Of a DNA stretch of 64,000 nucleotides, positions 1 through 64,000 are shown piece after piece; within the stretch, counting starts at the first letter, position 1, and every line of letters starts with the position of its first letter. The position numbers and the translations under genes were made by a program. Under the pieces are notes generated by a model. That model was not told the origin of the DNA. It searched no databases and saw only the letters and a program-made list of their open reading frames with translations. This DNA is from Bacteroidia bacterium. Lineage in GTDB: Bacteria > Bacteroidota > Bacteroidia > Chitinophagales > Chitinophagaceae. The stretch lies in the NCBI GenBank assembly GCA_030427635.1, contig JAUIBA010000007.1, positions 120,375 through 184,374 of the forward strand, in the 5' to 3' direction.

Positions 1-1248
1 AAGAAGTTTCTGGTAATGAGCCTGATAGCCAATATAGGTGTGCTGGCAGTGTTCAAATACTATAATTTTCTCAATGATAATATAACAGGTATTGCTACGT
101 ATCTGGGATATACCAACCGCATACCATATCTGAATATATTGTTGCCTATAGGCCTCTCTTTTCATACGTTTCAGGCTATGAGCTATACCATAGAGGTGTA
201 CCGTGGGCATCAGAAAGCAGAGCGCCACTTTGGTATATACTCGTTGTATGTGATGTTTTATCCACAGCTGGTAGCAGGCCCCATAGAGCGGCCGCAGAAC
301 GTGCTGCACCAGTTTCATGAGAAAATGTCATTCAGCTACCCACGGGCGGTATCGGGCCTGCAACTGATGCTGTGGGGTATGTTTAAGAAGGTAGTGATAG
401 CCGACAGGCTGGCGGTAGTGACAGATATGGTGTTTGATGACCCATATCATCACGGAGGTATGGCTACCCTGATAGCGGCTGTACTTTTCAGTTTTCAGAT
501 ATTCTGCGATTTTTCCGGCTATTCTGATATAGCCATAGGCGCTGCGAGGGTGATGGGTTTCCGGCTCATGAAAAACTTTGACCGTCCGTATAGTTCCCGT
601 ACCATAGGAGAGTTCTGGCGCAGGTGGCATATATCGCTCTCTACATGGTTCAGAGATTATCTTTATATACCACTGGGCGGAAACAGAGTAAAGCCGGCAA
701 GAAGGCAGTTCAATCTGTTTTTCGTGTTTCTGGTGAGTGGTTTGTGGCATGGTGCCGACTGGAAATTTATCATATGGGGGGCACTGCATGGCGTATATCT
801 GGTGATAGGTAATCTTACAGAACACCGGAGGCTACAGATAAGAAATGCAATAGGGCTGACGCGTATACCTGCAGCAGACAGGCTGGTGCAGCAGCTGATA
901 ACATTTATACTGGTAATGGTGGCATGGATATTTTTCAGGGCTCCGGATACGAATCATGCCATGTATATGATAAAAAAACTGCCATCGGCATTCAGTGAGC
1001 TGGGGCAGATGGTAAGTACACATTCTTTTACATCCGGCATCAGTATAGCCCCTATGCGTCTTTTATTGTGCTTTGCTGTGATGGGAGTACTGGAGGTGGT
1101 ACATATGTTGCAGCGCAGACAAAGTGTAGTATTATTATTTCAGAAGCAGCCTCTGCTGGTACGCTGGGGAGCCTATTATCTGCTGCTGTTTTCTATATTA
1201 TATCTTGGTGTTTTCAGCAACCGGGAGTTTATCTATTTTCAGTTTTAG
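1..1248 (+). CDS. MBOAT family O-acyltransferase (AlgI-like), 5' end cut by window
   Basis: This is a multi-pass membrane acyltransferase of the MBOAT family (AlgI/DltB/PatA type). It moves acyl groups, usually acetyl, across the inner membrane for attachment to exported polysaccharide. The reading frame is open from base 1 (K-K-F-L-V before the first ATG at 16), and family members are about 460-480 residues against 410 here, so the start lies outside the window. Family signs are a GPIERPQN loop, WRRWHISLSTWFRDYLYIPLGG, and the catalytic histidine in SGLWHGADW (H245 counted from the ATG at 16). The next gene encodes an SGNH-like partner, a common pairing in surface-polymer acetylation. The acceptor polymer is unknown. 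Confidence 0.93.
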   Translation, partial: KKFLVMSLIANIGVLAVFKYYNFLNDNITGIATYLGYTNRIPYLNILLPIGLSFHTFQAMSYTIEVYRGHQKAERHFGIYSLYVMFYPQLVAGPIERPQNVLHQFHEKMSFSYPRAVSGLQLMLWGMFKKVVIADRLAVVTDMVFDDPYHHGGMATLIAAVLFSFQIFCDFSGYSDIAIGAARVMGFRLMKNFDRPYSSRTIGEFWRRWHISLSTWFRDYLYIPLGGNRVKPARRQFNLFFVFLVSGLWHGADWKFIIWGALHGVYLVIGNLTEHRRLQIRNAIGLTRIPAADRLVQQLITFILVMVAWIFFRAPDTNHAMYMIKKLPSAFSELGQMVSTHSFTSGISIAPMRLLLCFAVMGVLEVVHMLQRRQSVVLLFQKQPLLVRWGAYYLLLFSILYLGVFSNREFIYFQF

Positions 1249-1254
1249 CAGCAG

Positions 1255-2214
1255 ATGAGGAAGTTTGCTTTAAGAATCATATTATTCTGTCTGGTGCCGC
1301 TGCTGCTGCTTATACCGCTATCTATGATAGTGGATAAGGGGCTGCAAAAATCACATCATTTCTTTTTTGCAGAGTGGAACGACCTGTTTGCAGGCCATAT
1401 ACAGGCCGATATGCTTTTTATGGGGTCATCGAGAGCGTGGGTGCATTTTTCTCCAGAGATATTTGACAGTGCCTACCAGCTCAATTCCTATAATCTGGGA
1501 CTGGACGGAACTACGCTGGATATGCAGCTGGAGCGACTACATATTTATATGCGTTATAACAGGAAGCCACGCTATATCATACAGGAGGTGGGGTTAAATA
1601 CTGTGATTGCCCGCCAGCGGGAATTACCACAGTATGCGCAGCTACTACCGTACCTGAGCGATACTGCTATATGGCGTATATATAAGCAGCAATATGAGAA
1701 TGCATCTCTGGCAGAGCGTTATTTTCCACTGTTTAAGTACAATAATCAGTTCCCGCTTATAAAGGAAGGATTGCTGAGCTTTGCAGGCCATGGGGTGGCT
1801 GCCACAAAATATAAAGGCTACAGGGGGCAGTTGCTGAGCTGGGATAACAGTTTCAGTAATTTTGTAAGGGACAACCCGAAGGGCTATGCATTAAAAATTG
1901 ACAGCCAGGCAATTGATATTTTCAAGGATTATCTGAAATGGTGCCGGGAGCAGGACATAACGATAATGCTTGTATATGCGCCATACTACTACGAAGCAGA
2001 CCACTATATCACCAACATTTCTGAATTAAAGAAACTGATATCAGGTATAGCTGCTGAAAATAATGTACCCTATCTGGATTACACGCACAACTATCTGGAC
2101 TCCAGTAAAAGGTACTTCTATAACAGTCAGCACCTGAATAAGGAGGGCTCAGAGATACTCTCCCGTATGGTGGTACGTGATATAACGCCGTATATATCGC
2201 CTGCTGAGCAGTAG
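1255..2214 (+). CDS. SGNH-hydrolase-like membrane-anchored protein, MBOAT partner
   Basis: A 319-residue protein with one N-terminal membrane segment (about residues 5-28), so the rest probably faces the periplasm. An SGNH-type block I is visible as MGSSRAWVHFSP near residue 60, and a block V-like S-Q-H-L-N-K-E-G near the C-terminus would supply the catalytic His. It starts 6 bp after the MBOAT stop, which suggests one operon. In such pairs the MBOAT protein carries the acyl group over the membrane and the SGNH partner places it on the polymer. The role is inferred from motif and neighbour only. Confidence 0.75.
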   Translation: MRKFALRIILFCLVPLLLLIPLSMIVDKGLQKSHHFFFAEWNDLFAGHIQADMLFMGSSRAWVHFSPEIFDSAYQLNSYNLGLDGTTLDMQLERLHIYMRYNRKPRYIIQEVGLNTVIARQRELPQYAQLLPYLSDTAIWRIYKQQYENASLAERYFPLFKYNNQFPLIKEGLLSFAGHGVAATKYKGYRGQLLSWDNSFSNFVRDNPKGYALKIDSQAIDIFKDYLKWCREQDITIMLVYAPYYYEADHYITNISELKKLISGIAAENNVPYLDYTHNYLDSSKRYFYNSQHLNKEGSEILSRMVVRDITPYISPAEQ

Positions 2215-2216
2215 GA

Positions 2217-2915
2217 TTATGACTTTTTGCGTTTAAAGAGGCCTTTAACTTTTGACAGTATAGGGGCTTTTTCTTCTTCTACCCTTACGCTAAGCATTTT
2301 AATATCCTTGTTGGGGCGGTCATTGGCATCGCGGGGTTCGTTGGCTATTTTATCAACAACTTCCATCCCCTCCAGTACCTCGCCAAAGACTGTATAGTTA
2401 CCATCCAGATGGGGAGTGCCTCCAGTGTTTTTATACATCTCGCGCTGTTCGGTAGAGTAGGTGCGGCCGGTGCGCTTGCTCATATTGTCCAGATCGGCAT
2501 CGGTAAAGGTCTTACCTACAACAATGTAGAACTGGCATGCTGAGCCCGACTTGTCAGGTGTCTGGTCGCGGGCTACACCCAGCGCGCCGCGCTTGTGGTA
2601 GTAATTATCGTTTATCTCAGCTGGTATGGTAGTACCCAGGCCCCCATTGCCCAGTGTCTGGCCCGGGCGTGCATTTTTAGAATCAGGGTCACCTCCCTGT
2701 ATTACAAACTGAGGTATGCAGCGATGGAAAAGAGTACTATCATAGAAGTGCTCATTGGCCAGTTTTACCATATTGGCCGTATTGAGCGGGGTGTTGTCAT
2801 ACAGCATCACGAGTATGCTTCCATACTCGGTTTCTATCCTCACTTTATGCTTCTGCGCAAATGCGCTGCCTGCCAGCATGGTACAGGTTGCAGCAAGTAA
2901 TAATACTTGTTTCAT
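2217..2915 (-). CDS. Exported cyclophilin-type peptidyl-prolyl isomerase
   Basis: A 232-residue cyclophilin with a signal peptide (MKQVLLLAATCTMLAGSAFAQ), so it acts outside the cytoplasm, catalysing cis-trans isomerisation of X-Pro bonds during protein folding. The core shows NTPLNTANMVKLA, the substrate-site FHRCIPQFVIQGGDP, and the GNYTVFGEVLEGMEVVDKI signature. The C-terminus is basic (LFKRKKS). It converges with the SGNH gene, whose stop is only 2 bp away, and no terminator hairpin is visible in that gap. The family call is firm; the client proteins are unknown. Confidence 0.95.
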   Translation of the reverse strand: MKQVLLLAATCTMLAGSAFAQKHKVRIETEYGSILVMLYDNTPLNTANMVKLANEHFYDSTLFHRCIPQFVIQGGDPDSKNARPGQTLGNGGLGTTIPAEINDNYYHKRGALGVARDQTPDKSGSACQFYIVVGKTFTDADLDNMSKRTGRTYSTEQREMYKNTGGTPHLDGNYTVFGEVLEGMEVVDKIANEPRDANDRPNKDIKMLSVRVEEEKAPILSKVKGLFKRKKS

Positions 2916-3000
2916 AAGTAACTAAAGGTATGTAATTATAACAAAAGTTGTACCTCGTAATAAGGCACCACAAAAAAATAAAATCTGCCGGAACTGTAAA

Positions 3001-3402
3001 CTATTTTTTCTCCTGGCACAGCTCTACCAGCACCCCATTGGTACTACGTGGGTGCAGAAAACATACCAGCTTGTTATCAGCGCCATTTTTAGGCGTTTCA
3101 TTAAGCAGCTCGAAGCCCAATGCAGCCAGTCTTTTCATTTCTGCCTCAATGTTTTCTACCTCAAATGCCACATGATGTATGCCTTCCCCCTTCTTAGCAA
3201 GGAATTTTGCAATAGGGCTGTTCTCGTTTGTAGCTTCCAGTAATTCTATTTTCGATTCGCCGGTTTTGAAAAAGGCAGTATTAACGCCTTCTGTATCTAC
3301 CCGCTCCTGTTTGTAGCATGGAGTGCTAAGCAGTTGCTCATATAATGTAATAGCTGCATTCATGTCTTTTACAGCAATGCCCAGATGTTCTATTCTTATC
3401 AT
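3001..3402 (-). CDS. mce: Methylmalonyl-CoA epimerase
   Basis: A 133-residue vicinal-oxygen-chelate fold protein that interconverts (R)- and (S)-methylmalonyl-CoA in the propionyl-CoA/succinyl-CoA route. It starts M-I-R-I-E-H-L-G-I-A-V and has metal-site residues in EHLGIAV, EGIHHVAFEV and VLVELCQ. The frame is open for 23 more codons upstream, but the ATG at 3402 matches the family start and usual length, so it is chosen. No mutase gene is in the window. It stands divergent from iscS, and the two share a short intergenic region. Confidence 0.93.
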   Translation of the reverse strand: MIRIEHLGIAVKDMNAAITLYEQLLSTPCYKQERVDTEGVNTAFFKTGESKIELLEATNENSPIAKFLAKKGEGIHHVAFEVENIEAEMKRLAALGFELLNETPKNGADNKLVCFLHPRSTNGVLVELCQEKK

Positions 3403-3478
3403 GTGGTTATAGTTTTTAATAATGGGTTCATAGGGTGTGCGACTAATGAGTATAAAGGGTAAAGTTATCATTTTGCCG

Positions 3479-3486
3479 TAATTTTG
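3479..3486 (+). promoter_or_regulatory. Minus-7 promoter element for iscS
   Basis: TAATTTTG fits the Bacteroidota minus-7 consensus TAnnTTTG and lies 38 bp before the iscS ATG. No clear TTTG is seen 19-21 bp further upstream, so the minus-33 part is weak. Confidence 0.5.
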
Positions 3487-3524
3487 CTCAGAATCACTCT
3501 GTTTGTCAGAGATAAAATATTTAT

Positions 3525-4745
3525 ATGGAACTTAAATTACCGATATACCTCGACAATAATGCCACAACGCCTATGGATCCGCGTGTGCTGGAGGCGATGA
3601 TACCTTATTTTACTGAAAAATTTGGTAACGCTGCCAGCCGCAACCATTCATTTGGCTGGGTAGCCGAGGAAGCTGTAGACTATGCACGTGAGCAGGTGGC
3701 GCGTCTTATAGGTGCTAATGAAAAAGAAATAATATTTACATCGGGTGCTACCGAGGCAGATAACCTGGCGATAAAGGGTGTTTTTGAAATGTATGCCTCA
3801 AAAGGTAACCACATTATTACCTGCACTACTGAGCATAAGGCTGTGCTGGATACCTGCAAGCATGTAGAAAAACTGGGAGGACAGGTAACGTATCTGAATG
3901 TACAGCCCGATGGCCTGATAGACCTGGCAGAGCTGGAAGCTGCTATTACAGATAAGACTATACTTATATCTATCATGTATGGCAATAATGAGATAGGTGT
4001 AGTGCAGCCAATACGTGAGATAAGTAAGATAGCACGCAGGCATGGCGTACTTTTCTTCACAGATGCTACACAGGCTGTAGGAAAAATTCCGGTGGATGTA
4101 CAGGCAGATGGTATAGATCTGATGGCCTTCAGCGGGCATAAAATGTATGGCCCTAAAGGGGTGGGAGCACTGTATGTGCGCCGCAAAAATCCAAGGGTGA
4201 AGGTAACCGCACAGATGGATGGCGGCGGCCATGAGCGTGGAATGCGTAGCGGTACGCTGAATGTACCAGGCATAGTAGGGCTGGGTAAGGCATGTGAACT
4301 GTGCATGAATGAAATGGCTGAAGAAGCTGACCGCCTTTCTAAAATGCGCGATAAGCTGGAAAAGGCACTGATGCAGATAGAGGAGTCATATGTAAATGGT
4401 AATACTGAGCACAGACTGCCACATACCTGCAATATATCATTTAAATATGTAGAGGGTGAAGGCCTGATGATGGGCTTTAATAAGAATATTGCCCTGTCCA
4501 GTGGTTCGGCCTGCACATCGGCATCGCTGGAGCCATCTTATGTACTGAAGGCTCTTGGGCTGGGTGATGATCTGGCGCACAGCTCGCTGCGTTTTGGTCT
4601 TGGAAGGTTCACAACAGAGGACCAGATAGACTACACTATCAATGCTGTGACCAGTACGGTAAATAAGCTGCGTGAGATGAGCCCGCTGTGGGAAATGTTT
4701 AAAGAAGGTGTGGACCTGAACGCAATAGAGTGGGCACACCACTAA
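3525..4745 (+). CDS. iscS: Cysteine desulfurase IscS
   Basis: A PLP enzyme of 406 residues that takes sulfur from L-cysteine as an enzyme-bound persulfide and passes it to the IscU scaffold. It opens with [15 protein letters not shown]. The PLP lysine is K206 in [10 protein letters not shown], and the persulfide cysteine is C330 in [14 protein letters not shown], a long-loop group I arrangement. [15 protein letters not shown] carries the PLP-stacking His. iscU and iscA follow, forming a short isc operon without visible hscA, hscB or ferredoxin genes. Confidence 0.97.
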
Positions 4746-4845
4746 CGTGAGGAGTACGGGGTGAAAACATACCGGATAAACAAGAAACAATAATTAAATA
4801 ATAAGTACCGGCAGCTACTGCAGCGGCCGGAAAACACAAAAGAAA

Positions 4846-5262
4846 ATGGCATACTCAGAAAAAGTAATAGATCATTATTCCAACCCTAAAAATGTAGGGA
4901 CACTGGATAAAGCAAAAACAAACGTTGGTACAGGACTGGTGGGTGCACCAGAGTGTGGCGACGTGATGCGCCTGCAGATAGAAGTAGATGAGCAGACCGG
5001 TGTAATAAGTGATGCCAAGTTTAAAACGTTTGGCTGTGGCTCTGCGATAGCATCATCTTCTCTGGCTACAGAGTGGCTAAAAGGAAAAACAGTTGACCAG
5101 GCCCTGTCTATAGACAATATGGATATAGTAGAAGAGCTGAACCTGCCTCCGGTGAAAATTCACTGCTCGGTACTGGCTGAAGATGCCATTAAAGCAGCTA
5201 TCAATGACTACCGTGTAAAAAACGGTTTGCCAGAGCTGGAAGCTGAGAAGAAAGCACACTAA
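4846..5262 (+). CDS. iscU: Fe-S cluster scaffold protein IscU
   Basis: A 138-residue scaffold on which [2Fe-2S] clusters are built before transfer to apoproteins. All three ligand cysteines are present: C37 (GAPECGDVM), C64 (TFGCGSA) and C107 (KIHCSVL). The N-terminus MAYSEKVIDHYSNPKNVG is typical. It follows iscS by 100 bp and precedes iscA. The C-terminus carries the usual short charged tail. Assignment is firm. Confidence 0.97.
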   Translation: MAYSEKVIDHYSNPKNVGTLDKAKTNVGTGLVGAPECGDVMRLQIEVDEQTGVISDAKFKTFGCGSAIASSSLATEWLKGKTVDQALSIDNMDIVEELNLPPVKIHCSVLAEDAIKAAINDYRVKNGLPELEAEKKAH

Positions 5263-5418
5263 TAACATTAATACACGGGTAAGAAAACGGTTGGGAAGTA
5301 GGGAGAATATGTGTTCTGCACAATCTTCTGCTTCCTGACCCATAAGCCCGACTGATGTTGCAGATAAGTAAACAGAAGCCCCCCGCATTTGTAAATAAAA
5401 TAATTATCTACCTGCACA

Positions 5419-5745
5419 ATGATTTATGTAAGTGACAGAGCGAAAGAGAAGGTAATGAAGCTGAAGCAGGATGCTGCTTTGGGTGATGACTACTTTCTGC
5501 GTGTGAGTGTGGTAGGCGGTGGCTGCTCCGGCTTATCTTACAAGCTCGATTTTGATAACGAGACACAGCCTAAAGACCAGGTATTTGAGGACCAGGGTGT
5601 GAAGATTGTCACTGACCTGAAAAGTTTCCTGTATCTGTGCGACACAACACTGGACTTTTCAGACGGGCTGAATGGTAAAGGATTTCATTTCAGTAACCCC
5701 AATGCCAGCCGCAGTTGTGGATGTGGTGATAGTTTTGCCGTATAA
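5419..5745 (+). CDS. A-type Fe-S carrier protein (IscA/ErpA/HesB family)
   Basis: A 108-residue A-type carrier that accepts Fe-S clusters and delivers them to targets. The three conserved cysteines are in GGGCSGLSY and in the C-terminal S-C-G-C-G-D-S-F. It is third in the isc operon, 156 bp after iscU; that gap holds no obvious hairpin or gene. Sequence alone does not separate IscA from ErpA or SufA, so no exact symbol is given. Confidence 0.93.
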   Translation: MIYVSDRAKEKVMKLKQDAALGDDYFLRVSVVGGGCSGLSYKLDFDNETQPKDQVFEDQGVKIVTDLKSFLYLCDTTLDFSDGLNGKGFHFSNPNASRSCGCGDSFAV

Positions 5746-5756
5746 ATATATAGCGT

Positions 5757-5927
5757 ATGAAACCGGGAATATGGCAGCAGGTGCTTACTTACTTTTATAT
5801 ACGCAAGCGTGATTCATCTGAACCGCGCAATCTGAACATAAAGTTTATGCATGGCATGAACCGCATATCGCTGTTTATGTTCCTTATTGCTATCATAGTA
5901 ATGATAGTGCGTCTGATACGCCACTAG
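5757..5927 (+). CDS. Small one-pass membrane protein, DUF6728-like
   Basis: A 56-residue protein starting M-K-P-G-I-W-Q-Q-V and containing LNIKFMHGMNRISLFMFLI, followed by a single hydrophobic segment to the end (MFLIAIIVMIVRLIRH). It begins 11 bp after the A-type carrier gene and is probably co-transcribed. The layout (Trp/Tyr-rich start, an HGMNRIS-type motif, one C-terminal membrane helix) matches a small Bacteroidota family that I recall as DUF6728. Its function is not known to me. Confidence 0.7.
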   Translation: MKPGIWQQVLTYFYIRKRDSSEPRNLNIKFMHGMNRISLFMFLIAIIVMIVRLIRH

Positions 5928-5939
5928 TAATATTTCTCT

Positions 5940-8171
5940 TTATTGTTGCTTCAGCAGGCGGATGAGTTTCTTTATCTCTGCCTGATTGTACGGATGATCT
6001 ACAGACTGGTAGATGTCTTCCTTTTCTCTTTTGGTAAGATGAAAGTTGAGCGCAGCCGTGCGTGAGAACTCCTGTGGTATATACTGGAGTGTAATGAACT
6101 TCATTCGGTTATCTACATATGCGGGAGCAAAGTCTTTAACATAGTTATACCCGTATGACTGAAATGCCTCCCATTTATTCTGAATAACAAAAAGTGGGTC
6201 GGCCACCATGTTTATAAGGGATGACTGGTCGGTATTGGCAGTGACATCGTTTTCGCGGGTGTCGCGTATCTCCAGAAAAATTGCTTCTGATGTGTTTTCT
6301 CTTATCCAGTCGCGCATTACGTGCAGATAGCGGCTGGCTACCTGTATGCCGAAGTTGTCTCTGAGTCCGGCATCCATAACATTCATGCGGGGCTGCGATG
6401 GCAGGCGCACTACCGGTAGTATATAGGGGAAGGTAGCATTCATACGCAGCGCCGATGTAAGTAAGAGGTCATGTGCATTCTGCTCAGGAAAAAATGCACA
6501 GTAGTCTACAGCGTCAATAGGTGGTGCTGGCTGGTCTATAGAGTACTCGGGCTGGGTAAGGTAGGTAATGCCCTGGTTACATATCATCAGCTTACGGCCA
6601 TCGTTTACGATGGTACCATTAATAATGAGCTGTGGTATCTGTCCCGTTTCCTCCCTCTGTCTGAAATAACCGATGGGCTGGTCCAGCAGGCCGGAGCTGA
6701 TGCGTGCCAGCTCCCGCTCAAAAGCATAACCTCTGTCGGTAGTATAATGCTGACCGGCAAGGGTAATTTTGTTGAACGGTGAAATCATGTCTATACTGGC
6801 AAAAGAGAAAACAATAGGGTTGAGCAGGTCTTTGCCAATGTTTTCCTGGAAGGTGTGCGAGTAAGGGAACTGCAACTGACCCATACAGGCAGCATCGTGT
6901 ACATTGCGCCAGTAGGCGGCACCTATCATACCTCCTGATGCTCCCGTAATCATGACGGTGTTACTGAACAGGCGGCCGCCCGATATACTGTCTACATACT
7001 GCAGTGTGCGGAAGGTCCAGTATGCCGAGCGCAGGCCGCCACCACTTACGGTAATAACTACGAGCGGTGGTTTCCTGCCGGTGCCGGGTGCTACCCGCTG
7101 TTTCCATTGCTGCAGCCGCTTTGCTTCACGGCGTTGATCGGCCTGATAGCGAAACTTTGTAAAGAGACTGCGTAGTGTGCGGTAATGATACACCTGCTCC
7201 AGGCTGCGGTGGTAGTCCAGCCCATAGGCAATGCTGCGAAGGTCAAATACCTTATAGCGCACCATGATGGAGAGGATAACGGTAAACATTATCCAGCCAA
7301 GTGCTTCCCAGCTGCGCAGAAAGTACTTAACGGCACCTACCAGACCCAGAATAATAGCAAACAGGAGCAGAAAGCTGCCACCGGCGGGTATTCTGAGGAA
7401 AGGATTATTGATATATACTCCCAGTATCAGCAGTATCATATAGGCCACGAATGTGGCAAACACTACATTGCGGTGGTGGCGCTGCAGGATAGCCGCCATG
7501 ACACGAGGGTGATACTTTCCCAGGTCTTTTACCCATGCCAGCCTCAGCTTGCTGTTTATGAAGCTGCGGGCAGGCAGTATTTCCGGGTCTTTGTCCAGGT
7601 GGTCCTGCGGGATAATGGTAGTGATGCTCTGCACTGGAGCTGTGAGCCGGGCAAAGGTGTTTTTGAAAAAATCTCTGCTGACTCTGAAAAAGTAGGTAAA
7701 TGATAAAGTGAGTACAAAGAAAAAACCCAGATAAAACCCCGACTGCTGGAAAACTATCTGGCTGGCAGAAAGCTGCTCCTCATATATCTGATAGCCTACT
7801 GACTTTACAGAGTAGAATATGAGGAAGGCAAGCGGAACGATGGAGTTATTAAGACAATAAACCAGAAAAGCATGGCGGGTGGCTGCCATATCGGGGATGC
7901 GCCTGCTGTGAATGATGAAGGTAGTTATGTGCCACATCATCATAAAAACGCAGAAACAACCGCCCAGCAGCAGCATGCTGAGATAATTTATCTCTCCCAG
8001 GTATTCCGGAGCAAGGAAAAGTGAGCGTGCACCAAAGTGTGCGGCAAAGTTGCCGGTGAGTATGAGTGTAAGTACTATCCAGAAAACGAGGAGTAGCTGA
8101 TATCTCCTGAAATGCAGCAGCAATAACTGAACCGGAAGAAAGTAGTATATGGTCCTGAGAATTCTGCGCAT
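5940..8171 (-). CDS. Patatin-like phospholipase with N-terminal membrane domain
   Basis: A 743-residue protein. The first 340 residues or so hold several hydrophobic segments and are likely an integral membrane domain. The rest is a patatin lipase domain: oxyanion-hole glycines in VSGGGLRSAYW, the nucleophile elbow G-A-S-G-G (S412), and the dyad aspartate D600 in MDAGLRDNFG (usual D-G-[GA] changed to D-A-G). The family hydrolyses acyl esters of lipids with a Ser-Asp dyad. Substrate and physiological role are unknown. It converges with the DUF6728-like gene. Confidence 0.88.
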   Translation of the reverse strand: MRRILRTIYYFLPVQLLLLHFRRYQLLLVFWIVLTLILTGNFAAHFGARSLFLAPEYLGEINYLSMLLLGGCFCVFMMMWHITTFIIHSRRIPDMAATRHAFLVYCLNNSIVPLAFLIFYSVKSVGYQIYEEQLSASQIVFQQSGFYLGFFFVLTLSFTYFFRVSRDFFKNTFARLTAPVQSITTIIPQDHLDKDPEILPARSFINSKLRLAWVKDLGKYHPRVMAAILQRHHRNVVFATFVAYMILLILGVYINNPFLRIPAGGSFLLLFAIILGLVGAVKYFLRSWEALGWIMFTVILSIMVRYKVFDLRSIAYGLDYHRSLEQVYHYRTLRSLFTKFRYQADQRREAKRLQQWKQRVAPGTGRKPPLVVITVSGGGLRSAYWTFRTLQYVDSISGGRLFSNTVMITGASGGMIGAAYWRNVHDAACMGQLQFPYSHTFQENIGKDLLNPIVFSFASIDMISPFNKITLAGQHYTTDRGYAFERELARISSGLLDQPIGYFRQREETGQIPQLIINGTIVNDGRKLMICNQGITYLTQPEYSIDQPAPPIDAVDYCAFFPEQNAHDLLLTSALRMNATFPYILPVVRLPSQPRMNVMDAGLRDNFGIQVASRYLHVMRDWIRENTSEAIFLEIRDTRENDVTANTDQSSLINMVADPLFVIQNKWEAFQSYGYNYVKDFAPAYVDNRMKFITLQYIPQEFSRTAALNFHLTKREKEDIYQSVDHPYNQAEIKKLIRLLKQQ

Positions 8172-8274
8172 TGCGTTTTTAGAAATACACTTTAGGTGTT
8201 CAAGCTACGCAAAAATCCGTATTTAACCACTGAAGCGGGTATATGTACCCTGCCAGAAGATAGGGTTACGGTTT

Positions 8275-8466
8275 TCAGGCAACCTGTTTCTCGTTTACCT
8301 TAGTATATGTGTAGGTCACATTGTCACCTTCTACCTTGAAAGTAACTTCTACTTCTTCGGGTTTAAAAAGGTCACTGATATTACGTCTTAACCACCGGGC
8401 CGCGTCTGTAAGCCAAAAGCTGCCGGGAGGATTTTTTTTACCGGTACCTGATACAGATTTCATCAC
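8275..8466 (-). CDS. Small hypothetical protein
   Basis: A 63-residue reading frame with coherent composition: a basic start (MMKSVSGTGKKNPPGSFW), a helical middle (DAARWLRRNISDLFKPEE) and a beta-like end (VEVTFKVEGDNVTYTYTKV). The second Met at 8463 may be the true start. It stands alone between the patatin gene and the rpsF promoter. I do not recognise the family. The amphipathic pattern makes coding plausible but not certain. Confidence 0.5.
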   Translation of the reverse strand: MMKSVSGTGKKNPPGSFWLTDAARWLRRNISDLFKPEEVEVTFKVEGDNVTYTYTKVNEKQVA

Positions 8467-8617
8467 AGAAAATTAAAGATTGTTGATAGAATATAGCAGT
8501 AAGACAGCTGCCTGCACTGCTTATTATAAAGATAATTAAGAAGCATGTTATAAAAATGTAAAAGCTTACTTTTGATTTCCACAGGATATTCCACTACGGA
8601 TAAGAGTTTACATTTTT

Positions 8618-8649
8618 TTTGGATAGAAATAATTCTTACCCTACCTTTG
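8618..8649 (+). promoter_or_regulatory. Promoter of the rpsF-rpsR-rplI operon
   Basis: TTTG at 8618-8621 and TACCTTTG at 8642-8649 are separated by 20 bp, an excellent match to the Bacteroidota housekeeping promoter (TTTG, 19-21 bp, TAnnTTTG). Transcription should begin near 8654, giving a leader of about 80 nt before rpsF. Confidence 0.8.
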
Positions 8650-8660
8650 CACTCCCAAAT

Positions 8661-8706
8661 TCCCGGCTGTTCTGAGCAATCAGAATAACCAGTGTTCCTG
8701 CCGGGA
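8661..8706 (+). promoter_or_regulatory. Structured 5' leader of rpsF, candidate S6/S18 autoregulatory site
   Basis: TCCCGGC (8661-8667) pairs with GCCGGGA (8700-8706), and inside it TTCTG (8670-8674) pairs with CAGAA (8681-8685). The structure lies between the operon promoter and the rpsF ATG at 8733. Leaders of rpsF operons in several phyla are known to bind the S6:S18 pair for feedback control. Whether this hairpin does so is inference. Confidence 0.5.
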
Positions 8707-8732
8707 GTGGGGTTAACAATTTAAATTATTTT

Positions 8733-9095
8733 ATGGCAACAGAAAACAAGCTTCAGGACTATGAGCTGATGGTCATCTTTACTCCTGTTCTCGCCGAGGA
8801 TGACTTCAAAGGCGCTCAGAAGAAGTACACAGACTTCATTAAAGAAAACGGTGGCAATATTGCCCACGAAGATGCATGGGGACTGCGCTCTCTGGCTTAC
8901 CCAATAGCCAAGAAGACGACAGGTCTTTACTATGTACTGGAATTTCAGGCACCTGCTGACCTGAATGCAAAGCTGGAGATTCAGATGAATCGTGATGAGA
9001 ATATTATGCGTCACATGGTTACACGCCTGGACAAATATGCCCTGGCTTATAACAACCGCAAGCGCAATAAATCTTTAACCGCTGAAAACGCATAA
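8733..9095 (+). CDS. rpsF: 30S ribosomal protein S6
   Basis: A 120-residue S6 protein, which pairs with S18 on the platform of the 30S subunit. [15 protein letters not shown], the [17 protein letters not shown] strand and [15 protein letters not shown] match the family. First gene of rpsF-rpsR-rplI, with a strong promoter and a structured leader in front. Confidence 0.97.
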
Positions 9096-9106
9096 TCTTA
9101 CACGCA

Positions 9107-9373
9107 ATGGCTAAACAGAACGAAATTAAATTCCTTACCACACAGCGTGTGGAAAAGCGTCAGAAGAAATACTGTCGTTTCAAGAAAATGGGTATCCGTT
9201 ATGTAGATTACAAAGACGGAGAATTCCTGAAGAAGTTCCTGAACGAGCAGGGTAAAATGCTGCCCCGCCGTATATCGGGCAACTCGCTGAAATTCCAGCG
9301 CAAGGTAGCTCAGGCTATCAAAAAAGCGCGTCAGATGGCTATCTTACCTTATGTTACTGACCTCTTAAAGTAA
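9107..9373 (+). CDS. rpsR: 30S ribosomal protein S18
   Basis: An 88-residue S18, the partner of S6 in the 30S platform. The core [17 protein letters not shown] and the S18 signature ending [28 protein letters not shown] are clear. It starts 11 bp after rpsF and ends 7 bp before rplI. One cysteine is retained in the N-terminal region. Confidence 0.97.
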
Positions 9374-9380
9374 AAACATC

Positions 9381-9827
9381 ATGCAAGTAATTCTTATAAA
9401 AGACGTTGACAATCTGGGCTCGGCCCATGAAATGGTAGAAGTAAGACCGGGTTATGCCCGCAACTACCTGATACCTCAGAAGTATGCTATAGAAGCAAGC
9501 GGCACCAACGTGAAGATAATGGAGGAGCGTCGTAAGCAGATGCAGAAGAAAGAGGAGAAACTGATGGCAGAAATAGCAAACGTAACAGAAGTACTGAAAG
9601 CAGCACCTGTAAAGGTAGGCGCCAAGATAGGCGTGAGCGGCAAGATATTCGGTTCTGTTACCGCTATACAGCTGGCACGTGCTATTCGTGAGCAGAAAGG
9701 TTATGAAATAGACCGTCGTCGTATATCTGTTGTTGACGAGGTTAAAGAAGCTGGTTTGCACAAAGCTTCTATCGACTTCGGCAAGGAGAATGTGATAGAA
9801 ATTGAATTTGAAGTAGTAGGCGAATAA
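9381..9827 (+). CDS. rplI: 50S ribosomal protein L9
   Basis: A 148-residue L9 with its two-domain layout. The N-terminal rRNA-binding part has VEVRPGYARNYLIPQKYA, followed by a charged connecting helix (MEERRKQMQKKEEKLMAEI) and the C-terminal domain. Last gene of the operon, followed directly by an intrinsic terminator. Confidence 0.97.
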   Translation: MQVILIKDVDNLGSAHEMVEVRPGYARNYLIPQKYAIEASGTNVKIMEERRKQMQKKEEKLMAEIANVTEVLKAAPVKVGAKIGVSGKIFGSVTAIQLARAIREQKGYEIDRRRISVVDEVKEAGLHKASIDFGKENVIEIEFEVVGE

Positions 9828-9846
9828 GTCGGCTGCATAAGATACA

Positions 9847-9881
9847 GAGGCTGTCCTGCATGGGGCAGCCTCTTATTTTTT
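9847..9881 (+). terminator. Rho-independent terminator after rplI
   Basis: GAGGCTG (9847-9853) pairs with CAGCCTC (9866-9872), extended inward by C-G pairs, and is followed by a T-rich run to about 9881. It closes the ribosomal-protein operon. Confidence 0.85.
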
Positions 9882-9921
9882 ATAGGTGCCTGTATTGCAC
9901 TTACACATGCAGGTTTTTCAC

Positions 9922-9929
9922 TAACTTTG
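9922..9929 (+). promoter_or_regulatory. Minus-7 promoter element for prfA
   Basis: TAACTTTG fits TAnnTTTG and lies 42 bp before the prfA ATG. ATTG at 9894-9897 could be a minus-33 element at a rather long spacing of 24 bp. Confidence 0.5.
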
Positions 9930-9971
9930 CACACTTTTTTACATAATAGTATCTTTCCAATATAGTTACCA

Positions 9972-11057
9972 ATGAGTTCCACGCTTGAAAAACTCGAAGC
10001 TATCAATGCCCGGTTCAATGACCTGGGCGTAGCGCTTACCAATCCTGAGATAGTAAGTGATAATAAACGCTTTTCTCAGGTGAGCCGTGAGTACCGCAAG
10101 CTGGAGAAGATAGTGAGTGTGTACAAAACATACAGGGGGTGCCTGGATAGTCTGGCATTTGCCCGTGAAGTACTGGCTACAGAGAGTGATGAGGACCTGA
10201 GGGAAATGGCCAAAGAGGATATAGAGAAGGAAGAAGAACGCAAGGAAGGACTGGAGAGTGAGATACGTACCCTGCTGATACCCAAAGACCCACAGGACGA
10301 GAAAAATGCGATACTGGAAATACGTGCCGGAACCGGAGGTGATGAGGCAAGCATCTTTGCCGGAGACCTGCTGCGTATGTATGTAAGGTATTGTGAGCGT
10401 CGCGGATGGAAGGTAGCAGTATTGTCAGAGACGGAGGGTACTGTAGGTGGCTATAAGGAAGTGCAGCTGGAAGTAACAGGCGAGGAGGTGTATGGTGTGC
10501 TGAAATTTGAAAGCGGGGTGCATCGCGTGCAGCGTGTGCCGGCTACCGAGGCCAGCGGCAGGGTACACACATCGGCAGCTACAGTAGCCGTGATGCCGGA
10601 GGCAGAGGAGATAGACTTTGAACTGAAGGAGAGTGATGTGAAGATGGAGACGGCACGAAGCGGTGGCGCCGGTGGCCAGAACGTGAACAAGGTAGAAACG
10701 AAAGTAATACTTACCCACCTGCCCACAGGTACCGTAGTAATGTGCCAGACAGAGCGCTCACAGCTGGGTAATAGGGAAAAGGCAATGAATATGCTGCGCT
10801 CGCGCCTGTATGAAGAGCAGGTGCGCAAGCAGGAAGACGAAATAGCCCGCAGGCGTAAGAGTCTGGTAAGTACGGGTGACAGGTCGGCCAAAATAAGAAC
10901 GTACAACTATCCTCAGGGGCGCATTACCGACCACCGTATCAATATGACCATCTATGCCCTGGATGATTTTATGAACGGTAACATACAGGAAATGCTGGAT
11001 GCGCTCCAGTTTGCCGAGAATGCAGAGAAGATGCAGGCAGGGGAAACAGTGATTTAA
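9972..11057 (+). CDS. prfA: Peptide chain release factor 1
   Basis: RF1, 361 residues, recognises UAA and UAG and triggers peptide release in the ribosome. The codon-reading P-A-T tripeptide is in [13 protein letters not shown], which marks RF1 rather than RF2 (S-P-F). The catalytic GGQ is at residues 234-236 in [13 protein letters not shown]. Length is normal. It has its own promoter after the rplI terminator, and dxr follows. Confidence 0.97.
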
Positions 11058-11109
11058 TACCAGGACAGCTACCGGAAGTGGTTTTAACTTTTCGGCGCTG
11101 TCTTTTTAA

Positions 11110-11117
11110 TATCTTTG
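11110..11117 (+). promoter_or_regulatory. Minus-7 promoter element for dxr
   Basis: TATCTTTG fits TAnnTTTG, 23 bp before the chosen dxr start at 11141. This supports the internal ATG over the frame's earlier start at 11078, which would lie upstream of the promoter. Confidence 0.5.
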
Positions 11118-11140
11118 AGGGTCTTTTAAAAAACCGGTGC

Positions 11141-12313
11141 ATGAAGCGTTTAGCGATATTGGGTTCTACAGGTTCCATCGGCACTCAGGCTCTTGAGGTG
11201 GTAGCAGCAAATCCATCACTTTTTGAAGTAGAGATACTGAGTGCGCACAGCAACAGCGCCCTGCTTATAGAGCAGGCGCGCAGGTTTAAGCCCAATGCTG
11301 TAGTGGTTACTGATGAGTCCCGTTACAATGAGGTGAAGGAGGCGCTGGTAATGCAGCAGATAAAGGTGTTTACCGGTGAGGCTGCCCTTACCGATGTGGT
11401 AACATGGGATAGTGTGGATGTGGTACTGGGAGCTATAGTAGGTTTTGCAGGTCTTAGTTCTACCCTTGCTGCGGTAGCGGCAGGAAAGCGTGTAGCCCTG
11501 GCCAATAAAGAGACACTGGTAGTAGCCGGAGAACTGGTAATGAAGCTGGCTGCTGAAAAAGGAGCTACCATTATACCGGTAGACAGTGAGCACTCTGCCA
11601 TTTTTCAATGCCTTGTAGGTGAGGATATGAGCCGTATAGAGAAAGTAATACTCACGGCATCGGGCGGGCCCTTCCTGGGCCGTAAGCCTAACTACCTGGT
11701 GAATGTAAAAGCATCGCATGCTTTGCAGCATCCTAACTGGTCAATGGGGGCTAAAATTACCATTGACAGTGCCACCCTGATGAATAAAGGGCTGGAGATG
11801 ATAGAGGCCAAATGGCTTTTTGGCCTTAGAGATGACCAGATAGATGTAATTGTACATCCACAGTCGGTCATCCACAGCATGGTACAGTTCATAGATGGTT
11901 CTATAAAGGCACAGATGGGCCTGCCCGATATGAAGCTGCCCATACAGTATGCACTGGCATGGCCATACCGTATAGAAAATGACTGGAAGCGTGTAGACTT
12001 CAGGGACTATGCAAAGCTCACATTTGAACCGGCTGATTATAAGACTTTCCGCAATCTGGCAATAGCCCGTGAGGCAATGGAGCGTGGCGGCAATGCACCA
12101 TGTGTGCTGAATGCTGCCAATGAGGTGCTTGTAAATGCATTCCTTCAGAACAAGGTGGGTTTTCTGGAAATGAGCGATATGATAGAGAAGACACTGGAAA
12201 GCGTTCCTTTCATAGAGCATCCTGCCAGCTTGGAAGATTATCACAACAGTGATGCTGAAGCCCGCCGCTATGCACTGGAGTATGCCAAAAAAAGTCAATT
12301 ATCCATGTATTAA
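11141..12313 (+). CDS. dxr: 1-deoxy-D-xylulose 5-phosphate reductoisomerase
   Basis: The second enzyme of the MEP isoprenoid pathway, making 2-C-methyl-D-erythritol 4-phosphate with NADPH; 390 residues. The NADPH-binding start is MKRLAILGSTGSIGTQALEV. Metal-site residues lie in VDSEHSAIFQCL, and active-site loops in TASGGPFLGR and HPNWSMGAKITIDSATLMNKGLE. The frame extends 21 codons upstream, but the ATG at 11141 gives the family N-terminus. rseP follows 70 bp later. Confidence 0.97.
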   Translation: MKRLAILGSTGSIGTQALEVVAANPSLFEVEILSAHSNSALLIEQARRFKPNAVVVTDESRYNEVKEALVMQQIKVFTGEAALTDVVTWDSVDVVLGAIVGFAGLSSTLAAVAAGKRVALANKETLVVAGELVMKLAAEKGATIIPVDSEHSAIFQCLVGEDMSRIEKVILTASGGPFLGRKPNYLVNVKASHALQHPNWSMGAKITIDSATLMNKGLEMIEAKWLFGLRDDQIDVIVHPQSVIHSMVQFIDGSIKAQMGLPDMKLPIQYALAWPYRIENDWKRVDFRDYAKLTFEPADYKTFRNLAIAREAMERGGNAPCVLNAANEVLVNAFLQNKVGFLEMSDMIEKTLESVPFIEHPASLEDYHNSDAEARRYALEYAKKSQLSMY

Positions 12314-12383
12314 ACCATAGTAGTGTTCCTGCCTTTGTGAACATTCAATACAATAGAAAGTATCTACTACCAACAGAAAGAAA

Positions 12384-13766
12384 ATGCTCTTAACAACAAT
12401 ACTGCTGATGTCTGGCACTGCAATGAAAGTATTGCAGCTGTTCATAGCCCTTTCACTGCTCATAGTACTTCACGAATTTGGTCACTTTTTCTTTGCACGG
12501 CTGTTTAAGACAAGGGTAGAAAAGTTCTACCTCTTCTTTGACTTTCTGTTTCCGTTTTCGGGTCTGCTTAATTTCTCCCTGTTTAAAAAAACAAAGGGTG
12601 ATACAGAGTATGGTATAGGCTGGTTTCCGCTGGGGGGCTATGTGAAAATAGCCGGTATGGTAGATGAGAGCATGGATAAGGACCAGATGGCCCTGCCGCC
12701 ACAGCCATGGGAGTACCGCAGCAAGAAAGCCTATCAGCGCCTGTTCATCATGCTGGGAGGTATCATAGTAAATGTGCTGGTGGCAATACTTATCTACATG
12801 GCAGTGTTCAGCATTTATGGTGAGGAATATCTGCCTGTGGCCAATGCCCGCTATGGCGTGATGGTAGATAGTACGGCAAAATCAATGGGGTTGCATAATG
12901 GTGATAAAATCATATCGGTAGATGGAAAGCCGGTACAGCGTTTTGAGCGTATCGTATCCAGCCTGATACTGGATGAAGGCAAGTCTATACAGGTGGAGCG
13001 CGACGGACAGCGTATAGACCTGCCTGTGAAAGAAGGTATAGTACATTCTATAATCACGGGGCCCAAAGGCACTTTCATTACTCCCCGCATGCCGGTAGTG
13101 GTAGACGAGGTAGTAAAAGGAAACACAGCAGATGCCATGGGTATGAAGGCTGGTGATAGTATCATAGCTATCAATGGTATGCCTGCAGGATTTATAGACC
13201 AGTATGACAGTGTGGTAAAAGCACTGGCAGGCCAGCCAATAACTATCAGTCTGATACGTGAGGGAAAACTGACACAGATAAACGGCACCCTGCCGGAAAC
13301 ATCAAAGCTGGGCTTTATGCGTAATGTAGACCCTTCCCGCTATTTCAGCTTTGAGATGATAAAGTACAGCCCGGCACAGGCTATAGGCAAAGGGTTTACT
13401 TATACATTTGAGAAGTTTGGTGACTATATGCAGAACTTCAAGTTGCTGTTTACCTCAAAGGAAATAAAGGTAAATGAGAGCATGGGGGGCATTATCAGTT
13501 TTGGTAAGATATTCCCTGCTGAGTTTGATATGCAGAAGTTCCTGATGCTTACTGCATTCGTTTCTATCATACTGGCATTTATGAATCTGCTGCCTATACC
13601 CGGCCTCGATGGAGGTTATGTAATATTCCTGCTGTGGGAAATGATTACCGGCCGTCAGGTAAGTGAGAAGGTAATGGAGCGCGCTACCTCTATAGGGCTG
13701 GTGCTGCTGCTGTCACTGATGGTATATGCCAACGGGCTTGATATCTTCAGGTTGTTCCGCCACTAG
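12384..13766 (+). CDS. rseP: RIP metalloprotease RseP (site-2 protease)
   Basis: An intramembrane zinc protease that cuts membrane-anchored anti-sigma factors or signal-peptide remnants. The zinc motif HEFGH is in the first membrane helix, and the third ligand lies in NLLPIPGLDGG near the C-terminus. Two PDZ-like domains sit between (around NARYGVMVDSTAKSMGLHNGDKI and VVKGNTADAMGMKAGDSI). Starts at 12384, 12408 or 12423 are all possible; the later two place HEFGH nearer the N-terminus, as is usual. It lies downstream of dxr, a common arrangement. Its substrate here is unknown. Confidence 0.95.
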   Translation: MLLTTILLMSGTAMKVLQLFIALSLLIVLHEFGHFFFARLFKTRVEKFYLFFDFLFPFSGLLNFSLFKKTKGDTEYGIGWFPLGGYVKIAGMVDESMDKDQMALPPQPWEYRSKKAYQRLFIMLGGIIVNVLVAILIYMAVFSIYGEEYLPVANARYGVMVDSTAKSMGLHNGDKIISVDGKPVQRFERIVSSLILDEGKSIQVERDGQRIDLPVKEGIVHSIITGPKGTFITPRMPVVVDEVVKGNTADAMGMKAGDSIIAINGMPAGFIDQYDSVVKALAGQPITISLIREGKLTQINGTLPETSKLGFMRNVDPSRYFSFEMIKYSPAQAIGKGFTYTFEKFGDYMQNFKLLFTSKEIKVNESMGGIISFGKIFPAEFDMQKFLMLTAFVSIILAFMNLLPIPGLDGGYVIFLLWEMITGRQVSEKVMERATSIGLVLLLSLMVYANGLDIFRLFRH

Positions 13767-13785
13767 AGAATAAGGAAAACAATTT

Positions 13786-13829
13786 CAGTACCGTTACAGA
13801 GTGATAACTATCACTCTGTAACGGTACTG
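13786..13829. terminator. 21-bp perfect inverted repeat between convergent genes
   Basis: Arms 13786-13806 and 13809-13829 are perfect reverse complements separated by only 2 bp. The structure lies between rseP (ending 13766) and the GGGP-synthase gene (stop at 13811), so the right arm also encodes the last codons of that gene. It could end transcription from both sides, but neither flank has a clean T-run, so terminator is the likeliest reading and not certain. Confidence 0.55.
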
Positions 13830-14569
13830 CTACTATAGCCGGCATGTGCTGCCTGTGCCATATCGCGTATGAGCATAGGGTCGCGCTCAATGGCATTGCC
13901 GACAACTACTATATTGGCACCGGCAGCGCAGTTAGCAAATACTTTTTCGGGAGTGCATATACCGCCACCTACTATGAGTGGGATTTCTATGTTTTCTGCT
14001 ACTCTGCTTATCATTTGCTCAGATACCGGCCTGCGTGCGCCACTGCCCGCATCCAGATAAATAACGTGTTTGCCCTGCAGCTCCCCGGCCCATGCCGTGC
14101 ATAGCGCTATTTCAGGCTTATCGGCAGGTATAGGCTGTGTGTTGCTGATGTAGGAAACTGTGGTAGCTGCACCACCATCTACCAGTATATAGCCCGTCGA
14201 TATTACTTCCAGTCCGCTGGCCTTTACCTGTGGGGCTGATGCTACATGCTGGCCTATGAGCAAATCGGGATTGCGGCCCGATATGAGTGAGAGGTATAAA
14301 AGGGCATCGGCATAGGGTGTAACCTGAGCCGGACTACCCGGGAAAAGTACTACCGGTATATCGCTCTCTGTTTTGAAGCGCTGTATGCATAGCTCCATCT
14401 GGTGGGCCATAAGCAGGCTGCCACCCATGAAAAGGAAGTCAACAGAGGCATTGTTACAGAGCCGGCCCAGATGTTGCATATCGGCTGGTGATATTTTGTC
14501 GGGGTCGGCCAGAACGGCGAACCCACTTTTGTTCTGCGCCTTCAATGCCTGAAACTGTGGTAGTACCAT
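13811..14569 (-). CDS. Geranylgeranylglyceryl phosphate synthase family protein (group II)
   Basis: A TIM-barrel prenyltransferase-like protein of 252 residues. Group II members join a prenyl diphosphate to sn-glycerol-1-phosphate, giving an archaeal-type ether lipid precursor. Family marks are AVLADPDKI near the start, LFMGGSLL, VLFPGSPAQV, YLDAGSGA (phosphate site) and IVGGGICTPEKV followed by GANIVVVGNA. Such genes are usual in Bacteroidota, where the product's role is not well settled. Actual substrate use cannot be read from sequence. Confidence 0.9.
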   Translation of the reverse strand: MVLPQFQALKAQNKSGFAVLADPDKISPADMQHLGRLCNNASVDFLFMGGSLLMAHQMELCIQRFKTESDIPVVLFPGSPAQVTPYADALLYLSLISGRNPDLLIGQHVASAPQVKASGLEVISTGYILVDGGAATTVSYISNTQPIPADKPEIALCTAWAGELQGKHVIYLDAGSGARRPVSEQMISRVAENIEIPLIVGGGICTPEKVFANCAAGANIVVVGNAIERDPMLIRDMAQAAHAGYSSSTVTE

Positions 14570-14577
14570 AATTACGT

Positions 14578-14585
14578 CAAAGATA
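14578..14585 (-). promoter_or_regulatory. Minus-7 promoter element for the GGGP-synthase gene
   Basis: On the minus strand TATCTTTG (14585 to 14578) fits TAnnTTTG and ends 9 bp before the ATG at 14569, implying a very short or absent leader. Confidence 0.45.
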
Positions 14586-14645
14586 CCAATTCATTTGTGA
14601 CAGCCTTATGCAGCCTGCCCGTGGTAACATTTTTTGTGGTTTATG

Positions 14646-15542
14646 TTACAACTGAGTCAGCAGTTCATTCCAGTTATATTCTGCTGGTTGCCAGTTCTTT
14701 TTCAGCAGTTTGTCTGTAATATCTCTGTTGGCAAGAAAGTTTGTCTTTTCCTGTATCAGTACATGCATCTGCACCATGTTGCTATAGCGCACCATATCTT
14801 CCCAGCTACGGCTTCTGAACTGTGTAAAGAAGCTGGCCAGCAGGGTACGTACCTCTTTCAGATTCCAGTAGTGTAGTATATAGGGTGCAGCAGCCTTTAT
14901 CTTGTCGGCCTGACGGAAAAATACGGAAAAGGCGAATTGCTCAATGATGTGCTTGGGAAACTTAGGGTATTCAGAGTCGGTAAATGAGAGTACATCGTCC
15001 AGTATAAGGCGGTGAGTGGTATGAAAACCCAGTACACCGGCATTCCACATAGCCAGGTCCCACAGGGGCTTGCCATGTACCTGCATAGGCACATTGTCGC
15101 GCAGGTAGGTGTCCAGCTTGGTGAGTATAGGATTGCTGCGGGAGCTCACGGTACTCTCCATCACATGCATGTATAGCTTATGAGCACTGATAGCCTGCAG
15201 CATAGGCTCTATGGGACTGAGGAATACCACATCGGTGTCGCAATACAGTATATTGCCAGGATGGGTGGCAGTGAAGTCTTTCAGTACTTCTATTTTTACC
15301 CGGTGTACGAAGTCTATAGCTCCGCGCCAGCGGGTTATTTCTGCACTGTCTGTTTTTCTGAACCTTATATCCAGTCCGGGATTGCGCAGGAAGGCAAACC
15401 ACTCAGGATTGTCGGTATATATCCATATCTGTGTATTGGCAGGGCCACCACCATTATATACTCTGGATAGTGAAAGGAGGGCATATGCGCATTCGTGAAA
15501 AACGCCCTCGTTTCCGTAGCATTGAAAAACAATGTAGTTCAT
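14646..15542 (-). CDS. Glycosyltransferase-like protein (GT-A fold, D-T-D motif)
   Basis: A 298-residue cytosolic protein without signal peptide. It begins MNYIVFQCYGNEGVFHECAYALLSLSRV, and residues 95-105 read GNILYCDTDVVFLSP, the D-x-D motif that holds metal and nucleotide-sugar in GT-A enzymes such as GT8. Later parts (WNAGVLGFHTTH, EQFAFSVFFRQ) also resemble nucleotide-sugar transferases. The gene follows hutH on the same strand and is near the capsule cluster, but a capsule role is inference. Donor and acceptor are unknown. Confidence 0.65.
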   Translation of the reverse strand: MNYIVFQCYGNEGVFHECAYALLSLSRVYNGGGPANTQIWIYTDNPEWFAFLRNPGLDIRFRKTDSAEITRWRGAIDFVHRVKIEVLKDFTATHPGNILYCDTDVVFLSPIEPMLQAISAHKLYMHVMESTVSSRSNPILTKLDTYLRDNVPMQVHGKPLWDLAMWNAGVLGFHTTHRLILDDVLSFTDSEYPKFPKHIIEQFAFSVFFRQADKIKAAAPYILHYWNLKEVRTLLASFFTQFRSRSWEDMVRYSNMVQMHVLIQEKTNFLANRDITDKLLKKNWQPAEYNWNELLTQL

Positions 15543-15575
15543 GTATGTAGTTGTGCAGGTGATTTTGCCATACTG

Positions 15576-17054
15576 TTATCCACGGGCTATCTGGTGCGGG
15601 TCCTGATTCAGGAGCTTCTCGGCAGCAGTGAGCCTGTAATGCAGTACTTCATCGGCCGGCATGAAAGGAGCCGTAGTACGCAGCGCATCAAAGATTTTCT
15701 CGAGAGCAGGCGATGTTTTCTGTGGTCTTCTCAGCTCCAGCGCCTGTGCAGCGGTAAGAAGCTCTATAGCCAGCACACGCTGCACATTCAGTATTACCTT
15801 TCTTAGTTTGGTAGCGGCATTGGCACCCATGCTTACATGGTCTTCCTGGCCGTTACTGCTCACAATGCTGTCTACCGATGCCGGGGTACAGTATTGTTTT
15901 GTCTGGCTCACTATAGCGGCTGCACTGTACTGGGCTATCATAAAGCCACTGTTGAGGCCTGCATTGGGCGTAAGGAAAGGAGGCAGATTGCGCTGTCCGC
16001 TGATGAGGAGATAGGTGCGCCTTTCTGAAATGCTGGCCAGTTCTGACATAGCTATTGCCAGAAAATCGGCATGCAGCGCCAGTGGCTGCCCATGGAAGTT
16101 ACCCCCACTCATTATAGCATCCTCGTCATGAAACACGATAGGATTATCTGTTACAGAATTTATCTCTGTTTCTGTTACTCCCAGCACGGTATCTATCACA
16201 TCTTTTGTAGCGCCATGTACCTGAGGCATACAGCGGAAGGAGTAGGGGTCCTGTACCTGCTCTTTGGGCATTTGCTGCAGGGGGCTGCCAGCCAGCCATT
16301 CCAGTATGGCTGCTGCCGTGTTTATCTGCCCTTTGTGTGGGCGCACACGATGTATGGGATGGCGGAAGGGCTCATCTTTGGCCATAAATGCATCGGCCGA
16401 CATAGCCCCGATGGCATCGGCCCAGGCCGCAAGGCGTTTTGCTGCAATGAGCGACCATACAATATGTGAGCTCATGAACTGAGTGCCATTGAGCAGTGCC
16501 AGACCCTCTTTTGCTGCCAGCGGTATTGGCTCCAGGCCGGTAAGCTGTAGTGCCTCTGCAGCCGTCATTTTCTTGCCTGAATAGTACACATCTCCCTTGC
16601 CGAAGAGGGGCAGGCACATGTGTGCCAGGGGGGCAAGGTCGCCGGATGCACCCAGTGAACCCAGCTCATATACTACCGGGGTAATGCCCAGGGTGTAAAA
16701 GTCGGCAAGACGTTGTACCACTTCTTTACGTATGCCGCTGTATCCCCTGCCCAGACCGTGCACCTTTAGCAGGAGCATGAGCCGCACTATATCCGGGGCT
16801 ACCTCATCGCCCATGCCACAGGCATGGGAGCATACCAGATTTTCCTGAAGAGCGGCAAGTTCTGAATCATTGATACGAACATTGCACAGTGAGCCAAAGC
16901 CGGTATTGATACCGTAGTAGGTGCCGCCGCCTTTCAGTATCTGCTCCAGGTAGGAGCGGTTGTGGTTAATGCGGGCAGCAGCATCGGCCGACAGGCTGAT
17001 GGCGGGCGTACTCTGAGAGAGCAGCTCAATGGAAAGATGGTCTGGTAGTTCCAT
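15576..17054 (-). CDS. hutH: Histidine ammonia-lyase
   Basis: HutH removes ammonia from L-histidine to give urocanate; 492 residues from the ATG at 17054 (an earlier start at 17075 is in frame but lies inside the promoter). The A-S-G triplet that forms the MIO prosthetic group is at residues 136-138 in ELGSLGASGDLAPLAH. YGINTGFGSL and QDPYSFRCMPQVHGA are also typical. No other hut genes are in the window. The related tyrosine/phenylalanine lyases are less likely given the overall match, but substrate choice is not proven. Confidence 0.93.
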   Translation of the reverse strand: MELPDHLSIELLSQSTPAISLSADAAARINHNRSYLEQILKGGGTYYGINTGFGSLCNVRINDSELAALQENLVCSHACGMGDEVAPDIVRLMLLLKVHGLGRGYSGIRKEVVQRLADFYTLGITPVVYELGSLGASGDLAPLAHMCLPLFGKGDVYYSGKKMTAAEALQLTGLEPIPLAAKEGLALLNGTQFMSSHIVWSLIAAKRLAAWADAIGAMSADAFMAKDEPFRHPIHRVRPHKGQINTAAAILEWLAGSPLQQMPKEQVQDPYSFRCMPQVHGATKDVIDTVLGVTETEINSVTDNPIVFHDEDAIMSGGNFHGQPLALHADFLAIAMSELASISERRTYLLISGQRNLPPFLTPNAGLNSGFMIAQYSAAAIVSQTKQYCTPASVDSIVSSNGQEDHVSMGANAATKLRKVILNVQRVLAIELLTAAQALELRRPQKTSPALEKIFDALRTTAPFMPADEVLHYRLTAAEKLLNQDPHQIARG

Positions 17055-17072
17055 AACAGAAAAAAGTTGGTG

Positions 17073-17080
17073 CAAAAGTA
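17073..17080 (-). promoter_or_regulatory. Minus-7 promoter element for hutH
   Basis: TACTTTTG on the minus strand (17080 to 17073) fits TAnnTTTG and lies 18 bp before the start at 17054. No minus-33 TTTG was seen. Confidence 0.45.
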
Positions 17081-17181
17081 AGAAAAGCCTGGTGAGGTTT
17101 CCGGGCTGGGTTTTGCATTATTTAACTATCCGCCAGGAGCAGTACCTAGGGGCTATGTACTAATTTTTGTTACCTTGCCTT

Positions 17182-17955
17182 ATGTTTTCCCGACTATTCG
17201 GAAAGAAGAAAAAGACAGAATCGGAATACGCTCATCTTCCATTGCCTGAGAAGGCCGACTGGAGTGTGCTAAAAGCCGATATGCATTCTCATTTTCTGCC
17301 AGGTATAGATGACGGAGCACAAACTCCCGAAGATACGGTAGTGCTGCTACAGGGTATGGCAGATATGGGATATACTGATATCATTACTACACCGCATGTA
17401 ATGATAGACCACCACCCCAATACTACGGCAACTATTACAGCTGCCCTGGAAACTGCACGGGAACTCGTAACCCGGCATAACATAAATATAAAGTTGCGTG
17501 CAGCAGCAGAGTATTACATGGATGATCATTTTGATCACTTACTGAAAACTGAGAAGCTGCTGACGATAAAAGATAACCTGGTTCTGGTAGAATACTCCAT
17601 GATGTATGAACCCCCCAGGCTGGCACAGACACTTTTTGAGATGCGTACATCGGGCTATCACCCCATCATAGCACATCCGGAAAGGTATACATTTATGCAC
17701 CGTACGCCCGATAAATATCAGGAATTGAAAGATCGTGGCTGTCTGCTGCAGCTAAACCTGCTATCACTAACAGGCTATTATGGCCAGCACATAAAAGCCG
17801 TGGCAGATATGCTGCTGGAGAAGGGTTTATATGATTACTGTGGCAGTGATGCCCATCACGAAAGGCATATTGCCGCACTAAATAAGCTGGCTATATCTCC
17901 CGATTATCATAGGGTAGCTAACTATCCGTTCCGTAATCCGGCATTGGTATCGTGA
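17182..17955 (+). CDS. CpsB/YwqE-type tyrosine-protein phosphatase (PHP domain)
   Basis: A metal-dependent PHP-fold phosphatase of 257 residues. Proteins of this family remove phosphate from the tyrosine tail of bacterial BY-kinases and so set capsule assembly. Metal ligands are in ADMHSHFLPGIDDGAQ, AHPERY and YCGSDAHHERH. The ATG at 17182 is preferred to the in-frame TTG at 17167. The gene opens the capsule cluster, and the Wzc kinase encoded at 20268-22748 is its obvious substrate. Confidence 0.92.
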   Translation: MFSRLFGKKKKTESEYAHLPLPEKADWSVLKADMHSHFLPGIDDGAQTPEDTVVLLQGMADMGYTDIITTPHVMIDHHPNTTATITAALETARELVTRHNINIKLRAAAEYYMDDHFDHLLKTEKLLTIKDNLVLVEYSMMYEPPRLAQTLFEMRTSGYHPIIAHPERYTFMHRTPDKYQELKDRGCLLQLNLLSLTGYYGQHIKAVADMLLEKGLYDYCGSDAHHERHIAALNKLAISPDYHRVANYPFRNPALVS

Positions 17956-17959
17956 TTAA

Positions 17960-17992
17960 TTTCCCTGGTAATTAAAGTAAAGTATATTTTTG
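17960..17992 (+). promoter_or_regulatory. Promoter of the UDP-sugar dehydrogenase gene
   Basis: TTTC at 17960-17963 and TATTTTTG at 17985-17992 are 21 bp apart, close to the Bacteroidota consensus. The ATG follows at 18047, giving a leader of about 50 nt. Confidence 0.55.
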
Positions 17993-18046
17993 CGCCTGCA
18001 TATACAGGCCGCATAGTGTGGTCTGTGCTCAATTGCTGCCACAATC

Positions 18047-19333
18047 ATGAAATCGTACAAAATAGCCGTAATAGGACTTGGGTATGTGGGACTACCACTT
18101 GCAGCCGAATTTGCAAAGAAGCATTCAGTAGTTGGTTTTGACATCAACAAAAAGCGTGTAGCAGAGTTGCAGGTCGGTGATGACTTTACCCGTGAGGTGG
18201 AGTCTGAAGATCTGAAGAAGGTAACAAAGACTGCCGCTGATGATACCATAGGATTGTTTTGCTCTGCTGAGCCTGAAGATATCAAAAGCTGTAATGTATA
18301 TATAGTAACTGTACCTACACCGGTAGATAAAAATAACCGCCCTGACCTTACACCCTTATATAAGGCAAGCGAAACAGTAGGTAAAGTACTGAAGAAGGGA
18401 GATATTGTAGTTTATGAATCCACAGTGTATCCGGGTGTTACAGAGGAGGAATGTGTACCGGTACTGGAGCGTTTTTCCGGAATGAAGTTCAATGTGGACT
18501 TTTACTGCGGCTACTCACCTGAACGCATAAACCCGGGCGATAAGCTGCATACCGTATCTAAAATAAAAAAGATAACATCGGGTTCTACTGATGAGATAGC
18601 AGATATAGTAGATGCGCTTTACCAGACCGTGATTGTGGCTGGCACACATAAGGCCACAAGTATAAAGGTGGCGGAGGCAGCAAAGGTCATAGAGAATTCG
18701 CAGAGAGATATCAACATTGCATTTGTGAATGAGCTGGCTATGATATTTAACCGGCTGGGTATAGATACACAGCATGTGCTGGAGGCATCTGCCACCAAAT
18801 GGAACTTTCTGCCGTTCAAGCCAGGTCTTGTAGGTGGTCATTGCATAGGTGTAGACCCCTATTATCTGGCACAAAAGGCACAGGAAGCGGGCTATCATCC
18901 GGAAATAATATTGGCTGGCCGCAGGCTGAATGATGGTATGGGACGCTACATAGCGGGTGAGTTTGTAAAGCAGATGATACGTAACAGTCTTACTGTAAAA
19001 GGTGCTAATGTGCTGGTGCTGGGTATTACATTTAAGGAAAACTGCCCGGATGTGAGAAATACCAGAGTTGTGGATATCATCAGTGAATTAAAATCATATG
19101 ATTTGAATGTTCATATTTATGACCCTCAGGCTCAGCCGGAAGATGTGCGTCATGAGTATGGACTGGAGATAATGACCAGGCTGGGAGCGGAGCAAAAGTT
19201 TGATTCACTGATTCTGGCTGTAGCACACAGAGAGTTTATAGAAGTGAACTGGCGGGATTATGTAGTGCCGGGTGCTGTGATATATGATGTGAAAGGCTGT
19301 CTGGACAGAGCTATGGTAGATGCGCGCCTTTAG
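18047..19333 (+). CDS. UDP-sugar 6-dehydrogenase (WbpA/TviB/CapL type)
   Basis: A 428-residue NAD-dependent enzyme oxidising C6 of a UDP-hexose, most likely UDP-N-acetyl-hexosamine, to the uronic acid for capsule or O-antigen. The Rossmann start is KIAVIGLGYVGLPLAAEF. The catalytic cysteine is C266 in GGHCIGVDPYYL. KNNRPDLTPL and YESTVYPGVTEE resemble TviB/WbpO enzymes rather than UDP-glucose dehydrogenase. It stands between the CpsB-type phosphatase and Wza genes. The exact sugar is inferred. Confidence 0.9.
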   Translation: MKSYKIAVIGLGYVGLPLAAEFAKKHSVVGFDINKKRVAELQVGDDFTREVESEDLKKVTKTAADDTIGLFCSAEPEDIKSCNVYIVTVPTPVDKNNRPDLTPLYKASETVGKVLKKGDIVVYESTVYPGVTEEECVPVLERFSGMKFNVDFYCGYSPERINPGDKLHTVSKIKKITSGSTDEIADIVDALYQTVIVAGTHKATSIKVAEAAKVIENSQRDINIAFVNELAMIFNRLGIDTQHVLEASATKWNFLPFKPGLVGGHCIGVDPYYLAQKAQEAGYHPEIILAGRRLNDGMGRYIAGEFVKQMIRNSLTVKGANVLVLGITFKENCPDVRNTRVVDIISELKSYDLNVHIYDPQAQPEDVRHEYGLEIMTRLGAEQKFDSLILAVAHREFIEVNWRDYVVPGAVIYDVKGCLDRAMVDARL

Positions 19334-19390
19334 TGCTTTTGTCATATTAATGCCAGCTGTTATAGATTTCTGTTATTAAGGTATTTAATT

Positions 19391-19398
19391 TACTTTTG
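19391..19398 (+). promoter_or_regulatory. Minus-7 promoter element for wza-like gene
   Basis: TACTTTTG fits TAnnTTTG, with TTTC at 19367-19370 spaced 20 bp upstream. The ATG at 19414 is 15 bp downstream, so the leader would be very short. Confidence 0.5.
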
Positions 19399-19413
19399 AT
19401 AAAATTTCGGGAA

Positions 19414-20238
19414 ATGCTCCATTATCCAGGGCGTGGCGCTAGCGCTTTATGCCTTATTATTTTTTTATCTTTTGTTTTTTCCTTAACGTCCTGCGTTGCC
19501 CCTAAAAACTATGTATACTTCAATGACCTGAAGAAACATCCGGATTATCCCGGTAAAATAGTATTGGATAGTCTGATTCCGTATTCTGACCCGAAAATTG
19601 AAGCAAACGATATATTATCAGTTACAATTGAGGTATATAATCCACTATCTGAGCGGGGTAGCTCTGTAGATGTTTCAGGTAGTGCAGGTAGTTCCGGTGT
19701 ACAGGATGCTGAGTATGCAGCAAACAGTTATCAGGTAGATAAGGATGGATACATAGAGCTGGGGCAAGTAGGGTTTGTAAAATTATTAGGACTCACGACT
19801 ACAGAAGCCAGGGAGCTGATAAAGCAAAAGGCAAAGAGTTTTTACAAAGACCCTATCGTAAATGTACATATTGTAAATTTTGAAGTGACAGTGTTGGGTG
19901 AGGTGGGTAAAGTGGGCGCAATCAAAATAAAAGGAGAAAAAGCGTCAATATTGGATGTACTGGCTTTGGCAGGGGACCTAAGGCCAACAGCAAAGCGAAA
20001 AGAAATACTGATAGCCAGAACCGAAAATAACACGGTTACATTTGCAAGAATTGATATTACTACTGCAGATATATATAAGTCCCCATATTTTTATGTGAAA
20101 CAGCGCGACCTCATATATATAGAGCCAACAACATATGCACGACAGAATACCGATAATTCAATCTTACGCGCAGTAAGCTATTTTACAGCTGCAACGTCGA
20201 TTGTATCTTTCTTACTTTTTTCAAGGATTATCAAATAG
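19414..20238 (+). CDS. Polysaccharide export outer-membrane lipoprotein (Wza-like)
   Basis: A 274-residue outer-membrane export protein. The signal peptide ends in a lipobox (FSLTSC, Cys at about residue 27), then a poly-export N-domain (EANDILSVTIEVYNP) and two SLBB-like ligand-binding parts (VHIVNFEVTVLGEVGKVG and an I-K-G-E-K-A-S-I-L-D-V-L-A-L-A-G-D-L stretch). A hydrophobic helix ends the protein (about FTAATSIVSFLLFSRIIK). It would form the outer channel for capsule. The start at 19414 is chosen over a TTG inside the promoter element. Confidence 0.92.
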   Translation: MLHYPGRGASALCLIIFLSFVFSLTSCVAPKNYVYFNDLKKHPDYPGKIVLDSLIPYSDPKIEANDILSVTIEVYNPLSERGSSVDVSGSAGSSGVQDAEYAANSYQVDKDGYIELGQVGFVKLLGLTTTEARELIKQKAKSFYKDPIVNVHIVNFEVTVLGEVGKVGAIKIKGEKASILDVLALAGDLRPTAKRKEILIARTENNTVTFARIDITTADIYKSPYFYVKQRDLIYIEPTTYARQNTDNSILRAVSYFTAATSIVSFLLFSRIIK

Positions 20239-20267
20239 TTTTTTTGTGAATAAAGCTTCCAGTGAGC

Positions 20268-22748
20268 ATGGATAAACAAACCAAAATGCAGTCTGATGTT
20301 GGGCGTATAGTACCTGAGCCGGTAGTTCCTAAACCGGTGGAAGGTGCTGGCGGTAGCTTCAATCTGAAGTGGTTACTTACTACTATTCTAACAATATGGC
20401 CATGGTTACTTGGAAGTATCCTTGTTGCTTTGATTATAGGTAATGTATATCTAAGGTATTATACTCCAATCTTTAAAGCTTCTGCAGAGTTGCTGCTGAA
20501 TGATTCAAAAAAAGGAGGAAACGGTACTGAAGATGTAGTAAAGGCATTAAAAGCGCCATCAGATAAGATAAATCTTGACAATGAAATTGAACTGCTGAAA
20601 AGCAGGGCTACAATGACAAAAGTAGCTGAGCGGCTGGGATTGAATATGTCTTATGCAGTAGAAGGCAGGTTTAAACGTACTGAGTTATATAAGGATTACA
20701 GGCCATTTGAGCTGATTAAGCTTGATTCATTTGACGGATGGTTTGCTTACAAAATCAATATACTGTCAGACCAGGAGCTTCAGATATCGTATAACGATAA
20801 AGATAAAGTGAAAGCCGGATGGGGCGATACGGTTCAGCTACCGGGTGCATGCAGGGCAATATTCAGAAAAACAGGAAGCTTTGAGGTTAATTCCGGTGAC
20901 TATTATGTATATCATTCTCCATTGCTGGATGCAGCATTAGGGTTGCAGGGGGCTGTGTCATTCAGTATTCCCAGTAAGAGCTCTACATGTATTACAATAA
21001 CAATGGTAAATACAATTCCAGACAGGGCCATTGATGTAATAGATGAGTTGATGGAGGTGTACCAGCAGAAGAATGTGGAAGACCGTACCCGAATCACGGA
21101 AAGTACAATGAAGTTCATCGATGAGAGGATGGAGATACTGGGTAAAGAACTAAGTGATGTAGAGAAAGATATAGAAACATTTAAACAGGCAAATAATATA
21201 GCAGATATGAGTGCACAGGCAAGTAGCCTGATAAGTGCACGTGCATCTACATCAGAGCGTCTTGAAGAAGCTGAGCTGGAACTGGATATGACAGGTGCCA
21301 TCAGCGACTACATGCAGAAAGTGGATGACCGATCTGTAACGCTTCCTGCATCTCTCCTGGACAATCAGGGGTTGCTGGATTTGTGGAATCAATACAAACA
21401 GCTGGGCGAAAAGCTGGAATATCAGTCAATGACACTTACGGCAAGTCATCCGTTTATCAAAGCTACTCAGAAGCAGCGTGAGGAAGTGAAGCGTAATATC
21501 GTAGCCGCGCTTGCATCTTCAAAGAAAGAGATGGAGCTGAAGGTGGACAAGATAAAAGATGCCCTTGCAAAAAACATAGGACTTATACATAACATACCCT
21601 CAGTAGAACGGGAATATCTGGAGCATTCAAGAAAGCAGGCTATCAAGCAGGACCTTTTCATTTTCCTTTTGAAAAAGAGGGAAGAAACAGCAATCGAAAA
21701 AGCCTCTACTGTTGCAGATGCTATTGTTGTAGACTCTGCAATTCTAAATGGTCAGATAGCACCTAACAAGCAGAGGATATTGATGCTTTCTTTCCTTTTT
21801 GGTGCTATGGTGCCATTTGGGGTGATACTCATTAGGCGTGCACTGAACATACGTGTAATAAGTAAATCGGATATTTCTGCCACCACAACAATTCCTATCA
21901 TTGGAGAGATAGGCAATAACCCTTCTGTAGAAACAGTAAGCGTATCGAGAAACAGCAGAACAATACTTTCAGAGCAGTTCAGGGCTTTACGTACAAATCT
22001 TCAGTATTTGTTGCCAAATGAAAATCAGAAGTGTATTCTCGTTACTTCCAGTATGAGTGGTGAGGGTAAATCTTTTATTGCCATCAATCTGTCAGTAACG
22101 CTTGCATTGTCAGGAAAAAAGGTGGTGATAATGGAGATGGATCTTCGTAAGCCAAAAGTTTCAAAACTGCTGGGTATCAATAATGATGTAGGCTTCTCCA
22201 ATTATTCTATAGGGAAAGCAACCATTGATGATATACTTGTGCCATCGGGTGTGGATGATAATCTGTTGGTGCTGCCCTCAGGCCCCATCCCTCCCAACCC
22301 TGCGGAGTTGATACTGATGCAGAGTACCAGTGATTTGTTTGAGGAGCTGAACAGGCGATTTGATTTTATTATTATTGACACATCGCCTATCGGCCTTGTA
22401 ACGGATGCTCAGCTACTATATCAGTATGTAAGTACGGCACTGTATGTGGTGCGTCAGGGATATACTTACAAACAGCAGCTGGGTATTCCCAATGAATTGT
22501 ACTTCAGTGGCAGGATGCCAAAGCTGAATTTCATTCTGAATGATGTGGTTGCAAACAGAGGCTTTGCCTATGGCTATGGCTATGAAGAAGGCTATGGTTA
22601 CGGCTATGGCTATGGTTACGGCTATGGTTATGGCTACGGTTACGGCTACGGTTCGGCCTATGGCTCATCTTATGGTAGTGGTTATTATCTTGAAGATGAG
22701 AAGCAAAAGAAAAAAGGAATATTTAGCTTCCTGAAACGAAAAAAGTAA
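20268..22748 (+). CDS. Wzc-like chain-length regulator and BY-kinase
   Basis: An 826-residue polysaccharide co-polymerase fused to a tyrosine autokinase. An N-terminal membrane segment (about WPWLLGSILVALIIGNVYL) and one near residue 510 frame a periplasmic Wzz/coiled-coil part. The cytoplasmic kinase has Walker A GEGKS (K601), Walker A' VVIMEMDLRKP and Walker B FIIIDTSP. The C-terminus is a tyrosine cluster of unusual form, a long Gly-Tyr repeat followed by a charged tail (EDEKQKKKG). It works with the Wza-like protein and the CpsB-type phosphatase. GTG at 20262 is an alternative start. Confidence 0.93.
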   Translation: MDKQTKMQSDVGRIVPEPVVPKPVEGAGGSFNLKWLLTTILTIWPWLLGSILVALIIGNVYLRYYTPIFKASAELLLNDSKKGGNGTEDVVKALKAPSDKINLDNEIELLKSRATMTKVAERLGLNMSYAVEGRFKRTELYKDYRPFELIKLDSFDGWFAYKINILSDQELQISYNDKDKVKAGWGDTVQLPGACRAIFRKTGSFEVNSGDYYVYHSPLLDAALGLQGAVSFSIPSKSSTCITITMVNTIPDRAIDVIDELMEVYQQKNVEDRTRITESTMKFIDERMEILGKELSDVEKDIETFKQANNIADMSAQASSLISARASTSERLEEAELELDMTGAISDYMQKVDDRSVTLPASLLDNQGLLDLWNQYKQLGEKLEYQSMTLTASHPFIKATQKQREEVKRNIVAALASSKKEMELKVDKIKDALAKNIGLIHNIPSVEREYLEHSRKQAIKQDLFIFLLKKREETAIEKASTVADAIVVDSAILNGQIAPNKQRILMLSFLFGAMVPFGVILIRRALNIRVISKSDISATTTIPIIGEIGNNPSVETVSVSRNSRTILSEQFRALRTNLQYLLPNENQKCILVTSSMSGEGKSFIAINLSVTLALSGKKVVIMEMDLRKPKVSKLLGINNDVGFSNYSIGKATIDDILVPSGVDDNLLVLPSGPIPPNPAELILMQSTSDLFEELNRRFDFIIIDTSPIGLVTDAQLLYQYVSTALYVVRQGYTYKQQLGIPNELYFSGRMPKLNFILNDVVANRGFAYGYGYEEGYGYGYGYGYGYGYGYGYGYGSAYGSSYGSGYYLEDEKQKKKGIFSFLKRKK
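22567..22663 (+). repeat. In-frame short tandem repeat encoding Gly-Tyr units
   Basis: Degenerate 6-bp units (GGCTAT, GGTTAC, GGTTAT, GGCTAC) repeat about 13 times near the 3' end of the wzc-like gene. They encode alternating Gly-Tyr, giving a tyrosine-dense phosphorylation tail. Such arrays can gain or lose units by slippage without breaking the frame. Confidence 0.85.
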
Positions 22749-22790
22749 AATCATTGATTATTAGTTCTATAAAGAAAACACGAAACGAGT

Positions 22791-23657
22791 ATGTCAAGTC
22801 CGTCAGCGGAAAATGATCAATGGGATATTAATATCAAATCAACCAGAGGCCTGCTGGAAATTGATATTGCTGAAATATGGCGTTATCGCGATTTGCTGGT
22901 AATGTTCATTGTAAAGGATATTGTTACCAGATACAAGCAGACAATACTGGGGCCACTCTGGTTTATGTTACAACCCATTTTTACAGCGGTTGTATATACG
23001 CTCATATTCAGTCGTGTAGCTAAAATACCTACTAACGGAGCACCACCCATACTGTTCTATCTGGGGAGTCTCACTTTATGGAGTTACTTTTCTGAAACAT
23101 TTGGTATTATATCCAAAACATTTTCTGAGAATGCAGCAGTGCTGGGCAAAGTTTATTTCCCCCGTCTGGTGCTGCCACTGGCAAAAGCGATATCGGGTAT
23201 TATAAAGATGTTTATGCAGTTTGCCATCTTTTTTGTGGTGCTGGGTTATCATATGACAGTAACGCATATGGCCTCGCCCAACTGGTATGCTCTTTCATTA
23301 CCATTCCTGTTACTATTACTGGCTGCATTCAGTATGGGAGCTGGTCTCATGGTAACATCGCTTACCAGCAAGTATCGCGATCTTAATTTTCTTATAGTAT
23401 TTGGCATTCAGCTGTATATGTATGTGACGCCGGTAATTTATCCTCTTTCTATTACCAGTCCCAGTAAGCAGTTTATTTTATGGCTGAATCCACTGACATC
23501 TATATTTGAGGCATTCAAATATGCATTTCTGGGAGAAAACAGCGGCATATGGAGCAATTACTGGTTGGGATATACCACATTGTTTACCATTGTGATGTTT
23601 ATGATAGGGTTGATTATGTTCAACAGAGTGGAAAAGAAATTCATTGATACCATCTAG
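22791..23657 (+). CDS. Polysaccharide ABC-2 exporter permease (Wzm-like)
   Basis: A 288-residue membrane protein with six hydrophobic segments, the permease of an ABC-2 polysaccharide exporter. Family signs are YRDLLVMFIVKDIVTRYKQT at the N-terminus, the ILGPLWFMLQPIFTAVVYT loop, and SKYRDLNFLIVFGIQLYMY. The ATPase gene follows after 9 bp. It moves lipid-linked O-antigen or capsule chains, or teichoic-like polymers, across the inner membrane. Confidence 0.93.
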   Translation: MSSPSAENDQWDINIKSTRGLLEIDIAEIWRYRDLLVMFIVKDIVTRYKQTILGPLWFMLQPIFTAVVYTLIFSRVAKIPTNGAPPILFYLGSLTLWSYFSETFGIISKTFSENAAVLGKVYFPRLVLPLAKAISGIIKMFMQFAIFFVVLGYHMTVTHMASPNWYALSLPFLLLLLAAFSMGAGLMVTSLTSKYRDLNFLIVFGIQLYMYVTPVIYPLSITSPSKQFILWLNPLTSIFEAFKYAFLGENSGIWSNYWLGYTTLFTIVMFMIGLIMFNRVEKKFIDTI

Positions 23658-23666
23658 CGGATAGTT

Positions 23667-24938
23667 ATGAGTAATAACGTTGTCATTAAAGTAGAGAATA
23701 TCTCCAAGCAGTATCAGATTGGCCAGATTGGTACCGGTATGATAAGCCATGACATAAAGCGATGGTGGGCACTGATGAGGGGACAGGAAGACCCGTTTCT
23801 GAAAGTAGGTACTGAAAATGACAGGACCAAAAAAGCTACAAGCGATTATGCCTGGGCTCTGCGTGATGTAAACTTTGAGGTGAAGCAGGGAGAAGCGCTT
23901 GGCGTAATAGGTAAAAATGGTGCTGGCAAGTCTACCCTGCTGAAGCTGATGTCGCGGGTGACGAGTCCTACCACCGGACAAATAAAAATTAAGGGCAGGG
24001 TAGCATCCCTGCTGGAAGTAGGTACTGGTTTTCATCCGGAAATGACCGGCAGGGAAAACATATACATGAACGGTACCATACTGGGTATGACCCGCAAAGA
24101 AATTAACAGGAAGTTTGATGAAATTGTTGATTTTTCAGGGGTGGAGATGTACATAGATACTCCTGTAAAAAGGTATTCATCCGGTATGTACGTACGTCTG
24201 GCCTTTGGTGTTGCCGCACATCTGGAACCTGAGATACTGATAGTAGATGAGGTGCTGGCTGTGGGCGATGCAGAGTTTCAGAAGAAGTGCATAGGTAAGA
24301 TGAGTGATGTGGCAAGTCATGGGCGTACTATCATATTTGTAAGCCATAACCTGCTGGCTGTGCAGAGCCTTTGTAAAAGTGCTATATACATGAAGTCTGG
24401 TACTGTAGCAGATTATGGGCCTACTGAAAAGGTAATCAATAATTATCTGAGCCGTGAGATACAGAACTGTGTAGAAAGAAAATGGACAGAAGATGAAGCA
24501 TTTGGGAATGATAAAATAACAATGCTGTCTGCCCGCATTATTTCTGATAAGAATGAGGACGGTGCAGAGGTAATAGATGTTCACACGTCGTTTGATGTGG
24601 CTTTTGAGTTTATCAATCATGTAGATGATCAGGCCATTAATCTTAGTCTGGTATTGTATACAACATCGGGTGTGTGTGTATTCAATGTATCAACAGATTC
24701 ATTAAAACTAAGCACTGGCCGGCATAGAAGTATACTGCGCGTGCCCGGAAAGCTGCTTAATGATGATATTTACACCATAACACTACACTTTATTAAAGAC
24801 ACGTCTGTTATGATTCTCAGTCTGGAAGACCTACTTACGTTTGAGGTACTGGACGTGAAACGTGGCGATGTGGGATGGTTTGGCAAATGGATAGGAGCAG
24901 TGCGGCCATCGCTTGACTTTTCTCTGGACCGGATATAA
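23667..24938 (+). CDS. Polysaccharide ABC exporter ATPase (Wzt-like) with C-terminal domain
   Basis: A 423-residue ATPase. Walker A GKNGAGKSTLL, signature YSSGMYVRLAFG, Walker B EILIVDEVLAVGD and switch His FVSHNL are all present. After about residue 250 an extra beta-rich domain follows, as in Wzt proteins where it reads the modified end of the O-antigen before export. It pairs with the permease just upstream. Having both Wzc/Wza and Wzm/Wzt in one cluster is notable, since the two usually serve different export routes. Confidence 0.93.
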   Translation: MSNNVVIKVENISKQYQIGQIGTGMISHDIKRWWALMRGQEDPFLKVGTENDRTKKATSDYAWALRDVNFEVKQGEALGVIGKNGAGKSTLLKLMSRVTSPTTGQIKIKGRVASLLEVGTGFHPEMTGRENIYMNGTILGMTRKEINRKFDEIVDFSGVEMYIDTPVKRYSSGMYVRLAFGVAAHLEPEILIVDEVLAVGDAEFQKKCIGKMSDVASHGRTIIFVSHNLLAVQSLCKSAIYMKSGTVADYGPTEKVINNYLSREIQNCVERKWTEDEAFGNDKITMLSARIISDKNEDGAEVIDVHTSFDVAFEFINHVDDQAINLSLVLYTTSGVCVFNVSTDSLKLSTGRHRSILRVPGKLLNDDIYTITLHFIKDTSVMILSLEDLLTFEVLDVKRGDVGWFGKWIGAVRPSLDFSLDRI

Positions 24939-24971
24939 TATCCATGGCACGATAATTGAGCTATATATAAT

Positions 24972-25742
24972 ATGAGAATTAACCTCATGGTATCGGTGTT
25001 GTGCATGTGCGCATCAGTGCTTCATGCGCAGAACTATAATAAGTGTACCTATCATTATTTCTCTGGTAGCAGAAAGATATCTACCTCTGAATGTTTTGAC
25101 GATGCCGGCCGATGGGGGAAAGCCATAGCCTATGACAGAAACAGCAAGGTGATATATGAACAGGAGTTGCGCAGGGTAGCCGGACATAGTTATGTTGTCT
25201 TCAAATATTACCCGGATGGGGCCGTGCAGAGCGCTCACTGGAGTAGTGCGCCTGATGGCGGCATTCAATGGTACAAAGCCAATATTGCCTTTTCTCCGGA
25301 TGGCGCAGTGATAAGCGAAACGGAAGATAGCTACGACCGCATGGTTACTATGCCTGCTATACTGAAGGAGATGCCTGAAAAGCAAAAAAAGGATACTTTG
25401 AGGCAACAAAAGCAGGAAACTGCCGAATGTGCGGTAATATACAGCTCCGAATTCTGGGTTAAGAACTTTGCGCCATATCCTGTGGTGGTGACAGCAAGGC
25501 GTAAGAGTAGTGTCAAAGAGACCTATATCCTGTCCCTGCATGAGGGCGAAACGCAGAAAGGCGGACATATGATACTGGCTCAATACTTTGATGACCCATC
25601 AAAATACTATGATTTTGAAGTGGTGCCTGCACAGCCGGGCAAAAAGCAAAGACTGATAGTGCTGCCATCGGATGAGCGTAAGCCAGAGCAGTACAATAAG
25701 GAAACCCGGCGTTACTTTTATGAAGTGAGGCGGGTTATATAA
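24972..25742 (+). CDS. Hypothetical secreted protein
   Basis: A 256-residue protein with a signal peptide (MRINLMVSVLCMCASVLHAQ). The middle part (VFKYYPDGAVQSAHW, IAFSPDGAVISE) weakly recalls the Y-x-x-G repeats of YwqK/MORN-like proteins. A charged stretch (KEMPEKQKKDTLRQQKQE) precedes a beta-rich end. It starts 33 bp after the Wzt-like gene and could be co-transcribed. Function unknown. Confidence 0.7.
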   Translation: MRINLMVSVLCMCASVLHAQNYNKCTYHYFSGSRKISTSECFDDAGRWGKAIAYDRNSKVIYEQELRRVAGHSYVVFKYYPDGAVQSAHWSSAPDGGIQWYKANIAFSPDGAVISETEDSYDRMVTMPAILKEMPEKQKKDTLRQQKQETAECAVIYSSEFWVKNFAPYPVVVTARRKSSVKETYILSLHEGETQKGGHMILAQYFDDPSKYYDFEVVPAQPGKKQRLIVLPSDERKPEQYNKETRRYFYEVRRVI

Positions 25743-25757
25743 TAGCAGTTTTACCTG

Positions 25758-26360
25758 TTAATGCATACGATCGCCACGTGGGGTGAAGGTGAGCAATATC
25801 TGCTCTTCTACATTAAGCCAGAAACGCCAGGCCTCTCTTACCTGAGGTACGGGAAAATACTTTTCTGCAAGGTCTATGAACAGGCGGTAATGACCCGCTT
25901 CTGATACCATGAATTTATGATAAAACCTGCGCAGGGCTTCCTCTTCCAGCCCCTCTGACAGCAGGCGGAAACGCTCACAGCTACGTGCCTCTATGAGGGC
26001 GCATATCATCAGTTTGTGGAGGAGCTTTTCCTCTGCAGGTATGTGTTTAGGCTCGTGCTGCAGCAGGGCATTCACATACTCGTCCTTTCGCTGGCGGCCC
26101 AAAACGTAGCCGCGCTTTTTCATCTCTGACAGCACCATGCGGAAGTGCCCCCACTCTTCTGTAACAATAGGTGAGAGTGCCTCTACGAGTTCCTGCCTGT
26201 CAGAGTAGCGCTGAATGAGCGATATGCATTGAGTAGCCGCCTTCTGCTCGCAGAAAGCATGGTCTGTAAGCACCTCCTGCAGGGATATGGATGCAAGGTG
26301 TGTCCATCGTGGGTCTGTGGGCATTCTGAGGCCCAGTATGGAGTTTTCTGCAGTACTCAT
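25758..26360 (-). CDS. miaE: tRNA-(ms2io6A37) hydroxylase MiaE
   Basis: A ferritin-like diiron monooxygenase of 200 residues that hydroxylates the isopentenyl group of ms2i6A at tRNA position 37. Iron ligands are visible as E and H in DHAFCEQKAATQC, EEWGHFRMVLSEM, EARSCERF and SEAGHYRLFIDLA. The ATG at 26360 overlaps the stop of the upstream GDSL gene as A-T-G-A, which fixes the start and suggests translational coupling. An in-frame extension to 26417 is therefore rejected. Confidence 0.93.
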   Translation of the reverse strand: MSTAENSILGLRMPTDPRWTHLASISLQEVLTDHAFCEQKAATQCISLIQRYSDRQELVEALSPIVTEEWGHFRMVLSEMKKRGYVLGRQRKDEYVNALLQHEPKHIPAEEKLLHKLMICALIEARSCERFRLLSEGLEEEALRRFYHKFMVSEAGHYRLFIDLAEKYFPVPQVREAWRFWLNVEEQILLTFTPRGDRMH

Positions 26361-27037
26361 CGGGTTGATCTTTGGGTGAAAACACCATTTATCTGCCGGG
26401 CCAGGCGTTGTGCCCATATGCCATATTCCTTACCTGAGGGGTGCAGGCCATCTGCAGCCAGAAAGTCAGGATTGGTACCATTGTTACGGGTACTTTCTGT
26501 TATCTCCAGCCAGTTGGCCCCGGCCTCAGTGGTTATCTCCATACAGGCATTATTATAGGCATCTATATCATGAGCTATCTGTGCACGGTCGCGGCCATCG
26601 GCAAATGGGGTAACGCCCCAGTCGGGGATGGAGAGTACAAATACATGTCGTGGATTGCCTCCGGCAAAGTGTATGGCCTGCAGCAATAGCTGAGCATACT
26701 CCTCGCGGTAGTTTTCTATGCTACGGCCCCGGTACTGATTATTAACCCCTATGAGAAGGGATACAAAGGAGAAAGTATCGGTAATGTTGTGCTCACGTAT
26801 AGAGGTAGCCAGCTCATCTGTGGTCCAGCCGGTAGTGGCTATGATAACCGGGTCGGTAACGTTCATGTTCATACCACGTAGCCGGGCTACTGTCTGGTGG
26901 GGGAAGTTATCCCGGGCAGGTACCTGCTCGCCTATGGTATAAGAGTCGCCGAGGGCCAGATATGTGTACATGTGTGTATTTTCTTTATTGGTAGCGTTAA
27001 TAATGAACAGAGATATGGACAGCAGTAGTTTCAGCAT
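26357..27037 (-). CDS. SGNH/GDSL-family hydrolase
   Basis: A 226-residue esterase-like protein. Block I is YLALGDSYTIGEQ (nucleophile Ser), block III is LLIGVNNQYRG, and block V is DGLHPSGKEYG with the Asp-His pair. A short hydrophobic N-terminus may be a signal peptide; the Met at 26971 is an alternative start. It is 3 bp after the GNAT gene and overlaps miaE, so the three minus-strand genes form a tight operon. Substrate unknown. Confidence 0.88.
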   Translation of the reverse strand: MLKLLLSISLFIINATNKENTHMYTYLALGDSYTIGEQVPARDNFPHQTVARLRGMNMNVTDPVIIATTGWTTDELATSIREHNITDTFSFVSLLIGVNNQYRGRSIENYREEYAQLLLQAIHFAGGNPRHVFVLSIPDWGVTPFADGRDRAQIAHDIDAYNNACMEITTEAGANWLEITESTRNNGTNPDFLAADGLHPSGKEYGIWAQRLARQINGVFTQRSTR

Positions 27038-27040
27038 AGG

Positions 27041-28198
27041 TTACAGCATACGATGTCGTTTGAACTCTTTAGAGCGGTCGAAAAGGTAACGGTAGGTGAT
27101 GAGGTTCCGGCTACGGGTGGTGCCGAGGTTTTCGGCAATGTTAATCATTTTGGGGTTGAAGTCGCCTATCCACTGCATCTCATAATCTTCGTATTTAGCC
27201 ATTGATTGTATGACCTTAGCGCCTTCCAGTATCATATAGCCATCTACTCCCTTGCCCTGGTATTCTGGTATAACACCGAAAATGATACCTACAAAGCGGT
27301 TGCACTTACCAAATGTTTTAAGCCATAGGAAGTATAGCTTTTGCATAAGGCCGAATTTGCCATTCATGTGCCGGAAGTATTGGTTAAGATCAGGGAGGTT
27401 TACCCACATAGCTATAGGCTGCTCTTTGTGGTATACAAACCATATAATGTCTTCGTCCATAACCGGCTTCATGGTCTTAAACATTTTTGCTACGGTCTTT
27501 TCCTCCAGCGACTTGCCGCCGCCATGCCCGGCCCATGCCTTATTGTATATATAAGTGAAGTCTTTTACATACTTATCCAGCTTGCTCTTTTCTATATGGC
27601 GGGCGCTATACTCGGGATTGGCAGCAAAAATTGCATGGCGCTCATAAAATTTTTCATCCAGCCGGTTCTTTACTTTAAGTGCAAAACATACCTGATTAAA
27701 ATATGTCTGAAAGCCATAGCGCTCAAACAGAGTAACGTAATAGGGTGGATTGTAGTTCATGCCATATAGGGGGGCGTAGAACCCATCGGAGAGGAGTCCC
27801 CACCATTTATCGCGCTCGCCAAAGTTGATGGGGCCATCCATGGCTTCCATGCCCCGCGCCTGTAGCCACTCACGGCAGTGGTCGAACATGAATGCGGCAT
27901 GCTCATAATTATCATCGCACTCAAAAAAGCCAATGCCACCGGTGGGCTGCTCGTTTTTATACTGCTTATTGACAAATGCTGCTATGCGGCCCACATTGCG
28001 ACCTGCTTCGTCCTGCAGCAGCCAGCGTATGTACTCACCACCGCGCTTGATAAATTTATTTTTAGCAGGGTCAAATACTTCTTCTATATCCTTATCCAAC
28101 GGACGAATCCAGTTAGGGTCGCCGGCATAGATGGCTACCGCCACTTCCAGAAAAGCACGCTTATCGGCTTCGGTCTTCACTTCATGCATTCGCATCAT
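27041..28198 (-). CDS. GNAT-like acyltransferase family protein
   Basis: A 385-residue cytosolic protein. The C-terminal half shows a GNAT-like acetyl-CoA site (FGVIPEYQGKGVDGYMI, residues about 310-326), and an N-terminal half-domain (DPNWIRPLDKDIEEVFDP, GRIAAFVNKQY) suggests a tandem GNAT fold. This two-lobed form is frequent in Bacteroidota; no substrate is known to me. First gene of a three-gene minus-strand operon. It stands downstream of one copy of the 26-nt motif seen before the lipoprotein genes. Confidence 0.75.
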   Translation of the reverse strand: MMRMHEVKTEADKRAFLEVAVAIYAGDPNWIRPLDKDIEEVFDPAKNKFIKRGGEYIRWLLQDEAGRNVGRIAAFVNKQYKNEQPTGGIGFFECDDNYEHAAFMFDHCREWLQARGMEAMDGPINFGERDKWWGLLSDGFYAPLYGMNYNPPYYVTLFERYGFQTYFNQVCFALKVKNRLDEKFYERHAIFAANPEYSARHIEKSKLDKYVKDFTYIYNKAWAGHGGGKSLEEKTVAKMFKTMKPVMDEDIIWFVYHKEQPIAMWVNLPDLNQYFRHMNGKFGLMQKLYFLWLKTFGKCNRFVGIIFGVIPEYQGKGVDGYMILEGAKVIQSMAKYEDYEMQWIGDFNPKMINIAENLGTTRSRNLITYRYLFDRSKEFKRHRML

Positions 28199-28780
28199 GA
28201 AACTAACAGTTGGTTTTTTATAACAGCTAAGGTAAAATTAATGTACCGATGTGGGGAATACCGGAAGTGTGAAAGTATGCTATTGTAAGAAATGATGGTG
28301 CACAGGAGGCTGGATACGCCTCAAAGCGTATATACTAAATTACCTGTGCCTGTAAAACTGCGCAGTGGGCAATTATTTATTTTATGGGTAGTGCATATTA
28401 TGGCTTTTGGCTTTAAGTTGTTGATAATTAATTGTTTATATGATGGTTTAATGTGGTTTTGAGTGATAAAAATGCTCAAAAAGGTTACAAAAATTGCTCG
28501 CGGAAAATTTTATATATAAGGTGTGGGAATGGAAAATAACAGTTGTATAATAAGGGTGTAACCGGTGGTGGCTGAATGAGATGATACATATACTGCAAGG
28601 TGCTGCAAATAAGTGATGTGCGGAAAAATATGCTATATGCCGCAACTGAAATGTGCATATCATGTAATATTTAACACTGGAGACGGGCGGGTGTAGTGGG
28701 GTAAGCAGGTGGATGAAATACCGTAAAACTACGCTTGTATAAAAGAACACCAATCCCTAAATTGGGAAATATGATATAAA
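28199..28780. other. Intergenic region between the GNAT operon and tracrRNA
   Basis: No convincing gene is seen. It is AT-rich with a few GC-rich islands, and contains one copy of the 26-nt dispersed motif (28479-28504). Short matches to the upstream regions of the duplicated lipoprotein genes are also visible: GCGCAGT followed by ATTTATT near 28360, TTGATAAT near 28430 and CCGGTGGTGGC near 28562. A 101-codon minus-strand frame (28448-28753) lacks coding character. Confidence 0.6.
28479..28504. repeat. 26-nt dispersed motif, copy 1
   Basis: Begins AAAAGGTTACAAAAATTGCT and ends CGCGGA. The identical 26 bases occur at 50300-50325 and 51679-51704. All three lie 281-285 bp upstream of the start of a minus-strand gene. 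Confidence 0.85.
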
Positions 28781-28858
28781 TAAAGAAGGCGAGTTGCCCC
28801 GCCTTAAATGTTTTCACAACGGAATAATCCTTATTGTGATTTGCTTCAACAATGTAAA
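28781..28858 (-). ncRNA. tracrRNA (short form) of the type II-C system
   Basis: The minus strand carries an anti-repeat at about 28854-28833 that pairs with the first 20 or so bases of the crRNA-sense repeat, with one deleted base. It continues into AATAAGGATTATTCCGTTGT, whose GGATTATTCC is a small nexus-like hairpin, and ends in a terminator hairpin (28786-28793 with 28798-28805, loop 28794-28797) followed by a T-rich tail. The order anti-repeat, nexus, terminator is that of Cas9 tracrRNAs. It is read opposite to cas9, on the same strand as the array. Ends are estimated. Confidence 0.9.
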
Positions 28859-28885
28859 GATAAAAGAAAATAAATCTTGGAACAA
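28855..28885 (-). promoter_or_regulatory. Candidate promoter for short tracrRNA
   Basis: On the minus strand TTG (28885-28883) and TATCTTTA (28862-28855, one mismatch to TAnnTTTG) are 20 bp apart. The predicted start near 28850 falls at the 5' edge of the anti-repeat, which is what a short tracrRNA needs. Confidence 0.55.
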
Positions 28886-28894
28886 TTTATGCTT

Positions 28895-28955
28895 CCTAAA
28901 AGATTCATCATCTCTTCGATGTTGGCATCAAGAGTTTTGTAGATGAATTTCTAGG
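28895..28955 (-). other. Long hairpin in the linker of the candidate single-guide RNA
   Basis: Outer arms 28895-28909 and 28942-28955 pair through CCTA and TTCATC blocks around a short mismatched stretch. The inner stem is CTCTT/AAGAG plus GATG/CATC (28912-28921 with 28926-28934), with one bulged base and a TTGG loop on the plus strand. It would bring the mini-repeat and the anti-repeat close together. Confidence 0.6.
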
Positions 28956-28981
28956 TTTCTTCTTGTGCAAAACGACTAAAG

Positions 28982-29007
28982 AGCAAATCACAACTCAACA
29001 CCGTACA
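28982..29007 (-). promoter_or_regulatory. Mini-repeat plus 13-nt guide segment upstream of tracrRNA
   Basis: Positions 28982-28994 are identical to one end of the CRISPR repeat (plus-strand sense AGCAAATCACAAC). The adjoining 28995-29007 is the exact reverse complement of 29139-29151 in front of cas9. The junction of the two falls exactly where a spacer would meet a repeat. Confidence 0.8.
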
Positions 29008-29111
29008 ATGAAAAAAATCATAACAATAAAGGCAAGAAATGACATTCCAAGTTTGGATTTTGGACACCCTCACTAATCAGAGTAGTTGCGCAGTTACTTT
29101 GATTTAACCCT

Positions 29112-29119
29112 TATGTTTG
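29112..29119 (+). promoter_or_regulatory. Candidate cas9 promoter (upstream)
   Basis: TATGTTTG fits TAnnTTTG; TTG at 29086-29088 lies 23 bp upstream, slightly long. Transcription would start near 29125, leaving about 58 nt of leader that contains the guide-matching site at 29139-29151. Confidence 0.45.
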
Positions 29120-29127
29120 CAAAGCTA
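29120..29127 (-). promoter_or_regulatory. Candidate promoter element for long tracrRNA
   Basis: On the minus strand TAGCTTTG (29127 to 29120) fits TAnnTTTG. No minus-33 TTTG is seen at the right distance. It abuts the plus-strand element for cas9, so the two could be divergent overlapping promoters. Confidence 0.35.
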
Positions 29128-29138
29128 CATAAAAAACA

Positions 29139-29151
29139 TGTACGGTGTTGA
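29139..29151 (+). promoter_or_regulatory. Site in front of cas9 matching the natural guide
   Basis: TGTACGGTGTTGA is identical, 13 of 13, to the segment preceding the mini-repeat on the minus strand (29007-28995). As a protospacer its 3' flank is TAAAATGAA, where a type II-C PAM would be read. The site sits 31-44 bp before the likely cas9 ATG. Confidence 0.7.
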
Positions 29152-29160
29152 TAAAATGAA

Positions 29161-29168
29161 TATTTTTG
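29161..29168 (+). promoter_or_regulatory. Alternative cas9 promoter minus-7 element
   Basis: TATTTTTG fits TAnnTTTG and ends 14 bp before the ATG at 29183. If used, the guide-matching site 29139-29151 lies inside the promoter, between the minus-33 and minus-7 regions. No TTTG is seen 20 bp upstream. Confidence 0.35.
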
Positions 29169-29182
29169 AACAAAGATTAAAT

Positions 29183-32100
29183 ATGAAAAAAACAAAGACG
29201 ATTTTAGGCCTTGATTTGGGAACAAACTCAATTGGGTGGGCGCTTATAAATCAGGATTTTGAGCAGAAGTATGGAGAAATTGTAGGTATAGGTAGCCGTA
29301 TCATACCTATGTCGCAGGATATACTGGGTGATTTTGAAAAAGGTAATAAAATATCCCAGACCGCTGAGCGAACCAGACTGAGAGGCATGAGAAGACTCAA
29401 GGAGCGGCACCTGCTGAGGCGGGAGCGACTGCACCGTGTGCTACATGTACTGGGCTTTTTGCCCAGCCACTATGCTGCCAGTATTGACTTTGATATACGG
29501 GTGGGAAAGTTCCTGCCAGAAACAGAAGCAAAGCTGCCTTATGACGGTAATGGCAATTTTATATTCAGGGATTCTTTTGAAGAAATGCTGGCAGATTTTA
29601 GCCAGCATCAGCCGGCACTTGTAGCTGACGGGAAAAAGGTGCCTTATGACTGGACAATATATTATCTGCGTAAAAAAGCGCTGAGTGAACTGATTACCGA
29701 TGAGGAGCTGGCATGGCTGTTACTGCACTTTAATCAGAAGCGGGGTTATTATCAGCTGAGAGGGGAGGAGGCTGAAGACAAGCCGAATAAAACAGAAGCA
29801 TACTATTCATTAAGAATAGATGATGTAACTGCTGATGAGCCGCAGAAAGGCAAAAGTGAAATATGGTATAACATAATGCTGGAGAATGGATGGGTGTACC
29901 GTAGAGCGAGCAAAACACCACTATATGACTGGAAGGGGAATGTAAAGGACTTTGTGGTGACGACTGAGCTGAATGAGGATGGAAGTATAAAGATGGATAA
30001 GGAGGGGAAAGAGAAGAGGAGTTTCAGAGCGCCGAAGGATGATGACTGGCAGTTAATGAAAAAGAAAACAGAAAACGAAATAACGCAAAGCAATAGCACG
30101 GTGGGTGTGTATATCTATGATACTTTGCTGCGTAACCCGGGTCAGAAAATAAAAGGGAAGCTGGTAAAAACAATAGAGCGTAAATACTATAAAGAAGAGC
30201 TGGTACAGATACTGCAAAAGCAGGTGGCATTAAACCCGGCATTGCGCGATACTGCAAAGTATAAAGAGTGTGTAGCAGAACTTTATCCGCATAATCATAA
30301 CCATCAGGCGACTCTTTTTCAGAAAGATTTTGTGCATCTGTTTACAGAAGATATTCTTTACTACCAGCGGCCACTGCGTAGTCAGAAAAGTGCAATAGGT
30401 AACTGCCCGCTGGAGTCGCGCATATATGTATTGGACGGCGTAAAGAAAGTGGCGCCGTTAAAGTGTATTCCGAAGTCACATCCTTTGTATCAGGAGTTCC
30501 GGTTGTGGCAATGGATAAGGAACCTGCATATATACCGAAAGGATGAAGAGCAGGTGCCGGTAACCAAAGAACTGCTGCCGGATATAGCCGGTTATGAAAA
30601 ACTGTTTGCCTTTCTGAATACGCAAAAAGAGATTACTAATAAGGCGCTGTTGAAACATCTGCTGGCACCATTAAAACTAAAGGGCAAAGCACTGGATGCA
30701 GCAGTAAACAAATACCGCTGGAACTATGCATATGATGAGACTGCGAAAACGGAAAAAAGCTACCCGTGCAATGAAACCCGTGCTGCTATAATGAGCCGCC
30801 TGGCACAGGTGGCATACCTGCCCGAAGATTTTCTTACCCGAACGCGGGAGGAAACGTTATGGCACATAATATATTCTGTTACGGATAAAAAGGAATATGA
30901 AAAGGCACTCAGGTCTTTTGCCGAAAAAAACAGCATAAATGTGGATAGCTTTTATGAGGCTTTCAGGCGGTTTCCCCCTTTCCCGGCAGACTATGGTGCA
31001 TACTCGGCAAAAGCGATAAAGAAGTTATTGCCGCTAATGCGTATGGGGCACTATCAGGACCGTACTGCAATAGATGACAGAACAAGGGACAGGATAGAAA
31101 AAATAATAAATGCTGAGTATGATGATAGTATAAAAGAGCAGGTAAGGGTGAAGGCGATACACCTGACAACTGAAGCGCATTTTCAGGGACTGCCGGAATG
31201 GCTGGCAAAGTATATAGTATATGACCGCCATGCAGAAGGGAAAGATACCGGAAGGTGGAAGTGTGTAGCAGAAATGGAAGAATACCTGAAAGGATTCAGG
31301 CAGCATTCATTAAGAAACCCGATAGTAGAGCAGGTGATAACAGAGGCGCTGCGGCTGGTGAAAGATATATGGCAGCATTATGGGCATGGCGCCGAAAACT
31401 ACTTTGATGAAATACACATAGAGCTGGGGCGGGAGATGAAGAACCCGCTGAGTGTGAGGCAGGAAATGGCTGCAAAGCAGAGCATCAATGAAAATACAAA
31501 CCTGAGGATAAAAGCACTGCTGGCGGAGCTGCTAAATGACAACGCAGTGGAAAACGTACGTCCTTACTCGCCCATGCAGCAGGAAATACTGAAAATATAT
31601 GAAGACACGGTGCTGCATCAAGATATAGACATACCGGATGATATAGTGAAGATAAGCAAAATGGCACAGCCATCGGGAGCCGAGCTACAACGCTATAAAC
31701 TATGGCTGGAACAAAAATACAGGTCGCCCTATACGGGTGATATAATACCGCTCAATAAGCTCTTTACCCCGGCTTATGAGATAGAACACATTATACCTCA
31801 AAGCAGATATTTTGATGACAGTGCCAGCAATAAGGTGATATGCGAAGCCGCAGTGAATAAGCTAAAGGATAACATGACAGGGCTGGAATTTATCAGAAAT
31901 CATCATGGCCAGGTGGTGGAAACAGGGATGGGGAAAAGTGTGAAGATTTTTACAGAGGAAGCATATACCCAATTTGCAACACAGCATTATGCCGGAAACA
32001 GGGCAAAGAAAATGAAACTCCTTTCTGCCGATGTGCCGGAAAAAATGATAGCACGACAACTCAATGATACAAGATACATAAGCCGGTATGTGATGCAGGT

Positions 32101-33697
32101 ACTTTCTAACCTGGTAAGGGAGCAGAAAAATGATGATGGTGTAAACTCAAAAAACATACTGGCAGCTAATGGACAGATAACGCAAAAACTAAGGCAGGAC
32201 TGGGGCCTTGATGCTATATGGAATGAACTGATACTGCCCAGATTTGAAAGGCTGAACCAGCTTACCGGTACCACAGATTATACTGTGTATAATGAGCGCT
32301 ACCGGAAGTACCTGCCTGCAGTACCTTATGACCAGCAAAAAGGATTTCAGAAAAAACGTATTGACCACCGGCACCATGCTATGGATGCGCTGGTAATGGC
32401 CTGCGCTACCCGTAGCCATATAAACTACCTGAACAACCAGCATGCACTGAACAAAACGAAAACAAAGGATGAGCGGCAGCGCGACCGACATGACCTGAAA
32501 GTGCTACTATGTGACAAGAAATTTAATAGCGGGAACACAGGCGATTATGCATGGATATTTAAAAAGCCCTGGAGCAACTTTATTGCAGATGCCAGGGCAC
32601 AACTGGAAAAAGTAATAGTGAGCTTCAGGCAAAACCTGCGCATTATCAATAAAACAGCTAACTACTACGAGCGGCTGAGAGATGGGAAAAAGGAGCTGGT
32701 GAAGCAGATGAAAGGGGAGAACTGGGCCATAAGGAAATCACTGCATAAGGACACAGTATCGGGCGTGGTGTCATTGAGAAAAACAAGGCAGGTGAAGCTG
32801 GCTGTGGCGCTGGATGAGCCGGGAAGTATAGTGAACAAGGATGTGCGCAGCTATATACAGAAAATGATAGCCAATGGCTATGATAAAAAAAGACTACAAA
32901 AGCATCTTAAAGACAATGGCAACAGGATAAACGGGGTGGATATCTCTGTGGTAGACATTTATTATTGGGACAATGGCAATGTAGCATCGCGCACGAGTCT
33001 GGATACCTCGTTTGACAAAAAGAAAATAGCTGCCGTAACAGATACCGGCATACAGAAAATACTACTGAGGCAACTGGAACTACATGCGGGAAAACCTGAG
33101 CTGGCATTTTCGCCGGAAGGTATAGAGGAGATGAACAGGAATATGACAGCGCTTAATGAGGGGAGGCCGCATAAGCCTGTATATAAGGTGCGTACCTATG
33201 AGGTTATGGGTAACAAATTTCCTGTAGGGCAAACGGGTAATAAGAGATACAAATATGTGGAAGCGGACAAAGGGACGAATCTGTTCTTTGCCATTTATGA
33301 GGATGAAGAAGGCAAAAGAAGCTATGAAACCATACCGCTGAATATTGCAATAGAGCGACAAAAGCAGGGCCTGTATGTAGTGCCTGAGGAAAATGAAAAA
33401 GGTAACAGGCTGGCATTTTATCTGTCGCCAAACGATCTGGTATATGTGGGTGATATGGATATCTCTGACCGCACTAATTTATCCCTTGCAGATTGCAGCA
33501 ATGTTTATAAGATGGTGAGCTCGTCAGGTAGTCAATGCTTTTTTATACGACATGATGTGTCGACTCCTATCATTAATAAACTTGAGTACTCTCCATTAAA
33601 TAAAATGGAGCGCTCGGTTGAAGGTGTTATGATAAAAGAAAACTGTATTAAACTATCTGTGAACCGGCTTGGATTTGTATCAAAAATATTGCCATGA
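29183..33697 (+). CDS. cas9: CRISPR-associated endonuclease Cas9, type II-C
   Basis: RNA-guided nuclease of 1504 residues from the ATG at 29183, which gives the family start MKKTKTILGLDLGTNSIGWAL. RuvC-I Asp is D11. An Arg-rich bridge helix follows (RLRGMRRLKERHLLRRERLHR). RuvC-II Glu is E747 in IHIELGREMK, the HNH His is H869 in YEIEHIIPQSRYFDDS, and RuvC-III has HHAMDA at 1064-1069. All nuclease residues are intact. In-frame ATGs at 29138 and 29156 and a TTG at 29117 are possible earlier starts, but the first two lie at or near the guide-matching site. It overlaps cas1 by 4 bp. The size fits large Bacteroidota II-C Cas9s. Confidence 0.97.
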   Translation: MKKTKTILGLDLGTNSIGWALINQDFEQKYGEIVGIGSRIIPMSQDILGDFEKGNKISQTAERTRLRGMRRLKERHLLRRERLHRVLHVLGFLPSHYAASIDFDIRVGKFLPETEAKLPYDGNGNFIFRDSFEEMLADFSQHQPALVADGKKVPYDWTIYYLRKKALSELITDEELAWLLLHFNQKRGYYQLRGEEAEDKPNKTEAYYSLRIDDVTADEPQKGKSEIWYNIMLENGWVYRRASKTPLYDWKGNVKDFVVTTELNEDGSIKMDKEGKEKRSFRAPKDDDWQLMKKKTENEITQSNSTVGVYIYDTLLRNPGQKIKGKLVKTIERKYYKEELVQILQKQVALNPALRDTAKYKECVAELYPHNHNHQATLFQKDFVHLFTEDILYYQRPLRSQKSAIGNCPLESRIYVLDGVKKVAPLKCIPKSHPLYQEFRLWQWIRNLHIYRKDEEQVPVTKELLPDIAGYEKLFAFLNTQKEITNKALLKHLLAPLKLKGKALDAAVNKYRWNYAYDETAKTEKSYPCNETRAAIMSRLAQVAYLPEDFLTRTREETLWHIIYSVTDKKEYEKALRSFAEKNSINVDSFYEAFRRFPPFPADYGAYSAKAIKKLLPLMRMGHYQDRTAIDDRTRDRIEKIINAEYDDSIKEQVRVKAIHLTTEAHFQGLPEWLAKYIVYDRHAEGKDTGRWKCVAEMEEYLKGFRQHSLRNPIVEQVITEALRLVKDIWQHYGHGAENYFDEIHIELGREMKNPLSVRQEMAAKQSINENTNLRIKALLAELLNDNAVENVRPYSPMQQEILKIYEDTVLHQDIDIPDDIVKISKMAQPSGAELQRYKLWLEQKYRSPYTGDIIPLNKLFTPAYEIEHIIPQSRYFDDSASNKVICEAAVNKLKDNMTGLEFIRNHHGQVVETGMGKSVKIFTEEAYTQFATQHYAGNRAKKMKLLSADVPEKMIARQLNDTRYISRYVMQVLSNLVREQKNDDGVNSKNILAANGQITQKLRQDWGLDAIWNELILPRFERLNQLTGTTDYTVYNERYRKYLPAVPYDQQKGFQKKRIDHRHHAMDALVMACATRSHINYLNNQHALNKTKTKDERQRDRHDLKVLLCDKKFNSGNTGDYAWIFKKPWSNFIADARAQLEKVIVSFRQNLRIINKTANYYERLRDGKKELVKQMKGENWAIRKSLHKDTVSGVVSLRKTRQVKLAVALDEPGSIVNKDVRSYIQKMIANGYDKKRLQKHLKDNGNRINGVDISVVDIYYWDNGNVASRTSLDTSFDKKKIAAVTDTGIQKILLRQLELHAGKPELAFSPEGIEEMNRNMTALNEGRPHKPVYKVRTYEVMGNKFPVGQTGNKRYKYVEADKGTNLFFAIYEDEEGKRSYETIPLNIAIERQKQGLYVVPEENEKGNRLAFYLSPNDLVYVGDMDISDRTNLSLADCSNVYKMVSSSGSQCFFIRHDVSTPIINKLEYSPLNKMERSVEGVMIKENCIKLSVNRLGFVSKILP

Positions 33698-34665
33698 TAA
33701 AACGTACCCTATACTTTGGCAATCCTGCTTACCTGCATACTGCCAATGAGCAGCTGGTGGTGGAGTTTCCATACCCTGCCGGTACTGAGGATGTAGTAAA
33801 GCCCCGGCCCCATACGGCTCCTATAGAGGATATAGGTGTGCTGCTGCTGGACCACCCGCAGATAACCATAAGCCAGGCCCTGCTCACAAAGCTGCTGGCC
33901 AACAACACGGCTGTGATAACGTGCGATAGTACGCACCACCCTACGGGCATGCTGCTGAACCTGGACGGACATACACTGCAGAGCAGAATATTTGCCGCAC
34001 AGACAGATGCCAGCGAGCCGCTGAAGAAACAACTGTGGCAGCAGACCATAGCGGCCAAGATACACAACCAGGCAGCGCTGCTGGGGGCTGTGAGTGCAGA
34101 AGGGAGCCTGTGGGGAGAGCCGGATAAACTACTGCTGAATATGGCACGCGATGTAAAGAGCGGCGATAGCGGCAATGTGGAGGCGCAGGCTGCCAGCTAT
34201 TACTGGAAGCGGCTGCTGGTGCGGTGGCAACCCGGTTTTAGCCGGGACAGATATGGCATGCCGCCCAATAATATGCTGAACTATGGCTATGCCCTGCTGC
34301 GCGCAGTGGTGGCCCGCTGCCTTACCGGTAGTGGCCTGCTGCCTACACTGGGCATACACCACCGCAACCAGTATAATGCCTACTGCCTGGCTGATGATAT
34401 AATGGAGCCTTACAGACCCTTTGCCGACAAGGTAATATGTGATATAGTGGCGGCACATGATGGCCCGCTGCCGGTAACGCTGACCAAAGAGATAAAGGCG
34501 CAGATACTGGCTATACCTGCTATGGATGTGCGCATAGCACGCAGCCCTGCGGCAAAGGATACAGAGCGTAGCCCGCTGATGGTGGCTGTGGAAAAGACCA
34601 CAGCCAGCCTGGCAAAGTGCTATGAGGGCAGCGGCAGAAAGCTGCTGTACCCGGTAATGGAGTAG
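33694..34665 (+). CDS. cas1: CRISPR adaptation integrase Cas1, type II
   Basis: A 323-residue integrase subunit that with Cas2 inserts new spacers at the leader end. Metal-binding residues are E163 (GNVEAQAASYYW), H223 (GIHHRNQYNAYCL) and E238 (DDIMEPYRPF). Its ATG overlaps the cas9 stop as A-T-G-A, so translation is likely coupled. The locus has no csn2 or cas4, which defines subtype II-C. Confidence 0.97.
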   Translation: MIKRTLYFGNPAYLHTANEQLVVEFPYPAGTEDVVKPRPHTAPIEDIGVLLLDHPQITISQALLTKLLANNTAVITCDSTHHPTGMLLNLDGHTLQSRIFAAQTDASEPLKKQLWQQTIAAKIHNQAALLGAVSAEGSLWGEPDKLLLNMARDVKSGDSGNVEAQAASYYWKRLLVRWQPGFSRDRYGMPPNNMLNYGYALLRAVVARCLTGSGLLPTLGIHHRNQYNAYCLADDIMEPYRPFADKVICDIVAAHDGPLPVTLTKEIKAQILAIPAMDVRIARSPAAKDTERSPLMVAVEKTTASLAKCYEGSGRKLLYPVME

Positions 34666-34699
34666 GGCTGCTGCAGATAGTATGCGGGGTACATTATGA

Positions 34700-35041
<342 letters not shown>

Positions 35042-35043
35042 AA

Positions 35044-35085
35044 CAGGATTAAAAAAACGGACTCAGGCCCGTTTTTTTAATCCTG
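35044..35085. terminator. Bidirectional terminator between cas2 and the CRISPR array
   Basis: Perfect 17-bp arms (35044-35060 and 35069-35085) around an 8-nt loop, with an A7 tract in one arm and T7 in the other. Read from either strand, a GC-core hairpin is followed by a T-run. It can end the rightward cas transcript and the leftward array transcript, which supports convergent transcription. Confidence 0.85.
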
Positions 35086-35130
35086 AAAAATCGCTACAAT
35101 TCGCTATGGTAGCCACTTTGGGGGCGAGCA

Positions 35131-38100
35131 GTTGTAACTGACCTCTAAGTTAGAGAATGTTGAAAGCAAATCACAACAACAGCCGGAAAGTACACACTAA
35201 AGCCCCGTTGTAACTGACCTCTAAGTTAGAGAATGTTGAAAGCAAATCACAACGCGCTCCAGTTGGTGTGTCTCATCTTGGCTGTTGTAACTGACCTCTA
35301 AGTTAGAGAATGTTGAAAGCAAATCACAACGATAGGTAAACAATTTTCAAAAAAATGACAGTTGTAACTGACCTCTAAGTTAGAGAATGTTGAAAGCAAA
35401 TCACAACTACAACAGATTAGGGCGTACGGGCCGTTGAGTTGTAACTGACCTCTAAGTTAGAGAATGTTGAAAGCAAATCACAACAAAACCTGTATGCTCG
35501 ATAACAAGGCGCAGTTGTAACTGACCTCTAAGTTAGAGAATGTTGAAAGCAAATCACAACTTGATAGTGTCCAGAGCGGTGAAAAGCACAGTTGTAACTG
35601 ACCTCTAAGTTAGAGAATGTTGAAAGCAAATCACAACACCTGCGTAGGTTTGTCGTTGTAAACAGGGGTTGTAACTGACCTCTAAGTTAGAGAATGTTGA
35701 AAGCAAATCACAACGTATGCAAGGTAACTTTCATTTCCTTTTGAGTTGTAACTGACCTCTAAGTTAGAGAATGTTGAAAGCAAATCACAACAGCAGTATA
35801 TGTCGCAACTTTCAATGTTTGTTGTAACTGACCTCTAAGTTAGAGAATGTTGAAAGCAAATCACAACGCGCACCTTATCATTGCGCAGCACTTTGTTGTT
35901 GTAACTGACCTCTAAGTTAGAGAATGTTGAAAGCAAATCACAACTGATAACAGCAATGGAAAATCTTTTTAAAGGTTGTAACTGACCTCTAAGTTAGAGA
36001 ATGTTGAAAGCAAATCACAACTATGGCAGGCAGCAAGTGCGCATCGTTGAGTTGTAACTGACCTCTAAGTTAGAGAATGTTGAAAGCAAATCACAACCTG
36101 TATTCTATCCAGCAGCAATAAAGAAGGTTGTAACTGACCTCTAAGTTAGAGAATGTTGAAAGCAAATCACAACAAACATGCAGCAACTACCGTCAGGCAT
36201 ACGTTGTAACTGACCTCTAAGTTAGAGAATGTTGAAAGCAAATCACAACGTTTTCTTTCCGATGTGTGGAAAAAGTTTGGTTGTAACTGACCTCTAAGTT
36301 AGAGAATGTTGAAAGCAAATCACAACTAGACCGGGAACCTTTCGGTTACTTTTTCTGTTGTAACTGACCTCTAAGTTAGAGAATGTTGAAAGCAAATCAC
36401 AACATACATTTGTTGATAGCAAAATAAAAACAAGTTGTAACTGACCTCTAAGTTAGAGAATGTTGAAAGCAAATCACAACTAAACCAAAGTATTATTACT
36501 TAATACTCACGTTGTAACTGACCTCTAAGTTAGAGAATGTTGAAAGCAAATCACAACAACGACCATTGCAAGGGCCTATGAATTGGAGTTGTAACTGACC
36601 TCTAAGTTAGAGAATGTTGAAAGCAAATCACAACCAAAGAAAGATGTATCTGATACCCTTTATGGTTGTAACTGACCTCTAAGTTAGAGAATGTTGAAAG
36701 CAAATCACAACGAAGTGGCTTAATACTCGCGGCAATCAATTGTTGTAACTGACCTCTAAGTTAGAGAATGTTGAAAGCAAATCACAACTGACCTCGACAG
36801 GGCATGGGCCGTGTGGGTGTTGTAACTGACCTCTAAGTTAGAGAATGTTGAAAGCAAATCACAACGCATATCAGACAGGCCGCGACGCTTCGCTGTTGTA
36901 ACTGACCTCTAAGTTAGAGAATGTTGAAAGCAAATCACAACTAACGAACTCCCTTTCTAGCACTATGAAGTTGTAACTGACCTCTAAGTTAGAGAATGTT
37001 GAAAGCAAATCACAACGATATGGGCGAAATGGCACGTAATGAACTGGTTGTAACTGACCTCTAAGTTAGAGAATGTTGAAAGCAAATCACAACGTCGGGT
37101 TGCCGTCTGTACCTTTGATTTTAGTTGTAACTGACCTCTAAGTTAGAGAATGTTGAAAGCAAATCACAACCTAGCCTTAACATTTGTAACAATTGGTTGC
37201 GTTGTAACTGACCTCTAAGTTAGAGAATGTTGAAAGCAAATCACAACCGGTTCCGGTTTTATTGCCATCCTTCGCAAGTTGTAACTGACCTCTAAGTTAG
37301 AGAATGTTGAAAGCAAATCACAACGCCAGCGCACATGATGTATGCTTTTGGGATGTTGTAACTGACCTCTAAGTTAGAGAATGTTGAAAGCAAATCACAA
37401 CGCGTACTCCAAGGTGGTACGCCTTTTTCTTGTTGTAACTGACCTCTAAGTTAGAGAATGTTGAAAGCAAATCACAACTATCTGTCGCATTGATATGATT
37501 TTTATGTGTTGTAACTGACCTCTAAGTTAGAGAATGTTGAAAGCAAATCACAACCCGTCATTACTGATAACCCTGCCGCCATACGTTGTAACTGACCTCT
37601 AAGTTAGAGAATGTTGAAAGCAAATCACAACGAGGAAGGCGGTGTTATGCTCATTCCGTCTGTTGTAACTGACCTCTAAGTTAGAGAATGTTGAAAGCAA
37701 ATCACAACAAAAAAAAGCCATGATACGAAGCAGGAAATGTTGTAACTGACCTCTAAGTTAGAGAATGTTGAAAGCAAATCACAACTTGTTTAGCTGATGC
37801 ACCTTGCCCAGCATGGTTGTAACTGACCTCTAAGTTAGAGAATGTTGAAAGCAAATCACAACCAAAATGAAAAAGCATATCTATTACACCGTGTTGTAAC
37901 TGACCTCTAAGTTAGAGAATGTTGAAAGCAAATCACAACGGGTACGGGCTTCGGCATCATATTAATACGTTGTAACTGACCTCTAAGTTAGAGAATGTTG
38001 AAAGCAAATCACAACCCACTTTCAAAGCCTAACTATCATTTCTGTGTTGTAACTGACCTCTAAGTTAGAGAATGTTGAAAGCAAATCACAACTACTATAA

Positions 38101-38247
38101 TGACAGACCACTAATAGGCGAAGTTGTAACTGACCTCTAAGTTAGAGAATGTTGAAAGCAAATCACAACATAAATGAGGTAAACCCCGCTCTGCCTGTTG
38201 GTTGTAACTGACCTCTAAGTTAGAGAATGTTGAAAGCAAATCACAAC
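35131..38247 (-). CRISPR. Type II-C CRISPR array, 41 repeats and 40 spacers
   Basis: I count 41 copies of a 47-nt repeat, all apparently identical, starting at 35131 and ending at 38247. On the plus strand it runs GTTGTAACTGACCTCTAAGT to GAAAGCAAATCACAAC. By spacing, 29 spacers are 30 nt, nine are 29 nt, one is 28 nt (36942-36969) and one is 31 nt (38170-38200). No duplicate spacer was noticed. The tracrRNA anti-repeat pairs with the repeat as read on the minus strand (GTTGTGATTTGCTTTCAAC...), so crRNAs are made leftward and the leader side is on the right. The repeat holds a small palindrome, CTCTAAGTTAGAG, and short terminal inverted repeats (GTTGT/ACAAC). Confidence 0.98.
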
Positions 38248-38571
38248 TCAAATGTTCCACAACTCCCACTATAAATGGTTATAAATGGGCTCGTAAACAT
38301 AGCAAAACAATGTTGGTGCAGTGACTGAACTTTGTCATTTATTGATGGCGATAATATGTGTATATTCATGTATTCATAAAGGTTGCTGTATGAGTGGGGT
38401 GTTTTGGCATTATACCGTGATATCACGGTATGGCGATGATGTAAAGAAATGTATGTTTCGGAAAGCAGGCAGGTATTATGTGTGTGGCCGGCTATGATGG
38501 CAGCATGAAGCGTATATGCAATCAGATGTGACCCCTTATTACTATCACATGTATAACTAAAAAACGATACC
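38248..38571. other. CRISPR leader side and divergent response-regulator upstream region
   Basis: A 324-bp gap between the array (read leftward) and the response-regulator gene (read rightward). It holds two ATAAATGG copies exactly 10 bp apart (38271-38278, 38281-38288), 24 bp from the last repeat. It also holds a 20-bp perfect palindrome (38412-38431). On the minus strand TATGTTTA (38301 to 38294) is one mismatch from TAnnTTTG but lacks a minus-33 partner. No gene is seen. Confidence 0.6.
38412..38431. promoter_or_regulatory. 20-bp perfect palindrome, candidate operator
   Basis: ATACCGTGATATCACGGTAT is a perfect, gapless dyad. Gapless dyads of this length are typical of dimeric regulator sites rather than RNA hairpins. 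It lies 141 bp before the response-regulator start and 164 bp from the array. Confidence 0.55.
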
Positions 38572-39210
38572 ATGGCCGCTATTACCATCGGACTATGCGA
38601 TGACCACCATCTGGTGCGGAAAAGTATGGCTGTGCTGCTAAGCTCACTGGGTACCTTTTCTATAGTGGTAAACAGTGGCAGCGGCGATGAATTTATACAG
38701 GCGATGAGCGCGCTGCCTGTGCTGCCCGATATACTGGTAGTGGATATACAGATGCGCCCCCGAAGCGGATGGGAAACACTAAGCGAGCTGAAAGAGCGCT
38801 GGCCGGAGGTAAGGGTACTGATGCTTTCCTGGCTGGATGCAGGTAATATAGCTGCGAATCTGATAGCATATGGCGCTGATGGTTTCTGCTCTAAAAGCAG
38901 TGAGCCTGAGGAGCTGATAGCGGCACTGCAGGCTATGTATGAAAAGGGCACTTATTTCCCCCGTGATATACAGCTGCAGATGCGGCAGCACTACCGTGCC
39001 AATATGAAGCCCATAAGCCCGCGGGAGCGGATATTCCTCACGCTGTGTGTGGAGGATAAGAATCTGGCCGAGATAGCTGATAAGATGAATGTGAGTCCAC
39101 GTACGGTAGATAACTACCGCGATTCGCTTTTTGGTAAGCTGCAGGTAAGGACAAGGGCGGGGCTTATCATGTTTGCCATAAAGAGTGGCATGATTTCACC
39201 GTCGGAATGA
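38572..39210 (+). CDS. NarL/FixJ-family response regulator with LuxR-type HTH
   Basis: A 212-residue two-domain regulator. The receiver has the acidic pair in LCDDHHLV, the phospho-acceptor D58 (ILVVDIQMRP) and K108 (GFCSKSSEPEE). The C-terminal LuxR helix-turn-helix covers about residues 145-205 (SPRERIFLTLCVEDKNLAEIA, MNVSPRTVDNYRDSLFGKL). No histidine kinase is adjacent, so it is an orphan here. It is divergent from the CRISPR array and shares its upstream region. Confidence 0.93.
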   Translation: MAAITIGLCDDHHLVRKSMAVLLSSLGTFSIVVNSGSGDEFIQAMSALPVLPDILVVDIQMRPRSGWETLSELKERWPEVRVLMLSWLDAGNIAANLIAYGADGFCSKSSEPEELIAALQAMYEKGTYFPRDIQLQMRQHYRANMKPISPRERIFLTLCVEDKNLAEIADKMNVSPRTVDNYRDSLFGKLQVRTRAGLIMFAIKSGMISPSE

Positions 39211-39255
39211 GGGTGCAGCCTCATCTTTTTCCAATACTTTTGGTGGCTGTAAGTT

Positions 39256-40368
39256 ATGAGGTATCTGTGGCTACATATAACTGCTATTATAGAGCAGTAT
39301 GCGGGTGAGTTACCGCTCACACATTATCTGCGTGGCTATTTCAAACGGTTTCCTGTACTGGGCAGCCGGGACAGGCGTATGCTGAGTACCCTGGCCTACT
39401 GCTGGTACCGTGCGGCAAAGGGCGTAGCCGGTGGCGGCTATACGCGGGAGCAGCAGCTGGGCCTGTGCCTGCGGCTATGCGGTGCATGGGATGAACGGTT
39501 TGCTCGGATGTTTGCCGATGTAGATATACCGGATGATGTAACAATAGATGTGCAGCGCCTTTTCCCGGATGGGGTGGCGCTATCCGGAGGTATTACAAGG
39601 GAGGAATGGCTTACTTCCATGCTGCGCCAGCCCGATCTTTTCATACGTGTGCGGCGCAACCGGCAGCAGATAGAGGGCCTGCTGCAGCAGGCAGGTATAC
39701 CTTACCGTTATGTGACTGAGAACTGTATGGCCCTGCCCAACGGGGCTGCTATAGATAAGCTGCTGCCACAGGCGGTGTATGTGGTGCAGGATGCCTCGTC
39801 GCAGGCTACGGGCAGGCTGCTGGATGCTAAGACCGGTGAGCGGTGGTATGACTGCTGCTGTGGTGCGGGTGGTAAGTCGCTGATGCTGGTGGATAGCTGC
39901 CCGCATGTGCTGCTTACGGCATCGGACCGGCGGGCAACGATACTAAACAATCTGCGGGAGCGCTTCCGTATGTATAGCTTGCCTATGCCGCTGACGGTGG
40001 TGGCTGATGCGGCTGATGCTGTACAGGTGCAGCGAATAGCGGGTGGCAGGCCGTTTGACAACATTATAGCTGATGTACCCTGTACCGGTAGTGGCACGTG
40101 GGCCCGTACACCCGAGCAGCTATACTTCTTTGATACCGGAAAGGTGGCAGAGCTGGCGGCATTACAGGCACGTATTGCGATAAATGCTGCCGCGGCACTG
40201 AGGCCGGGAGGCAGGCTTATATACATTACCTGCTCCGTATTCAGACAGGAGAATGAGGATGTGGTACAGACCATAGTGGCTGAAACAGGGCTGAAGGTGG
40301 TGCATGAGGGCCTTATAAACGGCATAGATATAGCTGCCGACTGTATGTATGCAGCGGTGCTGCAATAG
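39256..40368 (+). CDS. RsmB/NOP2-family RNA (cytosine-5-)-methyltransferase
   Basis: A 370-residue SAM-dependent methyltransferase that makes m5C in RNA by a two-cysteine mechanism. The SAM loop is WYDCCCGAGGKSLML. Cysteines of motif IV (DVPCTGSGTW, C276) and motif VI (ITCSVFRQEN, C326) are present. The N-terminal region is shorter than in E. coli RsmB and its fold is unclear. The target is probably rRNA. It converges with RNase Z, with 12 bp between the stops. Confidence 0.9.
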   Translation: MRYLWLHITAIIEQYAGELPLTHYLRGYFKRFPVLGSRDRRMLSTLAYCWYRAAKGVAGGGYTREQQLGLCLRLCGAWDERFARMFADVDIPDDVTIDVQRLFPDGVALSGGITREEWLTSMLRQPDLFIRVRRNRQQIEGLLQQAGIPYRYVTENCMALPNGAAIDKLLPQAVYVVQDASSQATGRLLDAKTGERWYDCCCGAGGKSLMLVDSCPHVLLTASDRRATILNNLRERFRMYSLPMPLTVVADAADAVQVQRIAGGRPFDNIIADVPCTGSGTWARTPEQLYFFDTGKVAELAALQARIAINAAAALRPGGRLIYITCSVFRQENEDVVQTIVAETGLKVVHEGLINGIDIAADCMYAAVLQ

Positions 40369-40380
40369 CTGGTGGTATTA

Positions 40381-41283
40381 TTACAAATCGTAGGCTATGC
40401 CTTCCACACTTATAATAGTGCCGGGAAATACTGCTTCGGCCTCCTGCCTGAATGGTTCCAGATCTTTATAGCGGGATGAGAAATGTCCCAGTATCAGTTT
40501 TCGTACATTGGCTTTGCGGGCCAGCATAGCTGCCTGTGCTGCGGTGCTGTGAAAACGTGCTGTAGCTTTTTCTGTGTCGGCACTGAGGTAGGTGGCCTCA
40601 TGATACATGGCATCGGCACCTTTTATGTAGGGTAGGAAACTCTCTGTATGTACGGTGTCGGCACAGTAGGCATACCTGCGGGGTATGGGGCCGTCGGTTG
40701 TTACCCATTCGTTTTTTACCGTGGTGCCATCGGGTGCGGTATAATCATTTCCCTGTTTCAGGCTCTCAAAGTGGGCTGATGGTATATCGTACCGGGCGCA
40801 CTCATCGGGCAGTATGCGCCGGCCCCGGGTGCGGGTAGTGATGAGAAACCCATGACAGGTGATACTATGCTCTACGGGAAAGCATTGTACCGTATAGGTA
40901 GGGGTAGTGGTAATGATAGCTGCACCCTGAGGCAGTGCATGAAAGTGCAGGGGATAGGACAGCCTGCTGTCGGCAGAACTCATGACCGTATCAATGATGA
41001 TTTTCAGCGGAGCGGGTCCGTATATGCTGAGTGGCGCAGTACGGCCCAGGAGACTCATGCTATTAATAAGTCCCGGCAGGCCAAAGTAGTGGTCGCCGTG
41101 CATATGGCTGATGTAGATGTGGTTTACGTTTTTCCACTTAACGCCATAGCGCTGCATCTGCAGTTGCGTACCCTCGCCACAGTCCAGCAGCAATACCTCG
41201 CCATACACGGTTACTGCCTGTGCCGATGGATGACGACCAAAGGCAGGCAGTGCAGAGTTATTGCCAAGTATTATTACCCTCAT
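40381..41283 (-). CDS. rnz: Ribonuclease Z
   Basis: A metallo-beta-lactamase-fold endonuclease of 300 residues that removes 3' trailers from tRNA precursors lacking CCA. The start MRVIILGNNSALPAFGRHPSAQ and the histidine motif SHMHGDHYFGLPGL are typical, with further zinc ligands in YCADTVHTE, HEATYL and ILGHFSSRY. The only tRNA gene in the window lacks an encoded CCA, in keeping with a need for this enzyme. The in-frame extension to 41310 is less likely. Confidence 0.95.
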   Translation of the reverse strand: MRVIILGNNSALPAFGRHPSAQAVTVYGEVLLLDCGEGTQLQMQRYGVKWKNVNHIYISHMHGDHYFGLPGLINSMSLLGRTAPLSIYGPAPLKIIIDTVMSSADSRLSYPLHFHALPQGAAIITTTPTYTVQCFPVEHSITCHGFLITTRTRGRRILPDECARYDIPSAHFESLKQGNDYTAPDGTTVKNEWVTTDGPIPRRYAYCADTVHTESFLPYIKGADAMYHEATYLSADTEKATARFHSTAAQAAMLARKANVRKLILGHFSSRYKDLEPFRQEAEAVFPGTIISVEGIAYDL

Positions 41284-41355
41284 CAGTACAAATGTAAAAA
41301 AAGCGTTCACAATAGCTATGCTCCTTACGGGGCATAACCATTGTGTGTGACCGGG

Positions 41356-42381
41356 TTACTTAAGATAGGTAAGTATAAGGCCACCACCTGCATAGATGCT
41401 GTAAGGGAAAATGCCTGGCCTGCCACCTATTTCATAGAACAGCCCGAGGCTCATATGCTGCTTATTGGATGTGGTGCGACCGCCCACACGCCAGCCAATA
41501 TTGCTGGTTTTGAAGCTGCCGGCATCGTTAGGCTTTATATGATAGTTATTGCCCCCTACGCTGAATGGGTCGAACTGAGTGTTGGCAACAATCACGTCGG
41601 CATAGAACTCTTTATAGAAGCCAATCTTTTTCCTGGTCTGGCCCTCGAAGGTGTCAATGTTGCTGCTTACATGCAGGTGCATATTGATGATGCGGGTAAA
41701 CCCGAGGTAGAAACCATTGTTGGTAACATTGGTATGATAGTTGCCTGTAAATACGGAGCCATCGGCTGTTCTTACAGCGCCTTTTTCTTCCGGGTCTATT
41801 ACATCCTTATTGATATTGGCAGATACCGGCATGCGGGAGTAGTACCAGCCCGCTCTTACTGCCGATATGCGCTTGCAGGGGAATGGCATACGTATGTAGC
41901 GCACGGTAGTATGCGGGCTGCCATCATCGTTTATATCGTGGTATATGCCCAGGGTTATCCGGCGGAAGATATCGCCCTTGCCGTCCAGAAAGTGAGCCCT
42001 GCCGCCTACATTAGCTACCAGAAAGGGGGTAAGTGTGTTCTGGCTCAGATTTTCGGTAGTGGCTTGCTGCTGGAGGTAGCTGAACCATGCACCACGTACA
42101 TCGGCGGAGAAAGAGCCCCAGCGGGGCAAAAAGTAATCGGCACTGATGCCGGTACTGACACGGAGCGGGTCCAGCGGGCTGCTTTCTGCATCTATAATGC
42201 GTGCAGCAAAAAGCATCTTAAGGTCGAATGAGCGAATATTGCGAAGGTAGATGTCTACGCCATCGGAAGTGGTGAGCGTGTCATTACGTAACCGCTTGTA
42301 CCTGCGGTATGGTAGCTGGGCCACAGATACCTGCTGCAGTGACATCACAGCAGTCATCATTGCCAGCATTTTTATTTTCAT
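41356..42381 (-). CDS. Hypothetical outer-membrane protein
   Basis: A 341-residue protein with signal peptide MKIKMLAMMTAVMSLQQVSVAQ. The mature part alternates short hydrophobic and polar strands (SADVRGAWFSYL, GRTTSNKQHMSLGLFYEIG) and ends in AGGGLILTYLK, suggesting a beta-barrel or porin-like protein. A 296-codon frame lies opposite on the plus strand but lacks a signal or domain. Start 42381 is chosen; 42387 and 42468 are in frame. Function unknown. Confidence 0.7.
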   Translation of the reverse strand: MKIKMLAMMTAVMSLQQVSVAQLPYRRYKRLRNDTLTTSDGVDIYLRNIRSFDLKMLFAARIIDAESSPLDPLRVSTGISADYFLPRWGSFSADVRGAWFSYLQQQATTENLSQNTLTPFLVANVGGRAHFLDGKGDIFRRITLGIYHDINDDGSPHTTVRYIRMPFPCKRISAVRAGWYYSRMPVSANINKDVIDPEEKGAVRTADGSVFTGNYHTNVTNNGFYLGFTRIINMHLHVSSNIDTFEGQTRKKIGFYKEFYADVIVANTQFDPFSVGGNNYHIKPNDAGSFKTSNIGWRVGGRTTSNKQHMSLGLFYEIGGRPGIFPYSIYAGGGLILTYLK

Positions 42382-42525
42382 GCCCATAGGATTGGCTGGG
42401 GTAAACAAGAGGTTATTTAATAGCTTAATTATATATAGTCGCAAAAGTATAGAAATAATGTAATGCAAGATGAGGTTCAGATAATAACAAATAATAAACC
42501 GGGCATGTTTTATGTACTTTCGGTA

Positions 42526-43641
42526 CTATTTGGTTTTGCCCTCTTTGGCTGTCTGTACAATAATTGCCGCGGCATTTACTGATGCAGGACTGCTACCCAG
42601 TTTCTGCCATAATATGGCATATTTTGCCTTGAGTGTTTCCAGCTCGTGGCTGCCATTAAGCAGTTTATCCAGCTCTGCTGCCAGCCGGGGAGGGTTCAGG
42701 TCATGCTGTATCAGTTCTGTTACTACAGGCTCGTCCATTATCAGGTTTACGAGCGATATGTACTTCACTTTTATAAGTTTCTTTGCCAGCCAGTAAGATA
42801 GTGGGTTGCCTTTATAGCATACCACCTGTGGTACACCAAACAGTGCGGTTTCCAGGGTTGCAGTACCGCTGGTAACCAGCGCTGCCTTTGCCTGCCGCAG
42901 CAGGTTGTAGGTGTCGGCCTTTACCAGTTCTATCTTTTTGCCTGCTGCCAACTGCAGATATAGTTCATCGGGCTGTGAGGGTGCCTGTGCTATTACAAAG
43001 CGATAATGAGGGAAGCGGTCTACCATTTCCAGCATTACCGGCAGCTTTGCTTTTATCTCCTGCGCCCTGCTGCCTGGCAATAATGCCACAATGGGCTTTT
43101 CTGTGGTCAATGGTCTTACCGGTACCTGAGTAAGCTCTTCCTGTACTACCTCTGTAAGCGGATGGCCTACATAGGTAACCGGATAGTCCCATTTATTGTA
43201 AAACTCCTGCTCAAAAGGGAGGATGACGAGCATCTTGTCTACGTCGCGCTTTATCTGCACTACGCGCTTTTCTTTCCATGCCCATACCTGTGGCGATATG
43301 TAGTAAACTATGCGGACGCCCTGTTTTTTAGCCCATTCAGCTATACGGAGGTTAAAACCGGGATAGTCTATGAGTACCAGTACATCCGGTTTGAAGTCCT
43401 GAATGTCTTTTTTGCAGTAGGCTATATTGCCCAGTATAGTGCGCAGGTGAGCCAGCACCTCTATGAAGCCCATGAAGGCGAGGTCCCGGTAGTGTTTTGC
43501 CACAGTAGCACCGGCGGCTTCCATACGGTCGCCACCCCAGCATCTGATGGTAGCGGCATTGTCGGCACGATGGATAGCTTTGATAAGATTGCCTCCATGC
43601 AGGTCACCGCTTGCCTCACCGGCTATGATATAATAACGCAT
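42526..43641 (-). CDS. lpxB: Lipid-A-disaccharide synthase
   Basis: LpxB, 371 residues, joins UDP-2,3-diacyl-glucosamine to lipid X to form the lipid A disaccharide at the inner membrane. The start MRYYIIAGEASGDLHGGNLIKAI is diagnostic. VYYISPQVWAWKEKRV, VALLPGSRAQEIKA and the C-terminal GTATLETALFGVPQVVCYK donor site confirm the family. It shows that the cell makes lipopolysaccharide. A small membrane protein gene lies just upstream on the same strand. Confidence 0.96.
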   Translation of the reverse strand: MRYYIIAGEASGDLHGGNLIKAIHRADNAATIRCWGGDRMEAAGATVAKHYRDLAFMGFIEVLAHLRTILGNIAYCKKDIQDFKPDVLVLIDYPGFNLRIAEWAKKQGVRIVYYISPQVWAWKEKRVVQIKRDVDKMLVILPFEQEFYNKWDYPVTYVGHPLTEVVQEELTQVPVRPLTTEKPIVALLPGSRAQEIKAKLPVMLEMVDRFPHYRFVIAQAPSQPDELYLQLAAGKKIELVKADTYNLLRQAKAALVTSGTATLETALFGVPQVVCYKGNPLSYWLAKKLIKVKYISLVNLIMDEPVVTELIQHDLNPPRLAAELDKLLNGSHELETLKAKYAILWQKLGSSPASVNAAAIIVQTAKEGKTK

Positions 43642-43644
43642 CTG

Positions 43645-43935
43645 TTACCACACGAACATTATGAGCACAATAACCAGCGCATACAACATGGTAGCGCTTA
43701 CGATGCCACGCATGGCGTGGTCCAGCCGTTTGGTATTGAAATAGACAAAAGGCAGCAGATTAATGAGCAGGCTGAGCGTGAGGACCTTTGATGCAGAGCG
43801 GTGGTCGTGCATCATAGAGCCCAGTAAAGTACCTATTGGTGTAGCCTTAAACATCAGAGAATAGACGATAAAAAAGCCAATCACCGGCAGGAAAAGTCCG
43901 ATGATAAAACCAACAACAGGTACATTAATTCGCAT
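43645..43935 (-). CDS. Small membrane protein upstream of lpxB
   Basis: A 96-residue protein with three hydrophobic segments (about residues 5-26, 48-63 and 74-95). The ATG at 43935 gives M-R-I-N-V-P-V-V-G-F; a start at 43974 is in frame. It ends 3 bp before lpxB, so co-transcription is likely. I do not recognise the family. Confidence 0.65.
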   Translation of the reverse strand: MRINVPVVGFIIGLFLPVIGFFIVYSLMFKATPIGTLLGSMMHDHRSASKVLTLSLLINLLPFVYFNTKRLDHAMRGIVSATMLYALVIVLIMFVW

Positions 43936-43993
43936 AAAATCAGCAGATTTACACTGCAATATACGACCAGACACGGCATAAAAGGGAATGATT

Positions 43994-44001
43994 TATCTTT
44001 G
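43994..44001 (+). promoter_or_regulatory. Minus-7 promoter element for the phosphosulfolactate synthase-like gene
   Basis: TATCTTTG fits TAnnTTTG, 26 bp before the ATG at 44028. No clear minus-33 element. Confidence 0.5.
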
Positions 44002-44027
44002 CGCCAGCTATTTCAACACACATTTGC

Positions 44028-44819
44028 ATGAATTTTGGACTTAAGAATATTCCGGAAAGGACAGTGAAGCCCCGCCAGCACGGCCTTACAATGGTTATGG
44101 ACAAGGGTATGGGCCTGGATGGTGTGCGCGATTTTCTATCCGTCGCGGCACCATATGTGGACATTGTGAAGCTTGGTTTTGGTACCAGTGTGGTTACAGC
44201 CAACCTCAGAGAAAAGATTGCTATATACAGAGAACATGACATACCGGTATATTTCGGCGGTACTTTGTTTGAGGCTTTCCTTATCCGCAATCAGATAGAT
44301 GATTACATATCTGTAATAAAGGATTACGGACTGTCTCATGTAGAGGTATCGGACGGCTCTATAGTGATACCTCACGTAGAGAAGTGTGGCTATATAGAGA
44401 AGATGGCCAAGCATGTTACTGTATTCTCGGAAGTGGGCTCAAAAGATGCTACACACATTATGCCGCCGTATAAGTGGATAGAGCTGATGAAGGCTGAGCT
44501 GGAAGCTGGCTCGTCGTATGTGATAGCAGAGGCACGTGAGGCCGGTAATGTGGGTATATACCGCGGATCGGGTGAGGTGCGTGAAGGGCTGGTACAGGAA
44601 ATACTGACACAGATACCCTATGAGAAAATCATATGGGAAGCACCACAGAAAGCACAGCAGGTTTACTTCCTGGAGCTGCTGGGCGCCAATGTGAATCTGG
44701 GTAACCTGGCTCCTGCTGAGGTGATACCGCTGGAGTCTATGCGTATAGGCCTGCGCGGCGATACCTTCCATCTGTACATAGGCAAGGAAGGTACCTATGC
44801 CGGCTTACAGAGCGAATAA
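44028..44819 (+). CDS. Phosphosulfolactate synthase (ComA-like) family protein
   Basis: A 263-residue TIM-barrel protein of the ComA family, which adds sulfite to phosphoenolpyruvate to make (2R)-phosphosulfolactate. Recognisable parts are TMVMDKGMGLDGVRDFL, YVDIVKLGFGTS, HVEVSDGSI, VGSKDA and IIWEAPQKAQQVYFLELLG. In methanogens the product leads to coenzyme M. In Bacteroidota a link to sulfonolipid or other sulfonate synthesis is possible, but no partner genes are adjacent. It has its own promoter and terminator. Confidence 0.85.
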   Translation: MNFGLKNIPERTVKPRQHGLTMVMDKGMGLDGVRDFLSVAAPYVDIVKLGFGTSVVTANLREKIAIYREHDIPVYFGGTLFEAFLIRNQIDDYISVIKDYGLSHVEVSDGSIVIPHVEKCGYIEKMAKHVTVFSEVGSKDATHIMPPYKWIELMKAELEAGSSYVIAEAREAGNVGIYRGSGEVREGLVQEILTQIPYEKIIWEAPQKAQQVYFLELLGANVNLGNLAPAEVIPLESMRIGLRGDTFHLYIGKEGTYAGLQSE

Positions 44820-44837
44820 TATCTTATATACTTATTG

Positions 44838-44870
44838 AAGCCCTGCACCCTGCGGCAGGGCTTTTTGTTT
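44838..44870 (+). terminator. Rho-independent terminator after the ComA-like gene
   Basis: AAGCCCTGC (44838-44846) pairs with GCAGGGCTT (44855-44863) over an 8-nt loop, followed by TTTGTTT. Confidence 0.88.
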
Positions 44871-44890
44871 GTCATTTGCCAGCATAATTT

Positions 44891-46813
44891 ATGACCCGAC
44901 CTGTGCAACTACTGATACTTTCCCGTTGCCTGCCAGCAGCAGTGCTGCTGCTTTCTGCGCTACAGGTACAGGCTCAGCAGCAGGATACTGTGCTGAAAGA
45001 GGTGCGGGTACGGGGGCGTCACCGGGTATCAGCCGATACGAGGCTGAACGATTTTGCTACCGGGCAGCAGGTGCAGACGCTGGATAGCGCTGTACTGTCT
45101 CTGCCGGGCAACCAGAGTATGGCAACAGTACTATCGCAGCGGCTCCCTGTATTTGTAAAAGCATATGCATTTAGCGGCCTGGCTACGGTAGCATTCAGAG
45201 GCTCATCGGCAGCACAGTCGCAGGTACTGTGGAATGGTGTGCCTATACAGAATGCTGCGCTGGGTGTGGCCGATATATCTGCCATACCTGCTACCCTTAT
45301 AAACCGTGCCCATGTGGTGTATGGCAGCTCGGCAGCACTATCGGGCAGTGGCAATGTGGGTGGGGCGCTGATGCTGGAGCAGGAGCCTGCGCGGTTTGAT
45401 ACAGGACTAAGGCAGCTATCTGTAAGTGCAGCCACAGGCAGCTACGGACAAAATACCGGGGCTGTAAAGGGAGCTATAGCCTCGCGCAGATGGTACCTGC
45501 AGGCGGGTGTTACCGGGCAGAGCGCTGCAAACAATTACAGCTATACCGCTACCGATGGCAGCAGGCAGCATATGCCCAACAGCAGGGTACAAAGCGGCTC
45601 CCTGATGACCCATGCGGCATGGCGGCCCAATAAGCATAATACTCTGGACCTGTGGCTGTGGGCGCAGCAGTATGACCGGCAGATACCACCGGCCCTTTTT
45701 GAGGCACTGTCGCGCAAGGAGCAGCAGGACAATGCCCTGAGAGGAGTGGCCCTGTGGCAGCACTACACCCGGAAGGGCGGTATGCTGTATGCGCGGACAT
45801 CCGTAATAAGGGATGGCTATACCTATACCGATGAAGCTATAAACCTGCGTACTACCGGCGCTGTGATGCAGTACTACCAGGAGGTGGGCTGGCGGCAGCA
45901 TGTGGGCCGGAATGGCAAGGTGCTCCTATTTGCCCCTGTGCAGCTATCATGGCTGCCAGCCGGGGCCGACAGCCAGCACCAGTACCGCACGGCACTGGCC
46001 GGGGCATATACCCTGCAACTGCCAGCTGTACGTACTGAAATATCGGTACAGGCGCGTGGCGAGCGTATCAATGACCAGAACATATTTCTGCCCGGTGCAG
46101 GTGCCACCTTTGCCGCTACCCGCTGGCTGTCTCTGCGGGCTAATGCACAGAAAACGTACAGGGCGCCATCGCTGAATGAGCTGTACTACTTTCCCGGTGG
46201 CAATGCCAGCCTGAAACCGGAAGAAGGCTGGAGTGCAGATGGTGGCTATACCATAGGCGCCGGTACCGGCAGGTGGCAGCTACAGCATGAGGCTTCGGTC
46301 TTTGACCGCAGTATCAGTAACTGGATACTGTGGCTGGGTGGGGCTGTATGGACCCCGCACAACATAGCCCGAGTACACAGCCGGGGTACGGAGACCAGTA
46401 CCCGTATAGCTTATACAGCACAACACTGGAGGCTGGGGCTGCATGTGGCTACATCTTACGTACTGGCATCCACTACAGAGAGCTATATACCACAGGATGG
46501 CAGTACCGGCAGGCAGATACCCTATACCCCCCGATATAATGGCCGGGTGCAGCTATGGGCCGGGTGGAAGCAGCTGGAGCTGCAGTACCTGCACTCCTAC
46601 ACAGGGTACCGGTATATTACAACAGACGAGTCGGCATGGCTGGAGCCGTATAATACCGGAAATATAACGCTGTCGTGGCATACGGACCTCAGGCACAGGC
46701 GGGTAGGGCTATATGCCTACTGCAATAATGTGTGGAATGTGCGCTATGCGGTGGCTGCATACAGACCTATGCCGGGTACTAACTGGATGGCGGGCTGCAA
46801 TGTGGCGTTGTGA
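44891..46813 (+). CDS. TonB-dependent receptor (BtuB-like size)
   Basis: A 640-residue outer-membrane receptor with a signal peptide ending near VQAQQQ, a plug domain (PGNQSMATVLSQRLPVFVKAYAFSGLATVAFRGSSAAQSQVLWNGVPIQN in pieces) and a beta-barrel. No carboxypeptidase-like or SusC domain precedes the plug, so it resembles vitamin B12 or siderophore receptors. Only 20 bp separate it from the preceding terminator, so there is no room for a cobalamin riboswitch. The C-terminus lacks the usual terminal Phe (ends in C-N-V-A-L). Ligand unknown. Confidence 0.88.
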   Translation: MTRPVQLLILSRCLPAAVLLLSALQVQAQQQDTVLKEVRVRGRHRVSADTRLNDFATGQQVQTLDSAVLSLPGNQSMATVLSQRLPVFVKAYAFSGLATVAFRGSSAAQSQVLWNGVPIQNAALGVADISAIPATLINRAHVVYGSSAALSGSGNVGGALMLEQEPARFDTGLRQLSVSAATGSYGQNTGAVKGAIASRRWYLQAGVTGQSAANNYSYTATDGSRQHMPNSRVQSGSLMTHAAWRPNKHNTLDLWLWAQQYDRQIPPALFEALSRKEQQDNALRGVALWQHYTRKGGMLYARTSVIRDGYTYTDEAINLRTTGAVMQYYQEVGWRQHVGRNGKVLLFAPVQLSWLPAGADSQHQYRTALAGAYTLQLPAVRTEISVQARGERINDQNIFLPGAGATFAATRWLSLRANAQKTYRAPSLNELYYFPGGNASLKPEEGWSADGGYTIGAGTGRWQLQHEASVFDRSISNWILWLGGAVWTPHNIARVHSRGTETSTRIAYTAQHWRLGLHVATSYVLASTTESYIPQDGSTGRQIPYTPRYNGRVQLWAGWKQLELQYLHSYTGYRYITTDESAWLEPYNTGNITLSWHTDLRHRRVGLYAYCNNVWNVRYAVAAYRPMPGTNWMAGCNVAL

Positions 46814-46837
46814 TGCTATGCTGCGTATGTGTGGTAG

Positions 46838-47941
46838 TTACCAATCGGGGTGGTCGGCATTCCAATGAATCCTTTCTCCGGTGGCACCGAGACCAAACAG
46901 CTTATTCATCTTAAAGGTAATGCCTATCTCATTGTATGGCCCGGCTATATGGTAGTAAGACCGGCCATAGTTGATAACAAACTTATTGAGGTTGAGACCA
47001 AGGCCGAAAGAAAAACCGGCTATACCCTGAACCGTCTGCAATGCGAGCTCGCGCCTGCGCAGTACATTGTAAGAAGCAGAAATAGTGAGTCTGCTGCCGG
47101 GTGATATCTCTGCCCCGAAGATGAAGTGCCTGAACAGCTTATCGGTAAAGTAGGATTTCGTTTTCTGATTCGTGTCGGACGAGCTGATGAGGGTATTTAC
47201 GGTAGCATCGTCGGGGTTGTCATAACGGATATCCCACTCATACAGATGATGAATGGTAGTGAACAGACGCAATGGCACATGTTTTAGCCGCTTGGATATG
47301 CCGAGCTGTAAATCGAACGGAATAGGCTCGGTAGGGTTTTCCGGGATGTATTTATCTATCATCACACCCATATTCTTAGCTACAATGCCTATGTCCCACA
47401 TGGAGGCGGTATCGTAGTAGTTAACTCCTACATCCATCATTGCTGCTGTGGCACGATAGGTGTAGAGTGCAGAGTGTGCATATTTCAGATTGGCTCCATA
47501 GCGCCAGTGCTCTCCATAACTGCGCGAAGCGCCAAGAGAGAGTGCATAGTCTATGGCCTTGAATGAGCCTTCTTCAGCCCCGGTAAAAGAGGTCTGTGTA
47601 AAGCTGCCATAGTTAAGGTACTGCACTCCGAGTGCAAATGAGGTATTTATCTTATCTACATGATAACCATAGTTAAGATTGGAAGAGCTGATACCGGCAT
47701 ACAGGCCATTATAATTGAGCTGTAGCTGATTGTGCAGGCCGGGGCGCATGAGCGCCGGATTCTGCAATGCCAGTGATATATCATTGGAAGGGTTGGCAAC
47801 GCTCATTCCCCCCAGGGCGGAGACATGCGGAGAATTGGCCAGACGCAGAAACTCAAAGGCAAACTGCCCTCCATTGACCTGCGCATGAGTAACACCTCCT
47901 GCCAGCAGGAGGCCAGTGAGCATTGAGAGGGTTTTGCGCAT
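46838..47941 (-). CDS. porQ: Type IX secretion system protein PorQ
   Basis: A 367-residue outer-membrane barrel protein. PorQ belongs to the attachment complex of the type IX secretion system, which anchors secreted cargo on the cell surface. The signal peptide ends at THAQ. Family features include FEFLRLANSPHVSALGGMSVA, NDISLALQNPALM and the FGLGLNLNKFVINYGRSYYHIAGPYNE end in pieces. The ATG at 47941 is preferred to 47971. It implies a T9SS in this organism, though no other por genes are in the window. Confidence 0.9.
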   Translation of the reverse strand: MRKTLSMLTGLLLAGGVTHAQVNGGQFAFEFLRLANSPHVSALGGMSVANPSNDISLALQNPALMRPGLHNQLQLNYNGLYAGISSSNLNYGYHVDKINTSFALGVQYLNYGSFTQTSFTGAEEGSFKAIDYALSLGASRSYGEHWRYGANLKYAHSALYTYRATAAMMDVGVNYYDTASMWDIGIVAKNMGVMIDKYIPENPTEPIPFDLQLGISKRLKHVPLRLFTTIHHLYEWDIRYDNPDDATVNTLISSSDTNQKTKSYFTDKLFRHFIFGAEISPGSRLTISASYNVLRRRELALQTVQGIAGFSFGLGLNLNKFVINYGRSYYHIAGPYNEIGITFKMNKLFGLGATGERIHWNADHPDW

Positions 47942-47993
47942 AAAAGGTTTGCTGCTGTGCCGGTTCCGCATATCCGATATCGTAATGTTCTTA

Positions 47994-48027
47994 GAAAAAC
48001 GCAGGGCGGCGTCAATTATTGCCCTGC
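47994..48027 (-). terminator. Rho-independent terminator after fabI
   Basis: On the minus strand GCAGGGC (48027-48021) pairs with GCCCTGC (48007-48001), followed by GTTTTTC. It lies just after the fabI stop and before porQ. Confidence 0.8.
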
Positions 48028-48038
48028 GGCAGCCGGTG

Positions 48039-48863
48039 CTATTTTCCGGCTGCTTTTTCCATATCTTCTATTATGCGCTGGCTGACACCTGTATTAGAGA
48101 AGCCGCCATCGTGGAAGAGATTCTGCATTGTAATCATGCGTGTGTAGTCACTGAAGAGCATCACGCAGAAGTCGGCACAGGTTTCAGCGCTGGCATTGCC
48201 CAGTGGCGACATTTTTTCGGCATAATCATAGAACACATCAAAGCCGGATACGCCAGAGCCTGCTGTAGTAACGGTAGGCGACTGAGATACGGTATTGACA
48301 CGTACTTTTTTAGCGAAGCCATAGTGGTAACCAAAGCTGCGGGCTATGCTTTCCAGCACGGCTTTGGCATCGGCCATATCATTGTAGCCGGGGAATGTGC
48401 GCTGTGCAGCAATGTAGCTGAGCGCTACCACTGAGCCCCACTCGCTGATAGCATCGGCCTTCATGGCTGCCTGCAGTACGCGGTGCAGTGATACTGCCGA
48501 GATATCGAGCGTTTTCAGATAGTTGTCGTGATTAGAGCCGGTATATGGTATGTTCTTACGCACATTGGGCGACATACCGATAGAGTGCAGCACAAAATCT
48601 ACTTTGCCGCCCAGTATCTCCATGCTCTTCTGCATGAGGTTGTCCAGGTCGGCATCGGATGTGGCATCGGCAGGTATTACCTCGGCATTGCACTGTTTTG
48701 CCAGCTCGTTGATTTTACCCATACGCAGTGCGATAGGAGCATTAGTGAGCACTATCTGCGCTCCCTGAGCTACTGCGCTAAGCGCGGTTTTCCATGCTAT
48801 GGAGCGCTCATCCAGCGCGCCAAATATGATACCTTTCTTTCCTTTCAGCAATTGATGTGACAT
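48039..48863 (-). CDS. fabI: Enoyl-[acyl-carrier-protein] reductase FabI
   Basis: A short-chain dehydrogenase-fold enzyme of 274 residues that reduces trans-2-enoyl-ACP in the last step of each fatty-acid elongation cycle. The active-site arrangement is SYIAAQRTFPGYNDMADAK, in which Tyr, six residues and Lys are spaced as in FabI proteins rather than in FabL or FabV. The N-terminal KKGIIFGALDERSIAWKTA forms the nucleotide site. It has its own terminator. Confidence 0.95.
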   Translation of the reverse strand: MSHQLLKGKKGIIFGALDERSIAWKTALSAVAQGAQIVLTNAPIALRMGKINELAKQCNAEVIPADATSDADLDNLMQKSMEILGGKVDFVLHSIGMSPNVRKNIPYTGSNHDNYLKTLDISAVSLHRVLQAAMKADAISEWGSVVALSYIAAQRTFPGYNDMADAKAVLESIARSFGYHYGFAKKVRVNTVSQSPTVTTAGSGVSGFDVFYDYAEKMSPLGNASAETCADFCVMLFSDYTRMITMQNLFHDGGFSNTGVSQRIIEDMEKAAGK

Positions 48864-48993
48864 ACTATTCTGATGATTGAATCGTGATCTGAACTAATGT
48901 GCATGGGGAGTAGTGCAGCGGTAAACGTTACAATGCGCCCCCAAAACGGTGGTAAAAGTAGAAAAAAGAATACAAATTACGGGTGATGCCGGC

Positions 48994-50016
48994 TTAGTAC
49001 TCCTCGTACTGGAGGTCGTAAGTGAGGGTGTACTTATTGAGTACACTATCCTTTACGTCTACCGTCATCTGTGTGATTTTGCTCTGAGCATCTATCAGGT
49101 AATGGATGTATGCATTCTTGTCGGTAGCGGAAATAGACTCCACAAGGTGATTATTGCGGAAGATATTGTCGCCATAGCGTGTGAATGACTCCAGCTGCAT
49201 ATAGTCGCCGGTGCGGATAGCATCTTCTGTATAGAAGTGATAAGACTCACCAACCCAGCCCCATGAAGGATAAGTAAGGTGTGCTGTATCCTGCAGTGTA
49301 TCCTGAACGTAGAGATCGAAAGGAATTTTGTAATTGTATGGCTGGAAAGTATATTCTGATGTTTCGAGGTCTTCAATGTGTGTGTAAAGCCCCATCCAGC
49401 TATTGAGCCAGTCTATATCCAGACCGGGAGTAAGGTTAGAGAACTCTGTATTGAGCTTGCCCTCAGGATATTGTTTCAGCAGGTCGCCGTTAACGGAAGT
49501 GTAAGTAACCTGAGAGTTCATGGTAATGTGATTCCAGTCAGTAGCGGTAGCTTTGACACGGGTAAGGAGCTTGCCATAATAGTCAAAGTTGTAACGGATG
49601 CCTGACTTGCCGATGCCCGGGAAATAAGCGGTAGTAATATAACCGTCAGCGTTGCGTATAAAAGTATCGCGCTCTACAACCATACCTGTGAGTATGTCTG
49701 TAATGCTTTTAACGGTGGTATCGCTGAAGTAGGTGAAATCTATACGCTTGTTTATTTCAAATGAGTCATTGCCGGTGTAGATTATCTGGCGTACACGGTT
49801 GATATCATCATAATAAAAACGAAAGCTTTCGGTAATCTTAGCGCTGGGCAGCGATATGGGTACATTGGTAGTGAGGGTAGTAATCTTGGTATAGCTCAGC
49901 AGACGCACATTATTGGGCGTAGGGGCATTAGAGTGAATGACCTTTTTGCAGGAAGATGAGATAAGGGTGCCGAAGGTAATAAGGCCGGCTATCAGGAACA
50001 AAATATATTTTCTCAT
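48994..50016 (-). CDS. Hypothetical lipoprotein, copy 1 of a tandem pair
   Basis: A 340-residue lipoprotein; the signal peptide ends in a lipobox (ISSSC). The mature part has YDDINRVRQIIYTGN, ERDTFIRNADGYITTAYF and similar short beta repeats, which recall bacterial proteins rich in Y-D-x-x-G-R-type units. It is about 85 percent identical, without gaps, to the protein encoded at 50372-51394 (about 51 differences counted by eye). A consensus promoter lies in front. Function unknown. Confidence 0.85.
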   Translation of the reverse strand: MRKYILFLIAGLITFGTLISSSCKKVIHSNAPTPNNVRLLSYTKITTLTTNVPISLPSAKITESFRFYYDDINRVRQIIYTGNDSFEINKRIDFTYFSDTTVKSITDILTGMVVERDTFIRNADGYITTAYFPGIGKSGIRYNFDYYGKLLTRVKATATDWNHITMNSQVTYTSVNGDLLKQYPEGKLNTEFSNLTPGLDIDWLNSWMGLYTHIEDLETSEYTFQPYNYKIPFDLYVQDTLQDTAHLTYPSWGWVGESYHFYTEDAIRTGDYMQLESFTRYGDNIFRNNHLVESISATDKNAYIHYLIDAQSKITQMTVDVKDSVLNKYTLTYDLQYEEY

Positions 50017-50038
50017 GTATATTATTTCGTTAGAAACT

Positions 50039-50068
50039 CAAAAATAGTAAATACACATCAATTGTCAA
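50039..50068 (-). promoter_or_regulatory. Promoter of lipoprotein gene copy 1
   Basis: On the minus strand TTG (50068-50066) and TATTTTTG (50046-50039) are 19 bp apart. In copy 2 the minus-7 is kept (51424-51417), but no TTG is present at the matching distance, so the two paralogues may be expressed differently. Confidence 0.55.
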
Positions 50069-50299
50069 CCCTGGTTATTAATATAAAGTAAACAGACGGT
50101 AATATGGATTCAGAAGGTTGGTATCGGGGCAGGGTGGGGCTGGTAGTGCATCAGAGGGTACATATTGACGTATATAGCTAAGTGCAGTGCGCAGTTTTTA
50201 TTTATTGTGTGCAGTTTTGTGTTGTGTGAATGTGTATAAGGTTGATAATGTATTTGTTATGGTGTGTGAGCCGTGCCGCGAAGTAAGAATTTCTTCCCG

Positions 50300-50325
50300 A
50301 AAAGGTTACAAAAATTGCTCGCGGA
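50300..50325. repeat. 26-nt dispersed motif, copy 2
   Basis: Identical to 28479-28504 and 51679-51704. It lies 284 bp upstream of the lipoprotein copy 1 start. Confidence 0.85.
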
Positions 50326-50371
50326 TTATTTCTAATATTTTGCCGGTGGTGGCAAAGGCGGCGAGTATCTC

Positions 50372-51394
50372 CTAATACTCCTCGTACTGGAGGTCGTAAG
50401 TGAGCGTGTACTTATTCAGAACATTATCCTTTATGTCCACCTTCATTTGTGTGATTTTGCTTTCAGCATCTATCACATAATGGATATAGGCATTCTTATT
50501 GGTAGCGGAAATAGACTCCACAAGGTGATTGTTGCGGAAGGTATTATCGCCATAACGTGTGAATGACTCCAGCTGCATATAATCGCCTATGCGGATAGCA
50601 TCTTCTGTGTAGAAGTGATAAGACTCCCCGACCCAGTCCCATGCAGGGTAAGTGAGGCGTGCTGTATCCTGCAAAGCATCCTGAATGAACACCTCGAAAG
50701 GTGCTTTATGATCATATGGCTGGAAGGTATATTCTGATGCTTTAAGGTCTTCTATGCGTGTGTAAAGCCCCATAGTGTTATTGAGCCAGTCTATATTCAG
50801 GCCGGGGGTAAGGTTATAGAACTCTGTTTTGAGCTTGCCCTCAGGATTTTGTTTCAGCAGGTCGCCATTAACTGAGGTGTATGTAACCTGAGCGTTCATG
50901 GTAATGTGATTCCAGTCGGTAGCGGTAGCTTTGATACGGGTAAGGAGCTTTCCATAGTAGTCAAAATTGTAACGGATGCCAGACTTGCCAATCCCTGGAA
51001 AGTAAGCGGTAGTGATATAGCCATCAGCATTGCGGATAAAAGTATCGCGCTCTACTACTATACCTGTAACAATATCTGTAATGCTTTTAACGGTGGTATC
51101 ACTGAAATAATCGAAATCAATACGCTTGTTTATCTCAAATGAGTTATTGCCGGTATAGACTATCTGACTTACCCGGTTGATATCATCATAGTAGAAGCGG
51201 AAGCTTTCGGTAATATTATTTCCGGGTACGGATTTGGGGACATTAGTAGTGAGAGATGTAATCCTGGTGTAACTCAAAAGACGCACGTTATTGGGCGTGG
51301 GTGCATTAGAGTGAATGGTTTTTTTACAGGAAGATGAGATGATAGTGCCGAAGCTTACAAGGCCAGCTATCAGAAGTGGAGTATATTTTTTCAT
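50372..51394 (-). CDS. Hypothetical lipoprotein, copy 2 of a tandem pair
   Basis: A 340-residue paralogue of the protein encoded at 48994-50016, the same length with no gaps. The lipobox is kept (ISSSC). Differences cluster in the signal peptide, around residues 52-60 and around residues 220-245, while the stretch ERDTFIRNADGYITTAYF onward is nearly invariant. Both frames are intact, so both copies are probably functional. Function unknown. Confidence 0.85.
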   Translation of the reverse strand: MKKYTPLLIAGLVSFGTIISSSCKKTIHSNAPTPNNVRLLSYTRITSLTTNVPKSVPGNNITESFRFYYDDINRVSQIVYTGNNSFEINKRIDFDYFSDTTVKSITDIVTGIVVERDTFIRNADGYITTAYFPGIGKSGIRYNFDYYGKLLTRIKATATDWNHITMNAQVTYTSVNGDLLKQNPEGKLKTEFYNLTPGLNIDWLNNTMGLYTRIEDLKASEYTFQPYDHKAPFEVFIQDALQDTARLTYPAWDWVGESYHFYTEDAIRIGDYMQLESFTRYGDNTFRNNHLVESISATNKNAYIHYVIDAESKITQMKVDIKDNVLNKYTLTYDLQYEEY

Positions 51395-51916
51395 ATGTGG
51401 TATATTGTAAGAAATTCAAAAATAGTGAATACACATTGACTGTGTATTTAGGTTATTAACTGTGAAGTAAACAGACAGAAAAAAGATTAAAAAGGTTGGT
51501 AACGGGGAAAGAATAAAGCTGGTAATGCATAGCAGTGTACTAAATGACGCATGGTGTAAAGTACATTGCGCAGTTTTTATTTATTGTGTGCAGTTTTGTG
51601 ACGAGTGAATGTGTATAGTGTTGATAATGTATTGATTGTGTTTGTTCAAGTATGCCAGGGTGTATGGTTTTCTTCCCGAAAAGGTTACAAAAATTGCTCG
51701 CGGATTATTTCTAATATCTTGCTGGTGGTGGCAAAGGCGGGGAAAGTCTGAGAAGTATTAGCTATGTGTATAGAGTGAGGGTTTAGTTTACAGCGCAAAG
51801 GTCGGGAAAAAATGAGGTTTTTCCCGGGGGGAGGTGAGGGAGCCGATGTAACAGGGTGAAATGTCCATAATGCAGCCGGAAAGTATGTACCTTAGAAGTC
51901 CCTGATATCACATATA
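51395..51916. other. Intergenic region upstream of lipoprotein copy 2 and the DinB-like gene
   Basis: A 522-bp gap. The left 350 bp are the duplicated upstream region with the third 26-nt motif (51679-51704). The right part has a GC-rich tract near 51820. TACCTTAG at 51888-51895, one base from TAnnTTTG, could serve the DinB-like gene. No open reading frame of note. Confidence 0.6.
51679..51704. repeat. 26-nt dispersed motif, copy 3
   Basis: Identical to the copies at 28479-28504 and 50300-50325. It lies 285 bp upstream of the lipoprotein copy 2 start. Confidence 0.85.
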
Positions 51917-52384
51917 ATGAGTATAGCATCACAGATAGCCCGGCAAATGCGCGAGCTGCATACCGGGGGAAATATGGCAGGCTCTGACCTGCAGCATAAA
52001 ATAGCAGATATTACCTGGGAGCAGGCGATAGCAAAGGTGCATGGTCTTAATAGTATAGCGCTGCTTACCTATCATGTAAACTATTATGTAGCCGGGCTGA
52101 TAGGTGTAATGGAGGGTGGGCCGCTAACCATAAGGGATATGTATAGCTATGATATGCCATCCATAACCGGGCCGGAAGACTGGGAGCGACTGCGAACAAA
52201 AACACTGGAAGATGCAGAGACCTTTGCCCGGCTAGTGGAGCAGATGCCGGACAGCAGGCTTTATGAATCATTTATAGATGGTAAATATGGTACCTGGTAC
52301 CGCAACCTTACCGGTGTGCTGGAGCATACGCACTACCACCTGGGACAGATAGCGATTATAAAAAAGATGGTACTGCATGGCTAA
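51917..52384 (+). CDS. DinB-like four-helix metalloprotein
   Basis: A 155-residue protein of the DinB/YfiT type, a four-helix bundle with a three-histidine metal site. Candidate ligands are H in LLTYHVNYYVAG and the two in LEHTHYHLGQIAIIK. The family includes thiol-dependent transferases, but most members have no known function. It is a single gene on the plus strand. Confidence 0.8.
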   Translation: MSIASQIARQMRELHTGGNMAGSDLQHKIADITWEQAIAKVHGLNSIALLTYHVNYYVAGLIGVMEGGPLTIRDMYSYDMPSITGPEDWERLRTKTLEDAETFARLVEQMPDSRLYESFIDGKYGTWYRNLTGVLEHTHYHLGQIAIIKKMVLHG

Positions 52385-52462
52385 GTGGCCGGTAACTGCA
52401 CAGGCAATAGCTTATGATGAAGCCGTATCTTAGAGTAGCGGGATGCAACCGGACCATATTCT

Positions 52463-52915
52463 ATGAAAGTGTTTGATATACTTATCTATGTATTCTATGC
52501 TGCAGCCGAAAGTAAAAAGTGGGATGAGCTAAGGAATATTACGGTACTGAAGCAGGCCCGGGGTTACTGCTGTTTCATGACGGCAAGTGTGGTGGCTTTT
52601 CTGGCTACTAATTCGGTGTATAGTGTGCCCCAGTACCGGAAGTTTTATGTCAATGCTCTATCGGCAAAGTATGCCGCGATTGCGGGTATAGTGCATGTAA
52701 TGGCTATGGGGCTAACCGTTTTCTACCTTTTGAAAAAGTATTATACAAGTGAGCGGCTGGATGCAATACGAGCGCGCTATAATGGCAAGGTTAAAAAAGG
52801 AACGGCGATAGCGCTGTATTTTTTGATATTCATTATTCACATTGCGTTTCTTATGTACCTGTCTGTGCCTATGATAGCACTATTTGTAGATAAGAAGCTG
52901 GCGTGGAATGTGTAG
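52463..52915 (+). CDS. Hypothetical membrane protein
   Basis: A 150-residue protein with about three to four hydrophobic segments (FMTASVVAFLATNSVY, AAIAGIVHVMAMGLTVFYLL, GTAIALYFLIFIIHIAFLMYL). Charged loops lie between them. I do not recognise the family. It begins 78 bp after the DinB-like gene. Confidence 0.65.
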   Translation: MKVFDILIYVFYAAAESKKWDELRNITVLKQARGYCCFMTASVVAFLATNSVYSVPQYRKFYVNALSAKYAAIAGIVHVMAMGLTVFYLLKKYYTSERLDAIRARYNGKVKKGTAIALYFLIFIIHIAFLMYLSVPMIALFVDKKLAWNV

Positions 52916-53088
52916 GGGGTATATGTGGTGAAACCGGAAGCTATAAATTCTATGTCGTTCAAATTGGTTCCATTGAGTACAATGAAAAAACACCAAAGTG
53001 ATAGACTTAAAATAAAGCTATATACGGGCTGTAATGCCTATACACTACCACAAGCTTACCTGATGAAATTTGTAACAGTTACAGATAG

Positions 53089-54384
53089 CTATTCCTGTAA
53101 CCTGCCAATAAAGTCCTTCAAGAGGAGGGCTACATTGGGGATGTTGGTAAAGGTGAGTTCGGAGGGCTGGTCGTAGATGTCGTGATAGAAACCTTTGCCC
53201 CCCATAGAGTAGATGAAAAAGGCGGGCACACCTACCTGTGAAAAGTGGTAGTGGTCGCTGTTGGCCGACTGACCTCTGCTTTTTACCTGGGGCAGGTAGT
53301 GTTTTTCTTCATTGATAGTAGTGAGCATATCGAACTGGCGGGTAAGGACGGCTCCATTGACTACGGTAATGCCTGCAGTGGCATCGCCCATAATATCCAG
53401 ATTAGTGAGGAACTTAATACGCTCGGGGTGGAAGAGCGGGTGCTTTACAAAGTAGTCGGACCCCAGAAGCCCCGCTTCCTCGCCGCTGAAGGCTATGAAT
53501 ATCATGGTGTATTTCTGCGGATGCTTTGCATACCATGCTGCCAGATGGAGCATAAGGGCTACGCCACTGGCATTATCGCTGGCACCGGGGAAAACGGCAC
53601 TGCCCATACGGCCCAGATGGTCGTAATGGGCGGTGAATACGAGATATGTATCTGTAACCCGGCCGGGAATTTTACCAACAACATTGCAGGCATCAAAGCT
53701 GTAATTCATTCTGGCCTCTACGGTCATAGACAGGCTGGTAGGGGTGGCGGGCAGTACGGTATCGTAAACGTACATAAGCGTAGCCTCATGGCTGGTGCGG
53801 CCTACGGTCCATGACTGCTTGCTGTGTACCGGCAGCAGAAAACATCCTTTGGGCAGGAGGCTTACCAATGTGCGGGAGGAAACCCCGTTTGCCGCACAGA
53901 AGCTGTCGGTGCCGCTGAGTATCCAGGCGGTATCGCGGGAGAGGCGACGTGCTGCGCGCTTCCATGCCTTGCCCGTACCCATGGTGGAGAGGTCGGCATG
54001 GGCGATGGGGAGGTCTGTAACGCTGCAACTACCACTGGTGGCATCTACCAGAAAGTCGCGGCCGGGAATGAGTTTTTTGCCATTGACAGTGAGAGAAACG
54101 GTGCCTGGGAAGGTATTGACAGCAAAATCATAATTCTGTCGGTAAGTGCCCATTCCGGGGCCGGGCTCTATATCGTTTTTGCGAAACTGACTTTCTATAT
54201 ACTTTGTCGCTTTTGCCAGTCCTTTATCTACATAGCCACGGCCATACATGTAGGGTGCAGCCAGTGCATTGGCATAATGCCTGAGGTCTTCTTTTACTTC
54301 GTTGGAATCGGTTTGGGCCGATACGGTAAAGTGGGCCAGACCGCAGATACAAAACAGGACTATTTTCAAAAAACTATTGGTCAT
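53089..54384 (-). CDS. Secreted M28-family zinc peptidase
   Basis: A 431-residue exported aminopeptidase-type enzyme; signal peptide to about FTVSAQ. The two-zinc site can be followed: H in FTAHYDHLG, D in PGASDNASGV, catalytic E-E in FSGEEAGLLGS, D in TNLDIMGD and H in NSDHYHFSQVG. A PA-like inserted part probably spans residues 100-220. The ATG at 54384 is preferred to a TTG at 54393. M28 enzymes clip N-terminal residues from peptides. Next gene on the strand is the VanX-like dipeptidase. Confidence 0.92.
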   Translation of the reverse strand: MTNSFLKIVLFCICGLAHFTVSAQTDSNEVKEDLRHYANALAAPYMYGRGYVDKGLAKATKYIESQFRKNDIEPGPGMGTYRQNYDFAVNTFPGTVSLTVNGKKLIPGRDFLVDATSGSCSVTDLPIAHADLSTMGTGKAWKRAARRLSRDTAWILSGTDSFCAANGVSSRTLVSLLPKGCFLLPVHSKQSWTVGRTSHEATLMYVYDTVLPATPTSLSMTVEARMNYSFDACNVVGKIPGRVTDTYLVFTAHYDHLGRMGSAVFPGASDNASGVALMLHLAAWYAKHPQKYTMIFIAFSGEEAGLLGSDYFVKHPLFHPERIKFLTNLDIMGDATAGITVVNGAVLTRQFDMLTTINEEKHYLPQVKSRGQSANSDHYHFSQVGVPAFFIYSMGGKGFYHDIYDQPSELTFTNIPNVALLLKDFIGRLQE

Positions 54385-54429
54385 GCTTCTCAATGAATAC
54401 TATGCAGATATGCAGTAAAAATAATGGTT

Positions 54430-55107
54430 TTACGGATGTAGTTGTTCAAATGGTATATCCAGAAGGGGGAAGTCTTTAACGCGCCAGTGGTAGTGCCACC
54501 ACTCTGTGGGTACGTGGGTAAAGCCATTCTGCCACATGAGTGAGCGCAGCAGCCGGCGATTAGCCAGTACCTGTGGGGGCAGGGCTGTAAAGGAATGGTG
54601 GGCAGAATCGGTAAAGTTGTCGTACCCGGTACCCATATCCAGTTCGTGACCTGTTTTAAGGTCAATGATGGTAAGATCTACCGCCGTGGCACGATTGTGA
54701 TGGCTACCCCGGCGGGGATTTGCCACATAACGCTTCTGGGCAGTGGCTGCCCACAGAGCGCAGGTGACACTGTAGGGGCGGTAGGCATCATATATTTTCA
54801 GGCCCAGGCCTTTTTTGTGAAGGGCTTCCTGTACCTGACGCAGTGCCTGAGCGGGGTGCAGGCGCAGCCATGCTGCGGCCTGTGTGTACTGAGACTTACC
54901 TGTAAAGTTGTGTGGTGTGGCGTAGCGGATATCCAGCACTATGCCGGGGATAAACTGTGGCAGGCTTACAAGTGCACTGCCGGAACGGGCCGCCACAGAA
55001 GAGTCCAGCGCGTGCAGCGAACTGATAATGCCCGGGGGGCGGGCTGAACGCTGTGCCATGACGGGAATGGCTATTGCAGCCAGAACAGCAAGCAGCAGGA
55101 ACCTCAT
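54430..55107 (-). CDS. D-alanyl-D-alanine dipeptidase (VanX/DdpX family)
   Basis: A 225-residue M15D zinc dipeptidase that cleaves D-Ala-D-Ala. Zinc ligands and catalytic residues are in GSHHNRATAVDLT (H and D) and PTEWWHYHW (E and H). KIYDAYRPYS holds the conserved Arg. A signal peptide (MRFLLLAVLAAIAIPVMAQ) sends it to the periplasm, where such enzymes usually recycle cell-wall peptides rather than give glycopeptide resistance. No vanH, vanA or vanRS genes are present. The DUF4834 gene is 1 bp upstream. Confidence 0.92.
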   Translation of the reverse strand: MRFLLLAVLAAIAIPVMAQRSARPPGIISSLHALDSSVAARSGSALVSLPQFIPGIVLDIRYATPHNFTGKSQYTQAAAWLRLHPAQALRQVQEALHKKGLGLKIYDAYRPYSVTCALWAATAQKRYVANPRRGSHHNRATAVDLTIIDLKTGHELDMGTGYDNFTDSAHHSFTALPPQVLANRRLLRSLMWQNGFTHVPTEWWHYHWRVKDFPLLDIPFEQLHP

Positions 55108-55108
55108 G

Positions 55109-55336
55109 CTACTTCACTTCTTCATAGTCAATATAATCGCCATCTATGGGGGCTGCCTTGCGTGGGGCTTCGGCCTGAGGCTGATTCATACGCTGTTCCA
55201 TTTCCTTCATCTGCTGCCGCATATTACGTACGTGATCATTGGCCGCGGAGGTCATGCGCAGTATAGGAAGGAGATAGGAAAACACCACCCGATATATGAG
55301 GCCGCACAAAAACAGCCAGAATAATACCTTAAGCAT
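55109..55336 (-). CDS. DUF4834-like small membrane protein
   Basis: A 75-residue protein. One N-terminal membrane helix (MLKVLFWLFLCGLIYRVVFSYLL), a Met/Gln-rich helical stretch (MRQQMKEMEQRMNQ) and a conserved acidic end D-Y-I-D-Y-E-E-V-K. This matches the Bacteroidota DUF4834 pattern as I recall it. The frame is open further upstream to 55591 but would run across the divergent TPR gene, so the ATG at 55336 is chosen. Function unknown. Confidence 0.8.
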   Translation of the reverse strand: MLKVLFWLFLCGLIYRVVFSYLLPILRMTSAANDHVRNMRQQMKEMEQRMNQPQAEAPRKAAPIDGDYIDYEEVK

Positions 55337-55428
55337 AATAAACAAAGGTAGGCGGTTTGGGGTATAAAGCGGTAACAGAAGTGTTAATATCGGGTGGGGG
55401 GAGGCACGCAGCCCAATATTCTTTTTTA

Positions 55429-55436
55429 TAATTTTG
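55429..55436 (+). promoter_or_regulatory. Minus-7 promoter element for the TPR lipoprotein
   Basis: TAATTTTG fits TAnnTTTG and ends only 5 bp before the ATG at 55442. Either the mRNA is leaderless or translation begins at the in-frame ATG at 55457. Confidence 0.5.
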
Positions 55437-55441
55437 CCGAT

Positions 55442-56461
55442 ATGAAGATAGCATGGATGAAGTATGTGCCGCTGCTGGCAGCGTTGATGCTTCTGGCCTG
55501 CAATGGCAATAATAACGATAAGGCTCCTGCCACCGAAGACCCGATGCTCTCCAGCAGCCCTGCCCTTAAGAGCCTGACTGATGAGATACACAAAAGCCCA
55601 AAGATGGCGGGGCTATACTATGAGCGTGGTAAAGAGCTGCGCAGGCTGCGCTATGACTCATTGGCCTATAAGGATTTTGCCAAAGCGGTATCGCTGGACA
55701 GCAGCAAGAGTGAATATTATAGTGCTGTAGGTGACCTGCTGTTTGAGAACAGGGATATCAACGGATCGCTGGAGTGGATACAGAAGGCGATAGATAAGAA
55801 CCCGGAAGACCGTAAGGCTCATCTGAAAATAGCCAAGTTGTTTCTGTACACAAAAGACTATCCGCGGGCATTTTCTGAAATAAACATTGTGCTGCGTAAG
55901 AATGTATATGACCCGGAAGCTTACTTTCTGAAAGCGATGCTGTACAAGGATGCTCATGATACGGCCAAAGCAATATCTAACCTGCAGACTGCAATACAGG
56001 TGGCACCAGACTACCGTGATGCAGTGATAGAGCTGGGACTGCTGCACAGTGCGCGTAATGACTCCATTGCCATACGCTACCTGAACAATGCGTATATCAT
56101 GGATACAACAGATGTATTTCCCATCTATGCACGTGGCACCTACTTTCAGGAGCATAATGACTATGTACGTGCCAAGGAGGAATACCGCCGCTGCATACTG
56201 AGCGATAAACGCTATACGGATGCGTACTTCAATATGGGGTACATACTGCTGCAGGAAGACTCATTTGCAAAGGCCTGGAGACAGTTTGATATGGCGATAA
56301 AAACAGACCCGACCAACCCGGCAGCACATTATAACCGCGGGCTGTGCAGTGAGCTGATGGACAGCTTTGCGAATGCGGTGGCGGATTACAGGGTAGCACT
56401 GAGAATAGATACCGGCTATGAGGCCCCTAAAAAGGCACTGAAAAGACTGATAAAAAAATAA
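55442..56461 (+). CDS. TPR-repeat lipoprotein
   Basis: A 339-residue lipoprotein; lipobox LLAC near residue 19. The mature part is a chain of about seven tetratricopeptide repeats (such as AYKDFAKAVSLDSSK, GSLEWIQKAIDKNPED, AAHYNRGLCSELMDSFANAVADYRVALRIDTG in pieces). TPR arrays hold protein partners, here probably in the periplasm or outer membrane. rpe follows 44 bp later. Partner unknown. Confidence 0.88.
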   Translation: MKIAWMKYVPLLAALMLLACNGNNNDKAPATEDPMLSSSPALKSLTDEIHKSPKMAGLYYERGKELRRLRYDSLAYKDFAKAVSLDSSKSEYYSAVGDLLFENRDINGSLEWIQKAIDKNPEDRKAHLKIAKLFLYTKDYPRAFSEINIVLRKNVYDPEAYFLKAMLYKDAHDTAKAISNLQTAIQVAPDYRDAVIELGLLHSARNDSIAIRYLNNAYIMDTTDVFPIYARGTYFQEHNDYVRAKEEYRRCILSDKRYTDAYFNMGYILLQEDSFAKAWRQFDMAIKTDPTNPAAHYNRGLCSELMDSFANAVADYRVALRIDTGYEAPKKALKRLIKK

Positions 56462-56505
56462 AACCAACAATATAACGACGCTTGCTGCGTCATAAACACT
56501 GCAAT

Positions 56506-57159
56506 ATGGCTCTTATAGCTCCCTCAATGCTCTCTGCCGACTTTATGAAACTGGGCGCAGAAATAGAAATGGTAAACAACAGCGAGGCCGACTGGTTTCA
56601 CTTGGATGTAATGGATGGCCGCTTTGTGCCCAACATAAGCTATGGTATGAGCATCATAGCCCAGATGAAGAAGATGGCACGTAAAACATTTGACGTGCAC
56701 CTGATGATACAGGAGCCTGAAAAGTACCTGCAGGAGTTTAAAAATGCAGGTGCGGACTACCTGACTGTACATTATGAGAATGGCTACCATATACACCGCA
56801 CGCTTACCAGCATAAAGGCGCTGGGTATGAAGGCGGGGCTGGCTATAAACCCCCATACACCGGTAGATATGGTGGCTGACATTATACATGAGGTGGACCT
56901 GCTGCTGGTGATGAGCATCAATCCGGGTTTTGGCGGACAGAAGTTCCTGCCGCTTACTTACAACAAGATAAGGAGAGCAAAAGAGATAATAACGCAGGCC
57001 GGCGCCGGCACGCTTATAGAAATAGATGGCGGCGTGACACTGGATAATGCTGTAGATATAATAGGCGCCGGTGCAGATGTACTGGTGGCCGGGAATACGG
57101 TATTTGCATCGGCTGACCCTGCCGAAACAATAAAAAGATTGAAGCAGGCAGGGAAATAA
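56506..57159 (+). CDS. rpe: Ribulose-phosphate 3-epimerase
   Basis: A TIM-barrel enzyme of 217 residues converting ribulose 5-phosphate to xylulose 5-phosphate in the pentose phosphate pathway. IAPSMLSADFMKLGAEI, the metal-binding HLDVMDGRFVPNIS, VHLMIQEPEKYL, MSINPGFGGQKF and EIDGGVTLDN are all present. Start 56506 is chosen over 56482. The TonB receptor gene follows after 11 bp. Confidence 0.97.
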   Translation: MALIAPSMLSADFMKLGAEIEMVNNSEADWFHLDVMDGRFVPNISYGMSIIAQMKKMARKTFDVHLMIQEPEKYLQEFKNAGADYLTVHYENGYHIHRTLTSIKALGMKAGLAINPHTPVDMVADIIHEVDLLLVMSINPGFGGQKFLPLTYNKIRRAKEIITQAGAGTLIEIDGGVTLDNAVDIIGAGADVLVAGNTVFASADPAETIKRLKQAGK

Positions 57160-57170
57160 TCTTATCTTAA

Positions 57171-59612
57171 ATGCGTTTACTGAATACTATGCCGCTATCG
57201 AGGGTATCTCTGCTTATTGCCATATTGTTTTCCTCACTCTCTGCCCTTGCACAGAAGGCAGTAGTATCGGGCGTAATACGTGATGAGCGAGATAAGCCGG
57301 TGAGTGGGGCCCTGGTGGCTGATGAGGTAACGGGCATGGGTGTAAATACCAATGCCAAAGGTTACTACTGGCTGGAAGTGCCCGCAGGCAAGCGTATAAC
57401 GCTGATATACTATGCGCACGGATTTGTAGCTGCGCGCAGGGAGCTGCTGCTGACGGCAGGTGCTACCCGTATCATAGATGTGCAGATGAAACTGCAGGCG
57501 GTAGAGGGTGGGGTAGTAAACATCACTGACCAGCGCAAACGTGAGGAAACCGGCTCTGTAACCCTTGATGCCAGCAAGGCTGTATTTATGCCTACTGTAA
57601 TAGGTGGTGTAGAGGGTATGATAAAGCAGATGGTGGGCTCTAACAATGAGCTGACGGCCCAATACAATGTGCGTGGAGGTAACTATGATGAAAATCTTGT
57701 GTATGTAAACGACTTTGAGATATACCGCCCGTTTCTGGTGCGTACAGGACAGCAGGAGGGGCTGAGCTTTGTAAACTCTGACCTGGTATCCAATGTCAAC
57801 TTCTCGGTAGGAGGCTTTCAGGCAAAGTACGGGGACAAGATGGCCAGTGTGCTGGATGTATCGTACAAGAAGCCTAAAGAATTTGGCGGCTCTGTAACTA
57901 CCAGCCTGCTGGGTGCAAGCATGCATCTGGAAGGAACTTCAAAAAATCATCGTCTTACGTGGCTCTTAGGTGCGCGGCAGAAGAGTAACCAGTATGTGCT
58001 GAATGCACAACCAACAAAGGGTATTTATAATCCTTCATTTACCGATGTGCAGGCACTGATAAACTACAGGCTGAGCGCTAACTGGGAGCTGGAAGGGATA
58101 GCCAACTATGCCCGTAACCGGTTTACATTCTTCCCGGAGACGAGTACTGCGAGCTTCGGGGTGCTGAACCAGGCATATCAGTTAAACATGTTTTACCAGG
58201 GTGGTGAGTTTGACCAGTTCGACTCACGATTCGGGGGGATATCGGCCAACTATCACAGGGAGGGTTCAAAATTCCGGATGAAGTTTCTGGGCTCTGCATT
58301 CCGTACGAATGAGTATGAAACCTACGACATATTTGGCGCCTACCTGCTGGGCGAGCTGCAGACAGATATGAGTAAGCGCGACTTTGGCCAGATAAAAACC
58401 TATCTGGGTGCGGGAGCGATACACAACTTTGCCCGTAACTATCTGAATGTGAATGTGGGTGACCTGGGCATGCGTGGCACCTACAGTGCAGACCACCACC
58501 AGCTACAGTTTGGCATCAATGCTACGGCCACGAGCATAGGAGATGAGCTGCATGAATGGGAGCGCAGAGACTCTGCGGCCTTCAGCCAGCCATATGACCC
58601 GTATAAGGTAAATATGGCCAGCTTTTACCACTCATCGGCCGACCTGAACTATACCCGACTGAGTGGTTTTGTGCAGGACTACTTCAGGATGGACTCCGGC
58701 AGGTTTACTGCTACGGTGGGTGTACGATTCAATCATAGTTTTCTGAATGATGAGCTGGTGATTAGTCCGCGGGTGCAGACATCTTACCGGCCCCGGTCTA
58801 AAAAAGATGTGATACTGAAACTATCGGGCGGGAAGTATGTGCAACCACCCTTTTACCGTGAGATGCGCGACCCTACAGGCGGCATTAACAAGCAGCTGCT
58901 GGCACAGAAGTCTATACAGCTGGTAGGTGGTGCAGATTATAACTTTATCATGTATAAGCGGCCATTCAGGCTTACGAGTGAGGTGTACTATAAGTATCTG
59001 TGGGACCAGGACCCGTATCGATATGACAATGTGCGCATACGCTATACGGGTAAAAATGATGCTGTGGGCCGCGTATATGGTGGTGAGGTGCGCCTGTATG
59101 GCGACCTGGTAAAGGATGCGACATCGTGGGTGAGTATAGGTATACTGAAGGCAGAGCAGAAGATAACAGACAGCCCTTCAATAGCGGGGTATGACAATTA
59201 TTTTGCGATGCCTACAGACCAGCGGTTTATGCTGGGTATGTACTTTGAAGACTACCTGAGGAAAAACAAGAATTTTAAAGCGCATGTGAATGTGCTGTAC
59301 TCCAGCGGGCTACCGGTAGCGCCGCCACGCGGGCATCTGTACCAGAACATACTGCGCCTGCCGGACTATAAGCGTGTGGACATAGGCTTCTCTGCACTGC
59401 TGCTGGATGGTATGAAGCGTGAATACAGGGCGCATAGCTTCTTTAATCACCTGCATAGCATATGGGGGAGCCTGGAGGTATTTAACCTGCTGAGCATACA
59501 GAATACACTATCCTATACATGGGTGCAGGACCAGAGTACCAGCAGTATGTATGCGGTGCCCAACCGGCTGACAACGAGGCTGCTGAATGTAAAACTGCAT
59601 TTTACATTCTGA
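57171..59612 (+). CDS. TonB-dependent receptor with carboxypeptidase-like N-domain
   Basis: An 813-residue outer-membrane receptor. After the signal peptide (ending near SALAQ) comes a carboxypeptidase-regulatory-like domain (VVSGVIRDERDKPVSGALV to about residue 110). A plug (QYNVRGGNYDENLVYVNDFEIYRPF) and a barrel ending in V-K-L-H-F-T-F follow, the last Phe being typical of barrel assembly. No SusD gene lies nearby, so it is not a standard Sus pair. Ligand unknown. Confidence 0.92.
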   Translation: MRLLNTMPLSRVSLLIAILFSSLSALAQKAVVSGVIRDERDKPVSGALVADEVTGMGVNTNAKGYYWLEVPAGKRITLIYYAHGFVAARRELLLTAGATRIIDVQMKLQAVEGGVVNITDQRKREETGSVTLDASKAVFMPTVIGGVEGMIKQMVGSNNELTAQYNVRGGNYDENLVYVNDFEIYRPFLVRTGQQEGLSFVNSDLVSNVNFSVGGFQAKYGDKMASVLDVSYKKPKEFGGSVTTSLLGASMHLEGTSKNHRLTWLLGARQKSNQYVLNAQPTKGIYNPSFTDVQALINYRLSANWELEGIANYARNRFTFFPETSTASFGVLNQAYQLNMFYQGGEFDQFDSRFGGISANYHREGSKFRMKFLGSAFRTNEYETYDIFGAYLLGELQTDMSKRDFGQIKTYLGAGAIHNFARNYLNVNVGDLGMRGTYSADHHQLQFGINATATSIGDELHEWERRDSAAFSQPYDPYKVNMASFYHSSADLNYTRLSGFVQDYFRMDSGRFTATVGVRFNHSFLNDELVISPRVQTSYRPRSKKDVILKLSGGKYVQPPFYREMRDPTGGINKQLLAQKSIQLVGGADYNFIMYKRPFRLTSEVYYKYLWDQDPYRYDNVRIRYTGKNDAVGRVYGGEVRLYGDLVKDATSWVSIGILKAEQKITDSPSIAGYDNYFAMPTDQRFMLGMYFEDYLRKNKNFKAHVNVLYSSGLPVAPPRGHLYQNILRLPDYKRVDIGFSALLLDGMKREYRAHSFFNHLHSIWGSLEVFNLLSIQNTLSYTWVQDQSTSSMYAVPNRLTTRLLNVKLHFTF

Positions 59613-59684
59613 CCGGGAAACCCGCATCAGTATTGTGTTTGTGCATTTTTTTGCTGTGCTGTGTGAATTTTTTTTGAAAAAAGT

Positions 59685-59714
59685 TTTGCAGAAAAGTCAA
59701 TATTCATATCTTTG
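59685..59714 (+). promoter_or_regulatory. Promoter of tRNA-Lys
   Basis: TTTG at 59685-59688 and TATCTTTG at 59707-59714, 18 bp apart. The tRNA begins 49 bp downstream. Confidence 0.7.
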
Positions 59715-59762
59715 CGCTCCCGTAAGGGGAAAGAGGTGTTACCTCACAGTTCTTTTTTTACT

Positions 59763-59835
59763 GATCCTGTAGCTCAGTTGGTAGAGCAATACACTTTTAA
59801 TGTATGGGTCTTGGGTTCGAGTCCCAACGGGATCA
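59763..59835 (+). tRNA. tRNA-Lys (anticodon TTT)
   Basis: All four arms fold. Acceptor GATCCTG pairs with CGGGATC (one T-G pair), D-arm GCTC/GAGC, anticodon stem ATACA/TGTAT with loop CTTTTAA, and T-arm TTGGG/CCCAA with loop TTCGAGT. The discriminator is A at 59835. CCA is not encoded, so the 3' end must be trimmed and CCA added; rnz is at 40381-41283. Confidence 0.97.
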
Positions 59836-59847
59836 CGTTTCTGAACG

Positions 59848-59885
59848 AAAGCGGGGTGCGTATAGCACTCCGCTTTTTTTGTTTT
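59848..59885 (+). terminator. Rho-independent terminator after tRNA-Lys
   Basis: AAAGCGGGGTGC (59848-59859) pairs with GCACTCCGCTTT (59865-59876), with one G-T pair, then a T-run. Confidence 0.88.
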
Positions 59886-60082
59886 TAGATGTTTTAGTGT
59901 TATTGCTGGAATCTGCAGGTGAAGATTAACTAATGAGTTCCGGGATTACGGGGCAGTATCTGGAATAACCAGGTGCTGTATGGTAATCATGCGCTCCTAT
60001 GTGAGGTAGACGGAGTCTATGCAGGCGGGTCATATAAACGGTAATCAGTCGAAATAACATACCGTGAATTAAATATTCAGAA

Positions 60083-60688
60083 ATGATATATTTGAATTTT
60101 AAAACAAGAGCAAACAGGCTAATTTTAAATATCATTTTTACTTCCCTGTTTTTCATGGCTTCCTGTTTACCTAATATAGATCACTCTATGTGGGAAGATA
60201 GTGTATGCAAAATCATTAAATTGGGGTATGGCAAAGGTCCAGGTAACAAAGCGAAATATATTTACAAAGGCGTTGAATATGAGGAATTTTCTGAGAGGTC
60301 TGTATCGATATATGGAATGGTTCCCGGAGAAAAATATGCTATAAAAATCAATCCTGAAAACCCAAAGAAATATGTCATCCTAGACTGGAAACCTGTTTTC
60401 ACAAACGATGAGCATACGTGTTTTACTAGCGGGAGAGTTACCCGGGTTTATAGATTCGGTTATTTTAAAAAGAACCCTGAGAGATCGAAATATGGCGTTG
60501 AGTTTGTGTACAAAGTAGGTGATATAGAAATTGAGCGAAGCCAACATTTGCCGCCATCTTGTATGAATTATTGCAACATAAGAAAAGGAGATGTATATGA
60601 AGTAGCTTTTTTGCATGATGATGTTTATAGGTCTATTCTGAATATAGACAATAAAATACAAAGTAGCACTGACAGTATAAAAGAATAA
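60083..60688 (+). CDS. Hypothetical lipoprotein, AT-rich
   Basis: A 201-residue protein with a lipoprotein signal (about IIFTSLFFMASC, Cys at residue 28). The mature part has four further cysteines in two groups (DSVCK, HTCFTSG, PPSCMNYCN) that could form disulfides. Codons are strongly AT-rich (AAA, AAT, TTT, ATT common), unlike neighbours that favour CTG and GGC. It follows tRNA-Lys and may be an acquired gene. Function unknown. Confidence 0.75.
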   Translation: MIYLNFKTRANRLILNIIFTSLFFMASCLPNIDHSMWEDSVCKIIKLGYGKGPGNKAKYIYKGVEYEEFSERSVSIYGMVPGEKYAIKINPENPKKYVILDWKPVFTNDEHTCFTSGRVTRVYRFGYFKKNPERSKYGVEFVYKVGDIEIERSQHLPPSCMNYCNIRKGDVYEVAFLHDDVYRSILNIDNKIQSSTDSIKE

Positions 60689-61049
60689 CGCAGGCCAATG
60701 CAGTACGGTAACACTTTTATTTTCTGTGTCCATAGAGTTCACTTGCAGTAGATTATGCGATAATCAGAGCGATGACTATTTTTTAATTCTTTCATCGCAA
60801 TGTAAGCACAGCTACTTCTCCCGTTTGCCGTAGTCTTCTTGATGCAGCCCAATAGATATGCAGGGCTGATGTTTGGTTCGTGTGTTGCAGGAACCTTCAG
60901 GTGGCAAGCAGTATATACACTGCTTGTGCAACAATTGTAATTACAATAACAATAATATTGTTTCATATGTGCTTGCCCGAGATTGCACATCGCGGAGTAC
61001 TTCGTAAAATAGTAGTAGTATATTTAATGACGATACTAAACAGGATTCT
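60689..61049. other. Intergenic region before bestrophin
   Basis: A 361-bp gap with no convincing gene. It has two small inverted repeats: GCGATGA/TCATCGC (60769-60775, 60792-60798) and CAAGCAGT/ACTGCTTG (60905-60912, 60919-60926). An 83-codon minus-strand frame (60739-60990) is cysteine-rich but unlike any family I know. Confidence 0.55.
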
Positions 61050-62087
61050 ATGTTCATCACTAAGAACTTCACGGTAAAGGAACTACTACAGTTTTCAGGC
61101 AGGCATCTGGTATGGCTCACGGCATGGGCGGTACTCATCACTGTGCTGTTTGAAGTGACGCACTGGGAATGGTTGTCGATACCGTGGCTGCCACTGGCTG
61201 CTATAGGCACTGCAGTAGCCTTTTATCTGGGCTTTAAAAATAACAGCGCTTATGACAGGCTGTGGGAGGCCAGAAAGATATGGGGGGCAATTGTGAACAG
61301 CAGCCGCATGTGGGGATCGAACGTGCGTGCGTATGTAGGTAACCAGTTTACAGAGCAACAGGCGGGTGAGGAGGAATTGCAGGAATTGCACCGTAAACTA
61401 TTGTACCGGCACATAGGGTGGTTGTATACGCTGCGCGGCCAGCTGCTTGTACCTACGTCGTGGGAGCACATCAGCCAGAGCAAACACTATAAGAAAGTGG
61501 CCGAAGATTATAAGGTGCGCTGGGGCGTGGGTATGAACGATGGTGAGGTGACCCGGGAGCAACAGATGCTACACCTGCCGGCTGATGAGCTGGAGCACTT
61601 AAGGGCCTGCAGGAACACGGCTACCCAGATTATAGACCGGCAGTCGCAAGACCTGAAGGAGCTGCGTGCGAGGAACCTGATAGACGATTTCAGGCATATG
61701 GAACTGCAGAAGATACTGAATGACTTTTATGAGCATCAGGGGCGGGCAGAGCGCATCAAGAAGTTTCCATTGCCGCGCCAGTATGGTAGTGCAAGTTTTG
61801 TGTTCGTTTGTATTTTTATTTTCCTTCTTCCCTTCGGTATAGTATCGGAGTTTCATAAGCTGGGTGAGCTGGCTGTGTGGCTCTCTATTCCGTTCATAGT
61901 GATTGTGGGTTGGGTATTTATCATGATGGAGCTGATAGGCGATTATTCGGAGAACCCGTTTGAGGGGTTGGGGAATGATATACCGATGCTGTCGCTGTGC
62001 CGTACGATAGAGATAGACCTGAAAGAAATGCTGGGCGAAAAAGAGCTGCCAGCGGCAATAGAGCCGAGAGGATCGGTGCTGATATAA
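61050..62087 (+). CDS. Bestrophin-family anion channel protein
   Basis: A 345-residue membrane protein of the bacterial bestrophin family, pentameric ion channels of the inner membrane. Four hydrophobic segments (LVWLTAWAVLITVLFEV, AAIGTAVAFYLGFKN, FVFVCIFIFLLPFGIVSEF, VWLSIPFIVIVGWVFIMME) and the motifs NNSAYDRLWEARKIWGAIVN and GDYSENPFEGLGNDIPM are typical. Ion selectivity cannot be read from sequence. Confidence 0.93.
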   Translation: MFITKNFTVKELLQFSGRHLVWLTAWAVLITVLFEVTHWEWLSIPWLPLAAIGTAVAFYLGFKNNSAYDRLWEARKIWGAIVNSSRMWGSNVRAYVGNQFTEQQAGEEELQELHRKLLYRHIGWLYTLRGQLLVPTSWEHISQSKHYKKVAEDYKVRWGVGMNDGEVTREQQMLHLPADELEHLRACRNTATQIIDRQSQDLKELRARNLIDDFRHMELQKILNDFYEHQGRAERIKKFPLPRQYGSASFVFVCIFIFLLPFGIVSEFHKLGELAVWLSIPFIVIVGWVFIMMELIGDYSENPFEGLGNDIPMLSLCRTIEIDLKEMLGEKELPAAIEPRGSVLI

Positions 62088-62235
62088 GAGATATACGAGG
62101 CAGGATAAAGCGGTGTGTCGACTTTGTCTTTGCTGTATAGGGGGACTTTGGGATTAATTCCACCTGTGTTATGGTGTTTGGTATGGTGGAGTGGGAGAAT
62201 TTATTGTAAAACATAGTTTATTTATTGTTTTTCAA

Positions 62236-62243
62236 TAAATTTG
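62236..62243 (+). promoter_or_regulatory. Minus-7 promoter element for the DUF2975 gene
   Basis: TAAATTTG fits TAnnTTTG, 13 bp before the ATG at 62257. No minus-33 element at the usual distance. Confidence 0.4.
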
Positions 62244-62256
62244 TATAAAAGATGTT

Positions 62257-62802
62257 ATGCCCGCTCCCCAACAAGTGAAAGCGCCATCGCCCCGTCTGGT
62301 GAAGACCATGAACTTTCTTACCTGGATTGTTTATATAGGACTTTTGATAAAAGCAGGTACTTATCTGTTTGAATATCTGATGGTCATTTTTGTTCCTGGC
62401 TTTAATACAGAGGAGCTCTCATGGCATAATATTAATTTCCCGGAGTTGTATGAGTTCAGTTTCATCCATTATTCTGTTGTTGTTTTCTTTATGATAATCA
62501 TTACCGGTGTAAAGGCTTATGCTGTAAGTGAGGTAACAGATCTGCTGAAGGAAAAAACATTGTCGGCTCCGTTCAGGCCGTATGTAGCGGGTATATTGAT
62601 GCGCATATGTTATGCCCTGTGTGCTGTGGGTATAATAGCGCTGCTGCATAACCTGCATAACAACTGGCTCAGGGCTCATAACGCAGGCCTTAAAGGCTGG
62701 GATGATGCAGACTGGCTATATGCGGCAGGGCTGGTGTACATTATAGCATCTGTATTTAAGAGAGGAATAGTATTGCAGACAGAAAATGACCTTACGGTAT
62801 AG
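62257..62802 (+). CDS. DUF2975-like membrane protein
   Basis: A 181-residue protein with four membrane segments (around WIVYIGLLIKAGTYLFEYL, YSVVVFFMIIITGVKAY, GILMRICYALCAVGIIALL, LYAAGLVYIIASVFKRGI). The layout and the end F-K-R-G-I-V-L-Q-T-E-N-D-L-T-V match DUF2975 proteins, which are nearly always paired with a small XRE-type regulator, as here. The role of the pair is unknown. Confidence 0.82.
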   Translation: MPAPQQVKAPSPRLVKTMNFLTWIVYIGLLIKAGTYLFEYLMVIFVPGFNTEELSWHNINFPELYEFSFIHYSVVVFFMIIITGVKAYAVSEVTDLLKEKTLSAPFRPYVAGILMRICYALCAVGIIALLHNLHNNWLRAHNAGLKGWDDADWLYAAGLVYIIASVFKRGIVLQTENDLTV

Positions 62803-62805
62803 TTT

Positions 62806-63027
62806 ATGCCCATAATAGTGAATATGGATGTAATGATGGCGCGGCGCAAGATGTCGCTCAATGAACTGTCGGACAGGGTGGGGCTGACACTGGCTAACCT
62901 GTCTATACTAAAAACAGGGAAGGCAAAGGCAATACGGTTCAGTACGCTGGAGGCTATATGTGAGGCGCTGCAGTGCCAGCCTGCTGATATACTGGAGTAT
63001 GTACCGGGTGAGGAGCCGGAGGATTAA
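62806..63027 (+). CDS. XRE-family HTH regulator (YozG-like)
   Basis: A 73-residue Cro/C1-type helix-turn-helix protein. MARRKMSLNELSDRVGLTLANLSILKTGKAKAIRFSTLEAICEALQCQPADILEYV is the whole fold, seen here in order. It begins 3 bp after the DUF2975 stop, so the two are translated from one mRNA. It probably controls its own operon. Confidence 0.9.
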   Translation: MPIIVNMDVMMARRKMSLNELSDRVGLTLANLSILKTGKAKAIRFSTLEAICEALQCQPADILEYVPGEEPED

Positions 63028-63179
63028 GCAATGGGGAGCGCTTGTGAGGATGTCGCAATCTGCCGTTAAGTTTGTCGCAGGTGGTACCCTGATGTTTCGG
63101 GGGAGTATATCATCTTTGTAGTGCAGCCGGATGGCATTAACTATGCGGCACATAAAACACTAAAACCAAAAACAGCAAT

Positions 63180-63629
63180 ATGACAACAAACAGCGTATCA
63201 CTGCACCGGATAATTAAGGCTTCGCCTGCAAAACTGTATCGTGCATTTACAGACCCTCTGGCAGTAGCCGCATGGCTGCCTCCCTATGGATTTCTATGCA
63301 CGGTGCATGAGCTGAATGTAGAGACAGGTGGTAGTCACCGGATGTCGTTTACAAACTTCTCGACGGGTAATAGCCACTCCTTTGGCGGAAAATATATAGA
63401 GGTAGTGCAGGATGAATTTCTGAAATATACTAACCGGTTTGATGCACCCGGGCTACCGGGTGAGATGACTACAACCATATGGCTAAAGCAGAGTGTAGCA
63501 GGAACTGAACTGAAGGTGGTACAGGAGGGAATACCGGATATGATACCGGCGGATATGTGCTACCTGGGCTGGCAGGAATCTCTGGATAAGCTGGCAAGAC
63601 TGGCCGAGCCTACTATACCCGATGCGTAA
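63180..63629 (+). CDS. SRPBCC-family protein (AHSA1-like)
   Basis: A 149-residue START-like ligand-binding fold. SLHRIIKASPAKLYRAFTDPLAVAAWLPP is the classic N-terminus, GGKYIEVVQDEFLKYT the central strands and YLGWQESLDKLARLAEP the closing helix. Members of this group bind small hydrophobic molecules or act with Hsp90-like partners; no ligand can be named here. Confidence 0.88.
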   Translation: MTTNSVSLHRIIKASPAKLYRAFTDPLAVAAWLPPYGFLCTVHELNVETGGSHRMSFTNFSTGNSHSFGGKYIEVVQDEFLKYTNRFDAPGLPGEMTTTIWLKQSVAGTELKVVQEGIPDMIPADMCYLGWQESLDKLARLAEPTIPDA

Positions 63630-64000
63630 GTGTGTGGCAGTGTAGCTGTGCTAATGACTGCTGCAACATCTATGTAAATGATAAAGCGCTGTGTTTCTAC
63701 TGCCGAATAGTAGCTGACGCAGTGCTTTTGCATTTTCTGTATCTGATGTTGTACTTGTATTGTTGATTATATGTTTGCCATCTGCATGTAGTAATAGGTA
63801 ACTTTACCGTATAATCTATGATGTATGCGTATTGCAATATGTAGCTGCTATATGGTGCTGGCAGCACTATGCTTGGGTCAAGCTGAATAATTGGGGGAAG
63901 AGATATATCAGGCATAAATGTTAGCCAGCCTGAAAAGGAAGAAAGTAACATCCCGTACGCCTCTGGAAGTAGCCCTGAAAGCTTTGACTTTAGCATTGAA
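63630..64000. other. End of window, mostly non-coding
   Basis: No sure gene. A plus-strand frame opens at 63918 (M-L-A-S-L-K-R-K-K-V-T-S-R-T-P-L) and stays open to the window edge, so the next gene may start there. A minus-strand frame across the region (63697-63996) lacks coding character. Confidence 0.4.

Follow-up and report, generated by a model that had tools for sequence, protein, structure and literature searches.

The best described counterpart of the element reported here is tracr-L of S. pyogenes, a natural single-guide RNA through which a type II-A Cas9 represses its own expression (PMC11417352, PMC8730458). In the passages that describe it, tracr-L is a long tracrRNA form that folds in cis, carries a short match to the cas promoter region followed by a PAM and represses without cleavage. 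The element found here has such a match, with a putative PAM beside it, and a predicted cis fold; the long form and repression without cleavage are what we infer for our locus as well. Workman et al. 2021 is reportedly the original account of tracr-L.

Several other small RNAs share parts of this design. The scaRNA of Francisella novicida (type II-B) directs Cas9 repression without cutting (PMC8730458, PMC13431127). As described there, it combines a diverged repeat with a short guide, like the module studied here, but it uses the tracrRNA in trans and targets lipoprotein genes, not cas9. CreR are the cas-regulating RNAs of types I-B, I-E and V-A (PMC13131331): crRNA-like RNAs with a partial match to a cas promoter that act in autorepression. 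They belong to other effector types, and the passage of PMC13131331 that covers them describes no tracrRNA linkage. The scaRNA of Neisseria meningitidis is a Cas9-bound non-coding RNA linked to a type II-C locus; unlike a DNA guide to cas9, it regulates the efeO mRNA post-transcriptionally, according to the part of PMC13431127 that deals with it.

A scaRNA survey of pathogenic type II strains covers some loci labelled "Type IIC" (PMC6199352), and a term search of that paper returned no mention of Bacteroidetes or autoregulation. Natural single-guide autorepression of cas9 in a II-C system was found nowhere in the literature searched, a body of text mostly free of subscription papers and preprints and represented in part by passages. 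What is already known is type II-A autorepression by a natural single guide; what is described here concerns a distant Cas9 subtype with locus-specific guide/target pairs.

The cas locus and the putative guide RNA of the window

The window, i.e. the whole stretch of 64,000 nt that was analysed, carries a CRISPR-Cas locus of a Bacteroidota genome. Within it, a minus-strand RNA of approximately 29,015–28,781 is probably a natural single-guide RNA that would take Cas9 to the cas9 leader and likely repress the gene without cutting it. The features of the locus are as follows.

28781–28830, minus strand: tracrRNA body and terminator hairpin; a 24-nt core spanning the anti-repeat is conserved in relatives
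28831–28846, minus strand: tracrRNA anti-repeat AAGCAAATCACAATAA, complementary to the repeat and paired with the mini-repeat in the predicted fold
28847–28981, minus strand: structured linker between mini-repeat and anti-repeat (fold)
28855–28862, minus strand: TATCTTTA, likely -7 box of a short tracrRNA (predicted by motif scan; one mismatch to TAnnTTTG)
28982–28994, minus strand: mini-repeat GTTGTGATTTGCT, identified by identity with the 5′ end of the array repeat
28995–29007, minus strand: 13-nt guide seed TGTACGGTGTTGA, abutting the mini-repeat on its 5′ side
29086–29119, plus strand: predicted cas9 promoter TTG-N23-TATGTTTG (motif scan)
29139–29151, plus strand: predicted guide target TGTACGGTGTTGA
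29152–29157, plus strand: PAM-side flank of the target, TAAAAT, fitting NNAAAT (flank comparison)
29183–33697, plus strand: cas9 (type II) from its likely start; TIGR01865, 401.6 bits; HNH and RuvC_III domains
33694–34665, plus strand: cas1 (type II); TIGR03639, 267.2 bits
34706–35041, plus strand: cas2; TIGR01573
35131–38247, minus strand (crRNA sense): CRISPR array of 41 repeats of 47 nt and 40 spacers

The system is of type II-C: cas9, cas1 and cas2 stand in a row and are followed by the array, with neither csn2 nor cas4, and the 90 nt between cas2 and the array leave no space there for a fourth cas gene. The start of cas9 is most likely the ATG at 29183, because related proteins begin just before ILGLDLGTN. 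The predicted promoter contains TATGTTTG, which matches TAnnTTTG in the motif scan; the relevant passage of PMC10309648 names this sequence as the promoter motif of Bacteroidetes. The target starts 19 nt downstream of this motif and lies between the promoter and the likely start codon. The sequence-only reading had placed the target just before the cas9 ATG. In-frame ATGs are also present at 29138 and 29156, and with 29138 as the start the target would be intragenic in cas9.

Read along the minus strand, the order is guide seed, mini-repeat, linker, anti-repeat and tracrRNA tail, the tracrRNA including a terminator-like hairpin near 28790. A check of the letters showed that the 47-nt array repeat, in crRNA sense, begins with the same 13 nt as make up the mini-repeat GTTGTGATTTGCT. 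It also bore out the initial observation that the 13 nt before the mini-repeat are identical to a site upstream of cas9. The identity ends at the repeat boundary, while on the other side only 1 of the next 11 positions agrees. In the window, the guide thus matches a short piece of the promoter or leader of the cas operon to which it belongs, and this match stops at the repeat. That the mini-repeat stands upstream of the anti-repeat on the minus strand was likewise correct; their spacing is 135 nt (anti-repeat start, 28846) rather than the 128 nt first given.

A chance match at this junction had been judged very unlikely, and the counts agree with this. TGTACGGTGTTGA occurs twice in the 64-kb window and twice in the whole 4.25-Mb genome, in each case as guide and target. 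Dinucleotide shuffling of the 366-nt target strand, repeated 2000 times, gave anchored matches of 9 nt at most, and the observed 13 nt were never reached. The 13-mer is absent from all 40 array spacers, as judged from a search with an 8-nt core of it.

The RNA from 29015 to 28780 folds with a predicted energy of -64 kcal/mol (z -4.83 against 200 shuffles). In this fold, a repeat-like segment upstream of the anti-repeat and on the same strand as the tracrRNA pairs with it in cis: the mini-repeat:anti-repeat duplex has a pairing probability of 0.89–1.0 at 13 consecutive positions. The long linker hairpin proposed at 28895–28955 did not appear, as the minimum-energy structure uses other linker helices, but the cis pairing that it was meant to allow is predicted. 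As modelled, the arrangement is that of a single-guide RNA in which the linker replaces the engineered loop. A scan for the promoter of the long minus-strand RNA gave weak boxes, none of which we claim, and Rfam returned no matches up to E 1 for 28200–29300.

The guide and target copies are inverted and lie 131 nt apart, which would also be seen if they formed an ordinary antisense RNA or a leader hairpin acting independently of Cas9; moreover, an RNA that began within cas9 on the minus strand would run antisense to the leader. We consider this explanation hardly credible. Since the guide has the sequence of the cas9 mRNA and not that of its complement, it could pair with the DNA template strand but not with the mRNA. 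An antisense RNA or a hairpin would have no need of a repeat at the junction or of a flank shared with other loci (see below).

Modules at other Bacteroidota loci

To compare loci, groups of Bacteroidota genomes were searched for the conserved 24-nt core of the tracrRNA, allowing 2 mismatches at most. The core was present in 5 of 35 genomes of the genus, 66 of 396 of the order, 27 of 395 of the phylum and 56 of 395 of the class, as well as in 26 of 148 of the family of G955 and 58 of 208 of the order of G1378; these groups overlap. Three small genera were added, those of G015 (core in 1 of 3 genomes), G342 (2 of 10, one giving locus L131) and G175 (3 of 6). Further loci came from a Cas9 search that matched 130 of 394 family genomes, from which 30 loci were taken automatically and 13 genomes by hand, the others entering only via the core search. 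Since the survey rests on the conserved core, loci with another tracrRNA lie outside its coverage.

Removal of nine duplicate loci and of sites no more than 200 nt from a contig end left 239 distinct tracrRNA sites. Of these, 207 have a Cas9 start motif at a distance of up to 1.5 kb and were scored; the other 32 were set aside. For scoring, repeat-like 13-mers were collected from both strands of the interval between anti-repeat and cas9, and the bases preceding each of them were compared with the opposite strand.

The module is present in 10 of the 207 scored loci, the window included. Each has a guide of its own that matches its own cas9 upstream region, nine of them exactly over 10–14 nt:

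tracrRNA strand, exact: window, 13 nt; L004, 12; L006, 11; L008, 11; L059, 14; L251, 13
tracrRNA strand, one mismatch: L148, 11 of 12
cas9 strand, in the cas9 leader: L060, 13 nt; L069, 11; L131, 10

Seven modules are thus linked to the tracrRNA as in the window and three lie in the cas9 leader. All ten matches stop at the boundary with the repeat. Wherever an array was found, the mini-repeat is similar to the 5′ end of the repeat in that same locus; the array search covered the module loci other than L148 and L251, and no array was found near L008 or L060. All ten modules are among the 16 loci whose tracrRNA–cas9 gap is at least 250 nt, and none among the 191 others (Fisher test, 2.5e-13). 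This gap length provides a search rule for more modules.

The matches were compared with two backgrounds. Of 2000 shuffles per target strand, none equalled the match in 7 of the 10 loci, one did so in L069 and two in L131, which are weaker cases. L148, which was first spotted by eye after the exact-match screen had missed it, has 7 nt of exact match; this was reached in 87 of 2000 shuffles and by exact match alone is not significant. Among 40,014 other anchors, a null that includes hairpins and duplications, 10 nt were reached in 311 and 11 of 12 in 487.

We then asked whether guides fit their own targets, using the nine modules known at that point and the weak case L074; L251 was found after this comparison and after the Cas9 tree described below. 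In the 10 × 10 comparison, the exact match of a guide to its own region measured 10–14 nt for 8 loci, 7 nt for L148 and 8 nt for L074, whereas none of the 90 cross comparisons exceeded 8 nt. When mismatches were allowed, the L131 guide agreed at 11 of 12 positions with the L059 region and at 10 of 12 with its own, which makes L131 the least certain module. Covariation of guide and target in related Bacteroidota, which had been suggested as a check, is therefore seen as locus-matched pairs in 10 of 207 loci. On these comparisons, the layout is constant across loci while the letters of guide and target differ.

The decisive evidence for a self-silencing guide, as far as sequences can provide it, is this comparison. 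Because nine related loci have pairs of different sequence, the stretch in the window is predicted to make a guide RNA. The interpretation offered by the sequence-only reading is supported, repression without cleavage being the part of it that we infer.

In a tree of Cas9 N-termini from 156 loci, the modules are scattered, and the eight marked ones require at least 7 changes (L148 was unmarked and L251 absent). Their closest module-free neighbours have gaps of 33–103 nt. In the four other tracrRNA-bearing genomes of the window's genus (35 searched), the regions inspected contain no mini-repeat, which leaves no close relative for a test of selection. A contig search gave one relative, L002, without a mini-repeat, and the genera of G015, G342 and G175 held no second copy of the same guide.

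Such patchiness, with modules missing in close relatives, would be expected of functionless relics left by inverted duplication or by the decay of a mini-array. So would the orientation: guide and target are inverted in 10 of 10 modules and never direct, although both orientations were searched (direct copies measure 3–5 nt in eight module loci, 7 in L069 and 9 in L131), and mutation that makes inverted copies would give the same picture. An imperfect copy of about 22 nt in L074 points the same way. Nevertheless, we regard relics as very improbable. They do not account for matches of 10–14 nt that end at the repeat boundary in every locus or for the same flank in 6 of 10, and the modules recur in distant Cas9 lineages with different letters, where relics would lose such matches. 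A mini-repeat kept without its match, named beforehand as the case that would count against a guide, was partly encountered: L021 has a repeat-like 13-mer and no match, while L074 retains an 8-nt anchored match in addition to its gapped imperfect copy.

A more serious possibility, though still an unlikely one, is that guide and mini-repeat form a separate crRNA-like RNA, in the manner of scaRNA or CreR, which pairs in trans with a short tracrRNA and whose location is incidental. The outcome would be the same, with Cas9 on the cas9 leader. The units of L060, L069 and L131 are on the cas9 strand, which rules out a common RNA with the tracrRNA, and their guides would need a tracrRNA in trans; these three loci are closer to the scaRNA of F. 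novicida, as described in the passages cited above, than the window is. The 566 nt between mini-repeat and anti-repeat in L008 also make trans action possible there, and the window keeps the box of a short tracrRNA. On the other hand, 7 of 10 units share the strand of the tracrRNA, lie upstream of the anti-repeat and are predicted to fold onto it. This cis pairing is predicted in all 7 tracrRNA-linked loci, more weakly at the 5′ end in L006 and L148, and two mini-repeat changes in L004 retain it as G-U wobbles. The layout of the window speaks for cis pairing, and no terminator is evident there between the unit and the tracrRNA, as judged without a terminator model for Bacteroidota.

Target flanks and the proposed mode of repression

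On the plus strand of the window, TAAAATGA directly follows the target TGTACGGTGTTGA. The flanks of six targets fit NNAAAT (TAAAAT, AAAAAT, ATAAAT, CTAAAT, TGAAAT and TAAAAT) and those of four do not (TGAAGC, GAGAGC, GAGAAT and AGGTTC). A 4-mer shared at one offset by at least 6 of 10 loci was found in 0 of 20,000 random position sets. From these flanks, NNAAAT is the predicted PAM. For a Flavobacterium II-C Cas9, the putative PAM given in the relevant passage of PMC10309648 is NNAAAG.

No PAM could be derived from the array. Against phages it gave one record (38 nt at 84%, E 1) and against plasmids two, the better of which aligns in 7 pieces with 49% of the query, at 67%, and looks like another CRISPR array. 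Pieces of 3 of the 40 spacers, searched as exact 19–21-mers against viral contigs, gave 0 matches each.

In the reading that we prefer for the window, a long RNA would be transcribed from the guide through the tracrRNA, and its mini-repeat and anti-repeat are predicted to pair in cis, replacing the crRNA:tracrRNA duplex. Cas9 would bind this RNA and, so loaded, would settle on the cas9 leader and lower its transcription. Expression of cas9 would then stay low as long as neither Cas9 nor the guide is titrated away. For immunity guided by crRNAs, a short tracrRNA made from the nearer -7 box would still be available.

The HNH and RuvC motifs of Cas9 have catalytic roles. Both are intact in the domain and motif scan of the window's protein, which means that a full match would be harmful. 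A seed-length match would allow such a nuclease to bind and not to cleave, and matches of 10–14 nt ending in at least one mismatch fit this. The guide would pair with the cas9 template strand, and a dCas9 block downstream of the start site is known to be weaker on that strand. As the target is close to the predicted start site, interference with initiation is more plausible.

By analogy, the window element would work like tracr-L without being a member of it by descent, as it belongs to II-C and not to II-A. The II-A element as described uses an NGG PAM, in contrast to the NNAAAT flank, the unrelated guides and the second, cas9-leader layout of the Bacteroidota loci. In L060, L069 and L131 the cas9 message would itself carry the guide; if this is true, the message for Cas9 also yields a crRNA-like guide that shuts the gene off.

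Tentatively, and with slightly less than even confidence, we suggest that Cas9 self-silencing arose repeatedly in Bacteroidota II-C systems, in a tracrRNA-linked and an mRNA-leader architecture, with guide and target rewritten together while layout, seed length and PAM position stayed fixed. If so, CRISPR systems would repeatedly limit self-damage by aiming the nuclease at its own gene with a guide too short to cut. The ten natural guide/target pairs are material for the study of binding without cleavage and of PAM choice.

Other contents of the tracrRNA–cas9 gap

Several loci that resembled modules were rejected. L084, L141 and L200 have a duplicated anti-repeat or tracrRNA core, and L090 and L100 a tracrRNA beside repeat-like units with no Cas9 motif found. 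L021 was set aside for its 13-mer without a match. Six of the 16 loci with long gaps are without a counted module: L236 has no mini-repeat, L089 contains a decayed cas9 duplicate, and L094, L163 and L182 contain an ORF insertion. The sixth, L074, is a weak case with 8 nt of exact match and an imperfect gapped copy.

L074 carries at least two repeat-like pieces upstream of cas9, and its gapped copy reproduces, imperfectly, about 22 nt from a site that is also upstream of this gene; the locus possibly shows a module that is forming or decaying. Duplicated tracrRNA cores or anti-repeats occupy the gap in L084, L089, L141 and L200, and that of L089 also holds the decayed copy of the cas9 start.

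Two of the cas9-leader loci have further features. In L060, a tRNA-like sequence (1651–1722; ARAGORN, tRNA-???) lies between the predicted target and the guide. In L069, a long inverted repeat (GCTGCGTTGATT / AATCAACGCAGC) about 130–20 nt upstream of cas9 encloses guide and mini-repeat, and this repeat is followed by a T run, resembling a terminator, before the cas9 ATG.

The small ORF in the gap of L094 (1569–2075) encodes a HIRAN domain (Pfam PF08797, 49.3 bits), and the ORFs of L163 and L182 are similar to it by eye.
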